This document shows positions 1 to 64,000 of a DNA stretch of 64,000 nt, piece after piece. Positions within the stretch are counted from its first letter, which is position 1; each line of letters opens with the position of its first letter. Made by a program: the position numbers and the translations under genes. The DNA is taken from positions 3,038,001 to 3,102,000 of the forward strand of contig JAUCEF010000014.1 of NCBI GenBank assembly GCA_033558025.1, written 5' to 3'. The notes beneath the pieces were generated by a model, which saw nothing but the letters and a program-made list of their open reading frames with translations, ran no database searches and was not told the origin of the DNA. The stretch comes from Phytophthora sp. 'mugwort' (lineage: Eukaryota > Oomycota > Peronosporomycetes > Peronosporales > Peronosporaceae).

Positions 1-746
1 GATCCGGCGTTTGCGGCCATCCAGTTCGCCTTCCTGCTCGTAGCCACGGTGGCTTGGGCTATCGCCTTCCGCGTGGACAACGTCGCCAAGTATGCGTCGC
101 TGCTGTTCCATGCGGTGGTTGTTGAGTGGCTCGGCTTTGGCCTTGTCATCTCGACGCTCTGTTGGTGGGTCGCCAACCACCAACTTCGGCAGCGGAATAA
201 GTGCGTGCAGTTAGTTGGGTGACTTTGTTTTCTGTTTATTAGTAAGGGTGTCCACTGATGATATCAATGTTTCTTTTTGACAACAGTCTCGGGATGGGGG
301 ACGCGCTGTACGTGGAGCAGCGCGTGGAGTGGCAGTTTGCGTTCGACATCCACTGCAACTCGTTCTTCATCCTGTTCCTGTTCCTCTATGTGCTTCAGTT
401 TCTATTGGCACCGGTACTGGCGTCGGAGTCGTTCGTGATGCTGCTGGTGGGCAACCTGCTGTACTCGCTGGGCTGGGGTTTCTACACTTACATCACCTTT
501 CTTGGGTATATGGGTACGCTACGCTGATTGCATCGCTCCTACTGACGATCAATGGACACTGACCCCTTCTGCTGATGGTATTGTTGTTGTTCATTAGCGC
601 TTCCTTTCCTACACCGGACGGAGCAGTTGCTGTTGCCGCTCATCGTAGTGCTTGCACTCTTCATATCGACACTGGTACTGCAGGCGGTGTTCGGCGCGCA
701 GATCAATTTCGCGCACATTTCGACACACTATTATTATGCTCCGTAG
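1..746 (+). CDS. UNC50: UNC-50 family Golgi membrane protein, 5' partial
   Basis: Three exons read as one protein: 1-200, 287-513 and 598-746, with GT..AG introns at 201-286 and 514-597. The 5' end lies outside the window. The reading frame holds across both junctions. The family signature VEQRVEWQFAFDIHCNSFF is visible, followed by a run of hydrophobic segments and the motif TFLGY near the second exon end; the protein ends in HYYYAP. UNC-50 proteins are small multi-pass proteins of the Golgi/ER, known in animals for trafficking of nicotinic receptors and for Arf-GEF recruitment in yeast (Gmh1). The conserved part and the splice fit are seen directly; localisation is inferred from the family. 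Confidence 0.88.
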
Positions 747-1070
747 CATGGAGCAAAGTTCGTCTAAGTGTAGCGAGCAAACAGCGGGCATTAGATGTTT
801 CCTGAATTTCTATACGTGACGAGATGTCGCCGTGCTCGGTCGGATAGGCTACATGACGGGTATTGCTGTGATTCGCCTTGAAGAGCTATCGATAGGCCCT
901 ATGACAGCTGTGTACGTATATTTGAAGGTGTGGTATCCTGGCAGATAGAAATGCAATATGACGACATAGTATCTGGTATTCGTACTAGCGTTTATTAGTA
1001 ATAAGGACCTGCACCCACGCTCAAAAACTGCGAGCTCTCTTCTTCCTGCTGATAATTGAGCTCAGGATTC
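747..1070. other. Intergenic, convergent gene ends
   Basis: Stretch between the stop of the UNC-50 gene (+) and the stop of the Notum-like gene (-). It should hold the two 3' UTRs. I see no repeat or further gene. Confidence 0.6.
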
Positions 1071-2500
1071 CTACTGGAAGAGCATCGAGATGAACACGGC
1101 AACCATCGTGAACAGAGCGCCGTTGAGGCTAACTGCGGCCGACTCCTCCAAGGACGACCCAGCAACGCTACCGCTGGCCGACAGCGAACCGGCCGAGGCG
1201 GCGGCGTCAAGCGACGAGTTAGTCGTCAACCAGTCCTTCAGGAAATCACCCAAGAGCTCGCCTCCGGGGGTACGGGTAGCGTTGTGGTAATAGTCGTTCA
1301 CCGTGAAGTAAACATGCTGACTTCTGTTCACGTAGAACGTTGAGACCTCATCGCTGATGTTCTTGTACACATTGATGATAGCCGTCATATTCTGCAGACA
1401 CAAACAAAATTAGTGACTAGCGCACAAACAATATATCTGCTGAGTTTTACAAGTAAACTACGCACCGAGTAGAAGTCCTCGCCACTGATGAGGTTCTTGA
1501 ACGGGTAGCCGAGGATGCCTTCCTCTACGAGCTGGTAGAAGTAGCGCTGGGTCTCGTCGTACATGCTGTTGAGGAAGAGCCACTGGGCGGCCGGTACATC
1601 TTCAATCATGTAGGACATCATCTCAGCCACAGTCAGCTCGTTGTCCTCGCACTGGTCCCACAGCTTGGCCGTCACCTTGAGGTCCAGGTCGCACGTGCCA
1701 TAGTACGAAATGAGCTTGCCAGCCGTGTAGTCGCTGGGCAGCACACCGACGTAGCTGTCGCTGAGCACCGAGTAACGGATGCTGTTCTCCTCGACCTGCC
1801 ACATATCGGCCACGAGAGCGCTGAGCGCCTGAGCGCCGAGAGCGCCGGCACTATAACCACTGATGATGATCTCCTCTGGGTTCGGATAGTTCTCTACGGC
1901 CCAGTCGAGGACTGCCTTCGTGTTATTGAAGCCAACTTGATGCAGGGTCATGTTGTGGCCCAGGCACTCGGGCATGTTAAGCAGCGAGTATAGGGAGCTA
2001 TCGGCAATGGCCTCGACGTGATTGCCGATGTGCAGGTCACCGGTACAGTATGGAAGGTGAACGATGTTGTAGTCATTGAAAAGGTTCTCGTCGTTTGAAC
2101 GGTTGAGGACGCCAGTGCTCTTCGGCTCGGCGTTGGGGCTGAAGGTCTCGTACATACACTGCAGACCGAAGGCGCACGTGAGGTCATCGATGCAGGCACC
2201 GCCGCCCTGAAAGTACAGCATCAACTTGGTTTTATCCTGGGCCGGTGCCGGGAACACCTGGAAGAAATACGTCGAGTTGGTCGTGAAGTTAACGCTCGAG
2301 TCGGAGAAGTCGTCAAAGGCGCAACGAGTAGCGCCACCCGGGTAGATGACGGTACTGCTGTCAAGTGTCGACGTGGTGAGGTTGTCTACCGCGCACGAGT
2401 TCGCGTCGCTCATGACGCAGATCTCGTCGCCGTCGCGGATCTGGGCGTGGATTACAGACATCAGCAGCGCCAGCGAACCGGTGAGTGCGAGCTTCCACAT
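1071..2500 (-). CDS. Secreted Notum/pectinacetylesterase-family hydrolase, probably GPI-anchored
   Basis: Two exons on the minus strand, 2500-1466 and 1391-1071, with a 74-bp intron (donor GTGCGT, acceptor CTGCAG); they give a 451-residue protein. Residues 1-20 are a signal peptide. An oxyanion-type FQGGGAC stands near residues 97-103 and a nucleophile elbow GYSAG near 215-219. This order is typical of the Notum/plant pectinacetylesterase alpha/beta-hydrolase family. There are many N-x-S/T sites. The C-terminus is Ser/Ala-rich and ends in a hydrophobic tail (AALFTMVAV-like), which suggests a GPI-anchor signal. An in-frame ATG at 2701 exists, but the start at 2500 places the signal peptide correctly. 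Substrate is not shown; plant or oomycete wall acetyl esters, or lipid esters, are both possible. Confidence 0.87.
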
Positions 2501-4253
2501 GGTGATAGGGTCCAGATGAAAGCGAGTGCGCGGCAGCAAGAAGACTCGAGAATGGCGAGGAGATGGAGTCCAATAGCACGTTGGCAAAAAAGAAAGCGGG
2601 TAGCCACCACCTGGGCTGGCCCGTCCTGCGCCAGGAGCCGGACGTTGATGCCCTTCGCGCACCGTTTTCCACACGTTAAAGCTCATGTCGCTTGCCGTCA
2701 ATAGTACACAGATGATAAAGTCGCTAATGTTTTCGGGGTGGTCGTAGCATGGAACTGCATCGATCCCACGTCATGAAGCGAGCAGCGTGACGCGTTGGCG
2801 AGCCATTGTCACGGCGGCACCGAACCGAGGCGAGTAGTCCACGCCCACGCATTTCGAGGACCCACAAACAGAGCAGTATATGTATACCTAATAGTAGAAG
2901 TATTAAAGTAAAGTAAGGTATCTGTGAAGAACTGTTAACCCTGCCCTAACTAATCCTGTGCATGTCAATACTTTTTAAATATTAAAATACAACATAGCAT
3001 TACAAATCACAACTATACATGTAACTTTTTGTATTTGAAGATAGTCCGTGTGCTACTCTAATATTTAATCAGAAATCAACCTACGAAACTGTATTTAGGA
3101 CTGGTCTACCGGTAGAGGTACATGTACACTATATTAGCGTTGACGCCGAAGACAAGTACAGTAGGTAGGATAGCTCGTTCAATCGTGAGCAGGATCTTTT
3201 ACTTTACATTACGACTTGAGGCAGCAGTACAGTACACTGTATTCCCTTTGGCGACCACCTTCCGAGAGAGCCGGAACTTGACATGAAAGCTGATGTCACG
3301 GAGAGGTGCAGCTATGTACTGTTAACCCCTTGATTCACAGCGCGTCCCCATCAAGAAGTGGAACAACTGACAGCGCGGCGGCCTTTTCAGTGAAAAGTTT
3401 TCACAACGTTCCGAGGCGGCTTAACCGATTCGATATGCCAGCTGCTTTTGCTGCGGGCGCATTGTTTACTTTGCAGACGGAAGCGACGGTAGGTTGCTAT
3501 CGTTAGATCACTCCATCCAAGCAACGAAGCCGTCAGCGACGACTTAAATAAAAAAAATGCAAAAGCTTTTGATGCCGCGCCAACTGCATCCCGGTGCAGT
3601 AGAAAAATTGCCTCGTGGGGGCGACCACCGAGAAACCTGATCGCCCCGCTCCATATTTTCCAGCCCTTCAACGAAGTTGGACTTGATTCCAGACTGGAAC
3701 CGTTTATGGAACGGCTGGGACAGCGAAAAACAGGGCGGTCTACTGACTGCGGGGGGTCGTCTCAGATGAACAAGGTGCTTTGCGCAGTCAGTCTGCATTG
3801 CGAGCACGGTTTACTACAGCGTAGAATGCGATCTCAGAATTCACAGCAAATGTTGCTTTGTCTCGTTGAACTGTAGGCCGCACCAGCTTGAATTGAGTGC
3901 TTCGTACTTAATAGATGTGGCATAGTGGACGCAAGTGATTTACCGACCTTGCGCAATTTGCTGCGTGATTAATTTAATGAATCGACCAAGGAAATTTTGA
4001 GTAGAACGCACAATACCGGTACTAAATACAGAATCGCTGCCGTAACGTCCATTACTTAGGGCGCTATTGGGACGTGGAGTGGTCACGCGGTGAGCGCGCG
4101 TGTGCCGTGGTTAAACCACAGGTTCAATGCATATAATGGTTGTCCCAAACTTGAAGAAGTACAGAAGCGTTAGCAAAGAGCTGTCATACGTGATAGTCCG
4201 AAAGTAGAAAAAAAAACGTTCCTAGAACCTGTTCTAATAGCGCTTTGCAAGTA
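2501..4253. other. AT-rich intergenic stretch
   Basis: The first part should contain the promoter of the minus-strand Notum-like gene. The remainder (about 2.75-4.25 kb) is AT-rich with only short open frames that resemble nothing I recognise. Confidence 0.5.
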
Positions 4254-4402
4254 CAGTAATCTGCCTCAATAAAAAGTTATAACAACTATTGGCCTCCATA
4301 ACTTTATATAATAGTTGGGGGCTGGTTAGGGTTTGCACTAGACGCCTTTTATCTTCAAGTTCTCTATGCAGAGCACGACTTCTTTATTGAGGCGGATTAC
4401 TG
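4254..4402. mobile_element. 149-bp MITE, Tc1/mariner type
   Basis: The ends are inverted repeats of about 20 bp with one mismatch: left CAGTAATCTGCCTCAATAAA, right its complement with a G for A change. Both ends are directly flanked by TA (4252-4253 and 4403-4404), the target duplication of Tc1/mariner elements. The interior is AT-rich and non-coding. It is therefore best read as a non-autonomous miniature element moved by a Tc1/mariner transposase in trans. Confidence 0.8.
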
Positions 4403-4542
4403 TACTGTATTTTGTTCACCAAGCTTTTTGTCTTGTATAATTAGAACTCAAAACTATTTTCTATGGCATATTGTGTTACTGCTTCTATCTCTAGAAGTAA
4501 ATCTAATGACCCCTACGTCTGAGCATGTACATCTCGGCCGGT

Positions 4543-4899
4543 TTATCTGCTGTCCGCCTTGTTTGGCCTGGCCCTCCTTTCCTCTGTATATACTGTTCCG
4601 TCTCCTTCTCCCATTGGCTGATGTCCCCTTGCACCAGCTTTTCCAATCCTCTGTGCAACGTGTGATCGGTATCCCCGTCCATAAATGTGATATAACACTA
4701 CGCTGTAATTCGCTAGCCAATCCGCCATCTTGTTGTGCTTTCTGTAATGATGTCTCCAGCTTCCCACTTGGCATATATCCGCCATTCTACGTGCTGTGGT
4801 GTACCAATGCTGCAACGTTTAGGCTTTCGGCATAGTTCTGGTCTTAATTAACCTCAAAATAATGGCAATGTCTCCGACCACATGAATCCTTATCCATCC
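4543..4899 (-). pseudogene. RNase H domain of a retroelement, C-terminal half
   Basis: On the minus strand the region reads IHVVGD, then LQHWYTTARRMADICQV, then HHYRKHNKMADWLAN. This is the second half of an RNase HI domain as found in non-LTR retroelements (the GDS-like strand and the H..N.ADxLAN end). The upstream half lies at 5811-6060 on the same strand. The two halves are separated by a solo LTR and join in frame as AKV-GW when the LTR is removed. At least one stop is present, so this is a relic. The element class (LINE-like) is inferred from domain type only. Confidence 0.6.
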
Positions 4900-5810
4900 T
4901 TTTTGTGGTATTGCAGATCCGGATAAGATGGAGGTTGACCGGAGCTGGGGAATCCAAGTCGCCAGCGGCAGCCATGACATTGTCAAGGTGATGGATCCGA
5001 ATCATGCGACACGCCTGTCTGTACATGGTACGGATCCTGGACCCGTCCTGTGGGATGAGATCCTAGTACCGGATCCGATCAGTTTAGTGCACCCCTCGTA
5101 GAAGATCCGTAGCTAGATGGTGGTAGAGGGGAGACGGTTGGCCAGGAAAGGGTCAGAGATGGGATCCTGGATTATAAGTAGTCCGTAGGATAGGTTTTGG
5201 GATCCGAAGGTAGATAGGCTAAGGCATAAATCAGAACCGAATTTGCACTGGAAGACAGACTCGACTATTGTATACGGGATTTCTATTGGCCCCATACATA
5301 GATCAATTCTAACTTTGGCGATCTTCCTGTACACGTGGCAGCCCCCGGATAGCTTGGCCAGGTCGCGCTCGCCCTTTGGCTTCTCAACTTCCCCTCCCCC
5401 CTCCCCCCCCTCTCAAGATCCCGTTATTGGAGGCGGCAAACATCGCAAAGGAACAAGGACAACTCCGATAAAGAGCAAGGACACACTCAAGAAGGAACAA
5501 CTCCGGATCCTGTATTTCTATTACGGATCCACAAGGTCTACGCAAGAGCTCAAGACCAAACCGACACCGGATCTCGTGCGCAGGAATACCCGCGCAGATC
5601 CACCACTCCCAAGTCCACACAAGGACGGCCAAGGCCCACCAAGTGCGCATCTCGTGTCAACGAGAGAGCAGTACTAGCCCGCCGACGGGTACATAAGGTG
5701 AACCACTCAGCAACGACACGGTCGTCGGAGTTCCCCCTCCGTTAGTCGGTGTCTGGGCGCAGTGCGTGTGAGTTGGGATCCTACTGAATTTCAGCGGATC
5801 TGCTCCACCA
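4900..5810 (+). repeat. Solo LTR of Gypsy family B, 5'-damaged
   Basis: The sequence is the reverse complement relative of the LTR at 54820-55755. Shared landmarks include the start of strong similarity at GTGGTATTGCAGATCCGG (4905), the block around 5240-5330, and the end GCTCCACCA at 5810. The first about 45 bp of the LTR are not recognisable. No internal element sequence adjoins it, so it is a solo LTR left by recombination. It interrupts an RNase H relic. It is rich in GATC, like the rest of family B. Confidence 0.8.
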
Positions 5811-6060
5811 CACTTTCGCCACCTCATGCGACAACAGTGTGTGCAATCCTATGAACTCCGCCACGTTGTTCGTCATCCTCGGTTGTCCCACAGCTGTCGC
5901 TGCCGCCCACACCACCTTAGCTTGTTCTGCCTCCAAATCTGGGGGGTTCGATGAATACACTTCCGCTTCCCCCTAGTCGCGGTTTCCCTCTCCCCCCCCC
6001 AATCAAAGAACCCTACCCGTGTCTGTGCATTCTGTTTCGGCTCCACTATCTCCGTTCTCT
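5811..6060 (-). pseudogene. RNase H domain of a retroelement, N-terminal half
   Basis: The minus strand reads VWAAATAVGQPRMTNNVAEF and continues IGLHTLLSHEVAKV up to the LTR edge. The TNNVAEFIGL segment is the conserved RNase HI helix carrying the catalytic Glu. The continuation lies beyond the solo LTR at 4899-4543. Frame breaks upstream and the separation from any reverse transcriptase mark it as a relic. Confidence 0.6.
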
Positions 6061-6391
6061 CGTACTTACCCACCTCCTGTTGTGTACTCCTCAATATTGA
6101 GCTTCGGTGCTGTACGTTCCGTTAACGGGTACTTGTCCAACCTATACCGCGCGTACGCCTCTGTCACCCCCGCGTTGGACCCGGTCACTGCTTCCCTAAT
6201 CGTCCGGCTCTAGAACTCAAACTAGTGCGGATTGGGATTTTGTACTAGTAAATCGGACGCCTAGGACGTCGGGGTATCAATTTGAGATACCTGCATTTAA
6301 AAGGTTGACAGCGCGTGGATCCATGTCCATCCGTTTAAACACATCATAATCCATTCACCCCTGGCAGCATTGACAGGTACGGGGCTGATTT

Positions 6392-8263
6392 TTGGTGGCG
6401 TGCTGTCCCGCTGCATTACGCGTACGTTGTCCCGTGTTAACACATGGCACGCATATTCGGCGTGGCCGGGCGCTCCGTAATGCGATAGTACGCCTTATTC
6501 AAGTCGGCAAGCCATGTTATTGCGTGGGGACGCGCGAAGAAGCACAAGTGCGCGCCAGGACTGCTGGCGTTTATCGGCAGCTACGTGAAGGAGCATCCGA
6601 TCTTCTACGTTAAGGAGTTGCAGACTGACCTAGGTACCCGGTTTGAGCAGCCTTCGAACGGCGAATCGTCGTCCTCAATGTTAAGAGTATTGCGCTTCGA
6701 CCTGAAGCTGTTGCAGAATGTGACGGGGCAGACAACACCTTGCGCACAGGAAGTTCAACTTCCTGAGAGTATTTAAACTCTCTATGAACGATAGTTCAGA
6801 AGTCCCTGGTCTGAGGGGACTGTTACCAAAGTAGGTAGATAAAAGACTGAATATATGTATAGGTGATCTCCTTAATGATTCTCAATACTAACTGTAAGCC
6901 ACCTGTAAGTATCCTAGATGTTATCCTATTGGGTGGCTACAATGTCCTTGTACATATGTGTGGTACCCATCCATGACGACATTGCAGTGACGTCTTAGTG
7001 CTGTTGGCTACATCACTAGTGCACTTGAGTACATCACTCTGAAGAGTGACTTGTCACTATTTATCAAACCCCGTTACACAGAAGGTGTTGGTGTGCCGAA
7101 CGCGCCACTAGTGAAATCCTAGGTGTTGTTGACTCGCTTGCTGTTGCTGGCGACGTAAATAACCGCGCGAGATAGAAACATCCACAGCCAAACTACAGTG
7201 CCCGCCAAATCGATAGAACCCCCCCCCCAAAATCGGGTCACATTTCTGCAATATTGGATCTGCAGTCTTGGTCAGTGCACTCTAGTATCAAATCCCTAAC
7301 CTTGAATCGCAACAACAACCTTTATCATCACCAACCTTCACCTCGCCGCTGAGCGCCAGTCCAACCGTTTGCATGTCCTTCGGCGATCTTTTCGAAAGCG
7401 TTGGGCTTCTTCAGGTACCGACCGCTTTCATAGCTCGAGCTGAGGTCGTGGTTTTTAGTGGAGATTAGTATGTGCAACACGACTGTTTCCTAGTACGATA
7501 TTTTAATAGAACTTTGTATGCGGTTATAAAAGGTGTATGGTACTGTGATTTTGTCGCTGCTGTCGAAATGGCAATTTGTATGCTGAACCTGTTAAAGGCG
7601 CTGAAATCGCAGGCGTTAAAACGTGTACTCTCTTACCATGCATAATAAAAAGAACAGATTAAACAGCAGCTTCTAATTTCCCCTATATAGGCAAAAATGT
7701 GACCAGACTTGGGGGATCCTATCGATTTGGCGGTCACTGTACGCTGCTGGTATCGGTTACACGGGCTTACTCTTCCTGGACGAACGTCGAAGAATGGACT
7801 CGACGTTACGCGCCGCTATGCGTGGTCGAAGCGTAGTACTCGTGTCGTTATCCGAGTCTCGTTGGCGAGAGGAAACCGTGATTTATCCTAGCAGCGTGCG
7901 ACTGCCGGCGATTTATGACATGGACTACTACACGAAGTGCTTTCTCGAGGATGAAGTTCCACCGTGCGCTCATCAAGCGCGTCGTACCTCAACCCGTAAC
8001 CGCTGCCGCGTTCGATTGTGATACTTGATAACGTGTGTAATTCATATGTATAGAGAGCTTGACGATGCTCTCCACGTGTGGCGCTGTTCCGCTATTTCTG
8101 TCGCCCTTACTGCCACTGTACAACCCAATCGAAATGACGTTTGGTCAGCTAAAGAAATGGCTGGCACGCCACGCGAATTTGACATTTCCACTGTACCCCG
8201 AGAAAATGTTAAAAGTGGGAAGATGGTGCATGCGTTAGGTCGGGGGACATCGAGTTTCAATCT
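6392..8263 (+). pseudogene. IS630/Tc1-superfamily transposase, decayed and split
   Basis: Three colinear blocks of an IS630-type DDE transposase are visible. At 6560-6725 there is a helix-turn-helix segment reading YVKEHPIFYVKELQTDL and then LRVLRFDLKLLQNVT. At 7790-7890 there is KNGLDVTRRYAWSKRSTR with ARGNR. At 7950-8260 there is HRALIKRVVPQ, then VILDN (second catalytic Asp region), then PPLLPLYNPIEMTFGQLKKW, which carries the NPIE element with the last acidic residue. Frames change several times and stops occur between the blocks. About 0.95 kb (6780-7700) separates the first two blocks where the family needs only about 100 bp, so something was inserted there; I could not identify it, though 6820-7200 has an LTR-like look. 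Confidence 0.65.
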
Positions 8264-9440
8264 GTTTCGTCACTGTTTATACGTACCAGACGGACACATC
8301 GATGCCATACTTGCCGAACACCTGAAGCGATGTGTGCAAAATGAAAGTTGTGTTGAGAATAATATTGGTGAGCTTTTCTTGTCTGGTCGTCCGCTGGTTG
8401 GTCAGCAGAATTTCCCGTGATGCCACCTTGTGCATTGCCGCCTTCACGTTTCTTGGTTCAGGTTTGCCAGCATTTCGTGTGTTGCCGAACCTCCTTTTCA
8501 TGTCTCTTTCAGTTTTATGGTAGCTACCGGTTTATTGTTCGTGGTGGTCGTCCTGGTAGAGGACCGCTTTTGCTCCGGCTTCTTCGGTTCGTACCAGTAT
8601 TTCTCGTTCCATACGTGGCCAGGCACCGAATCCCAAGTTCCTGAGTAGTTGTTGTAAGCACCCTGCGGGTTAGGGTACAACGTCAATCCTTGCGCTTCAC
8701 CGCTTTCCTACTGTTATCCGTCCGGAACGTGTGCCATCGCCACCGCCATACCTGCTCCGATAAGACCGGGAATGACACTTGTTATTGCGATGGTGCCGTC
8801 CATCTGTATCATCTGGTTGCTCGGTGATGTTGCACACGGTTGACATACCGCATAAGAGAACTCATAGTTCGCAGATATCTCATAGTTCGCAGATATCTCA
8901 TAGTTCGCACCACCGATCGACCAATCAAACACCACTATTTTATACGTCAGATAATAGCTAAATCGGACACGTATTATTGCTAATCCAACACTATAATTCA
9001 ATCCATCGCAGAAAAAACAGTAATTAACGGCACTCGGAGGCCGTTGCGCACCCTCATTTGCGTCTACTCTCTCCCCCCCCCCACGCCATACCCACGAACT
9101 CCTTAAGACTTTAGCTCGGATGCCTCGCACTCGAAGAAAGCGAACGACCGGCAAAGCAGAAACCGAAGCGGTTCAAGCGCCTGACTGTTTATTAGCGCTT
9201 TAGGCTGAGAGTTCTAAGATACCTCGACGGTCCCACCATGGAGGAAACCCTTCATCACTTCTATCCTTATGACCCTTCGGCTCAACTGCTACTGCTAGCG
9301 ATGTGTGCATCGACTTCGGTCAGCCTTCGAGCTGCAATGCGTCGATCACTCCGCCATATGTGTTATTCACTAACCAGATGGAAGCTAATTATTTGCTGCT
9401 CTTTCTCACGCAGCTGCAACCACGCAATGCCGATGCACCA
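8264..9440. other. Unassigned stretch between two transposon relics
   Basis: On the minus strand there are open pieces reading MDGTIAITSVIPGLIGAGM (about 8750-8800) and NPQGAYNNYSGTWDSVPGHV (about 8600-8680), which could be a decayed host or element protein, but I recognise no family. A short tandem repeat lies at 8861-8909. Confidence 0.35.
8861..8909. repeat. 18-bp tandem repeat, 2.7 copies
   Basis: The unit CTCATAGTTCGCAGATAT occurs twice exactly and then as a 13-bp partial copy. No function is visible. Confidence 0.9.
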
Positions 9441-10800
9441 CTCGTACGAATTATGAGTTTTTTATGCGGTATGTTTGCCATGCCTTGAGCGACATCGTCC
9501 ATGGGCCGTCAATCTCTATGGCCATCTCAACTGCTTCCTCCAGCATTTCCGGCTTCGGATGCTGCCGTACCAACTTCTGCTTAGTCTTGTTCAAAACCGG
9601 AGCATCGAACAGGTAACACATGGTCAGTAACCCGGTTCCGCCCAATTACGTTACGTAAACCAGCTCTAAAGTCCACATGTGTCTCGCCCGGTATCATGTG
9701 CCGCATGCTGACTCGCCACTCTGCCGCTGACTTGTCCAATTTTTCCGCGTATCGTCGCAACAGCATTGTTTTTAATTTGGTCCACATCCGCTTTCTTTTA
9801 GGCGGTCTCCTGTCCATGTCAACCCACCATTTGGCTGCGTTTTCTATCAGCTTATTGACAAGAATAAAAGAGCGACTTGTCTGACCAGTGTCCTCATCCT
9901 GATTCTGCTGCACCTTTCAATGACAAGTCAACTCGATGAATTCCCGTTGTGACAGAATCTTTCGGTGAAGGTGAGTGTCGGACGTTCCAAGCCTTTCACG
10001 CTCTTCTTCCGTCGTCTATGTTCATGCTCATGTCTGGGTCGACTGCCTTCATCACATCTCCGACTCGAGCGTCGACTGTGGTGCTCTTCTCTTCGCGTTG
10101 ATATATCTGCTTCTTCATCGTCCGAGGTGCTGGGGCTGCTGCTCGATTCAGGGCCGTCGCTGCCAGTTCTACGTTGGTCCCGTTGCCGCCAGTCTCCATC
10201 ACTCGATGTGCTACTACTGTTGCTGCCATCTCGTGGTGGCGTTCACTGCTCCCTGCGACGCGTTTCGTGTCGGCCGTCGTGTACCGTTTTCTCGCTGGTG
10301 GATCGTATTCAACGGTTGCTCACCCTCGACGACCGGCCTTCGTCTCGACGTCTCGCCTCTTGTTGCGACTGCCGGCTTCTTTTGGTCGCCATTGGCCGTG
10401 GCGCCGTACCGATGACCGCTGGTACCAAAATCAGCGCTTCTTGCCGTGTCGGCGGTACTAGTTGTACGTGCCGCTCGCCGTCCCAGCTTCGCAAGTCTCC
10501 GTTGCGCTGGTTTTTGGTCGTTCCGCTGCTCGTGGCTCTTCTTCCTCGGGATGATGTTGTTGTCGTTGGGTGCGACTTACTGCATCTCTGCTCGCCTGAG
10601 CTTGAAGTCCCGCTACTCCGCGCTCATTGTTGTACAGCCATCACGATCGTAGTATTCCCGTCGCCGTATCTGCTTCCTGTGGTAGTGGTGGTGATGGTAG
10701 TGGATCCTCACCAGTTCCCCCTTCACTCTCCGTCGACGTTGCTGGTCCTCCCCAGCTCGAGCTCGGGTCCCCGCTGTTACAGATGATCTAAAGTAGCTTT
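9440..10800 (-). pseudogene. Gypsy-type gag relic
   Basis: The minus strand at 9913-9581 reads AAKWWVDMDRRPPKRKRMW, then LLRRYAEKLDKSAAEWRVSM, then GLRNVIGRNRV. In the next frame (9645-9451) it continues KLVRQHPKPEMLEEAVEMA. This is the order of an oomycete LTR-retroelement gag capsid. The upstream part (10000-10800) is Gln/Arg/Ser-rich with stops, as expected for a decayed gag N-terminus. The plus strand here has a 273-codon open frame (9965-10786), but it is low-complexity and looks like an antisense shadow. No protease or reverse transcriptase follows, so the copy is truncated. Confidence 0.6.
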
Positions 10801-10870
10801 TGTTGATTTTGGTTTGTCGAATCGAGTGGTGATCGCAATTGCCGGAGACATTGGAATGGCGATCGTTCAT

Positions 10871-13379
10871 GAGGCTGAGCGATAAGGCGACAGATTGGAA
10901 AGTATGGTCGAAGTGTGACTGTTATACGGTAACGACTTCGAACAGGGGGCCGTTGAGGAGAAGCGTCAAACAACATTCTCAGATCTCAAAGGGAGTGCCG
11001 GGTAAAGCGGGAGATAATGTCCGGCCAGATCGGGACCAAGAAAGAACGCCAACTGGAGGTGGGAACTCAGATTGGGCAGTCATCAAGGCCTGATCTGTTA
11101 TGGTCAGCCGGAAGAAGATCGGCTGAAAACCAAACGATTATGCTCAGCCCTCGACCAGATCGACAACCCCACGTCGAGATCGTGGAGATGGGGATTTGCC
11201 GGCGACCAACCGATCGCGGCAGATCTAGACCGACTCTCGATCATATACATTCGGACAGATTGAAGTAAATCTTGTGGCGGTCGTCGTTTGCAGATCGACA
11301 TACGGGTTCTGGCAGATCGGAGCCCAACCTGGATATGTGTAAACATGGACCCGGTGTTTGTTTTAGGATGATGGAGGCACATAAATGAGGATAGTCAGGC
11401 ACAGCAGGATAGGGTTCATGGTGGCAGAGTAGGACAAGAAAGAGGACAATAGCAATAAGACTCGAAGTTTTGCCTTGAATTATGTAAGCGCTTCCAGGCA
11501 CCGAGGAAGATGAACTACATTAGTGCGGTGTAGTGAACGCCAGATTGGGTAGTCCACAAATGTGCTTTAGCGGGAGTCGCGGTACTGCTCGCTCAGTTCG
11601 AAGTCAGCTTGCAACTCGGCTACTCAGCTGGATGGACTAAGCCGGTCGCTGAGTTCGGGTGGTCGCATTGAAATCTTTGCGAAGGGTCGATCGAGATCCG
11701 AACGCACTTCATTTCACATAATATTTGTGAACATAGTTAACAATACGAGGAGTCCATTGGAGGGGGTCCTAGGAGATAACGATAATAGAGTAACTACTTC
11801 CAAGTCAAAGCCAAATGTACATTGTCCGGTAAGTCCCTGCACGGGCTGGATTATGATTACCGTTGACATCCGAGAGGCGTAGCTTGTAGGTTTTTTTGAC
11901 TGGTAGCGCCGTTAGAACTAGGTCGGTCCGGGAAAGGGGCATGTCTCGTCAAGCGCGGAGGGGCAAGTCCTCCGAACTCGGCGGGCCGGTACGTCGTACA
12001 GCCCGGGTTCTGGCCAATAAGCTTTTGCTTTCGGTGACCCGTCAAAGCGCTAACGCGCGGTCGTCCGTTCCTTAGCGAAGGGCACGGGATATTTGGGCTA
12101 GAGGCAGTCAGCTCAGCTGACCTCGGTGTATGACTGTCTTGGGGCACTTTGTCTCGGCAGATGCGAGACAACATTGTCCCGGAAGGGATAACTAGCTCGG
12201 TTATTGTTGTGTCGCTTGCTAAGTATCCACATCTGATAAATTTGCGTGCCCTGCAATACCACATTGGCACAGCAAGGTGTCGGCAAGTCAAAGGAAGCAG
12301 ATCTAGTCTTGTGGTGAGAGTATCGGATATTAACCGACCTTCCCCTACGCTTGTGAAATAATGTTCAAGCGCTCAGGTCGGTGTCAATTGATTAACCGAC
12401 TATCGCGTCGACTCTCGAATTGCAAGTTCCCGCCCTAAGGAGCGGAAATCACCTCAAGAAAAGGAGACAACGCCCCACAAGCAGATAGCCTTAAATCAAG
12501 TTCAGGCCCTCTGTCCGGAGGTAGGTCACCTGATATCGGGGACCAATAACGGCAACAAGCGGAAACTTCCGTGCTGATTCACGCGTCCCCGCATCCCGCC
12601 AGGACGTTCAAGACTTTACATCCTTGCATCTTCAGAGTCCAGATAGAGCAGCTCCTGTCCACACCGTCAGGTACACAAGGTGATACAAAGTTCAGCAGAA
12701 CGCGAATCATTGAGGAACCATCGGTGTCTGCCGTCTTACCCGCTTAGAGTACATCAACGTACTAATAAAAAAGTATTAAAGTCGGGACCTGAAATTCTCG
12801 ATCACTACGCACAGCCAAATATAAGGACGGTCACCGCGACAAGGGTTCGTTGGACAGCAGACAGCCAGTTTTTAGCGTCTTCAGCTTACGAGTGTGAGCT
12901 TATCTTACAACCAGCCGTTCAATTAATCCAGCTCTGCTGTGTGTCGGCCTGAACTCCTCGGTTTCATTCAGGCTACTTACCAGCCACAATACCTTAAGCA
13001 CAGCAACACTGCAAGCCATGTAGACCCGCAGCTAGAGCACCACTGAAAAACTGGCCATACTGGTCGAGTACGAGCTGACCGTCCAATGTACCGGTTTTCA
13101 AGCCCTTGGCGTTCAGCGCGGAATTTCGCCGAGCAACATTCGAGGTTGGTTGCCCCAGAAAGAGCAGCCGCTGGCTGCTTCTTGTGATCCCTGAGTTGCA
13201 ACTCGGACTCCTCGCCACTTCACTGGTAGTGCAAGACGATATGCATACAGCGATTGGAGTAGAGGCTGTATGAGGAGGTCTCCTATTGGAACAGCAAGGG
13301 TCTCCGGGTGAAATACTCCTACTTCGCCTTCAGGCTGCCAACATCTACCTGCGGCTACACAGCGCCGGCGCCACCTGAT
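10871..13379. other. Unassigned repeat-like DNA; GATC-rich block at its start
   Basis: No coding sequence is recognised. The part at about 10980-11330 is visibly rich in GATC (roughly a dozen sites in 350 bp) and lies upstream of the minus-strand gag relic, so it may be an old LTR or leader. The rest holds only short frames without similarity I can name. Confidence 0.35.
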
Positions 13380-14670
13380 TTATGCTTCTTCGTGCTGAGT
13401 GGCAACGTTTAAGGACCGAAGAGACAAAGTATCGCGTCGACACACGACGACTCGGACGCTACCATCGAATGTCCCCAAATTTTGCCGCAGCTTTATCCTT
13501 GAACGGAGCACCTGATTGCTAAGCGCAGCGTCAAATCCAAAAACATCATCAATATGGACCATGTGCCGCGCTACTTCGAGATCGAACCCAAATCGACGAT
13601 CACTACTTGAGGCTCCCATGAAGTGCTCCTGAGGAAAGGTGGGTCGAACCACAAGCGCTACGGGGACGGTCGCCATCACGGGCGACGGCAACATTTTGAA
13701 TCCTCACCTCTTGTTGTCGAAACTCAAGAATAAACCATAAGTGCCGCCTAGGGACTTGGTTGGTACCAACAGGACTGGAATGTGGAGCGTTGATCTACTG
13801 CTGGCCCAAGCCGAAACCGTGGCCTACGCACGGCAGGAAACGCAGTTATACCGCGAACTCGTTCTCTTTGTGATAGACTCTTACGGCTGCCATTTTAAGT
13901 TGACCGACTCGAAACGTCTAGAGCGTTACATTTTTGTGCTCCTCGCCCCGGTCAGCTTCATGAACGTACTACACCCTCTAGTCATGGCTATCACGAGTAC
14001 TACGGATCCAAATACAACGGCTACATCGGTACTGCACTACGGATCCTAGTCGACAGACCGAAGCGCGTAATCACAAGGCGCCGCACTACGCCAAGGTAGC
14101 GGAGTGGGCCCTAGACTGGATTACCACCAATCCCGAGGGCGACGTCAAGAGAGTCTTTACGCAGTGTGGGCTACTGAAAAATAGGAGTTCAAGATGGACG
14201 ACCTGTACGCCCCACTCAAGGCAATTTTCAAGCCCGACTTAATGAGTGAGTGACATACGGCATACCAGCATCTTGCCGACGAAGGAGCCGACCACGAATT
14301 TCTACGTATCGCGTCACCCGACTGGTATGTCCCCAAGAAGCGGCGCTGAAGTCTCTTTTGCTGTCTGGTGTACGGTCTGGAGATGTCGCCAAACGAGTAC
14401 GCGTCAAATTCTATAGGCTACACTGAGCGACTTGGATGATCGTCGGGATGAAGATTATCTCGCGGCTGTGAGGGACGGAGACGTCGACCCTGGTGGGCTT
14501 GATGCTGCCGCAAAGATGCATGGCTAGAACATCACTCTGAAAACAGTAGACGCTGGGTGGAGCCAAACATCTAGCTTCACGTTTGCAGTTGACAACGCAG
14601 TCAAGGACGTCTGCTTGGCTCGAGGCGGTGACATCTTTGCTGTCAAGGTGAACGGGTATATGATGTAGGC
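13380..14670 (+). pseudogene. Pogo-like DDE-superfamily transposase relic
   Basis: Colinear blocks across frames read NMDHVPRYFEIEPKSTITT (about 13550), then LVLFVIDSYGCHFKLTDSKR (about 13860), the DDE_1 core with the second Asp. Then come MDDLYAPLKAIFKPDL (about 14190), EFLRIASPDWYVPKK (about 14300), and a C-terminal block SSFTFAVDN with DIFAVKVNGYMM ending near 14669. Several stops and frame changes occur, so it is dead. The first block contains the expected Asp of NMDxVP. The C-terminal extension beyond the transposase core is typical of the oomycete copies, but I cannot name its fold. Confidence 0.6.
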
Positions 14671-15435
14671 TTGATTCAATGTGGCTTGGACAAAACCAAA
14701 AGAGAAAATGTGAGGTTCTGATTACACTTGAGTGATGGAAATGACAAGCGATACCTTTTTGTGCGGAACATTAACGAGTTTTGACTCGCGATAACACTCT
14801 TCCCGTATTGGGCCCTCAATTAAAACGACCGGAATCGATCCGTGGACCAGCTGGGCCGTCTGTACAATGAATGCTAAGACCCCACGGCCAACATCTATAC
14901 ATGTCGATCAAGTTGTGCTCCAAAGAGCTTCGTCTTCAAAGATAGTGAATATGTTCACTCGTAAACGCCCATGTATTGTAAACCGATACAGTGCTCAGTA
15001 GTTGTTATATTTTATTTGAGTGCTCATGCGCTCTGTGCGGGGTAAGACGGTAGCGCAGCTGGGAAGCGTGACCGAATCTTAACCAGTTTTACTGTAAAAC
15101 CTGAATTTGCCCCATCCCTCCAATAATGCATCACCTATCCAATAATGCCCCCCCAGTGATAGTGCCCCACTCTTTTAGTACCCCAACTCATCAATTTCCA
15201 GATCGTAGCCCGCATAAATCAATTGTCATTGGCGAACCAACCTCAGTGGCGACGCCGGTCAAGCTGAAGGAGCAGCTTTTCACCTTTCATCGTCACTTTC
15301 GAGTCTTGGCGATGCAGCCCTCTATGATGACGAATACAAAAACATATATTTACAGAACGATTGCTGATTTGTAGCTAAATGGTTCGGGACGTCCACCCGT
15401 TCCCGATTGCGGCTTGCTACGACTTCTGCAGCTTG
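14671..15435. other. Spacer between pogo relic and Gypsy A
   Basis: No gene is recognised. The stretch just before 15436 was continuous with 23368 before the Gypsy A insertion and may include the 5' part of the Tc1 relic that resumes there. Confidence 0.4.
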
Positions 15436-15440
15436 AGCTG

Positions 15441-15829
15441 TGTAACGGGGTTACACGAAGGTAACACGACAGTAGCCGTGCTATTGTCACCTTGCAGTAA
15501 GTGGTACTTGGTACCACTTGTATTAACGGGATTTCAGTACGTGGCCACAGGGCCACTCGATATGCATTTCACTAGGTTAAACTATGGTAGATAGTTAGCG
15601 TCATACATCACAGGCGGCTTTGCCGCAAATAAGCAAACAAATAACAGTTCAGTTTATCATCAAAGAGAGAGTTGCCCTAAGTTTAGGAATACTGACTCTT
15701 TGGGTCTCTAGTGGTATAACTAGAGCGATCTAAGCCTCCACGAAGACCTTAGGGGTTAGGATAACCACAGCTATGACTCGGGGAGTCATATGTCTTCCTC
15801 TGGCGCACTACGCTATGCACCCCGCTGCA
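15441..15829 (+). repeat. 5' LTR of Gypsy A
   Basis: 389 bp, nearly identical to 22966-23362. It begins TGTAACGGGG, ends CCGCTGCA, and lacks a 6-bp piece (TTTACA-like) present in the 3' LTR. Confidence 0.92.
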
Positions 15830-15880
15830 CCTGGTAGCACTTGTAGTTGATCCCGCACCTGATTCTTACGACTATTCTCG

Positions 15881-16863
15881 GTGAGGATGGAGCAGACAGC
15901 GTTTTCTAACTTGTCCCAGGGCCAGCAAGACGCGCTGAAAAAGCTTATGTCTTTGCTCGACCCTGAGGGCATAACGCATCTTGCTTCGCCAGGACCGGAC
16001 GCGGCGAACGCGCGTCTGGAGGCGTTCTCATGTTACGAGAATGCTCTGTTGGAGCACCTCCAACAGTGGATGTCGGCGTCTACACCGACATCAAAGACAT
16101 CGCAGGATGGGGCCTCCCGGCCTAAATTGCCCATCGTGAGCGTTAAGACTTTCGAAGGAAAGGAGGGGGAGAACCTCATTTTGTGGATCCGTGAGATCGA
16201 AATGGCGATGGGATCGGCCATGCTCCGTACTGAGCAACAGCGCGTGGCGCTAGCGATCTCGAAGCTCGGTGGCCGAGCACGAAAATGGGCACTCACGCGC
16301 GGCACGTCGGTGGACGCGGCCTTCCCGAGCTAGGAAGAGCTGAAACCCCAGCTTTCGCAAGTGTTTGCTCCGCCTAATCAGGCGTATCGCGTGAGGTCAC
16401 GCTTTTTGAGTACCCGCCAGGGTAAGAAGGACTTGGTGGACTTCGTCCAGGAGTTGCGAACTCTGATCGCCGGCATGACGGCCGATCCTCTGCCAGAGGC
16501 ATTGACTGTGACAGTCTTTATGGAGGGCCTCCGCACTGGCGTGGTCAGGACGGAGTCTTCCGCACTCACCCTTCCTCCTTCGAAGAGGCCGTGAGAGTGG
16601 CGTTGAACCCCGAGTTCAATTTTAAGTCGTCTCGACTTGGCTGGGGCGTCGACAACGCTACTCCGTTCGATGGACCGGTCCCTATGGACCTCAGCTACGC
16701 TGAAGAGCAGCGTATGGGTGTTCGTCGGTGCTTCCTATGCCGAAGCACCACCCATTTGAGGGCAACCTGCCCGTCATGCAGGTCCCGTCAAGCTCCTGCG
16801 AGCTTTCGCTCTGCATCGAGCCAAGCCACCGGCTCGTCGCGGGGAAACGGCGACACTCGGTAG
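15881..16863 (+). pseudogene. gag: gag of Gypsy A
   Basis: An ATG-started frame gives a capsid-like protein with [19 protein letters not shown] and [10 protein letters not shown]. It is followed by the retrotrans_gag segment with VRSRFLSTRQGKKDLVDFVQ. A TAG at 16331 interrupts it, and the frame shifts near 16550 (RTE to FRTHPSSFEEAV). The C-terminal part carries a zinc knuckle, CFLCRSTTHLRATC, which fits CX2CX4HX4C. Gag packages the element RNA in the virus-like particle. One stop and one frameshift make this copy non-functional. Confidence 0.82.
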
Positions 16864-16999
16864 GCGCGGGTCGTCTTGCTGGGGAAGAACTGAGTTCTGT
16901 TGAGCCTCATGGAGGTGGAGGCAACAGGGCCCAGCCCCGGAGAGAGCCGTACTCTCTAACACGGAACGTGTATGCAAGCCGGGCTCGCTCGTCGTTGAG

Positions 17000-19900
17000 G
17001 CGATGGTGAAGGGCTTTGAAAGGCCATGTATCATCTTGATCGATTCCGGAACGTCTGGCTCTACGATGGAATGAAGTCAGCAATACGCTGAGGCGCTCAG
17101 GGAGCGCAAGAGTGACATCATCACTGTTCGCCTAGCGACGGGGACCCGTGTCACGGTGCGTAAGGTTCCTCTGAACCTGGGCGTGAAGTTTCTCGACTTC
17201 GTAGCGTGAAACGCTGTCTGGTCCTGGACCTGGATTCGAGATACGACCTCATCCTGGGTATGGCATGGCTGGAATGCCATGAGCCATGTATTGATTGGAG
17301 GTCGAAGACCTTGGGCGCAACGCGCTTTACTCCTGGCGGAGCTTTGTGAGTCATGAACCCACCTCTGCTAGGAAGCAGAAGCGCGTTTGGCGCAGGCACT
17401 GGACCGAGTCGGTCAACGTGCTGGACACCGGAGTATCCGAACTTGTAGACACTGAAGGTATCGAGAACAAGAATCCCGAGCAGAGCTCGTGGGCTGTGAC
17501 TGGAGCGGCAGGAAACCCGCTGGGTGACACAGGTGACATGTGTCACGACAACGACACTCGTCATGATGACAGTATGTCGTTATACGCCATGCGTGGCGTG
17601 GCCGGCAGTATGCCGGGGTATCATGGCCGCGGGCCTCAAAATGCAAGTGGAGCGGCAGACAATCCGCTGGGTGACCGACGTCATTGTAACATTGGTCACG
17701 ACAGTGGCACCCATCACGACGACGAGTTGTCGCTACACACCATGCGTGGTGGCCGGTCGTGGCCGGGCCATCAAGGCCGAGGGCCCACTGATGAAGTTGA
17801 CGTGGCACGTATTCCACAGGGTGGAGACTGCGAGCGTCGCAGCTCTGCGACGGTTGTCGGTCAAGACATACCAGTCTCGGGTGAAAAGCACACGGTGCAA
17901 GCACCTGGAGATGCAGCTAATTGACTGTTAGGACCTCTCCGAGGCAAACCGTCTCAACGGGGAGAAGGCTACGACGCCAAGCGTCAGCCATGAGACGCAG
18001 AGCGTCTGATGCGTCTAGCATGACGAGTGAAGAGACTCCTGGTGATAGCGAACAGCTATATACATATAAACTCGTCAACGGAGTGACAGGGGAAGTCGAT
18101 GGCGACATCAGTCTACAGACTATGCCCACTGTGGACGCTCTGTTGGAGCTGAATGAGATGTCCATGGCCGAGTTCGGCGACGCCTTGACGGCCGGCTTTG
18201 AGTTAGCAGAGTTGGTCATTCCACGACCTGAAGAGGAGTTAAACTCGTCGTCGCTTTTGGATAAAGCAGTCCTTGAGGACACCAAGAAGGCGCTGAATGC
18301 GCGGACAGGATCGTCGATCATCAAGGACCCTCGGATCCGTACTACCCTTTGGTGAAAGAATATTAAGACATGATCTCGAAGGACCTCCCACGAGACTACC
18401 TCCGGATCGAGGTGTACGTCATGAGATTGACCTGGTTTCGGGAACCAAATACTGCGTGGCAAGGCAGTGGCCTTTGCCACGAGAACAGTGTGACGTCATT
18501 GACGTGTTCTTCCGTGCTAAAGCACGAGGCGGGTATGGTGCGCGAGAGCAAGTCTCCGCACTCAACGCCTACGTTCTGTGTCAGATAGCCGAATGACAAG
18601 TGGCAAATTGTTCATGCTTTTAATAAGCTCAACGTGGCCACCATTCCGGTGCAAACGCCTATTCCTAGAAAGGACGTTCTCCAGAACAACATGACGGGAT
18701 GTACGGTGTACAGTGCCCTCGACTTGGTCGATGGATACTATCAATTGCTCATGCGAGCAAGCGATATTCCGCTTACCGCGGTCGGCACTCCGAGCGGCAT
18801 GCTCTGGGAGTGGCTAGTAATGCCCCAAGCGCTGTCGAACGCGCCTGCGACGTTCAATCGTCTTGTGACGCAATTGTTCAGGCCCCACAGGGCGTATGCT
18901 CAGATATACTTCGATGATATATTCGTGCACAGTCGTGCGTAGCACGGAAAGACTGATGTGGAGAGCCGCATTGAGCACTTGCGAGCGGTGCTCGAATGCA
19001 CGCGCACACACAAGTTGTATGCCAACATTGACAAGTGCGTCTTCGGCGCTGAAGAGATCCCCTTTCTGGGAGGCTTCATTGGGAAGCGAGGCCTACGAGC
19101 GGATCTCGCTAGGTCAAGGCCATTGTAGACTGGTCGGTTCCAAAGAACCAGAAAGACTTAGTTACGGAAGTGGCTTGGCCTGGCCAATTACTTGCACAAG
19201 TACAGCAAGAACTATTCTGAGAGGCAAGGCCACTGTCCAATCTCCTTAAGAAGGATGTGGGCTGGTGTTGGGACACCGGACATCAAGCGGCTTTTGAAGC
19301 AACTAAGGAGAGTCTCCTTCAGGCCCCGATCCTGGCCCTGCCAGACCCCGATCGTCCTTTCAGTGTCGTCTGTGACGCGTCGGACTTTGCCATCGGCAGT
19401 GCTTTGTTGCAAGCAGACGCTGAAGGGCGTGAACGCGTGATCGCGTTTGAATCTCGCCAGCTTAAGGCTGCTGAGAAGAACTATCCAGTATACTTCATCG
19501 CAAGTAGCTCTTTGTCATGGTGTGTTTATGACAAAGAGCTACTTGCGATGAAGTATGCGCTCGTCAATTGCAGGGTTCACCTGCTCGCCTCCAAGCCATT
19601 TGTGATCTACACTGATCATGCGTCGCAATGCACTGCGATGCAGTCGTCTCATCTCTATCAGAGAATGGCCCGTTGGCTCTCTTTCTTTGCGGAGTATAAC
19701 TTCGAGGTGAAGTACAAGCCTGGCAGGCGGAACGTCTTGGCCGATGCGTTATCACGCAGGCCCAACTATGAGATCGCTCACGTCACGGCGGTGACTTCGT
19801 CTGTGACAGACTTGATCCGCGCGGCGTACGCGCGTGACGGAGTCCTGCGTAGCTCTGCTACATGCGCTAGGAAGCGCGGAGTTTGCTAACTCAGACATTA

Positions 19901-21718
19901 AGCTGTCAGCGCGGTTGCGCGCGAGGCTACATCGATATACTCTTGATGATGACCTATTGTACCACGGTGCTGGTCCAGAAGACACCCCACGTGTCGTGGT
20001 TCCTCACAAAGAGGATCTCAAGTATCGTATCCTCTATGAGGCTCATGATACCCCATTTGTCGGTCATCTCGGCCGAGCAAAGATCTACAGCTCGGTGAGC
20101 TCCCACCACTGGTGGCCGAAGCTTTACAAGTGGGTCAGTGCGTATGTACGCACGAGTGAGACGTGTCAACGGGTTAAACCTCGCCACTCGGCTGCGCCGC
20201 TGGCCAGTTTGCCTGTACCCACAGGGTGTTGACAATCCACGAGTATGGACTTTGTGTTCGTCCTGCCACGAGATGCGGCGGGCAACACGAGCTCGTGGTC
20301 TTTGTCGACCAATTGAGCAAGATGGCTCTTTAGCGGCGGTGCCGGACTCTCATCGATGGAGAAGGAACAGCCACGCTGTTCATGGATCGTGTCGTTCGAC
20401 AGCATGGTCTGCCAGAGGCAATTGTCTCGGCTCGAGATCCCCGTTACACGGGTAAGTTTTGGACGTCGGTCTTTAAGGTGCTCGACACTCGACCCGACAT
20501 GTCCACAGCGGACCATCCGCAGACCGATGATCAGACGGAACGCGTAAATCGCGTTGTCGAAGACATGCTTCGGACTGTGTGTGTCTGTGCGGACAGACCC
20601 AAGCAATAGCGTTTTGATGCTCCCACTCGTTGAGTTTGCATTTAATATTGAGGTGCATATCTCGACAGGCTTCACCCCGTTCTATTTGAACGGTCTCAGA
20701 CACCCTCGCGTCCCGCTGACGCCACCACTCCGTGGTTCTGGGCTTAATGGGGGAGGGATAGCCGATGGGCTAGCTGATATCAGCCCAGCTGCAGTTCGCA
20801 GGCAAGTTGACACGTTCGTGTCTACGCGTTTAAGTGTCTTACGACAAGTACGCGATACGATGGCTGAAAGCCAAGATGTTCAGAAGGAGCAGGCTGATGC
20901 AAACGGCAGAAGCAACATTGAAGTGTTTAACGTTTTATTAAACGCTAAAACCTACCTACACATGCAGTGTCTGCGGTCTTTAAGACCAAGTTGCGCCCGC
21001 GCTTCATTAGACCTTTTAAGGTCGTGGCCAGGAAGGGCCTTGCGTACACGCTCAATCTTCCGAAGAAGATGCGTACACACCCCGTGTTTTACGTAGGCTA
21101 CCTTAAGCCATATCGAGACCCGGCTCGGGTGAGCGCGGAGGGTTTGGCGCCACAGCCAGTGGCTGGCTAAAGCGCAGGAGGCGCACGAGGAGGTCCAACT
21201 GACCACGTAGCTCAGCGAACGAACGGTCCAGCGCTTCGAAGCGACGAGCAGAGGCGCTGGACCGTTCGATCCTGCTCCAGAAGCTCCAGGCGGCTAGCAA
21301 CCGAGACAGGAGACTGAAGCCAGTCGACCCGATGATGCACAGCATCGATCTCGTCAGCGAGACGGTCACGGTGACTCGTCGCTCACTGCAGCGAGTCGAA
21401 CAGGGTCTGCACCCGCTTCTCGACCCCTAGCAGATCACTGCGCGAGGATCCAGCGGGTCATCGACCCCCACCGCTGTTTCTCGATGAGCAGGGAACTTCC
21501 ACTATCATGTGGAGCGCTTAGTGGCACGGCGTCGTCGCCAGGGTCGTACCCAATATCTTGTGAAGTGGAGGGGTTATCCTTACTCACATAACTCTAGGGA
21601 GTACGAGATCCCCTCGGCAAGATTGCCCTGACGTCGTGGACGCTTTCGATCGACGCGATCAGCAGAGCCCCGAGGGCCAGATACCGAGGCGTCGCTTGCC
21701 TGGCGCTTCCCGGCAATA
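17000..21718 (+). pseudogene. pol: pol of Gypsy A: protease, RT, RNase H, integrase, chromodomain
   Basis: The protease active site LIDSGTSG lies at about 17034. The reverse transcriptase spans about 18620-19130, with SALDLVDGYYQLLMR and the YFDD catalytic motif at 18907-18918. RNase H spans 19257-19760, with VVCDASDFAIGSALL and the ADALSR end. Integrase spans about 19900-20640. It keeps the two His of the zinc motif, but the first Cys reads Ser (VRTSETC), and the HPQTDDQTERVN block follows. A chromodomain (YHVERLVARRR, YLVKWRGYPYSH) lies at 21498-21631, which places the element among chromoviruses. Many stops and frameshifts break it. The 1.3-kb stretch between protease and RT (17300-18350) is a poorly conserved linker with related repeats (MRGVAGSMPG / MRGGRSWPG). 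Confidence 0.82.
19490..19556. repeat. Perfect 29-bp inverted repeat inside RNase H
   Basis: Left arm 19490-19518 and right arm 19528-19556 are exact reverse complements, separated by a 9-base loop (GGTGTGTTT). The right arm codes the conserved YDKELLAMKY segment of RNase H; the left arm is an inverted copy that adds about a dozen residues after NYPV without breaking the frame. Confidence 0.95.
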
Positions 21719-22919
21719 GCCGCTGGGAGCCAAGGCCAGCAGCAGAGCTGTCGCTCTGGTCTTGAAGAGGAGCGGCCTCACGAGCGTGAGAGCCGCTAGC
21801 TGTGACAGCAGAAGCACCGAGTGCGAGAGAGCCCTGGGGGCGAGGCCGGTAGGCAGGGGGTAATTTGCGTTTCGCTTTGAGTTCCGCAAACTCAAAACGG
21901 AGTCGACGTTCGACTCGAACATCAATTTCACTGGAACTAGCCCGAAGGGCATCAATGGAAGAGAGCTTGCGAACTCCTTCTACCCAACTTTGGAATTGAC
22001 CCTCGTCTTTCCAAGACGTCTCTCCTAACAGGAGCACGACTAAAGATAAGTCCGCACCGGTGGACCGTGCCGTGCCGAGCTTGCACTTGCAGGCGCTCAC
22101 CGTACTCGCGCTGAGTAGTCACTTGAGGAGTCAAGTATCTCTCTCTGAGAGACTCGCGCGCGGCGAGCTCGTTGGGTGTTGCGGCCGCCGGCCCAATCAC
22201 ATACGTGTTAAACAATTCCGATGCTGCTCGGCGAGCCACTTTGCTGGGATCGCGAGGCTCAAAGCCGTAGTCACGACGTGACAGGGTAAGCAATGGCCGA
22301 GCCATAGGCCGCCTCGAACGGGGTGGCTGCGGATCAGCCGCGAGCTGTTGCTCTTGGACTTCGTCCAAAGGATTGATGACGACACCAGATCCCCGGGATC
22401 ATCGGTTTTTCCCCGCGAAGGCAGCGGAGGCGCATTGCGCATGGCTCGTGGAGTCGAAAGCTCGAAAGAATCCAGTTGGCGGCGCGGGCTCGGTGAGCGG
22501 ACAGGGCTACTACCGGTCATGGACTCAGTGTAGTTGACCTCCTCTTCACCTACTTCAAGGTCGTCAAGGAGGGCGTCTCGCGGAAGACATACTGGGGCAC
22601 TACCTCCAGCGGCTTCGCCGCCTCCATTTATGCTCCTTTGACCGTATCGATGCTTGTGCGCTGAGTGATAATCTCGCACCGAGAGCCGCGAGGGTGCGGG
22701 TGGCGCATGGCCACAGACCTCTCCCGTACGGGATGACGAGGATAACGAAGGTGCCGGAGACACAGAAGGGCTTAGCCCGCAGCGAGGGCTGTTATCGCGG
22801 GGCGAAGCGAGGTCAAAAGACCAATTGGCTGTTGATAGCTGAGTGCGAACAATCGATGCGGAACAAACAGTGAAACGCTCTTGGAGCGAAAGGTTCCGGG
22901 CCTTTTTCGATTGATACAA
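21594..22919 (-). pseudogene. Antisense ORF of Gypsy A (unknown protein)
   Basis: On the strand opposite to pol, three consecutive frames give one protein-like sequence. 22919-22380 is Ser/Pro-rich with SPSPRRQLDSFELSTPRAMR. 22368-22060 reads RRDYGFEPRDPSKVARRAAS, then LAARESLRERYLTPQVTTQR. 22060-21594 reads DEGQFQSWVEGVRKLSSIDA, then VERRLRFEFAELKAKRKLPP. Two frameshifts join them; the total would be about 430 residues. The C-terminus overlaps the pol chromodomain tail to tail. A second copy occurs at 54170-54819. No family is recognised. It looks basic and helical in its second half. A gag-like or regulatory accessory role is possible but unproven. Confidence 0.6.
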
Positions 22920-22965
22920 TCAGACCTTCATGGATACGGTGTGTCCACGGTTTGGTAGGGGAGAG

Positions 22966-23362
22966 TGTAACGGGGTTACACGAAGGTAACACGACTGTAG
23001 CCGTGCTATTGTCACCTTGCAGTAAGTGGTACTTGGTACCACTTGTATTAACGGGATTTCAGTACGTGGCCACAAGGCCACTCGATATGTATTTCACTAG
23101 GTTAAACTATGGTAGATAGTTAGAGTCATACATTTACACCACAGGCGGCTTTGCCGCAAATAAGCAAACAAATAACAGTTCAGTTTATCATCAAAGAGAG
23201 TGTTGCCCTAAGTTCAGGAATACTGACTCTTTGGGTCTCTAGTGGTATAACTAGAGCGATCTAAGCCGCCATGAAGACCTTAGGGGGTTAGGGTAACCAC
23301 AGCTATGACTCGGGGAGTCATATGTCTTCCTCTGACGTACTACGCTACGCAGCCCCACTGCA
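22966..23362 (+). repeat. 3' LTR of Gypsy A with adjoining polypurine tract
   Basis: 397 bp, matching 15441-15829. The tract GGTAGGGGAGAG at 22954-22965 immediately precedes TGTAAC, as needed for plus-strand priming. Confidence 0.92.
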
Positions 23363-23390
23363 AGCTGGCAGCTAGATCAGTAGGATTTTT

Positions 23391-24402
23391 ATGCATGGCG
23401 CCTTGGCTTAGTGACGAAGAACGCGGGAGAATTTAAGGCCTCAGAGAAACTGGACTATCGATCCGATCGATTGCAAGAAGGGTCGAGCGTTCTAGAGACC
23501 CTGTAAAGCGAGCGCTGCTATCGAGACCACGCACACGCACCCGCGCAGGCCGCAAGCCCATCGTCACAGAGCGGTTAGCCCGACGGCTGCTTCGTAAGGT
23601 CGCCTCGGGGGACTTCTCGGCCGCGCAGCTCAAGGCCGACTGCGCCTGTACGTGTTCCGTACGGACGATCCGCCGTCTCCTGGCTGGCGTCGACTGGCTC
23701 GTCTACCGAAGATGGAGAACACCCTTGCTCTCACGGCGGCGCACAAGAAGGCACGACTGGTGTGGGCCAAGGGTATGGTGGTTACCTCAAAGGAGGCATG
23801 AGATTCAATCATTTTCTCTGATGAAAAGAAGTTTAATTTAGATGGTCCGGATGGATTGCAGAAGTACTGGCACGACGTGCGCCGCCCGCTACGAACGACG
23901 GTTTGACGGCAAAACGGCGGAGGCTCAATGATGGTGTGGGGTGGCTTCAGCAGCAAAGGCAATACGGAGCTGGCAGTGCTCGTGGGGCGGCAAGCCTCGG
24001 CGTACTATACATATACTATGTCCGAGTACTTGCTCCCATTTGCTCATCTACATTACGGCGCTGAGTTTGTGTATCAGCAGGACAGCGCGTCCATGCATAC
24101 TTCGCGAGAGACACTGAAGTTTTTTAGGAACAGAGCGTCGAGTTGCTTTCCTGGCCAGCTCGCTCCCCAGATCTCAACCCAATTGAGGATCTCTGGGCTT
24201 ATTAGCGCGCAAGCTCTACCCTAACGGAAAGCAGTACTTTAATGTAGTCGAGTTGACATACGCTATCCTCGATGCATGGTCTTCGATTAAGCTGGCGACG
24301 CTCACAAAGCTCATTGACTCAATGCCGCCTAGGTGCATCGAGGTGATCGAGAAGAAGGGCAATAAAACTCATACTAATTCGTACGGCCTGTACCCAGCTT
24401 AA
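23391..24402 (+). pseudogene. Tc1-like transposase relic
   Basis: The start reads MAPWLSDEERGRI, then a stop, then GLRETGLSIRSIARRVERS (the first helix-turn-helix). SAAQLKADCACTCSVRTIRR and LAGVDWLVYR follow. Later frames give the catalytic regions ([64 protein letters not shown] in place of the usual SPDLNPIEDLW frame) and the C-terminus MPPRCIEVIEKKGNK. The Asn-Ala of the QDNA motif reads Ser. It is a diverged relative of the element at 50006-51581. A right end may lie at about 24574, where TGACCGGCAGTG precedes TA; no matching left end was found. Confidence 0.75.
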
Positions 24403-25295
24403 GATTGGTTTATGTTTTTGTATTGGATCGGGGTGGCCGGAAGTTGGACCGGCACACTTAAAGGAAAGTTGTATGGCAGCATGAACAACATAACAAATTC
24501 GCAGCCCAGACAACCAAATATTGACAGAGTTACCACACAAAACGTAGGTGGCCGGTTTATTGTGACCGGCAGTGTATACTTCTTATCCCAGGTGGGGGAG
24601 GGGGGTCTAATGACTTTTTGATCTAAGAACACTCATAGTAGAAACCCAGTGAAAAACCTTATCTGAAAATATCGTACGGCCGATCGCAGGTCCCAGGTCC
24701 TCTATTTAGCGACTCGTCCTAACCCTTCTCCCGCTTTAGGAAACGAAATCAAGGCAGTTCAGGAGGTGCTAGAAGATTAGCAAGTACAGCGAGGGACGCC
24801 GAAAACTCGTCAAACGAGCTCACAGTAATGGGGCTTCGACCAATTCTCGGTAAGGCTACTGCAATAATGCAGGCGAAGGCAGTGATGAGAAAGACATTTA
24901 ACTCATCTGGATATATAAACTGGTTATTAAGAACGATATTCGGATGACTATACGATGGATACCTAACCAAGTTGAAGGCATGACGGACCTGGTCCGTCAT
25001 CGATGCTGCAACGTAGACTAGGCCGCGGCTGCCCGCAGACGTCACATGCACATGTAGTATGGTCTCGGCATAGCAGTGCCATTGGCACGACGCTGCCATG
25101 ACATGAGTATTTGCCATCCTCCTGTACTAGTAGTACTACTACTATACGCATGGGTTGCATTGCGACATGATCGTCTGCTTCGCTGCCATCATATCGTCAC
25201 AATTCGTTACTGTAATTAATTCATATCCATTTCACCGACGTCCGCATCCGCTGCACGTCACTCTCGAATCCGCCGCTCAAGCGCCACGTCTTTTG
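24403..25295. other. Intergenic, upstream of the acyl-CoA synthetase gene
   Basis: A minus-strand frame at 25117-24749 (122 codons) has one hydrophobic segment, NVFLITAFACIIAVALP, but no family I know; I regard it as doubtful. At 25221-25235 the sequence TCATATCCATTTCAC resembles the oomycete initiator and would place transcription about 70 bp before the ATG at 25296. Confidence 0.4.
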
Positions 25296-27392
25296 ATGGC
25301 GGATCTGCTGCCCAAGGACGCGCTCTCGAGCCTGCCGGCGTCTGTGGCCGACGCGTGGGCCAATGTGTCGGATGCCGTGTGCAGTGTGCCCATTGTGGCC
25401 GACGCGCTAGCCGCACTGCCCTTCAACATGCCTACCAAGTTCCTGGCCGTGGCCGGAGCCGCCGCGCTGGGCTATTACGTGGACCAGAAGTTGCTGATTT
25501 CATCGGACTTGTACCACTCGGGTATGCAGGCCGTGGCGCTACTGCAGGCCAAGCGTCATGCGCGCAATGGTACGCTCCTCCCGGACCTGTTCGAGCAGAG
25601 TGTGGCCAAGTGGCCGCACAAGCCCTGTATGCAGTTCGGCCAGCGCGTGCTGAGTTTCCAGGAGGTGGACGAGGCGGCCAACCGCGTGGCCCACTGGGGC
25701 CGCCAGCAAGGTATACAGGTGGGCCAGACCGTGGCCCTGCTCATGGACAACCGGCCGGAGTTTGTGATCGTGTGGCTCGGTCTGGCCAAGATCGGCGTCG
25801 TCACGGCGCTGCTTAACACGCACCTGCAGCCAAACGGATTAGTTCATTGCATCAAGATCGCTGACACCAAGTGGATGGTTGTCGGTCAAGAACTGGCCGG
25901 GAAACTGCAAGATATAGACGACAAACTCGAGAATATCGACTTCCATATCTACGGAGACGGTAAGAATTTAGATGATATAGCAGCGCGAATCACGTGGCCA
26001 ATTTGTAGTTAATGATGGCGATTTTGTGTGCTTACAGGCGAGCTCACCGCTGATACAGCAGCTGGATATCTGCCTCGAGCATTCTCGTTGGACGTGGAGC
26101 TGAAGAAGATGCCAACCGAGCGGCCACCCGCGTCTATTCGACGTAACGCCAACATCTCGACGTCAGACATGGCCTTACTCATCTACACGAGTGGAACGAC
26201 AGGTCTGCCAAAGGCTGCAAGGGTGAATCACTTCAGTATCATCCTACGCTCGCTGGCCTTCAAGTACTCAATGCACTTGTCCATGTATGACCGACTGTAC
26301 TGCGCATTGCCGCTGTATCACACGTCGGGCGGCAATTTGGCCGTGGGTATGATGATCTTTTCCGGTGCTACGCTCTGTATCTCCCAACGATTCTCAACGA
26401 CCAAGTTCTGGGATGAAGTACGCGCGTACAATTGCACAGTGATTCAATATATCGGTGAAATGTGTCGATATCTTCTTAATGCACCAGCGATGGCGAATGA
26501 CAAGGAGAATCACGTGCGTGCAGCGTTTGGCAACGGGTTGCGACCTGATGTATGGGCGCCATTTCAAGAACGTTTCGGTATCCCGTCCGTGTATGAATTT
26601 TACGGCTCAACAGAAGGACCTATGGGCATGTTGAATGCTTGTACGACTAAAGCAGATCAGGGACATCTCGGCCGACGTGGTTTTATCAATAATACGGTCA
26701 CTGGAGTGGCCATCGTCAAGTATGACGTTGAAAAAGAGGATTATATTCGGTCGCCAAAGGGGTTTCTACAGCAATGTGCGATCAACGAGCCAGGTGAACT
26801 TATTGTCAAAGTGAACAGAAAGGATCCAGCTCGGGGGTTCCAAGGGTACTATAAAAACACGAAAGAGTCGAGCAAAAAGGTGCTGACTGATGTGTTCAAG
26901 AAAGGGGACATGTATTTCCGTACAGGGGATTTGTTTAAAGAAGATGAGAGACACTGCTGGCATTTTGTGGACCGTGTGGGCGATACATTCCGTTGGAAAG
27001 GAGAAAATGTAGCGACGAATGAAGTGGCCGAGGCAGTTTCCAAGTTCCCTGGACTCAGCGAGATCTGCATCTATGGGGTTGAGGTGCCGGGTAATGAAGG
27101 TCGCGCGTGTATGGCTGCGATGGTGTTTGAGGAAAACTCGTTTGATTTGAGTGAATTCGCACTGTTCGTCAAGAAGCGGCTACCGTCTTTTGCTATACCG
27201 CTATTTATCCGAAAACTCGAGACCATGTCTGTCACAGGCACGATGAAGCAGGAAAAGGCGAAATTACGCAAAGAAGGTATGGACCCGTCCAAGATTTCGG
27301 ACAAACTCTGGGTTTTCAACCGAGTCAAGGACAAATATGAACCGCTCACAAGCGAGAGCTACCACCAAGTGATCACGAACTCTCGTCTGTAG
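25296..27392 (+). CDS. Fatty acid transport protein / very-long-chain acyl-CoA synthetase (FATP/SLC27 family)
   Basis: Two exons, 25296-25959 and 26038-27392, give 672 residues, the usual FATP length. A hydrophobic N-terminal segment (about residues 48-60, FLAVAGAAALGYY) suits a membrane anchor. The AMP-binding P-loop YTSGTTGLPK lies at about 271-280. The FATP signatures YGSTEGPMGMLN and FRTGDLFKED...RVGDTFRWKGENVAT are present. The enzyme activates long-chain fatty acids to acyl-CoA with ATP at a membrane, coupling uptake to activation. An in-frame ATG at 25155 exists, but the initiator-like sequence at 25221 and the short family N-terminus favour 25296. The gene converges on the PH-like gene downstream. 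Confidence 0.93.
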
Positions 27393-27638
27393 ATGACTGT
27401 GGTCTCGTTCACTGTGATTGAGCCGGCCATCTGTTGATGCAGCTACTCACAGTGGCATGTGCCTTCCACTTGCATATTGATACGTGCTAACTATCCTAAT
27501 AACTTTTTGTTTTGCTTGTGTTTCCTTGCAAAGGCTCGCGTGATGATTCTCTTTTAATCTAAATCAGCTTTATTTGTTAGGGTCGTTGTACGGAGCAGCA
27601 AGCATCAGTCACCACTCAAGTTTACGTCTGGATGTCGA

Positions 27639-29226
27639 TTAGTCGTCCCAGTCCTCGTGCACGAAGTTAGTATCCGCCGCGACGACCCCGGTCACTACAG
27701 CAGACTGCACGATACAACACAACAAATTCAGATCAAGTTTGAGCGACGGCAGCTTCCAGTAGTATGCACTCTTGGAGTCCGTACCGGGTATGAAGTCTTG
27801 GTTGTTGGTACTGGAGAAGACAGTTCTTCTTCGTCCCAGTCGTCGTGAACGAAGTTATTGTCGGCTGTAACGCTGGTAACAGGAGCCTTACGGTCATTGT
27901 GGACAGCCTTGGTTTTGGACGATGACGGTGCTGTGAACTCCAGCTCTTCCTCGTCCGAGTCAAAGTAGTCGGAGTTTTTGCGCTTACTCTGGATATCTAC
28001 GATTTGTTCCGGGTTTAGTTGCTCAAGTTCATCACGAGGAGAAGCGTCATCGATGGGACTGGTTGACGATGTAACAGGCTCTCGAGGACTTTCTTCTTCT
28101 GGATCTTCTTGTTTCTTCTCATAGTGGTCATTTTCATCTTCCTCTTCACTGTCCGAGATCACATTTCTGCATTGAGCCACATTTGCGTCGAAAGAAGACC
28201 CGGATTTGATTTGTGCCACGAGCAAGCTGCGAGAACTGCTGTTAGTCGAGGGACGAGAACTATCGTGATCATCTTCGCTGCTATCCTCATCACTATCATC
28301 ATGTTCACTGACACTTGGTGAGGGCTCTCGAGCTCGACTAGTCTCACGTTCTTCCTCTCTCGGCTGTGGCGAACGACATGGAGACTCACGCTCTTCACGC
28401 CTTGACTCACGCTGCTTTGGTGACGATGAGCGGCGTTTTCTGGTGTCTCGATCGCGACGATTATCCCTCTGTTCATGATCGCTATCGCGTCGATTCACTC
28501 GCGCAGAACGACTTCCACGATCTCGGTCTTCATCTACGGCAGGGCGACGCTCACGCTCATGCTCCCGTTCTCTCTCCCGTTCTCTCTCACGTTCCCGGTC
28601 AGATCGACGTTTGTGTTGTGCTCGATCCTCGTCCTCCACCGCGTGCTTTGACTCCCGTAGATCTCGCGGTGTACGTTCAAGTTTCGGTTCTGCTGAAGTA
28701 ACGCTAGCGTTGACAGCAGACTTGGGTGGCGGATTGCACAACTTGTAAAGACTATCGGACCAGAGTCGATGCTCGACGGCAGTTTCACCTTTCAGACGTA
28801 AAGTGCGAGATGGAGATACAATCTCAATCATCTCCTGCAAGAACAAAGAACAGCAAAAAGTAAGCATCTCCAACTCTCTGAGTGAGAAAAAAGAGTATCA
28901 GCATCACTTACCCGACGACAGTAAATGCCGCTAACATCTTCGACGTAAAGCCAACCACGCGGATCTTTGGCAGTTCTGAAATTTAAACAAGGTGGCACAT
29001 GTGAAAAGTTTGGCTTGGAGCGGTAAGAGCCCAACTGGATGCAGACGCACTTGCTGGTGGAGTAGGAAATGATGAGTTTCTTCTCCGAGCCTGACCCAGG
29101 CACAAATCCGACTTTGAACCACCGGCGGTTCATGTTTTTGCCGAAGAAACTGGGATTGCTATTGATCTTGATCATCCAGCCTTCTAGCATCGAGATGTCT
29201 ACGCCGTTCACCATCATGTTGGGCAT
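27639..29226 (-). CDS. PH-like domain protein with charged, Arg/Ser/Glu-rich tail
   Basis: Four exons on the minus strand: 29226-29051, 28975-28912, 28834-27785 and 27704-27639; 451 residues. The N-terminus reads as a pleckstrin-homology-like domain: MLEGWMIKINSNPSFFGKNM, RRWFKV, KLIISY, WLYVEDVSGIYCR, then FLRLKGET-like LRLKGETAVEHRLWSDSLY with the typical C-terminal helix Trp. Residues from about 120 on are a long, disordered, highly charged tail with ER/RE repeats like SR proteins. The last intron is inferred: it joins to an exon reading NFVHEDWDD, a near repeat of NFVHDDWDEEE in exon 3. PH domains bind phosphoinositides or proteins; the partner is unknown. If the last intron is not used, the protein ends in frame at 27728. 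Confidence 0.75.
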
Positions 29227-29542
29227 TCTTCCAAGCTGCTACCTGCCAAGCGAGATGAATAGTGGCAGTAACGGACCAGCACTTTCCTTCTGCTGGTCAC
29301 ACTTTCGCACTTGTTGTTTTTAGCGCAGATGGCCGCTTGAAACCCCTGACTACTGGAGCTTGAGCACAACACAAGCAGAAATTCCTTCAGAGCTCGGAGA
29401 AAAGTGGGGAGCCCTGATAGTGAAAACAACTTGCGAAACTTGTTGACGTCTTGGCCGTCGGTATGACGTTGGAACAACAGAAAACAAGACGACACTATAT
29501 GTAGACGCTTGTGAAGATATGATCGGAGCTTACAGTTAAACG

Positions 29543-32211
29543 CTACTTTCTCGCATTGCGACGTTTGAGAATATCTAACGCTTGGTAAAACCCCGAGACA
29601 TCTTCTTCGATAGAGCTGAAAAAAAAAAAATCCAAATGTTAAAATCCAAATATTATGATAAACTCAACATCTCCCGTCGTACCTTGCTGTGCTTTGCCTG
29701 GCTACTGATGACCGTTGCGACTCTGATGACGAGATGGTTTTCGATTCACATGAAGCCTTCGCTTCCGATTCCCACTCTGGTGGCTTTCGAGAAACTTTTT
29801 CTGGCCTCTCGGGAGACGCCGACTTGAATGGCATCGACAGTTCTGAGTTTTGGTTCTTAGTACCAACCGAGGGGTTCACTTCTGGCTTGGCCTGAGCAAG
29901 CAATGTCTCTTTCAATAAGGCACCTTTGCCCTGCCGCTGGTACCACAAGTCGAAGTCTTTTTGCAGCTTGATCCGCCCCATTTCAAGCATTTTTTGGATG
30001 TGTTGAATCTCTTTTTTGAGCTCGCTCAGCTCGTTGAACCCTTTCTTATATGCAAGTTTGTGCGTGTCAATTTGGGTTTTAAGCTTTTGTTCCGCTGCTT
30101 CGAGCTCTGCTCGGGTGGTCGCTGCTGCTGTTGCAGTCGATCGAGCATCATCTCCGTCAGCTTCAAGCAGTCCTTCGTCCGCAATGGCCTGTTGCTTTCG
30201 CAATTTGTCAATTTTCAGCGTCAGCGCCTTGATTTGGTTACGGGCATCGTTGACTTCAGTTGCAAGAGCTTTAGCTGTGTCGTATTTGCGCTTGAGAGCG
30301 ATCTTGTTGTCTCGAATAACCTCGTTCTTTGGATATTGCGTTTTAAACGCTTCAAAAGCCTTGATAGGGTCCTCCATAGTCGCAGAATCGACTACGACGG
30401 TCGACGTGTAGTCACCGGGTGGCTTGACTAAACCACGTGGCTTCTTCTTGTCTTGTTGTGTGTCCTGCGGGGCGTTCTGGTTACTATAGGAACTACCAAA
30501 TGTGGGGGTCACAGTACCGTGTTCCTTGCGGATCATAGTGACCATAATGGCAATCTCATTGTCGCGCTGCTGTATAAGTTGCTCAAGTTCATGTACACGC
30601 TGCTCCAATTCGTAGTTATTCCCGCCACTACCAGCTGAAATGAGTTTCCCACTGCCGTCTCCAGTGCTGCCACCACCAGAGGCGATAGCCATACTCTTGA
30701 GAAGCTCGAAACAAGTCGTCATCTTAGTGTACGTAAACTCTCCCATTGATAAGTGAGAATTTGGCTCGGAATCGTTGACAAAAGCCAAACATTTCTGTCG
30801 TAACTTGTCGATTTCGTAATCTTTGAGCTCATTGCCTTCGTTCTGTTGGTGACAATTTCAATGAGGTTTTTTAGTTTTACCTCAAAAACTCAATTAGGGA
30901 ATGAATTGTTACGTACCACGTCGCCTTTAAGGATATCGAGTTCCTCTTCCAGACTGGCAACACGAGCCTTAAGCTGACGGATGATCACGGCCGGGTCCAC
31001 TTCCTCATTCAGACGCGCGTCATTCTTGACACGCGCAACTCGCTGTGCAAAGCGGCAGGTCGACACAGATTCCTAACCACATGCACAAGTTAGTCACTAG
31101 GTGAGTCTTAAACATTAAAAACTAGTAAAAAAACTTTTACATCGGTTTGATCTTTCTCCGGGCTTACAGTCGCCACCATGACTGTTTTACAATTGCCACC
31201 GAGGGAGTCACGCAGGACGGAAGTCATCATCGAATTGCGGTACGGAATGTGTGTCCTGCCTTTTGTATTCTTCTCGTGTAGCGCGACAATGACCATCTCG
31301 AGATAGTGTAGACTTGTATTGATGTAAGCAGCTTCACGAAGCAGTTGGCCCTTGGCTCCCGTCTTGTGCGCTCGCTCCGAGCCTGCGAGATCCACGAGGT
31401 GCAGCTTGGATCTCAGCACCACTTCACTCCCTCCTCTTCTTGTGGTCAGGGACACTGTGAAAATGCAGTGAGAACGTGAAGATGCCAAGTTCATCGCCGT
31501 CTCGCTCACTGCGCGGTTCGTGTCACCCAGAAACAGCAAATTGAGTGCGTCCTCCTCGGTCGTGACGGGGTGCATGGATAAATTACGGAGATGGCAATTA
31601 CCGTCTTCATCCTCGAGCATTGCCACACGAGGCAAATCCTCCAGTGACTTGGTCGACTCGTGGTTCGGGTCTAGCAGATCGTAGCCTTGATTGTTGTAGA
31701 TCTCAAGGTACGAAACGTGCGCAATGATCTGCTCCTGGCTTGTATTCCGCATCCGTTCAAAGATGATGGACAACGCTCTCGGAATGAGGCCTCGATCTTC
31801 GTATCTCTCAGCTCCGCCAGTGATAGTGAAGGTTTTCCCCGACCCGGTCTGTCCATAAGCAAACACAGTCGAGTTGAAGCCGTTCAGAGCACTCTCGACA
31901 CAGGGACGTCCCACACGATCGAACACCTCATCCTGCTTGGCGTCCATCCCAATGACCGAGTCGAATCGGAATTTGTACATCGTTCGTGAGTTGTTGATGA
32001 GTCCGGCCGCGACGTCTTTAGGAATGTCGTACTTCATTAAATTGGAGTCTTCATCCCACGAGAAAAAGCCCGAAGGTTTCTTGGACGGCTTGACACGCAG
32101 AAAGATGCGAATATTCGACTCTTCCTCGACTTGCTGACCTTCCTCATCGTTTATAGTAGAGCTCGTGTCGTCCTGCTCTTCATCTTGGACGGTCTCGTCC
32201 TCTCGGTCCAT
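29543..32211 (-). CDS. Kinesin-9 family motor (KIF6/KIF9-like)
   Basis: Four exons: 32211-31141, 31072-30917, 30842-29683 and 29615-29543; 819 residues with all phases consistent. An N-terminal kinesin motor domain carries P-loop GQTGSGKT at 120-127, switch I SSRSH at 244-248 and switch II VDLAGSE at 273-279. It ends in STCRFAQRVARVKNDARLNE, a segment characteristic of kinesin-9. Coiled-coil segments and charged linkers follow. The last exon (SIEEDVSGFYQALDILKRR) is short and inferred from splice fit. Kinesin-9 motors act in motile cilia and flagella, which fits an organism with swimming zoospores. An in-frame ATG at 32319 would add 36 residues but looks like leader. The gene is divergent from the membrane-protein gene at 32442. 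Confidence 0.9.
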
Positions 32212-32441
32212 GTTTAAAACGATCTTTGGGTGATAGCCCGTAAGGAAGATATTGAAAGTCATTAGCCAATCAAAAGACGTTTTGGCGTCGTATCGTGCGC
32301 AAAGGTCCAAAGATAACAAAACACTCCGATGGTCTCATATGGACCTCCTATCTCGTCGCGACTAGCTCGCAATATCAATGGAATCGTCCCCGAAGCTAAT
32401 TTCAGAGCTGGACCTGAGCTGCATCAAGTCTTAATTGCGCC
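32212..32441. promoter_or_regulatory. Short divergent intergenic region (possible bidirectional promoter)
   Basis: Only 230 bp separate the start codons of the kinesin-9 gene (-) and the multi-pass membrane protein gene (+). Both promoters must lie here unless 5' UTRs overlap. I find no clear initiator consensus. Confidence 0.45.
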
Positions 32442-34315
32442 ATGAGGCCGACATGCCGCTCGCCGATCGAACTATTGGAGTCTATCCAAGTGGAGCTGCG
32501 CGGCATGTACTCTGAGGAGCGCGTCCAAGAGTTGGACAACTACACGCGGACGACGAACTGGGTACGAGTTCTCGGCGTGATAGTGCTGACGCCTCTGCCG
32601 TGCTTAATCGTGACCCTGCAAATTGATGCACTACCACTCGCCAACCCGTCCGAAGGGATTGGTCCCAATAAATGGTTCTTTCTGCGCGAGTATTATGCCT
32701 ACATCGTGATGACGTCCCTCGTAATACTCCAGTTTCGTACTGGGCTGCGTCTTCTGCCGTATCCGAACGGCCGAGTTGTCAGAGACACCTTGGTCGTGGC
32801 TGCACTAAGCGTCGCTATCCTCTACGGCCTCGCTGTGGTGATAGGATTCCCATTACCATTTACAACCCTGACGGTCATTCCGGCTTGGACGACGCTAATT
32901 ATCATTGGGATGACATTTCAATGGGCCAAGTTAGCCCGAGAGACTCCAGGAGCAGGCAGAATGATCTTTGGCATGTTTAAGTTGTGGATGTGCGATATGG
33001 CTCTTGCGTTTACGTACCCGCCATATTTCTACATCTTTACCACACTCTCAAATGAAGCTCAAATGGTATTCACAGTTCTGCTCCCAATGATTAAAATGTT
33101 TATGAGAAACATCTTCGCACGAGCGGTCAATCATTTTGGCGACGAGATCCCTCAAATCGTGGTATTCAATGCAGACGTCTTCGGGTCGCTTTTTATCGCG
33201 TACTGCATGCAGAGTTCCCCGTCTTTCTGGACGACTCTGGAGATTATGGTAGCAGATTTCGTGATGATGGGATTTGCCCTTCGCGACATCGGGAGAGCGC
33301 GCACTGGGCTCACGGAGTTGGAACAACGAATTGATTCCAAGCTTGTAGGCTACAATCCCTTCGGTCCAACTAACTTTACCGACTTGCAACACCGGTCTCG
33401 AACAACTTTGGAACGAGCAAGCCGCATATTAGGACAGATCCAGTCGAAAAAGGGGCCACAAAGCTTGCTACGCCCTGAATTGAAGCGTGAACTGACAGCA
33501 CTTCGAAAAGGATTGAAAATTAGGGCATCGGAAACGCCAGGAAGCTCCCACACGGACACAAAACTTGCATTGGCTAGTCAGCATCTGCGCATTGTTAGCA
33601 CAATATTTGGCAGAGACCGCGTGCACCCTATTGGTCCCCTCCGGACTAGTGCAACTGCGAGTGCCGAGCGAATTCAAGTCGGAGGACGCCTGCCACGTAT
33701 ACCGGTCCAGGTGAGGTATACACTCATGGTTCGGCGTCTGTTGTACATGGCAGAGTTTATCATTCTCATTAATTACGTCGAAGTCATCATCCCATTCGTG
33801 TTCTGTAAGTAACCGAATCTTTACAACGAATGCGGGTGAGACAATCTAACAACATGATCACTTCTTGATTGCCAGCAATCTATTTACTTGCCACTTTCCA
33901 CCTCCCGAATCGAGCATATTATGCGGTCTTCGACGGTGTGGACCAAGCGGAACTCGTCCAGACGCTCAAGAACGTCATGATTTACTGCCTGCTTCAACTT
34001 CTGTCGTTGCTGGTGCTCGTGTTTGTGTTAAAACGCCTCTTGGGCCTTTCACCGATTCGACTGCTAGCTTTTGTGCTAGAGAAACAGATTGCTTGGGTCC
34101 AGATGGATCTAACCTTTTGGTTATTCTACAACGTCCAGGGATCTCTACAGCATCTTGGTAAGTTGAGTGAGTGAACGTAACTGGCGGGGAGACGGACCAA
34201 AACCACTAACACTTTTTATTTTATTTATTGTTTTGTTTTAGGCTACGATTACTCTTTCCAGTTTGCGTGGCTGTCTAGTTCTTCAGACACGACTGAAAAG
34301 GTGTTTAAACCGTAG
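32442..34315 (+). CDS. Multi-pass membrane protein, oomycete-type family of unknown function
   Basis: Three exons, 32442-33804, 33876-34157 and 34242-34315, with consistent phases, give 572 residues. After a short N-terminus (SPIELLESIQVEL) come about ten hydrophobic segments, such as VLGVIVLTPLPCLIVTLQI, TLIIIGMTF and FSLFIAYCM. A basic hydrophilic loop lies around residues 290-420, and more membrane spans sit at the end. The N-terminal pattern, YTRTT-W-R-LGVIVLTPLPCL followed by FFLREYYAYIVMT, recalls a family repeated in Phytophthora genomes, but no biochemical role is known to me. The two downstream introns were placed by GT..AG and frame. Confidence 0.82.
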
Positions 34316-34946
34316 AGCTTGTGATCGGCAAACGATTTTTGTAGTACTAAAGCTGAAACACCACCGGTAAGATACGTACAGCGTTTCGAGATATTTTTTC
34401 TGTTGTGATTGAGGAGAACTGCAGTCGAAAAAACAGGACAATATGAAACCGGTTATCCGAGATATGATCGTGCTCTGCGTTGTTCTTCTCTATAGGCTGG
34501 GGTTGGTGATTGGCTTCCCTTTCTCATTTATAATATTCTCGTTCCTTGTTGGGTGGTCGCCGAGAACTTGACCGCAGAAAAACGGAGCCGGAAGCGTAAA
34601 ATAAACTGCAATTGTTGGAACCAATTGTTCCAATGAAGAGGAGAAATACCGACAGTTTTCTTATTCGCGTTAACAAGGAGAATAAATTTAGATCACCTTT
34701 ACGATGTACATGCAAATAATACGTACAAAATTAAATCCATACTTACGTTCATCCTTTTCCCTCAAAAGCAAAAAATAAATAGATAGACGAGTCGTAAGTT
34801 ACGACGTAAAATAAGCACGGGATTTATGGTAACGGAGGGATTAAAGCACTGAAGAGTAACTTACGAGGCTCGATTAGGTGTAATGCTAATGTAGGGGGGA
34901 CCGTTTAGATCTAGGACAAGATTCATGTGCCTCCCGTTGCCTAAAT
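34316..34946. other. Intergenic, convergent gene ends
   Basis: AT-rich stretch between the 3' ends of the membrane-protein gene and the LPMO gene. No gene or repeat recognised. Confidence 0.5.
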
Positions 34947-35620
34947 TCACGTTGCCTTGTTCATACTGTTGACGATAGGCACACAGGCCTCTGCACGAGT
35001 ATTAAGCAAAACGAAGCGTTAACAAACTAGTTTAGAGAATCCAACGTACCCGCATAATAAAACTTACTGTAGATTTGCCACGCAGGCTCGTGCAACGCCA
35101 ACCAGTAGAAAGTGAGCTGACATTCCCCCTGACAGAGTGTGTCATAGTCCACAGGTAAGTGAGCCGGATACGACGTGAAAGTAGCTCGGCAGTCGTCATT
35201 GTGGAGCGCTCGATTGCCGTCGATCCAGACTTCGCATGGTCCGTGGTGAGACTCGACGAATCCTCGGTGCTCTTCGTCATTCTGCCAGCGTATCTTCGTT
35301 GCGCCCGTGACGTTAACACTAGGACCTTCTTCTTGGGTATTTCCACAGCCTGGCACGACTGGGTCGAGCATCTCACGTAGGGACGAGTAGTTTGAGGTAG
35401 AAAACGCAGAGGCGAACGTCGCTGCGTTGCGCTCCGGGCTGTCGTTCCACTTCTTGCCACCAAAAACACTTGGGTTGATGCTCTCAGTGACAGTCGTCAC
35501 AAACGACGTGGCTGTATACGGATCACGATAGACAGCGGCAGGGAACGAGAGGTATCCGTGACCTTGAACCGATGAAGCGAAGGATAGTATCACGAATCCG
35601 AGAATGATTCCCACCGGCAT
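34947..35620 (-). CDS. AA17-type lytic polysaccharide monooxygenase (secreted, pectin-active family)
   Basis: Two exons on the minus strand, 35620-35068 and 34990-34947, give 198 residues. A signal peptide covers residues 1-20, and the next residue is His in GHGYLSFP, so the mature protein would start with the copper-binding histidine. Further family features are NDSPERNAATF, a Cys-Gly-Asn, VESHHGPCEVWID (candidate second copper His) and FYWLALHEPAWQIYKACVPI at the end. The second exon supplies the last Cys (KACVPI); without splicing the frame ends in an unrelated tail. AA17 enzymes are reported from Phytophthora to cleave homogalacturonan oxidatively during plant infection; this activity is inferred from the family. 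An initiator-like TCATTCTTC lies on the minus strand about 35 bp before the ATG. Confidence 0.87.
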
Positions 35621-37509
35621 TTTTTGGTGCGTGGTGCGGCCTTGAGGTTTTCAGCTGAAGAATGAAATGCTTACACAGGGAGCGCAGGCTGGAGTTGGGA
35701 GACCAGATTGGCTGGCATCAGATTCCTCATGACTGGCACGCGAGATAATCAGAACGTGACATTCTGGCGCAACAATCGTTTGACAATTATCACTTCTATA
35801 TGAACCTTAAATTGATTTACTACATGTCTGAATGTACAGCAAAACCTTTTGAAATATGCACAACACACACGCGCCCGTGCCCAAGTTTTGCTGTTGGAGC
35901 TGCCATTATCAGTAGATCGTCTATGATGAGCCTTGAGTGAGATACTCAACATTTATCTTCTATATTATAAATATCATAATTTATTGTCATACCGCATGAG
36001 TTCGTTCGTCGCGGCTGCGATGGCGATTCAATAGGCCCAACATAATTCGGCAAACTCCCCAGTCAATGGAAATGCTTCGCGGTAGTACCAAGTTGTAATT
36101 GTATGATGTCTTACTGTACTTCATTATCCGGATAATACTTCTTTACGTGTTCATCACGATTCGACTTCGAAAACGAAAACACCGTTCACACTAGTACTAT
36201 ATTACTTCTGGCTGATGCAAAAGTTGCCTCACTCAAGACCTGGCATCTGTGAGGCTTCTACCACGAGAGTAGGGCCGAAGGCGCGTGACCTTGGACATTG
36301 TCTCGTGTCTAGCTACTCTGCTGACCGAGTTTGAGCGTGTTCTCAACTATATCGAGGTCCATTCCTCCTCTTGTCGTGTATAAGCTTTTGCTTGGCTTGT
36401 ATCTTTTGTTTTTGTAATCGAAGTTTGACAGGCGATAAGTGGCAACCAAGTAGATGCTGGTAAAAATAGCAGAAATATTTCCAGGTTAGAAGATAGATAT
36501 GTACAACCAAGGGTGCACTCACAGAAACGCGATCGGGATGATGACATCGGCGTAGTTAAGAAGGTAGAGAAACTCTACCATTTAAAGAAGCCACCGTACC
36601 TTTCTTGTGTACGTCAACCTGGCCTGTGTGATTCATTCCCATTGTGGTGGACCTATCTCTTTCCCCAATGTGGAGTGCGGTAGTGGCCTTTGCTTAGCAA
36701 TTTTCTTACTGCATTAAGCCGATTAGAACCCCTCAGAACGCTTTGACGGATATTATCCCCCCCTGGCCAACTGCATCGGTACGAGAACTCGAAATACTCC
36801 CACCGTTCACCTGGCGTTCAAATGCACTAAACTAGCCCGAGCATTCTCGATCTCATACAGGAAAGTCCTATTAGGCAAATATATGCTACCATTAGCTCCA
36901 GGGTTGTCCAGATTGAGAGCGAATTTTACAAGCAAAATGCGATGAAGAGCGACCCCGAGTCTCGTCGGCGAGAAGAATAAATTGCCCGCTCGCCCCCAAT
37001 TTAAGTACTGGTAGAAAGAGAGGAAATGCCCATCAGAACACAGCCCCAGCTGGAGAAAGGGTTGTGAACGGAACAGGAAAAACCAATGATCACTGTGGCC
37101 ACCGTGAATGTCTGTGCGACTCAGAGGACTCGTCACGAGTCGTTGGGTGGCGTACGCGATGCCCAGAGCAGACACCAGTGCAAAATTGGAGGATCGCAAG
37201 GGAGGTCATAAGTCATGACCATGACCAGACAACAGTTGGCCTTGAGGCCCTCCGGCTTGGAAAGCGGGATAAAGTCGATGGGGAGCGTCACTGCCAAACC
37301 CGAACCGGGGACCCACAATGACTGCAATCTTTTTTTGAGATTATCTCTATGAGAAACGGGCATTTGAGCCCATAATGGTCGAATCTTCGGAATTGTTTCT
37401 TAAAAATAATTATTGAAGTGTCAATCATTGCCGACTCTTAAGTCTACAATAATTGTATCAAGTTTGACAGGTCTACCACGTGATTGGTCGTTGCGAGTGT
37501 AGCCACTTA
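35621..37509. other. Intergenic, largely featureless
   Basis: AT-rich in 35.8-36.6 kb. A minus-strand frame of 130 codons at 37199-36807 has no recognisable domain and may be a decayed gene. Nothing else stands out. Confidence 0.4.
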
Positions 37510-37525
37510 GCTCACTGCACCATTC
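37510..37525 (+). promoter_or_regulatory. Oomycete initiator (Inr) of the downstream gene
   Basis: GCTCACTGCACCATTC matches 14 of 16 positions of the published oomycete core-promoter consensus GCTCATTYBNCNWTTY. It lies 15 bp before the ATG at 37541, as is usual for the short leaders of oomycete genes. Confidence 0.65.
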
Positions 37526-37540
37526 CGATTTCCTATACGG

Positions 37541-39306
37541 ATGGCGACAAAAGAGCGCAAGCGGCAGCGCGCGGTCAGCGGCGATGCGGTCTCCAACGGC
37601 CCCCACAAGCGAACGACCACGACCCAAGACGACAATGCGCTCGCCTATATCGCAGACGTCGATGCGGAGCTCTCCAGTATGAACGACCTGCTGCAAGAAG
37701 AAGAAACGTCGCAAAAACGTAGGTGTAGCTTTTGCATGGGACTGTTATTTAACGTCTTCCTGTTATTAATATTTACGGGATATATGGATCAGAGACCTGG
37801 CAGATCGGCAAGCGCGTCAAGAGGCTACTGGAAAGCCACGAGAACCTCCCAGTCACGAAGCAACTGGACGCCTATTTCCTCTGGGGGACGGCCTTGGCCC
37901 GTCTGGCCTCTTTAAACGAAGATCCGACGCTGGCGGGCGCTGCGGCGGACAAATTCCAGCAGATGTTGAAGTTGAGTCAGCACGGAGAGGACGAGGACGC
38001 TGCTGACGCAGCACTAGGGCCTGTGGGCTTCTCGCTCTGGGGGTCGTCGCTGCTTATTGTGGCCACGGAGACTCAGAGTCGAGAGGTGCTGGACGAAGCT
38101 CTGACCAAATTCCAGAGAGCTGTGGAAGTGGACGGAGGCACCACGTTCGAGACGCGATTCCAGTTTGCTAAGGCGCTGAAGGAAGGTGGAGACTTGGTTG
38201 CCTTCCTGGAAGAGGACGGTAGGGGACAAGCCAAAGAGTACTACAAGAGAGCGCTGGGAGTGTGTAACAAACTGGAAGAGATTTACAAGGTGGAGGCGGC
38301 GAAGCAGGAGAAACCTGCTGAGGAAGAAGAGAACAGTGGGGATGAAGAGGAAGATGATAAGGTGACGGAGGAAGACTTTGCAGAGGCAAAGCTGCTGGAG
38401 GCCGTGCTACAAGGCCTGCTGGAGGACTCGAGCAGTGCGGACGACTTCCACCGCACGCTGGCGTTGTATCACAAGGCAATCGGTGAGTTCCTGAACAATG
38501 TCGTATGAATGGTGGTGGTTACTTAAGTTTTTTTTTTCAGCTTTAAATCCTGGCAGTGCCGAGGCTTTGATGGAGATGACCAACTATCTCGCGGCAAGAT
38601 GCTTGGCTAGAGCTAGTCTGGGCGCAGAGTTGACTGTTGATGAGTGGAACAAACTTTTTGACGATCTCGAGTCTCAATACAAGAATCTGCTGACCGACGC
38701 CGGGTTTGATCTGAAAGAATGCCACGAGATTTGTAAGCGGAAGGATACTCATGACCAGGAAGAACCGGAAGAGGAGGAAGTTGATGAGCGGGTACCGCAT
38801 TTGCTTAACACGCTCGGCAAGGGACTTGCAGCATTTGCGCGGTCCTTCCCACAACTAGAAGACGGTCAACAGAAGAAGAAACAGAAGCAAAAGCGAACAA
38901 AATTAACTGGAAACGCTCACTTCACACATGCCGTAGAGGTGCTGCGCTCTGCTCACCACTTTCATGACAAGCTCGGCGGCTACTACCTGGCCTGTTTGTA
39001 TGCTTCACCCGAGTTCGAAGACGAAGAGGTGAGCTGATTTGTGCTTTTAAGTCTGTGGTCGCGTAAAATGTACTGACGGAAAATGGCTTGCAGCAATGCC
39101 GGACATGGCTCGAGACGGCAGATAGCTACGGATCTCTGGAGGACGAGTTTGACGTACAGGAGTTCGCCACAATGCACGACAAGCCGTGGTTCAAGCGCTT
39201 GGCCCAACCTCCGGTGCAGATCGAGGAACTTGATGGGCAACACGGCGACGATGGCGAAGACGACGAAGATGATGAGTCGGGATTCCGAGGTGCGACTTAC
39301 TCATGA
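37541..39306 (+). CDS. Acidic, probably TPR-like helical protein, unknown function
   Basis: Four exons, 37541-37718, 37793-38482, 38541-39028 and 39094-39306, with consistent phases, give 522 residues. The N-terminus is basic (KERKRQRA), like a nuclear-localisation signal. The middle is helical with repeat-like pairs such as DEALTKFQRAVEVDGGT, AKEYYKRALGVCNKLEEIY and FHRTLALYHKAIALNPGSAE, which have the spacing of tetratricopeptide repeats. Acidic runs and a Lys-rich stretch (QQKKKQKQKRTK) separate them; the C-terminus is acidic. Enhancer-of-translation-termination (Ett1-like) proteins have a similar build, but I cannot confirm that. A strong initiator precedes the ATG. Confidence 0.83.
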
Positions 39307-41899
39307 TCAAGAAGACGCATGTTTCTGTCTGCATCCCTATAGAAATGCTGAACACTTATGCTTATTAATTGTTAGTTCGTATCGGTGCTAAGCCGTTAAC
39401 CGCGACAAGACTTTGCTACAAGTATAATAACACCGCATAAATTCCTGGATGCAAGACGACAAGTCTATAGTGAGGATATTCTTTCACAGTAGCACGAACT
39501 GCAGCATGAACTCAACTATAAGAAACAGTATTTACGAACTGTACTAACCGAAAACCCGCTGATAATCCCCACCAAAGAGATGTGGGCGCTTTTGAGTAGA
39601 TTGTCGAAATCATACGAACGATCTGATCACTGCTGTTATCGAACAGAAAGCCCACAACGCAGCGACACGTTGCCCAAGAACATTTAAGGCGTAACGGATG
39701 ATCAACGTCTTCTAGACGGGGAAAACGTTGTGGAAAGTGCGTTCTGTCACCGTCATACTTACACTCGGCTCGAGCAGTTATGACATTTGGGGATATGGAC
39801 TCAATCCGGAAGAGTTGCAAGTCCATATCGCCAAAGGCTTTGGAAAGGAAGCAATTTGTTTGGCACCTTAAATGTTGCCCATTACCGCCGTATGGGAGAA
39901 CGAGATTTTCAGGTTTTAGCCCACGGACGTCTTCCTGGAGAAGCTCAGTTTAAGATCGTGCTGACGCTCGCGTTGCTTGTCACGATAAAGAGCTTGGTTG
40001 GCATGGCAAAGACGACGGCGTGGAGTATTGTAGTCGTCCGACATTGTGCGCTTGGTCGTTGGATTTGGTCAGTATGGCTTGGAACGCGGTGTATCTTGCG
40101 AATACGCCGGTTTCTCTCTCTTCTTAAGCAGTGAACGAGCGGTGGTGGCTTCCTCTACTGTAGAGTGAGATTCTTGTCCTGGACGCGTACCTTGATAACG
40201 AAGGAAAGAGCGCGTTGCCATTCAGTGGATTCGGCCAGCACGGGTTCACAACATCGTTATGATGCGTGATTATTATCTGCTGCTATTGATATGCTTTTCT
40301 CGAGTACAGCCGGCAAAAAGGTCGACCAAACGATAGCAGATTAAGCTTCGTAGTGCTCACGTTAAACCCAAATGTTGTAATCCGGTTGCTTCTTCTTCGG
40401 AAGGAGAACAAAATCAAATCCAACTGTGAGCAAATGTAGTTGCCAGTAAATTATTACGGACATTTCTACTTAACTACCAAGGCTCTATACTCGTAGACTA
40501 AGAAACTACGATACATTGCTCTAACATTGCTCTTTCCGACTCAGTTCTTCAGACTCAGACTCTGTGCGCTTCACCTCAAGTTAATTGACTCTTGGCCGTA
40601 GGCATGTCGGAAGGTGACGACGTTCTGAGGTACACGCGGTTATTCATATTCTACAGCGTCATCGAGCGTGACGCAAACCTAGCGCTGAAGACCCCGTGAA
40701 TGCAGACTTGAATAAGCAGTTAGGAACTGCGGTGTACAAAACATTTAGACAGCCTCCATGCTGAGATAGTTCGTCTAACGTGGAGACTCCCGCGGTCAGC
40801 AATGGAAGTCAAAGAGGTGGAGCGACAGCAGATTACAGTGGGGCGGGCACCTCTTCGAAATGAGGACAGATCTGTCACAACATTTAACTAGTCATTTACA
40901 TGTACATGGACGAGCGCGAAAAGCGAGGCTGTCGACATCGGGCCCCTATCTCGAGCTTGTCAGGTATCGACAAAGGCTTTTCTGAGACTCGTCTACTGGG
41001 ACCTTAGTTCTATCATACTGTCAAGTCTGACGTGTACCTTCTAGTGTGTTTGTCTTTGGAGAAGGCTTCCCGGACGTAGCTGTCGAAGGGCGCTTGATAA
41101 AGGTAAATAGGAAAAATAGGTAGGTAGGCATGCAAGCGAAAGTTCAGGTATAGAATCACGAGGAAGAACTATCTAGACCCTAAAACCAATATATAATAGT
41201 GTTCTACAACTTAGAGTGGGCATTGGGCTACCTAGGTAGTATTGGTAGGGGTGAACTTGGTCTGGAGTGATCAAGGTGATATAATATATCACCATGTCAT
41301 GCCTTCAATGGGACCAGGGGGTGGCATATGCCGTGACTTCAATTCCAAGCATCGTGGCTCGCCGGAGATAATACATCTAGCTCAGTATCTTTTTTTGTCT
41401 TTCAGAACATGGGTTCGAACCACATAGATCGTCGAACTTAAGGCACAGTGTGATTTGTTAGAATACGCCCACACGACGTCGAACAATAAGACCGCTCCAA
41501 TTTAATTCTCACATACGGATCGTTTCATGCTACACGCCAGTTTTCACTTCAGCAGGAGGTCAAATTCGTGTAGTTGGCGGCTCGAAAAAAGGTCGTAGGT
41601 TTAATTTTACGTGTACCGGTACTGGATTCAGTCGACCAATAAGCATATAGCAGCTAGTTACACATTTTGCATCGATGATATTTATTTTTTTTTTGCATTG
41701 ATGATATTTATTTGCATCGATGATATTTAAGATATTGTGTCAGGACGGCACTTTCTCGGCTAACACGTAAACAAGATTTCGTTCAGCTCGATTTCAATTT
41801 TCAACATTTCGAAGACCTGGGACTTTCTGGCTGCTGACCATTAAGAAGTGTAAAAAAACATAGTAGAAAGGCTCGACGCGTGCCAGTTTCTGTCTGTCC
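39307..41899. other. Long intergenic stretch
   Basis: No gene recognised in 2.6 kb. The plus frame at 39787-40134 lacks a domain. A three-copy AT-rich repeat lies at 41666-41729. Confidence 0.45.
41666..41729. repeat. 19-bp AT-rich repeat, three copies
   Basis: TTTGCATCGATGATATTTA occurs at 41666-41684, 41692-41710 (one change) and 41711-41729. It lies about 170 bp before the ATG of the hypothetical gene at 41900. Confidence 0.9.
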
Positions 41900-42433
41900 A
41901 TGCAGTCTCCAACGCTCAGTGACCCGGCAGGCATGAGCTGGCGTGAGCAACCTTACGATCCAGCCGCCGATGACGGCTTGGAATGGATCTCCATCTTTCT
42001 CGAAAACTACCACGGAGATTTGCTCGAGTTTGAGTTGGACGTTGACAGCCAGCATTTCTTCGACCACATGGACGTTCTACTAGCCGAGCATTCTCCTAAT
42101 GACCACCGCAGACCGCCACTCCAGCTGACGCCGGTCGTCTTGAGTATGATTTCGGACATGCAAGACTCATCGACGAAGATTCAACCACCAGAAGCTGTTT
42201 CGCGATCCTTTTGTGAACTGCTGAAGGAAGCGCAGTCGGCAGCAAGTCGTAAGCCCCCTCATCCAGCTCCACGCCAGGCCTCAACAACTCCTCGCACGTC
42301 TAAAGTCCGCACTCCAAGACGCCGTGGCCTGTTGGCTACAGCGGCAGCGACTGCAGCTTTCACGAAAAACTACGAAAAGCCAACGACTCGCTCCAGTTCG
42401 CGCAAGAAACTCAATCGCCGCCTATTCTACTAA
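41900..42433 (+). CDS. Hypothetical protein, 177 residues
   Basis: One uninterrupted frame. The first half is acidic with aromatic residues (ISIFLENYHGDLLEFELDVD); the second half is Ser/Pro/Arg-rich and very basic (TPRTSKVRTPRRRG, SSRKKLNRR). The change from acidic ordered to basic disordered looks like a real protein rather than chance, and suggests nucleic-acid or nuclear association. No domain is recognised. A second ATG lies 12 codons in (MSWREQ). Confidence 0.5.
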   Translation: MQSPTLSDPAGMSWREQPYDPAADDGLEWISIFLENYHGDLLEFELDVDSQHFFDHMDVLLAEHSPNDHRRPPLQLTPVVLSMISDMQDSSTKIQPPEAVSRSFCELLKEAQSAASRKPPHPAPRQASTTPRTSKVRTPRRRGLLATAAATAAFTKNYEKPTTRSSSRKKLNRRLFY

Positions 42434-43485
42434 ACGCTCAATGTTATCTCATTCGGCAGTGCAATGCCTCTGGATGCTCGTGTCAGTACAGTACCACCAA
42501 GAAGATTATGTACTGTAGTCGGCTCTTACCAACCTGAACTAATTTACAGAGACAGATGAACATGAGCCAAACCTCAGCACCGTCTTGCATATCTTTTACT
42601 ATATGCCGCATGAGTCCGTAATAATGAGGTCATTCCTTAGTGCTGATCATCTTTTGGCTGCGAAAGTGAGCGCGAAATATAGTCATGGTGTCGGCCATGC
42701 TACCTGTAGCGCTTTGTGTATGTTCTACCAAATAATATTTTATTTCTAATGACAACGGCTTTTAATTATCAGTTAAAGCCGATGGCGAAAACGACAAAAA
42801 GTGTAGATTGCTGTCGACAACACTAATAAGAACACGTCCCCCCAAAAGTGCTAGAATATATTGCTGTCGACTGCACTCGTAAGAATAGCTACTAGTCACA
42901 CAATGAAGTCATTGTCTATTTTTATCAGTGCTGAAAAGTGGAGTTGTTTCTAAATACAATACTAAGTATGTTGTTTCATTTCTAAATACTAAATGGCGCG
43001 TTGCGCCCATCTCGCCGCGTCACATTTTTGATTTACACTGTATTTTTGTAAAGGTTGTCCATCTCCTTTTACCCTTGCGCCCCGAATACTAATGCCATTT
43101 TCGCAAAAGCAGGGCTGTGCTCCTGCGAGGAAAATATTCTAAGTTCCGCCAGCTACAGTGCTTGCTCGCTGAAAAGCTCGGTGCTGGGCCTGCCTCCGCA
43201 CATACCGCGCGGATTTACTATGGCTACGCTCGCTCTCAACCGTTTTCCTCGGTTGGTCGTTTTGGGTGACTTTTCACCCCTCCTTTTTAGATGGGCGCTC
43301 ATTTTATAATAGCAGTAACCTGTCCATAATTTGAGTGGCTGCGAACCATATTTACTTCATGTATCACTACTCACTGGAGTCATCACGCGCCAGAATCAGT
43401 GCTCTGAAAATACCGTATCATATTGCATGGCTTCCTTCAAACTAACATAATACTTCTAATACTGTCATACCCGCACAAACAATAC
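42434..43485. other. Intergenic, nothing recognised
   Basis: AT-rich with short frames only. Confidence 0.5.
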
Positions 43486-43821
43486 TTAATCATTGTCATT
43501 ACATAATGTATTGAGAGTTCTTACAGATGCCTCGTTCCTACAGCAAACCAAACTCACATATGCTGGAACACGTCTTGCATTGTCGTCATCCCAGTAATCT
43601 CTGTTAGCACGTAGGAACATGCGCATTTCGAAGTTCACCGGTAATAGCGACGTTCTCTGCGGCATCAGCACAAACTTCGCCTGCGAGAAGGGCCGCTCAC
43701 AGCGGTTGCTGGTAGGCTGTGGCTTCTCCAGGTCGCTGTGAGCGACTTGTAACATATCAACTCCGGCTCGAATCCGCAAATAGTATATATTTAATAGGTA
43801 ACAATAATATGCTAGTCTCAA
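43486..43821 (-). pseudogene. hAT transposase C-terminal (dimerisation) fragment
   Basis: The minus strand reads PTSNRCERPFSQAKFVLMPQ, then LLPVNFEMRMFLRANRDYW. This is the conserved hAT C-terminal dimerisation region, in which S-N-x-C/A-E-R-x-F-S and LLP-x-x-x-E-M are landmarks. The rest of the transposase is missing upstream (43822-43930 does not continue it), so this is a fragment. Confidence 0.7.
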
Positions 43822-43929
43822 GATTCAGTAGCTATTAATTCCATATAAAAATAAAAGTACTATTAATATTGAATATTTTCCGAGCATTGGCCAACACTAT
43901 GGTGCGTTCGGGATTCACTAAGAGCCCCC

Positions 43930-44483
43930 TTTAAGCGCCGCTGTCGGTGGCATCAGGTACAACACGCTCTGGAAACCTGGAAGCCACTCTTTCAGTGGAC
44001 GTAAGTATCGTCGCTAAACTCTACACCGTGGACGCGCGACAAGCGGCGCTGTGGAGCATCAGGAGCTGGAACGATGTGCATATTATCAGCTGGACGACAG
44101 GTCTTCCCAACAACTACAAGTGCGAGTATGCGAAACCAGACGTGGAAAAGGCACCACGGATGAGCTAACCGCGATATTGTCACGCGTGCATACCTCCAAC
44201 CAAATGTCGGTCGACGAATTGTTGCACCCACCGAAAGAGAACATCCTAGTGGACGAGCCCAAGGACGAGGACTTCTGCTGCGTTTTGAGTGCGAGGTGGG
44301 CGGCGCCCAGCTTGAGTTAGAAGCTAACGATGCAAACGATGGAGACGAGGAAGATATGCTGCTGTCGCCCAGAGACCGGAAAATCTGTTTTAAGGTACGA
44401 CTTCAGTGGATGTCGCAGCTTTTTGTTAACACAGATGCGCTTGAGTGTCTTCAAAGCGGTACAGAGGCTTCAACGAACATTTA
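43930..44483 (+). pseudogene. Pogo-like transposase C-terminal relic
   Basis: Across three frames the sequence reads QAALWSIRSWNDV, HTSNQMSVDELLHPPKENIL with VDEPKDEDFC, and LSPRDRKICFKV. This is the order seen after the DDE domain in pogo-type transposases: helix before the CW..TGLP site, acidic tail, LSPR segment. Two frameshifts are needed. Assignment rests on this motif order only. Confidence 0.42.
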
Positions 44484-45416
44484 ACTTTACGAGCATTGAG
44501 AGGGGTTAGGACACGAACAGGGCCGCAACAGCACAATGCGGCCTTCTTCGGCCAAACGATCATCTGCATCTTTGTATATAGTACTTCTACTGTAAACCGC
44601 TAGCAAGAGGATAGAGGCATGCTTTTGTAAGCCGTCGGTCATCTGGAGCCTGTGATATATTACTATCTCGCGTGTATCACAATCTAGGATATTACGGTCG
44701 AGAGGATTATACTGTACTCTTCGCGATCGGCGACACTACCACAGAAAAACATTTGCAGCGATGCAGTACGTGTACTATTAAATAATATTTATTGTAAGAC
44801 GGCAAGGCCCTTTGGTGTCTTTCCATCACCCCCCCAGGTCAAGTGAGGAGATTCGTTCTCTCATTTGACTTGAGCGAGCCACGCACCGTTGACAGTGCCC
44901 TTCCACCGTGGAAGGCATCACCCCCCACGCCAGGTCCCAACTAGAGTCATCAAGTGCATGAGCCGTGCCACTATTTTGTGTATTGTATGCTCGTGTCTGA
45001 CGTGGTGGCAATTTGCCACTGGCAAACAGCGACTTGCAGTCCTCCCATCCTCCTCCTACTGTTGTTTGCTTCCCAGATAGAGCGATCAATCTGGAAGCCG
45101 TCAAGCTTCTTGCAAAGACCACGCGAATGGGATAATATCATACGATAATGAGGACGAGCGCGGGGCTATTATGCCCAGTTGCAGTCAACAAGGTGCAGCT
45201 GTCATACAACCCCCCAATGGCGTCTCGGTGGGTCGCAGGAAGCCAGCCATCTGGTCTCGTTGGATCCAGGACGAGGCGTTACGGCACCACTCCGACGTGC
45301 TTCACCATCGAGGGGACGCGGTCCAATGGACCCCTCAACCCGTCGAGCGATTAACCACTCCATTCACTTTTCAACTTGCTTCGCAGTACCCAAGTCTCTA
45401 CATCAACCCTTGACTT
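44484..45416. other. Unassigned stretch before the dead hydrolase gene
   Basis: The part near 45240-45410 is open in the plus frame (IQDEALRHHSDVLHHRGDAV) and might be an old 5' exon or leader of the hydrolase. No other signal. Confidence 0.3.
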
Positions 45417-46793
45417 ATGAAACGCATTCGTAAGCACGTGCACAAGTTCGCTAGCGATCGAGCATCCGGCTACGGAGCTGCCTATACAGTGCCAGTCTTC
45501 ACGACCGTCGCCGCCATCTCGCTGTGGGTCAATGCGACTCACCTGCAATGGCTCGGCCTCGCTCACATCGTCGTGCTAGCCTACCTCGTGCTGTTGCTCC
45601 GAGTGCACGAGCTGCTCCGACCCTCCTCTCGTTCAAAGGTGTTTGTACCTTGACGGCTCAAGTCGGAGCAGCAGCCAACGCGACGGGACTGCAGTTCCTT
45701 AAACGGGGACTGCGTCCCAAGTTCCCAGAGTGGACGATTTGGTACGAGTGGTTCCAAGCCATTGCGTTCGCTGCGGGGCAACAGAACGGCGGTCACATCC
45801 TCAAGATGCCCAATGCGTTGGCATTCCGACGCAACTTCGAACTCATTGGACGGTTATTAGGGGCGGTGGCCTGTTGGCGTCATGGCCACAGACTCGAGAG
45901 CTTCCGATACAACGGACTCGAACACCTGTGGCTGCGTTCCAGATACAGCGACAAGAAGGCGGAAAACGAGAGACGATCGTGGTGCTGTACTACCATAGAG
46001 GAGGCTACGCGCTCTTCAGCCCTCGCTTCTTTGTGGAGTTCGCTAGTCGTCTATTAACTCAGCAAGAACCAACTCGTCGCTGCTCGTGGAGGGAAGGACG
46101 AAGAGGAAGGTGCAGCTCCTGTGGACGTGCAGATCTTGCTGGCCAACTACCGAAAGTTGCCCGAAGTCTGTTTCCCCGCGCCTCTGGATGACGCCATGGC
46201 CATGTTCGACTACCTCGTCAAGCACGAGAAGGTCCTACCTCAGAATATCATCCTTGCTGGCGACAACGCCGGTGGAGGGTTGGTGCTCGCCACGTTGCTG
46301 AGACTACGTCGAGCCAGACGGGAGATGCCTATCGCTGCCTTGTGCAACTGCCCGTACGCAGATCTATCGGCGGATGTGGCCGTGTCTGACCATTGTTTCA
46401 TCTTCAAGTCGATGCTCGACACGATCCGAGACTTCTGTGTTGAGGAAACTCCTCGAGCTTCGTGGCGTGAAGGGCCATGCTTCAGACGGATCTGCGAGGT
46501 CTTCCCCCGCTCTTCATCCTGGCAGCTCAATTCGATATTCTGCACCTCCAGTCAGTCATTGCAACTGGCCAAGAACGCTCGATCCGACGGCGTACAAGTG
46601 TAAGAATGGACGTGCATGAGCACATGTCTCATCTCACATATTCACACTCTTCCCGAACTTCATGATGCCAGTCTTTGGTGGGTATTGAACGGTTCGCTGA
46701 CTTTATCACACGCCAACTCCCAGTTTATCGAAAAATACCCGTGCAACTTCCGTATACTGCTCCAGCATTCTGAGGGCCGGATCGATGTCAGTG
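45417..46793 (+). pseudogene. Alpha/beta-hydrolase fold-3 (hormone-sensitive-lipase type) pseudogene
   Basis: A start at 45417 gives a membrane-anchored N-terminus, with hydrophobic stretches VPVFTTVAAISLWV and LAHIVVLAYLVLLL. After a frameshift near 45645 come RPKFPEWTIWYEWF and FRYNGLEHLWLRS. After further shifts come the oxyanion block YYHRGGYALFSP, then ANYRKLPEVCFPAPLDDAMA, then LAGDNAGGGLVLATLL, PLFILAAQFDILHLQS and MDVHEHMSH. The family nucleophile motif is GDSAGG; here the catalytic Ser is Asn (GDNAGG), and HGGG reads HRGG. At least four frameshifts are present. It was once a steryl-ester or arylacetamide-deacetylase-like esterase and is now dead. Confidence 0.82.
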
Positions 46794-47089
46794 CATTATG
46801 ACTGAGCAAGCGGCCGACAAAGTCGCGTCGAAATGAGTGAAAAATTAGTGTCAATGTGGGCCAGACGATTGGCTTCAGTTACCCAAAAAATATTTTTCAT
46901 CCTTAATAACCTATCAGTCGGGCAATATTCACATTAGTGCAAAGTTTTTAACGCTGCAAGTATTCATATATAGTACGAATGTGTTGGACCGTTGTTGGAA
47001 CGCATTTAAGATGATCCTAAGTGTACTTTACAAATACAGAGGGAAAGCGTCTTTTAAAGATCGAAGATCGCACACGGGAGAGTGGGTTG

Positions 47090-49274
47090 ATTATGGAGTC
47101 CTCGGGTGAGGAGATTTTGGCTGAGATGGTCGCAGATACGGTGTCTTTGGCTGAGGACGTCCTTGGCATGGTACGTTGGACGAGGAGGTCCATGATGTGC
47201 TACATAACTTCATTGAGAAGAAGTCTAAGGATGTCTACTCTACGGCATCAGCAAATACGTTGTATGGCTTCATGGTAACAAGCCTTCTCTATTAAATCCA
47301 GCCTTACAAGCTCAAATGCGTGTGGCTGATGCTTCACGCCAGCATGCAGCGGTGCGGCAGTTTTTAATTCCACACCCTTCAACGTCTCTTGTCAACATTG
47401 AAGAAGCTACTGCAAAGGATTTCCAGCGATTTCTAATGTTTCTGCGAAAGGTTAACGGCGAGCGGCCTGGAAAATCGGTGTACCGCTCTATGCGCTCAAG
47501 TATATTCCATCTCTATCGCTTTATGGATCACAATGCCAGTTGATTTTGCGGCAGACATGAAACTTTTTCAAGGGGCTATAGCGAACATTGACCAAACGTT
47601 TGAGTGAAAAGTGCGCAGAGTCTAACAGAGAGCAAAGATCCGCTTGAGTTGTCTATGTATCAGCTAATTTGCAAAGTGATGCGACAGCAATCTCAAAAAG
47701 AGTATATTTTTGCTCATACTTTTCTGGTCCTGCCGTGGAATTTGATGTGCCGGGCTGGAAACTCTGTATCTATCGGTATCAGCACTTGCAATGGGACCAA
47801 GATGCACTTGTGATTCGATTCACTCACATGAAAAATGATCAAGAAGGCGAGCGTCCAGGGATGCCCGACACGTGTATGCAAATTCGCTGCAGCCCCGATG
47901 TATGTCCTGTGCTCTCAATGACTATATATCTGTCCATGTTTGGTTTCGACTCGAGATCTGTTGTTTCCCGGAAACAATCAATACGATCGTTATGCAAGGA
48001 TTTTGAGGAGAACACTCTCCTTACCTAAGGTCGCTGGCACTTTGTCTGGGTCTGATTTGAATTCTACAGATTTGGATCTCACTCTGCGCGCAAAGGCTCT
48101 GCTACTTTCGTTTCTAGCTGTTCTACTGCTGGGCCATCGTCAGCATCAATATGTTTAAAAGCAAGTTGGTGCCTCCCAGGTGTGCAAGACACATGCGTTC
48201 GGTACGAGGCAGCAGGAGATATGGTGGTTGGACGATTTGTAGCAGGTCTTCCTTTTGAATCGCCCAATTTCGCAACCCCCCCTTTTTTTTGAGACGCTGG
48301 ATGGCACAGTGAAGAAAGGAATGGACATGTGTTTCCCGGCGTCTCCACTAGCCATGCAGCCCGCATGCGTTATCTTTTTGGCGTCTTTGGTTTATCACTC
48401 CGAGTACCTGAAGAATAATCTCCATTCACTCCATCTGGTTCTCGTCCACATTATTCCGCGATCCGGATATGCTAGCCGCACTGCGGGAACGAGTCTCATG
48501 TTGCTGTTCTCACGAAAATCATTCGATACGCCCCACAGGTGTTCCGCCACACATCGGTATCCTGGTTGTCAACGCCTAGCAGACTAACTTACTGAGGTGG
48601 TGACGACTCTGAAGGATATGGTCCCCGCCCTAGCTGCACAAATCAATGAAATAATTTCAAAAAATAAATGAAATAATTTTAAAAACACTGAATAATAGAC
48701 AAATTGACAATGGGTTAGCCACCAAAAACTCAGTGAACGAAGCAATCCGAGCAGAAGTAAATGAAACTGGCCTTACCGAATTTCTGCAGTCTGCGCGGTC
48801 ATGTCGCCGTCCACGTCTGGCGACAATGATGATCTTACACACAATCCCCAACCCACGCTTCCCGTATTCACCTACAATGAAGTTCTGCATCGGGTTCCGC
48901 ACAACTTTGAGTTCCTCAAGGGAACAATATCTAATGCATGGGAGCTTTTGTGGTTTGGGAACCTTGCAAAGAGATACACGCCCATTCAAATCCTCGCACC
49001 TGCTGATATGCCTGATAGAAACAAAAGAAAGAGGCTGTCAGATTTTCGTTTTCTGATGACCCGAATTGAAAGCGAATTGATTCGGAGTGGCACCTTCACG
49101 GAGAGCCCCTCACTTGACCAAGCCCGTGACATGCTGCATTCCGCAACACGAAGCCTTCGTATCCACCATCGCACCACACGCAACCGCACGCGCCGTAAAG
49201 AGCAGCTACAATGGTCAGCAACAGTAAATCTTTTGCGTAAGAGCGACAAGTACTCCCGTGATAATATATCCTAA
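47090..49274 (+). pseudogene. Crypton: tyrosine recombinase plus GCR1_C-like domain
   Basis: Blocks in changing frames form one oomycete Crypton protein. The N-terminal core-binding part reads KDVYSTASANTLYGFM, then STSLVNIEEATAKDFQRFLM and NGERPGKSVYRSMRSSIFHL. The catalytic part has LVLPWNLMCRAGNSV with the first Arg, FTHMKNDQEGERPG, CPVLSMTIYL, then HSARKGSATF with the H-x-x-R pair (about 48080) and VRYEAAGD with the nucleophile Tyr. A C-terminal domain at 48800-49274 (FHRVPHNFEFLKGTI-like, RYTPIQILAPADMPDRNKRK) resembles the GCR1_C DNA-binding domain. Cryptons move through a recombinase rather than a DDE transposase. Several frameshifts inactivate it. Confidence 0.78.
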
Positions 49275-50005
49275 TTGCATATAGCTCAGCTCATTTACCT
49301 GCATGCGGCTATCCAGGATATGTGTCCGCAACGCTGTGTCCTTTTGGTTTGTGTATAGCGCGCCACGATCCTTTCTAGACAGTACGCCGAGAGCCTGTTC
49401 ACTTTTTTAATGCGTGTGGTACGCAACCGGGCCCGAAGCCAGTTAACTTACTACTGAGGGTCGCGCGTACCCAGGCCAAACCATGGCACGCTATACATCA
49501 CCAGAACAACCAAAAGCTGTGATTTTCTCGCGAACGTTCAATAAGCAAGCCACATCAATACCACAATAGCACCCGTTGGTCCAACGCGAACCATTCGCTG
49601 TCCACGCGCTCTGTCGCCAGCGCGATCAAGCCGTCTACAACGCGCAGCGCCAGCGTGGTCAAACCACTGGCGCCGTCCATGAGCTAATGGCGGCGCGGCC
49701 ACACCACTTGCGCTGTCCACGCGCTCTGCCGCCAGCGCGATCAAGTCGCTGACGCCGTCTGCAAGTCTGCAAGCGCAGCGAGGCGTTCGGCGTTTGTTTT
49801 TGTGAATGCTTCTTTACGATACCTTTGAAATGACATATGCAAATATAAAGGTTTGGTATTGTTGGATTCGGTCCAACGAAATCGTGTGTATTGAAGCGTA
49901 CCTTGCAATTTGTATCGACATCAATCTGAACTTCACAAAAAAGGGGACAATCCATCCGACACAAGCATACAGGAGAATCTGACATGGATTGGGATGGCAA
50001 CGCTA
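49275..50005. other. Spacer between Crypton and Tc1 element
   Basis: Contains a GC-rich repeated block at 49596-49748; otherwise nothing recognised. Confidence 0.5.
49596..49748. repeat. 38-bp GC-rich direct repeat with related middle unit
   Basis: CGCTGTCCACGCGCTCTGYC and its continuation occur at 49596-49633 and 49711-49748 with two differences. A related but shorter unit (CAGCGTGGTCAAACC) stands between them. Confidence 0.85.
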
Positions 50006-50250
50006 CACCCCCGGCCAAAAGTATACGAACACCTATACTTTTGCTACTAAATCAGCTATTATTGTGCGTTGAAAACTCTGCTTTCGATATATTGTGTGGA
50101 ATACGATATGGAGCACCGGATATGTCTTAACGTTGCGGATTTAATCGTTTGAGGGGAAGCTCACATACAAACATCTGTTTTGGCTGGCGAACAAAATATA
50201 CAAACAGAATCACTGACTAGCATCTCATATAAATTCCTATATTAATTGAT
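50006..50250 (+). repeat. Left terminal inverted repeat of the Tc1 element
   Basis: About 245 bp, roughly 80% identical by eye to the complement of 51338-51581. A well-conserved inner block includes GAACAGAATCACTGAC. Confidence 0.88.
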
Positions 50251-50280
50251 ATAAAAATTTGGTGGTCAGCATTCTTTTGC

Positions 50281-51347
50281 ATGGCCCGGCGCCCACTCCT
50301 CCAAGGTCAGCACTCATTCCTCCAAGTGATGGGGAGGGGAAAAGCGCTCACAGAAGAAGAAAAAGGAAGGACCCGAGGGCTCCACGAAGGTGTTGTTGGA
50401 ATTCGCACAATCGCAACGAGGACGCACCGCTCACCTGACGCCGTAATGCGAGCACTTCGACGCTCGAAGCAGACTCGGCATGTTTGTAGGCTAGGGAGAC
50501 CACTAGCGCTCACGGAGAAGACGCTGCGACATCTGGTACGCACTGCAGCCAAGGGGAACCGCTCCGCCAGCCAGCTCAAGGACCAGCTGGCACTGACGTG
50601 CTCCGTACGCAGGGTTCGGCGCTCCATCTCGGCAGTCGACTGGCTAGTCTGCTCCAAGATGGAGAATATGTTGCAGCTGTCAGCCGCCCACAAGGCTGCA
50701 CGAATAGCGTGGGCGAAGTCGATGATTGTCCGGCCGGACGACTGGGCGCAAGTCATATTTTACGACGAGAAAAAGTGGAATCTGGACGGAGACGGCCTCC
50801 TGCACTATTCGAGAGACCTGTACCAGCCGCCGCGCCAGACGAACAGGCGGCAAATGGGCGTTGGCAGTGATGGTATGGTCCGGCTTTAGTGCTGCTGGGA
50901 AGACTGAGCTAGCTGTGCTCGCGGTGTGGCAAGCTTCAGAACACTACGTCTATACGTTGTCTGAATACTTGCTTCCCTTTGCCCATCTACAGTATGGCGT
51001 GGGCTTCATCTTCCAGCAAGACAACGCTGCGATCCACACATCGCGGGAGACCCAAGCTTTCTTTGAGGATCAGAGCGTGCAGGTAACGGATTGACCGGTA
51101 CGCTCGCCAGATTTAAATCCTATCGAGAACTTGTGGGCCATCATGTCCTAAGATGTTTACCGCAACGGCGTACAGTACGACAATGTAGCCTCTCTCATCG
51201 CGGCGTTGTATAATGCCTGGGACAACATCTCCATCGAGACCACGTCGAAGTCGATCGACTCCGTGCCTCGCAGGTGCATCGAGGTAACGAGAAGAAAGGA
51301 AACAGGACTCACTACTAATCGTACCACTCCTATTACCATCACTTAAT
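50281..51347 (+). pseudogene. Tc1-like DDE transposase with frameshift and two stops
   Basis: The first frame (50281-50889) holds two helix-turn-helix units (GRGKALTEEEKGRTRGLHEG; RNASQLKDQLAL-like) and the first catalytic Asp in VIFYDEKKWNLDG. A one-base frameshift near 50850 moves the reading to WALAVMVWSGFSAAGKTELA, then FIFQQDNAAIHTSRETQAF with the second Asp. Stops replace a Trp codon at 51093 (TD*PVRSPDLNPIENLW) and a residue near 51150. The C-terminus PRRCIEVTRRK is intact. The stop codon at 51345 lies inside the right inverted repeat. An alternative start is MGRGKAL at about 50329. Only three lesions suggest fairly recent death. Its nearest relative here is the relic at 23391. Confidence 0.87.
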
Positions 51348-51581
51348 ATAGGAATTTCTATGGGATGCTTGTCAGTGATTCTGTTCGTAAATTTTGTCCG
51401 GCAGCCAACACGTTTTTTTTATGTGAGCTCCCCCTTCGGCGCTTAAATCTGCAACATTAATACATATTCAGTGCTCCCTACCGTATTTCACACAACATTT
51501 CAAAAGCAGCGCCTTCAACTCGCAATAATAGCTGAGTAAGAAGCAGAAGTATGGGTGTTCGTATACTTTTGGTCGGGAGTG
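51338..51581 (-). repeat. Right terminal inverted repeat of the Tc1 element
   Basis: Partner of 50006-50250. It contains the last bases of the transposase reading frame, so the coding region overlaps the repeat. Confidence 0.88.
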
Positions 51582-51583
51582 TA

Positions 51584-52280
51584 CAACGTTGCAAATAAGT
51601 TTGAAATACTGATACGGTCTGTCAGTATTTTTTTTATCCGAGCGAGCTTTCAGGTCGAGTCGTTGCGCTTGATGATGCTATGAAAAGGTAAGTGAACGTC
51701 CGCTTCAGCTGCCCTGGTCGTCAGCTACTCCCGGCAGCGAGGTCACGTGTCAGTCGAGGTGCGTGGAATACAAATATACACGTCCATTACTGCACTTAAA
51801 TCTTCTCTGCTCTCCTACTTGCTTCCTGCTTGATCCCCGCTTGATCCCTGCGTGTCGAGTTCGAGACTGAGATCTAACTGCATATGCAATGCACCTTGAC
51901 GGCCCTCGTAGAACCTCCTGTTGCTCGTTGCTGTCCAGGTATTTAGTCCCTCGGCGCATGTTCTCCAGCGTCCTCGTCCCCACTAATGAGGCGACGAGTA
52001 CTGGAAACTTCACTTGCTGATTTGAGGCTAACGGTAACCAGTGGTGGTCACTGCGGGCTTTTGATTATTGGGAAATTGAATTTTGGGGGTACCCTCCCAC
52101 CCAGACAGAAAATAGTTTTTTTTAGCAACTGTGAATTGAGGCAAGAAATGTAGCATGCGAGTAGACTACTTGTCGCCAAGTCGATCACTCGAGCTGGCGA
52201 CGTACCGAGCGACGAGCTAAGCAAGCAAAAGATAATTAGTAACAGCAACAACAACAGTTGTTGTTGAGTTAGAATCCTAA
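51584..52280. other. Unassigned stretch
   Basis: No gene recognised. Contains small direct repeats such as CAACAACAACAGTTGTTGTTG near 52240-52263, a short palindrome. Confidence 0.45.
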
Positions 52281-52740
52281 CTAGGCGTACCTCGAAGCCG
52301 TTGGCTCGTGCCGTGGGTCGCTCTCGAGGGAGCACACGACGCTCGCCGACGCGTACTCTGGTAGTCCCAAATAGATAATTCATACTGCATCTCGAAGTCG
52401 CGCATAATCTGTGGCGCAAAAGGCTGAGCGGTCTCCGAAGTGAGCTCTTCGAAACCGAGCCACTGGGCAAGGTACAGCGTCGGACCGTTAATACGGCGCT
52501 TGACCCAAATTTATTTAAGGTCGTATTCGTCGTCCTCCAGCGTAGATTCTTCAGACGCGGCTGCCCTAATGCGCTCACCACGGGCAATGATGTTGACGTC
52601 ATCATCATTAGAAGCGCCGTCATCTTGCAAGTTGACGGGACTCCGGGAAGTGACAATGGCAGCGCCGCCAACGTGGCTGAACTGCCCACGCAGACGCTGC
52701 AGATTGATGCCTGGCGCTGAAGGGGGGGGGGGGGGGGGTG
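52281..52740 (-). pseudogene. Chromodomain-like protein remnant
   Basis: One minus-strand frame reads INLQRLRGQFSHVGGAAIVT, then NIIARGERIRAAASEES, an acidic EDDEYDLK, a stop, then IWVKRRINGPTLYLAQWLGF and IMRDFEMQYELSIWDY. The part after the stop follows the chromodomain pattern (Y-x-V/L..I..RR.NG...YL..W.GF). A single TAA breaks the frame and a G17 tract sits at its 5' end, where the frame becomes uncertain. It may be a host gene fragment or a detached piece of a chromovirus; I cannot decide. Confidence 0.4.
52722..52738. repeat. G17 homopolymer
   Basis: Seventeen consecutive G on the plus strand, at the upstream edge of the chromodomain-like remnant. Length errors or slippage here would shift its frame. 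Confidence 0.95.
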
Positions 52741-53195
52741 AGAGGCACTACGGCGGTTCGTAGCTTGGCAAATGTGATGAAAATGTGTGAATGAGATCAC
52801 GCGAGCGGCTGTCGATGGCATATACACAAAAATTGGATAGCCTCTATTATATAATATACACCGTTTATTCGTTACTACTCCGTCCAGTAAATAAATAATA
52901 ACCCGTATAAACGCATAAACAAAGCGTTACCGAAACCGCTCACATCTCTATTGTAATCTGGTTATAAATACTGTAAGAGATGAAAAAAGTTCTCTATTGT
53001 TGGCAGGCTATAATTATTAAGCGAATATGGCAGTGTGATATTTACGGCAGCGAGCCAATTCGCATGGTTGTTCAGAAAGAGTTTTTCAGTGAGTTACGAC
53101 TGCCGTTTGCAGTAGGGTGCAGGGCAACTTCGACACCCTTTGAAGAATTCGTAATAGTGCGGCAAATCGAAGCTCGAATGAACAGCTCCGATAGA
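52741..53195. other. Unassigned stretch before the Gypsy A fragment
   Basis: AT-rich, no recognised coding sequence. Confidence 0.45.
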
Positions 53196-54819
53196 ATGTG
53201 ATATGCTCTCCACTCGTTGAGTTTTCATTGGACAAAGCGGTGCATGCTTCGACAGGCTTCACCCCGTTCTACTTGAACGGTCTCACACACCCTTGCATTC
53301 CGCTGAAGCCACCACTTTGTGGTCCTGGGCTTAGTGGGGAAGGGATAGCCGATGAGCTAGCTGATATCAGCCCAGCTGCAGTTCGCAAGCAAGTTGACAT
53401 GTTCGCGTCTACTTGTTTAAGTGTATTAAGACAAATACGCGATGCGATGGCTGAAAGATGTTCAGAAGGAACAGGCCGATGCAAAGGGCAGAAGCAACAT
53501 TAAGTGTTTATGGTCGGTGACAAAGTTATTAAACGCTAAAAATCTACCTACACATGCAGTGTCTGCAGACTCTAAGACCAAGTTGCGCCCGCGCTTCCTT
53601 GGACCTTTTAAGGTCGTGATCAGGAAGGGCCTTGCGTACACGCTCAATCTTCCGAAGAAGATACGTGTACACCCCGTGTTTTACGTAGGCTTCCTTATGC
53701 CGTATCGAGACCCGCCTCGGGTGAGCGTGGAGGCCTTGGCGCCACAACCGGTGACTGGCCAAAGCGCAGGAGGCGCACGAGGAGGTCCAACTGACCACGT
53801 AGCTCAGCGAACGAACGGTCCAGCGCTTCGAAGCGACGAGCAGAGGACTGCTCTAGGAGCTCCAGACGGTTGGCAACCGAGGCAGGAGACTGAAATCAGT
53901 CGACCCGATGATGCACCTCATCGATCTCGTCAGCGAGACGGTCATGGTGACTCGTTGCCCACTGCAGCGAGTCGAACAGGATCTGCACCCGCTTCTCGAC
54001 CCCTAGCAGATCACTGCGCGAGGATCCAGCGGGTCATCGACCCCCACCGCTGTTTCTCGATGAGCAGGGAACTTCCACTATCATGTGGAGCGCTTAGTGG
54101 CACGGCGTCGTCGCCAGGGTCGTACCCAATATCTTGTGAAGTGGAGGGGTTATCCTTACTCACATAACTCTAGGGAGTACGAGATCCCCTCGGCAAGATT
54201 GCTCTGACGTCGTGGACGCTTTCGATCGACGCGATCAGCAGAGCCCCGAGGGCCAGATACCGAGGCGTCGCTTGCCTGGCGCTTCCCGGCAATAGCCGCT
54301 GGGAGCCAAGGCCAGCAGCAGAGCTGTCGCTCTGGTCTTGAAGAGGAGCGGCCTCACGAGCGTGAGAGCCGCTAGCTGTGACAGCAGAAGCACCGAGTGC
54401 GAGAGAGCCCTGGGGGCGAGGCCGGTAGGCAGGGGGTAATTTGCGTTTCGCTTTGAGTTCCGCAAACTCAAAACGGAGTCGACGTTCGACTCGAACATCA
54501 ATTTCACTGGAACTAGCCCGAAGGGCATCAACGGAAGAGAGCTTGCGAACTCCTTCTACCCAACTTTGGAATTGACCCTCGTCTTCCCAAGACGTCTCTC
54601 CTAACAGGAGCACGACTAGGTAAGTCCGCACCGGCGGACCGGGCCGTGCCGAGCTTGCACTTGCAGACGCTCACGATACTCGCGATGAGTAGTCACTTAA
54701 GGAGTCAAGTATCTCTCTCTGAAAGACTCTCGCGCGGCGAGCTCGTCGGGCGTTGCGGCCGCCGGACCAATAACGTATGTGTTTTAAGCAACTCCGATGC
54801 TGCTCGGCGAGCCACTTTG
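53196..54819 (+). mobile_element. Truncated copy of Gypsy family A
   Basis: Matches 20620-22250 of the complete element closely. On the plus strand it holds the integrase end (STGFTPFYLNGLTHPCIPLK, ADISPAAVRKQVD), the linker and the chromodomain (about 54070-54207, YLVKWRGYPYSH). On the minus strand it holds the antisense ORF. It starts abruptly near 53196 and stops at 54819 exactly where the LTR of family B begins, so B inserted into it. TTG-to-TGG junction: CACTTTG then TGGTGG. Confidence 0.85.
54170..54819 (-). pseudogene. Second copy of the Gypsy A antisense ORF
   Basis: Minus frame 54631-54170 reads DEGQFQSWVEGVRKLSSVDA, then VERRLRFEFAELKAKRKLPP, nearly the same as at 22060-21594. Upstream (54819-54640) the reading VARRAASELLK also matches, but with a frameshift and a stop. 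The family B LTR cuts off its N-terminal half. The two copies differ by few bases over the last about 460 bp (for example SSID/SSVD and WKD/WED). Confidence 0.62.
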
Positions 54820-55755
54820 TGGTGGAGTGGATCCACTGAATTTTGGTAGTATCCCAACTCACACGCACTGCGCCAGATACCGACTAACAGAGGGGGTACT
54901 CCGACGGCCGTGCAGTTGCTGAGTGGTTCACCTTGTGTACCCGTCGGCGATCTGGTACTGCTCTCTCGTTGACACGAGATGAGCAATTGGTAGACCTTGG
55001 ACGTTCTTGTGGGGACTTGGGAGGGGGTGGATCTGCGCGGGTATTCCTGCCCACGAGATCCGATGTTGCTTTGGTCTTGAGCTCTGCGTAGACATTGTGG
55101 ATCCGTAATAGAAATACGAGATCCGGAGTTGTTCCTTCTTGAGGTGTCCTTGCTCCTTATCGGAGTTGTCCTTGTTCCTTTACGATGCTTACGCCTCCAA
55201 TAGCGGGATCTTGAGGGGAGGGGGGGATGAAATCAAAGGGCGAGCGTGACCTGGCCAAGCTATCCAGGGGCTGCCACGTGTGCAGGAAGATCGCCAAAGC
55301 TTAGACTTGGTCTATGTATGGGGCCAATAGAAATTCCCTATACTATAGTCAAGTCTGTCTTCCAGTGCAAATTCGGTTCTGATTTATACCTTAGCCTATC
55401 TACCTTCGGATCTCATCCCGAAGCCTATCCTACGGACTACTTATAACCCAGGATCCCATCTCTGACCTATTCCTGGCCACCCGTCTCCGCTCTACCTCCC
55501 TTTAGATACGGATCTTCAACCCGGTGTGCACTAAACTGATCGGATCTAGTACTTAGACCTTAACCACGGGACGGATCCAGGATCCGTACCATATACAGAC
55601 CTGACGTGTCGCATGGTCTGGATCCATCACCTTGACGCTGTTATGGCTGCCGCTGCTGACATTGATCTTCTGGCTGCCGGTCAACTTCCATCTTATCCGG
55701 ATCTGCAATACCACAACCGCCCTTGACACGTTGTGACCACGGCGCAACGGTAACA
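54820..55755 (-). repeat. 3' LTR of Gypsy family B
   Basis: 936 bp; read on the minus strand it starts TGTTACCGTTG and ends CACTCCACCA. A related solo LTR lies at 4900-5810 in the opposite orientation. About 19 GATC sites occur where about 4 are expected by chance. Confidence 0.82.
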
Positions 55756-55817
55756 CCCTTTGTCACGTGATCCACACTTCAACCCACCGCCGTCTACCCA
55801 GATCAAGCTTCTTTACC

Positions 55818-58738
55818 ATGTTATCTGCCCACCACGCCCATGACTCTGACGCCACGCCTCGCGCTGCCGTATTCGCCGGGCAAGGTCTGTCTCCGGACAC
55901 TCCTCCTCCATATGCGCACTGTGACCACGCGCCGTCGGATCCTTCAGCGGCGGCAACTCCGGTGGTGCTGGATCTATCCGCTGCGAGCCGGGGCAAGGTC
56001 TATCCACACCTTCGTTGGTGCCTACGACGAGTTGCTGGCCAAGCATCAGCAAGCCCTGCGGGATCTGGTTGCTGCGCGCCGCCACAACGAAGAACTCCAC
56101 ACGTTGGCCAAGCCCAACTGGACGACTGCGCGCTCGTTCGTGGACTTCGTCCAGCACCGCTACGACGTTACCCAGGGGCGACTTCGTCAAGTCACGCAGC
56201 TTGAAGCCGAAACGCGTCAAGAAGCTGACCGTCTCCGCGTGGAGGTCCAGGGTTTCGGCTATCTGCGGCGCACTACGCCTTGCTAAAGAAACCAGCGCGG
56301 AGGCGTATACCCGCCTGCAAGACTATGCCCTCGGTCTGGAGCGTCGCTTATATCTGACCATGGTAGTGCCGCGCCAGCCGATCCGCCCAGGGCTGCCCCT
56401 TCCCTTGCGCAGGATCTGCAGGATGAAGCGACCGGGCTGAGGCAGCGATCCACCGACCTCGAGCAGCAGTGTCAAACCGCTCAATCCGAGCGTGACGTGG
56501 CGTTCAGAGGTCTCTTTCGCCTTTGAAGGACCAAGCGGATCTTCAGTGTAGCCACGAGCAGCGGAAGCAGCATGTCCGTGATCTGGAACGTGAAGCTCAG
56601 TGACTGCGTGAAGAACTACACCAAGTGCACCAACGGCTCGACGGATCGGTGCCTGTGGCAGATCTGTATGCTGCACGGATCGAGCTGCACGCCCGAGGTG
56701 AGCGGATTCTCGAGCTAGAGGGTTTTCTTGACAAGGCTGAGCGTCGCCGTGCAGATCTTCACAGGGTTCACAATCATACCGTGGGTAAGCTAGATGTTGA
56801 CCGAGAAGAGATCGAGCGCCTGAAGCGTTCGCTGGGAGCAGCTGATCGGGATTACGCGCCTGCCGAAGATTCACTGCACATGACTGAATACCAGCTCCGT
56901 AATCTCCCCGTGGATCACAAGACACTCGAAGCTGCTCGCGACACGATCACTCAAGAACTCAAGGGGACCCAGGGTCAGGTGCCCAGTGCGAACACCAAGA
57001 TCTGCGCCGGCGCTCAAGATCGGCGGGATCTGGAGTTTACGGTGGCCCAACTGACTCAGCTCGCCAGCGGCGCGATCAGGCGCGCCTGGACCTCGACAAT
57101 GGTATGCAGGAGGGGCAGAAATATTTCAAGGCCCAGAGAGATCTCCTTGAGCAGATCTCCGACATGCAGCAAGCGTACCAGCTGGTCCGCCAACATCTCG
57201 ATCGACTCGGCGGTCAGCACGAGCTTCTGTCGCAAGATCACCAAGGCCTCCTAGGCAAGCACGACTCGGCCGTCATGGAGCGGGACAGCGCTCTCGACAG
57301 CTTAGTGTCGCTCGCCTCGGCCACCATGCGGAGTTCGTCGGTGGGACGTAGCGGTCGGTCTAATTCCATGGCTCGCAGTGACCAGGCTTCTTCCAAGAGG
57401 CTCTTGAGTCCACCCGCTTCTCCTCCCTACGAGGATCCGAGCCCGCCGAAGAAGGTGCCTCGTTCCTCATCCCTGCGGTGGATGGCGCAACTACCTCCGG
57501 ATTGGCCTCGAAGGTGCCTTCAGTCCAACCAGGATCCTCGTTGGATCTCTTGTTGACGCCGCGGCTGAGGTCGGTGATGGAGACTATGACTTCCCCGGTA
57601 CAGGATCTGGATCTAGCTCCGATCCCGGTTCCAGCTCTAGCAGTAGTGGATCCGACAATGACGAACTCCAACTGGCTCTGGCGCGATCCCGGTCGACGCA
57701 GTTTTTCTGCGGAGATCTCCGGTGGAGCGGGATCTCAAGTTACGCCCATCGTGGTCGACCAAGATCCGAACTCCGCTGAAGCGCGGAGGAAGATATGGAT
57801 GGCGCGATCCAGGCGGCCGGTACACCCGATCCTACCCTTTCTACCGTTACACCCGCCACGGATCCCGCTTCCCAGCCGTTCGATTCTGAGGACAGTTTTC
57901 TCCCCGGCTTCCATCAGCCGCGGGTCGTGTCGCGGACGGGGTAGCACATTGGGATCCTTCCCAAATTAGTGTGCTTACCCTCGATACCCTCACGCCCCGA
58001 ATCCTGATCGACAACCGGGTTCTCCCGGCCGGGTGGATGTTTCCTGAGCGTACCAGTCGTGGGGGGCAACTGGAGCCTTCGCGTTACGCTCCGGGCTTGC
58101 TCATGAAGGAGAACAACCTGGCGCTGTACAGGGGGGAGCCGTGAAAGGCCTTGACGTATCAGCCTTGGAGCCGCTGGCTTTTGATCCAGCCAGATCCGCC
58201 GACGTGGCAGCGCTTGCAACGAGCTATCGGGCCTACGAGGAGGATCACCGTCAGGCATACGGGAAGCTAATCATTCCTTCCCGATCCCAAAGTCCGAGCG
58301 CGATGCGCACGCGTGGTTCGCGTTTTTTTACCATGGGCGCAAGAATCGGAGCTCGCACGCTCGCGCAAAGTTCCGGATCTACAAGATCAGATCTTCGAGA
58401 AAGCTTGCCGGACGGGCTGCTGCGACCTGAATTTTCTGCTAGATCCGGTGTTCATGCGTTTTCTTTTGCGGTCCGAAGACGGAGTGGTCGCAGAGGGACG
58501 GGATCCGCCCCAAGATTTGATCGCGGCTCTCGTGGACTGTGACAGGAGCGCCTCGTGGCACAATCACTTCAGCATGGATCCGACTTCTCCGTCTCGACTT
58601 CGCCCCCCCCCCTCTTTTAGCTCTCGATTCCAACTGTCTTCAGGTAACCAGCGCCTCGTCGAAGTCGAGACGATCCGCCTCATCAACGGATCTCACAGGC
58701 TTCAATTTGGACACATGCACCACCGGAAAAGGTGGTAA
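55818..58738 (+). pseudogene. Antisense ORF of Gypsy B: long coiled-coil protein
   Basis: Reading opposite to pol from an ATG at 55818 (MLSAHHAHDSDATPRAAVF), successive frames join into one protein of roughly 950 residues. AYDELLAKHQQALRDLVAAR is followed by VTQLEAETRQEADRLRVEVQ, then LQDEATGLRQRSTDLEQQ, then LELEGFLDKAERRRADLHRV and REEIERLKRSLGAADRDY, then YQLVRQHLDRLGGQHELLSQ. This is a heptad-rich coiled coil. A Ser/Pro-rich segment follows (SSSVGRSGRSNSMARSDQAS, SSDPGSSSSSSGSDNDE), then a C-terminal block (EKACRTGCCDLNFLLDPVFM). At least six frameshifts or stops break it. Its end overlaps the end of pol tail to tail. The function is unknown. Confidence 0.62.
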
Positions 58739-60200
58739 TATGTTCCGGCTGTCTCCGATCGAGCAGCAAAAGGTTGCACCATCTCCAACACTCGGAAGGG
58801 ACCATGCCACATATGCGCTAGCCTCCGCGCGTATCCTTCCTTGACTCGATCCAGATATAGCCACACTCGAGTGCCGACCTCGACCCGATGCGGATACACG
58901 CTGTCATTGTGGCGTTCGACCCGATCCGTAATAGCCTTCTTCAACTTCTCGTTCACGTCTGCTCTCGCCTGCCGGTAATAGCGCTGGATTCGGTACCGCC
59001 ATCGGTGTGGATCCCGATCTCGGCGTCTCGTGCTGCCCAGCGGGAGAGTTGCCTCTAGCGTCGTGCGTGGATCCCAACCGTGCGCAAGATAAAACGGGGT
59101 GTCACCTCGGATCCGATCATGTGCCGTGTTGATAGCGAACGTCAGGCGCTTTGCGTACTCGTCCCAGTCGCGCTGGTTCTCGTCCTCGACATACCTCTTG
59201 ATGGATCTCGTCACCGTCTGCACCATACGTTCCGCAGTCTCGTTCGCCTGAGGTCTATAAGCCATGGCGGCTCGCTGTCTCTGACCCAGGATCCGATTGA
59301 ACACCTTGAAGAAGTCAGACATGAAGACAGACTCCCCGTCATGCTGGATCACCTCGTTCGCACCGAAGCGTCGGAACACAAATTCCTCGTAGGTTTCCAC
59401 GATCATTTGGGCTGTCCGGGACGCACTTGCATTGACGAAGACGTAACCGGTGAGCAGATCCACCCAGATTAGGAGCTCCGTGTGGCCCTGTACGACTTGG
59501 GCAGCGATGGGACGTGATCCATCGCTATGACTTGGAAAGAGTAGGTGGCCTGGATATTGCTGGGTGACTCGCCATGTATGGTCGGTCGCTCCTTGCCGGT
59601 CTCGCAATTCACGCATTCACATACGAACCGCCGTACGCTCTGAAAAGTCCACGCCAATAAAAGTGATCCCGGATCCGGTGATATGTTCGGCTGATCCCCC
59701 GATGACCGCCCTCCCGGCTGACGTGGTAGTGATGCAGTAGATCTTCGTGCAGTGTCTCGTGCACGACCAGACGAAGCAACCCGTCTCTCTTTTCCTCCAC
59801 CTTCGCAGACGGCGGTAGTAGTAAGTAGATCCTACTATAGTCAGCAGCCACGATGCTGCACACCCGAGCTTCGTCTTTTTCAAGATCCTTCACATCCTCC
59901 CGAAGGTACTTCTTGAGGTTCATGGTCCACGTTTCTTCGTCTTGAGTTTGTCGGATCCGATCCACTCTCAGCTGGCGGACCGCCTCTTCGTGCAGCACAC
60001 TGGGTCTGGTGACCTTCCGGCGGGATCTAGTCGCCATGGCTGCAACGCGAAGCGTACTACCCTCAACAGCTGGGTCAGGATCTCGGGTACCCGATTGAGC
60101 GTCACCAGATCCTTCAGTATCTGGTCGTCCGTCACTTCTGTACCTGCTTCCCACTGTAACGCCGCACTCGCCAGACTTCCTGTGCTTGCGTTCCATACTC
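58640..60200 (-). pseudogene. pol: Integrase of Gypsy B
   Basis: The HHCC zinc motif is present across two frames (HYHVSREGGHRGISRTYHRI, then VCECVNCETGKERP). The catalytic core follows, with AMDHVPSLP (first Asp), VIQHDGESVFMSDFFKVF (second Asp) and YRPQANETAERMVQTVTRS (Glu). The C-terminal region has YPHRVEVGTRVWLYLDRVKE and HMWHGPFRVLEMV. Past a frameshift near 58730 the tail continues as VVHVSKLKPVRSVDEADRLD to about 58640. No clear chromodomain is seen. Frame breaks at about 59610 and 58730 make it inactive. Confidence 0.82.
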
Positions 60201-60299
60201 GCTTGACACGAAGCAGGTCGTGATCCGGCCAGGATCTCAGACGGTGTAGAGCTCTTTGCCGCAACAACGTCAACACGGGAGCTTTACAGTCGATCTCGC

Positions 60300-62068
60300 C
60301 CTTCATCTGTCGGGTCACCAAATTGGAGTCCCCAGTCCACCGTACTTCGCCTCGTTGACCGTCATATCTTCTGCCCATACTGATTCCGCCTTGACCACCG
60401 TCCACTCGGGCAACCTCCACACGATAGCGTTGAAGGCGCCTCCGCCGCGTTTGACTTGGGCGGATCCATCGAAACTAGCGACCAGGAGTTCCTCGTCGGG
60501 CTTTACTGTAGGGATCGGAGTCTGTACTGCTCGGCGGGGCTCTTTCCGCGGTGCAATTGCTACCAGCGCCTGATCCACTATCGATCGTGGCGTTACACAC
60601 GCAGCCAGCGATCCCAAGATCTCATCCTCGCTTTTCGTGCACTTAGTGATCTCTAACGTCCAGGGCGATAGCAGCGCGGCCCATTGCCCAAGACGCCCTT
60701 GGAGCCCTGCGGCGCGGAAAAGCCAGGCCAGCGTCGAGTGCAGCGTCAGGATCTTGATTGATCTGCAGACCAACATCGAATAACCCAGATCCAGCATACG
60801 TAGCAGCGCTAGCACTTCCTTCTCACGACGCCGTAGTTCAACTCGTTCGACTTCAACGTGCGGCTCGTGAACATCACGGGCAAGTATGTGCCGTCGTGAT
60901 CCTGCACCAGGGAGGCGGACACTGCCCACTCGCTGGCATAGACAATCAGCACAGGCTGTTTGTCCGGATCAAAGTGTCGGAGGATCGGAATCGTCGCAAT
61001 CTTGTTCTTCAGTGTGGAGAACTTTGCTCTAGCTCGGATCCACTTCGGCTCTGACGCCTCCGGATCTTGATCGAACTGGGGGTCCCCGCCTTCGAGGATC
61101 TCCCGGCCTATCTTCCCTTCGTTGACAGCAATCCCGCTCTCAGCACGCATCGCGGCGAAATCCACTTCTCGCAGCTCGTACAACACCGACGCGTACACCG
61201 CCATGTCTTCAACAAAGCGTCCGTAGTAGTTCAGACTACCCAAGACCGACTGCATAGACCGTTGCGATCTCGGGAATGGCAGATCCACCAGCGCACTGAG
61301 ATCCTTTGGATGAGCCTCCAAGCCTTCGATGGATACACGATGTCCGAGGTAATCTACCTTCTTCAGTCCCCAGAAACGCTTCGCGACACTGATCGAGATA
61401 TTCCACTTGTCACAGGCGGCGAGCAGGAGCTTCACTCGATAGCACATATAATCCCAGGATCCGGTCGTGACAAGGATGTCATCGATGTAGGATCGACGCC
61501 CAGTACGGAAGGTTCACCTACTTCCTCCGGATCTCCTCCTTCGAAGATGTCCGTTGAGGATCCTCGATCCGCTGCTGGTGGGATCCGCAAGAAGCCGTAC
61601 AGTGCGTAGTCGATCAGTCTCTGGTAGATCTGTGGGGCGTTCTCCAATTCAATTGGCATCTGGTTCCACTCAAACAGGCCAAATGGCGTGGTGAATGCCG
61701 AGATGGCATGAGCGCGATCCGTCATAGACACAACCCAGAAGCCACTCGCCATATCCAGCGAGCAATACCACAGCACCTTGTCCAGATCCTCAAGCGGATC
61801 GTTGATCAGGGGCATCGGGTAGACAATCAGCTTGGTGAGACCGTTGACCAGGCGGTAATTAATACACAACCTTATGTCCACAGCATTCTTCTTAATGATC
61901 ACCACGATTGGTGAGACCCACTGAGACGTTGAGTGTCGTATGATCTTGGCCGAAAGTTGTCCCTTGAGCAGATTCGATACCTTCTCGCGGAACTGAGGGG
62001 CGATCTTTCGCACACGTTGTGCGATTGGGGTGGGCCTTTCCAACGTCGATGTCACACACCACGCCTAC
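60300..62068 (-). pseudogene. pol: Reverse transcriptase and RNase H of Gypsy B
   Basis: The minus strand begins VVCDIDVGKAHPIAQRVRKI and runs through fingers and palm: VSPIVVIIKKNAVDIRLCIN, WYCSLDMASGFWVVSMTDRA with the first catalytic Asp, and YIDD at 61489-61478 after a frameshift. The thumb and first RNase H follow (GLKKVDYLGHRVSIEGLEAH; LIVYASEWAVSASLVQDHDG). Then come REKEVLALLRMLD and a second RNase-H-like segment (LVASFDGSAQVKRGGGAFNA, IVWRLPEW) near 60480-60330. At least two frameshifts occur (about 61480 and 60840). Confidence 0.82.
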
Positions 62069-62099
62069 AACCGACCGACACGCCGAGTGCGAACAAGGT

Positions 62100-64000
62100 G
62101 TTGGCGCGACTCGGCGAAGAGATGAGGTCCCAGTCTAAGTGGATGATGATATTCTCACCGGTGGCCATGGCTCAAGCAAAATGGCCGATTTTAGTCCCGG
62201 AGCTCACTCAACCGGTGAACAGTACTAGTATCAACCAACGCGTGGAAGATACGGTGCTGCTGCTGAGGGCAATGGGCTACCGTTGCAATGGTCGTCCAAA
62301 CAGCTTGATCTTATCCGGCTGGGGTCTCCGCCGAGCCGGCATGGCGTTGACCCACTGGAAACGCCGACTACGAGCAGCGTTTGGTTTGGAGAAAGCCCCA
62401 TGACCTCAACCGATGATCGCCAAACGCATAGCCGAGCTTGTCGAAGATCCTAGCAAGGTCCCGGTTCCGAAGACGCCTGAAAGTATAAGCGAGCGGGTAA
62501 ATTCCGATCCACCGAAGGGACTCCGTATTTCAAAGACTCACACATGTTGCAGTCTCCGAAGCAAGCGAAGGAGCAAGTGGGTCGTTATGATTACCTTCGT
62601 GATGAAGACGATGAAGCCGAGCTCGAAGACGAGGAAAACAAATCATAAGCCGAGTTATGACGGCCACTCCGGTGACTGTGAAGCGTCAGTGAAACAGCAA
62701 ATCTGTCGACTCAGCTACGATGAAGTCGATCGGAACGACACGCAATACCTGGAATTGAGAACCCATTTCCCCTGGACAAAAGGACTGAATTTGATGGGAA
62801 ACGATTTCGGTCGGACGCATCGTTGCAGTGGTTGAAGAGATTCATCTATGAGATGAAAGGAAATCGAATGCCTCAGAACTCGTGGTGCGAGCCGTTCTCA
62901 CTGTGCTTGGGTCGAGCGGCTAAAAGCTGGTACCGCCAGTTGGACCGGCGGACTCAGAAGAAGTGGAGCCTACTCAGCGAGCAGTTCTTGGATTATTACT
63001 GTTCTCAATTCGATCAGTCGGCGCGTACTCGATACTACTCAGCGAGACGTAAAGAGAAGGAACCCATTGGTGACTTCCTTGTCCGATTGAATAGATACGC
63101 ACGCACTGCCAAGATCCAGTATGGAAAGGACGGAGCAGATGCTGCTGAGCATGTAGAGCAGTTCTTGCTCCATTGCGGGGACGATGAGATCATGGATCTG
63201 TTATACCCGCTCCAGCTCACTCACATTCACCGTGTTGAACAAATCATAAATCGACGTATCTTGGGGAAAAACGTAAGAAACAATGGGACCTACCGGTGTC
63301 AGGTAAAGCCAGAGAGACTCGGCGCGGAGACAACACTCAGCGTGGAGATGGAAGTCGGCGGAGCGAGCCTCGGAGCGACGACAGACGCGAATCCCGCAGA
63401 GATGACCGCCGAAGTCGTCGAGATGAAGGCCGTGATCGCCGAGTCGCACTTGCCGATGCAACAGTTAATGAACTCTACCGCGGTGTCGACTAGCGACAGC
63501 CAAGTCGACGGGCCCGGTCGGCGGACTCGGCAGATGAAGATAACGACTACAGTGACTATATCGAGACTGATTCAGACCCAGATCAAGATCATCTCGACGC
63601 AGGGGAAGTCAGCGACCGCTCCAAGGACTCTGCTGGACGAGCCGACTCAAACAGTAAACGTTCGGCTACAGCCAGTCAACAGTTCAACACTTCTGACCGT
63701 CGAGACCGCCGAGATGACTCGCGTGAACGCCAGCGTTTTGAGCGCAGAGATCGCCGTGATGACTCGCGTGAACGCCCACGTTACGGTCGTCGTGATCGCC
63801 GAGATGATTCACGCGAGCGCCCTCGCTACGGACCATGCGCCGCGTGTGATGGCGATGGACACTCAGCACATTTCTGCCGTCGACGCTGCAAGTTCTGCAA
63901 ACAGGTACACGAAGTCGGGCGCTGTGAGTTGTTCCAGCGTCTGGAAAATGCTCACCAAATTTGTCCGAACGTCAGTCGACAAGTCAGCTGTGCCAGCTGA
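62100..64000 (+). pseudogene. gag: gag of a third Gypsy family (C), 3' end outside the window
   Basis: On the plus strand blocks read SINQRVEDTVLLLRAMGYRC (N-terminal), then SLQWLKRFIYEMKGNRMPQN, AKSWYRQLDRRTQKKWSLLS and FDQSARTRYYSARRKEKEPI of the capsid. A Arg/Asp-rich repeat region follows (RRDDSRERQRFERRDRRDDS). A zinc-knuckle region ends it (CAACDGDGHSAHFCRRRCKFC-type, near 63835-63900). Stops near 62402, 62833 and 63492 break the frame. The capsid resembles the gag that accompanies pol like that of family B in Phytophthora elements, but here it faces away from that pol. Confidence 0.7.

What the first reader, a model, noticed from the sequence alone, without database searches (positions are those of the whole stretch)
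55818..58738. Long antisense coiled-coil ORF between integrase and 3' LTR in Gypsy family B
Seen: the strand opposite to pol encodes heptad-rich, low-stop sequence for almost 3 kb, from a good ATG just inside the LTR to a stop that overlaps the pol C-terminus. Known: a few plant Gypsy lineages carry extra, sometimes antisense, ORFs near the 3' LTR. Inference: family B carried an extra gene with its own promoter near or in the 3' LTR, convergent with pol. Such a protein could be a structural or regulatory partner of the element, or a captured host gene.
Basis: partly seen in the sequence, partly recalled or inferred. Interest (0 to 1): 0.75.

Follow-up and report, generated by a model that had tools for sequence, protein, structure and literature searches.

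The report
Antisense gene in an oomycete retrotransposon
A repeated jumping gene in what appears to be an oomycete (water mould) genome carries an extra protein gene that reads in the opposite direction to its other genes and was kept by natural selection, much as some plant jumping genes carry backward genes in the same place.

Summary
The window has a decayed Gypsy copy: 3' LTR 54818-55715, and on the + strand an antisense gene from an ATG at 55818, 102 bp inside the LTR edge. A deletion of about 767 bp near 58588-58607, relative to other copies, removes the gene's last codons, so the 'stop overlapping pol' is an artefact; elsewhere the gene and pol converge across about 0.5 kb. This copy has 14 frameshifting indels.

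The gene is real. In frames fixed by homology to P. sojae proteins, dN/dS among 20 copies is 0.50 (0.43-0.58), close to the pol tail (0.46); other frames give 0.64-1.00. Of 176 frameshifting indels, 148 sit in one copy only. Divergent families keep it, around 40% identical in the C-terminal domain, in the same layout. Database relatives are hypothetical proteins of three Phytophthora species.

The element resembles Chronos (second RNase H, chromodomain). Plant Retand, Grande and RIRE2 have antisense genes in the same place; the Retand TRP28 domain was not found here. Best explanation: a nuclear accessory protein that aids or regulates transposition. That function is inferred. Eight searches of open-licence papers showed no earlier description.

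The parts
54818..55715 (-). 3' LTR, 898 bp, TGTGG...CCACA ends; 98.0% identical mate at C14:3278097-3279000 with ACTT beside both outer LTR edges
55716..55817 (.). 102 bp between the LTR edge and the antisense ATG; possible site of antisense promoter or leader (inferred)
   Evidence: sequence
55818..58587 (+). antisense gene, broken by 14 frameshifting indels and cut at its 3' end by a deletion
56020..57440 (+). coiled-coil part of the antisense gene (approximate limits, over several frames)
   Evidence: frame pieces; long helix in the model of 56604-57254; heptad periodicity in database relatives
57890..58587 (+). conserved C-terminal domain (P0001 residues 669-882 match window 57983-58603)
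58588..58607 (.). place of the deletion of about 767 bp relative to L002 (end of the gene, spacer, most of the chromodomain)
58608..62072 (-). 3' part of pol, broken: RT end, RT RNase H, second RNase H, integrase
60150..60510 (-). second RNase H (approximate; placed by motifs; in this copy no Pfam match, the open frame of copy L024 matches RVT_3)

Best explanation
The stretch is a decayed copy of a genuine accessory gene of a Chronos-like Gypsy retrotransposon, antisense to pol and lying between the end of pol and the 3' LTR. SHOWN: it coded for a protein (coiled coil, charged linker, conserved C-terminal domain; relatives of 569-893 aa); it was under purifying selection about as strong as the pol tail; most breaks are private to single copies; divergent element families of the genome keep it in the same convergent layout; relatives exist as predicted proteins in three Phytophthora species. 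INFERRED: it is transcribed from a promoter in or beside the 3' LTR, into the element; the protein assembles through its coiled coil, enters the nucleus, and acts through its C-terminal domain on element nucleic acid, integrase or chromatin, to regulate expression or to help nuclear entry or integration. That is the kind of role proposed in print for the plant antisense genes.
For: dN/dS 0.50 (0.43-0.58) in frames fixed by outside proteins, pol tail 0.46 (0.37-0.57); third-position excess of shared variants on the + strand, P=1.2e-4; 148 of 176 frameshifting indels in one copy only; + frame protein matches in 4 of 4 divergent loci read; four predicted proteins in other species; 33 of 40 pol-tail places with the gene on the expected side; K/R-rich runs in P0003 and P0004; nuclear localisation and own promoter reported for plant Grande (PMC7264820).
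Against: No transcript or protein data. K/R-rich runs by the same count are absent in P0001 and P0002. 7 of 40 pol-tail places had no gene found. The segment test gave the lowest dN/dS to a - frame in 4 of 12 segments, and the spacer also showed some third-position excess. The C-terminal domain has no known match and no confident model. The database relatives are gene models: P0001 departs from P0002 in one stretch just before the C-terminal domain in a way that may be a model or frame error.
Confidence: 0.6

Rival explanations
1. The antisense RNA is what matters: it pairs with element RNA and feeds silencing or self-limitation; the protein is secondary.
For: PMC7264820 raises this for plant elements; small RNAs of both strands map to Gypsy elements in P. 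infestans (PMC3522703, passages).
Against: Selection acts on the amino-acid frame, which an RNA function would not need.
Confidence: 0.1
2. The protein is structural (a second, Gag-like or particle component), expressed from the opposite strand.
For: Coiled coils can build assemblies; a Chronos-like element is otherwise complete, with gag-side and protease sequence in L026.
Against: No Gag, zinc-knuckle or envelope match; charged linker and K/R-rich runs in two relatives fit a nuclear protein better (inference).
Confidence: 0.1
3. A host gene captured by the element, still acting as in the host.
For: The four database relatives are annotated as ordinary hypothetical proteins; their DNA context was not seen.
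Against: In this genome 19 of 20 copies lie beside the LTR and 16 of 20 beside the pol tail, and the 4 divergent loci read have convergent pol parts. I searched this genome for further relatives but did not read every one.
Confidence: 0.1
4. No gene: a chance open stretch in G+C-rich DNA, or a shadow of coding on the other strand.
For: Both strands are rather stop-poor here; - strand frames of up to 207 aa occur; between-family matches also occur - to - (227 of 729 HSPs, best 94 bits, against 169 bits + to +).
Against: Frame-specific constraint on the + strand, private breaks, predicted proteins in other species.
Confidence: 0.02

Closest known systems
Chronos Ty3/Gypsy elements of oomycetes (PMC5348765, passages and section 5 read)
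   Same: Second, archaea-like RNase H after the RT RNase H; chromodomain after integrase; relatives of the antisense protein are in Phytophthora (Peronosporales)
   Different: The word 'antisense' does not occur in that paper's main text; its supplements and figures were not seen
Retand elements of flowering plants (PMC11963269, passages and sections 3 and 12 read)
   Same: Antisense ORF(s) between pol and 3' LTR; 11 Smc-type domains counted among their antisense ORFs
   Different: Plant antisense ORFs mostly encode TRP28 (PF04195), not found in the four relatives; Retand is a non-chromovirus lineage, while this element has a chromodomain
Grande gene23, RIRE2, PvRetro13, fungal Boty (PMC7264820, parts 1-2 of 3 read)
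   Same: Antisense extra ORF between pol and 3' LTR; Grande's has its own promoter and is nuclear; PvRetro13's has an SMC-type domain
   Different: Plant and fungal hosts; no sequence comparison with these proteins was made here beyond Pfam
HBZ of HTLV-1 (named in PMC11963269)
   Same: Antisense gene of a retroelement with a nuclear protein
   Different: Functional parallel only, drawn by the plant papers; not compared by sequence

Membership tests
Chronos LTR retrotransposons | Dual RNase H: RT RNase H followed by an archaea-like RNase H with arginine at the active site | tested here: met
   RT_RNaseH; second domain RVT_3 E=4.7e-4, just under its cut-off, and best solved-structure match ST0753 E=3.6e-5 with R facing R. 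That this R is the active-site one is my reading
Chronos LTR retrotransposons | Chromodomain after integrase | tested here: met
   PF00385 in 4 of 4 open frames tested from L009, L012, L013, L016, E=2.6e-5 to 1.9e-4, scores just under the cut-off; mostly deleted in the window copy
Chronos LTR retrotransposons | Position in the Chronos clade of the RT tree | not tested
   No Chronos reference sequences were fetched
Chronos LTR retrotransposons | Host in Peronosporales or Pythiales | tested here: inconclusive
[quoted passage not shown]
   33 of 40 pol-tail places; 15 of 20 best copies with both neighbours
Retand-type antisense genes | TRP28 domain (PF04195) | tested here: not met
   No match at E up to 0.1 in P0001-P0004 or in the window pieces
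SMC proteins | Full-length family match with ATPase heads | tested here: not met
   TIGR02168 and TIGR02169 match coil stretches only, 12-33 bits against cut-offs of 567 and 729

The most novel reading that the evidence does not exclude
An oomycete protein family, unrelated to the plant TRP28 genes, arose independently in the same place and orientation, in elements that also acquired a second RNase H independently of plants: elements with dual RNase H repeatedly evolve an antisense accessory gene because the two traits serve one retrovirus-like way of replicating.
Probability: 0.25. Interest if true: 0.78.

Novelty: new variant of a known kind. Interest (0 to 1): 0.6.

Why it matters
Antisense accessory genes of LTR retrotransposons have a known position but no established function, and the cases in the papers I read are mostly plant. 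A separate protein family in oomycetes gives a second system in which to ask what they do. With the second RNase H and the chromodomain it adds a further point of likeness between oomycete and plant retrotransposons, so it can be tested whether the antisense gene and the second RNase H travel together. Practically, some 'hypothetical proteins' in Phytophthora annotations are probably transposon genes.

Tried and rejected
Two protein searches with the coil piece of the window found nothing; the third, with the open C-terminal stretch of a divergent locus, found four relatives. Mismatch rates by coordinate phase were too noisy to use. IMG/VR has no match to six exact peptide patterns of P0001, a weak test of a viral origin. 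The structure model of the window coil has confident helices only in its first part (mean pLDDT 57.9); that of P0001, from a 4-row alignment, is poor (mean pLDDT 46.9), so no fold search was run. Rejected: overlap of the antisense stop with pol; TRP28 or SMC membership. Papers searched without finding this gene: (open-licence PMC only). The P. infestans 'Albatross' Gypsy element is named in passages of PMC3522703, but its structure was not found.

Full report
Setting. The element runs on the - strand: 3' LTR at 54818-55715, pol at higher coordinates; homology to the other copies read stops at 62072-62073. A 98.0% identical LTR (14 mismatches, 2 gaps in 905 columns) lies at C14:3278097-3279000 on the same strand with a primer-binding-like site beside it, and ACTT stands beside both outer LTR edges. 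I infer one insertion, now split by about 185 kb. A more compact copy on C8 has LTRs at 1056912 and 1068478-1069371, 98.1% identical, with GTGG on both sides; the site beside its inner LTR edge reads like the 3' end of a tRNA (that reading is mine).

The observation. Its end is not natural. Aligned to L002, the window jumps from L002 4319 to 5087, so about 767 bp are missing at about 58588-58607. From query position 2779 (window 58596) to the start of the pol query (58750) the window has 153 bp; the 12 other places whose DNA match reaches 2767-2779 have 878-932 bp. The missing stretch holds the last codons of the gene (homology to P0001 runs to its residue 892 of 893 at L002 4365), a spacer of about 0.5 kb, and the end of pol with most of the chromodomain (pol frame ends at L002 4873). 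In the divergent locus L032 the open antisense frame ends at 4473 and the open pol frame at 4934.

Is it coding? (1) P0001-P0004 match L002 and the window copy in + frames only at E up to 0.01. In frames so fixed (461 codons of L002, 20 copies, all pairs) dN/dS is 0.50 (0.43-0.58); shifted + frames 0.93 and 0.96; - frames 0.88, 1.00 and 0.64, the last sharing its third positions with the coding frame; the pol tail (239 codons) 0.46 (0.37-0.57). The intervals resample codons and ignore the relatedness of copies. (2) With the frame chosen by fewest stops alone, sites where at least three copies carry the second base are 9.9, 9.7 and 14.8% at codon positions 1, 2, 3 of the + strand (P=1.2e-4); on the - strand 13.1, 11.4 and 9.9%. 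Against a clean picture, the spacer gave some excess on the + strand too (P=0.0097 and 0.032), the pol tail was weak in this test (P=0.025 and 0.28), and the LTR control gave no data there. In the first segment test the lowest dN/dS of six frames was a + frame in 8 of 12 segments and a - frame in 4; the LTR control gave 0.73-0.89 in every frame. (3) Of 176 frameshifting indels 148 are in one copy, 21 in two, 7 in three or four; sharing is heaviest in L014 and L015 (10 each) and L009 and L013 (5 and 6).

Relatives. The C-terminal piece finds divergent loci down to 39% identity. Four were read. L032, L034 and L035 are 90-91% alike in DNA; L033 stands apart. At E up to 0.01 the matches of the window pieces are all in + frames: N-terminal part 38-42% (3 of 4 loci), coil 26-38% (3 of 4), second coil piece 29-53% (2 of 4), C-terminal domain 39-42% (4 of 4), tail 35-48% (3 of 4); two of the tail matches lie past the deletion, opposite pol. 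Weaker matches, two of them on the - strand (E=0.45 and 0.78), look like chance. All four loci have pol parts on the - strand, converging. Pol pieces are 58-80% identical between the families, so the antisense protein changes faster than pol. Between-family matches - to - also occur as a shadow (227 of 729 HSPs, best 94 bits against 169). In the protein database four relatives turned up: P0001 and P0002 (P. sojae, 893 and 569 aa), P0003 (P. palmivora, 826 aa), P0004 (P. ramorum, 883 aa), all named hypothetical. They are gene models whose DNA I did not see, so I cannot say that their frames are unbroken. The best match of P0001 in this genome is 56% (51 of 317 candidates scored).

Distribution. 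The gene's DNA gave 47 matches from 40 scored of 115 candidates. Of 40 pol-tail places (40 scored of 96 candidates) 33 have the gene within 6 kb on the expected side and strand, and 7 have none found. Of L001-L020, the best-scoring copies, 19 have the LTR just upstream, 16 the pol tail, 15 both.

What the element is. Copies give aspartyl protease, RT, RT RNase H, a second RNase H (RVT_3, E=4.7e-4; best solved-structure match ST0753, E=3.6e-5, with R of VKRAWN facing R of VPREEN), integrase and chromodomain; several of these scores lie just under the curated cut-offs, as expected of decayed copies. PMC5348765 describes Chronos by a dual RNase H with an archaea-like second domain and a chromodomain, in Peronosporales and Pythiales, and aRNH by an arginine in the active site. 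The features tested fit; the RT tree was not made.

What the protein is. In P0001 all 12 windows of 120 residues starting at 81-301 have heptad periodicity that 0 of 200 shuffles reach; the others have comparable stretches. Runs of at least 5 K/R in 8 occur in P0003 and P0004, not in P0001 or P0002. NCBIfam gives SMC coil matches far below cut-off; Pfam gives generic coils and no TRP28. The C-terminal domain keeps WESTH and G-CDLD--LD motifs in all four and has no known match.

How it probably works. Antisense genes at this place are known in plant Retand, Grande, RIRE2 and PvRetro13 and fungal Boty; Grande's has its own promoter and is nuclear, PvRetro13's has an SMC-type domain, and 11 Smc domains were counted among Retand antisense ORFs; the authors suggest a regulatory or nuclear role (PMC7264820, parts 1-2 of 3; PMC11963269, passages and sections 3 and 12). 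I infer the same kind of role. That is likeness of working; membership in the TRP28 family was tested and not met. Passages of PMC10508981, PMC11541908, PMC12477816 and PMC3522703 were also seen; they mention no such gene in Chronos.

Novelty. Eight searches of the open-licence library showed no antisense gene of this kind in oomycetes; subscription papers, supplements and Repbase were not seen.

Noticed in passing
window 50004-51583: A 1.58-kb unit with inverted repeats (168 nt at 82%, 74 nt at 88%) around a broken transposase-like frame with a weak Tc3 helix-turn-helix match (E=0.018): looks like a Tc1/mariner-type element.
   Followed up: partly
window 54000-54822 and 21424-22247: 96.9% identical stretches in direct orientation just beyond the LTR: another repeat family at the insertion site.
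   Followed up: no
G000 C14:3100073 to 3278097: The two LTRs of what seems one insertion are about 185 kb apart, with the same 4-bp repeat outside: later insertions or a rearrangement inside the element.
   Followed up: partly
G000 C17:72597-84207 and 102353-113977: Two copies with identical scores, 29,756 bp apart, suggest a duplicated segment; C9:2711120 and C9:2722227 look like an inverted pair.
   Followed up: no
L001 (window copy), antisense gene against LTR pair: 14 frameshifting indels in 2.8 kb of the gene but only 2 gaps in 905 columns between its two LTRs: LTR conversion, older breaks or assembly errors could explain it.
   Followed up: no
P0001 residues about 640-670: Differs from P0002 just before the conserved C-terminal domain in a way that may be a frame or gene-model error in the database entry.
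   Followed up: no
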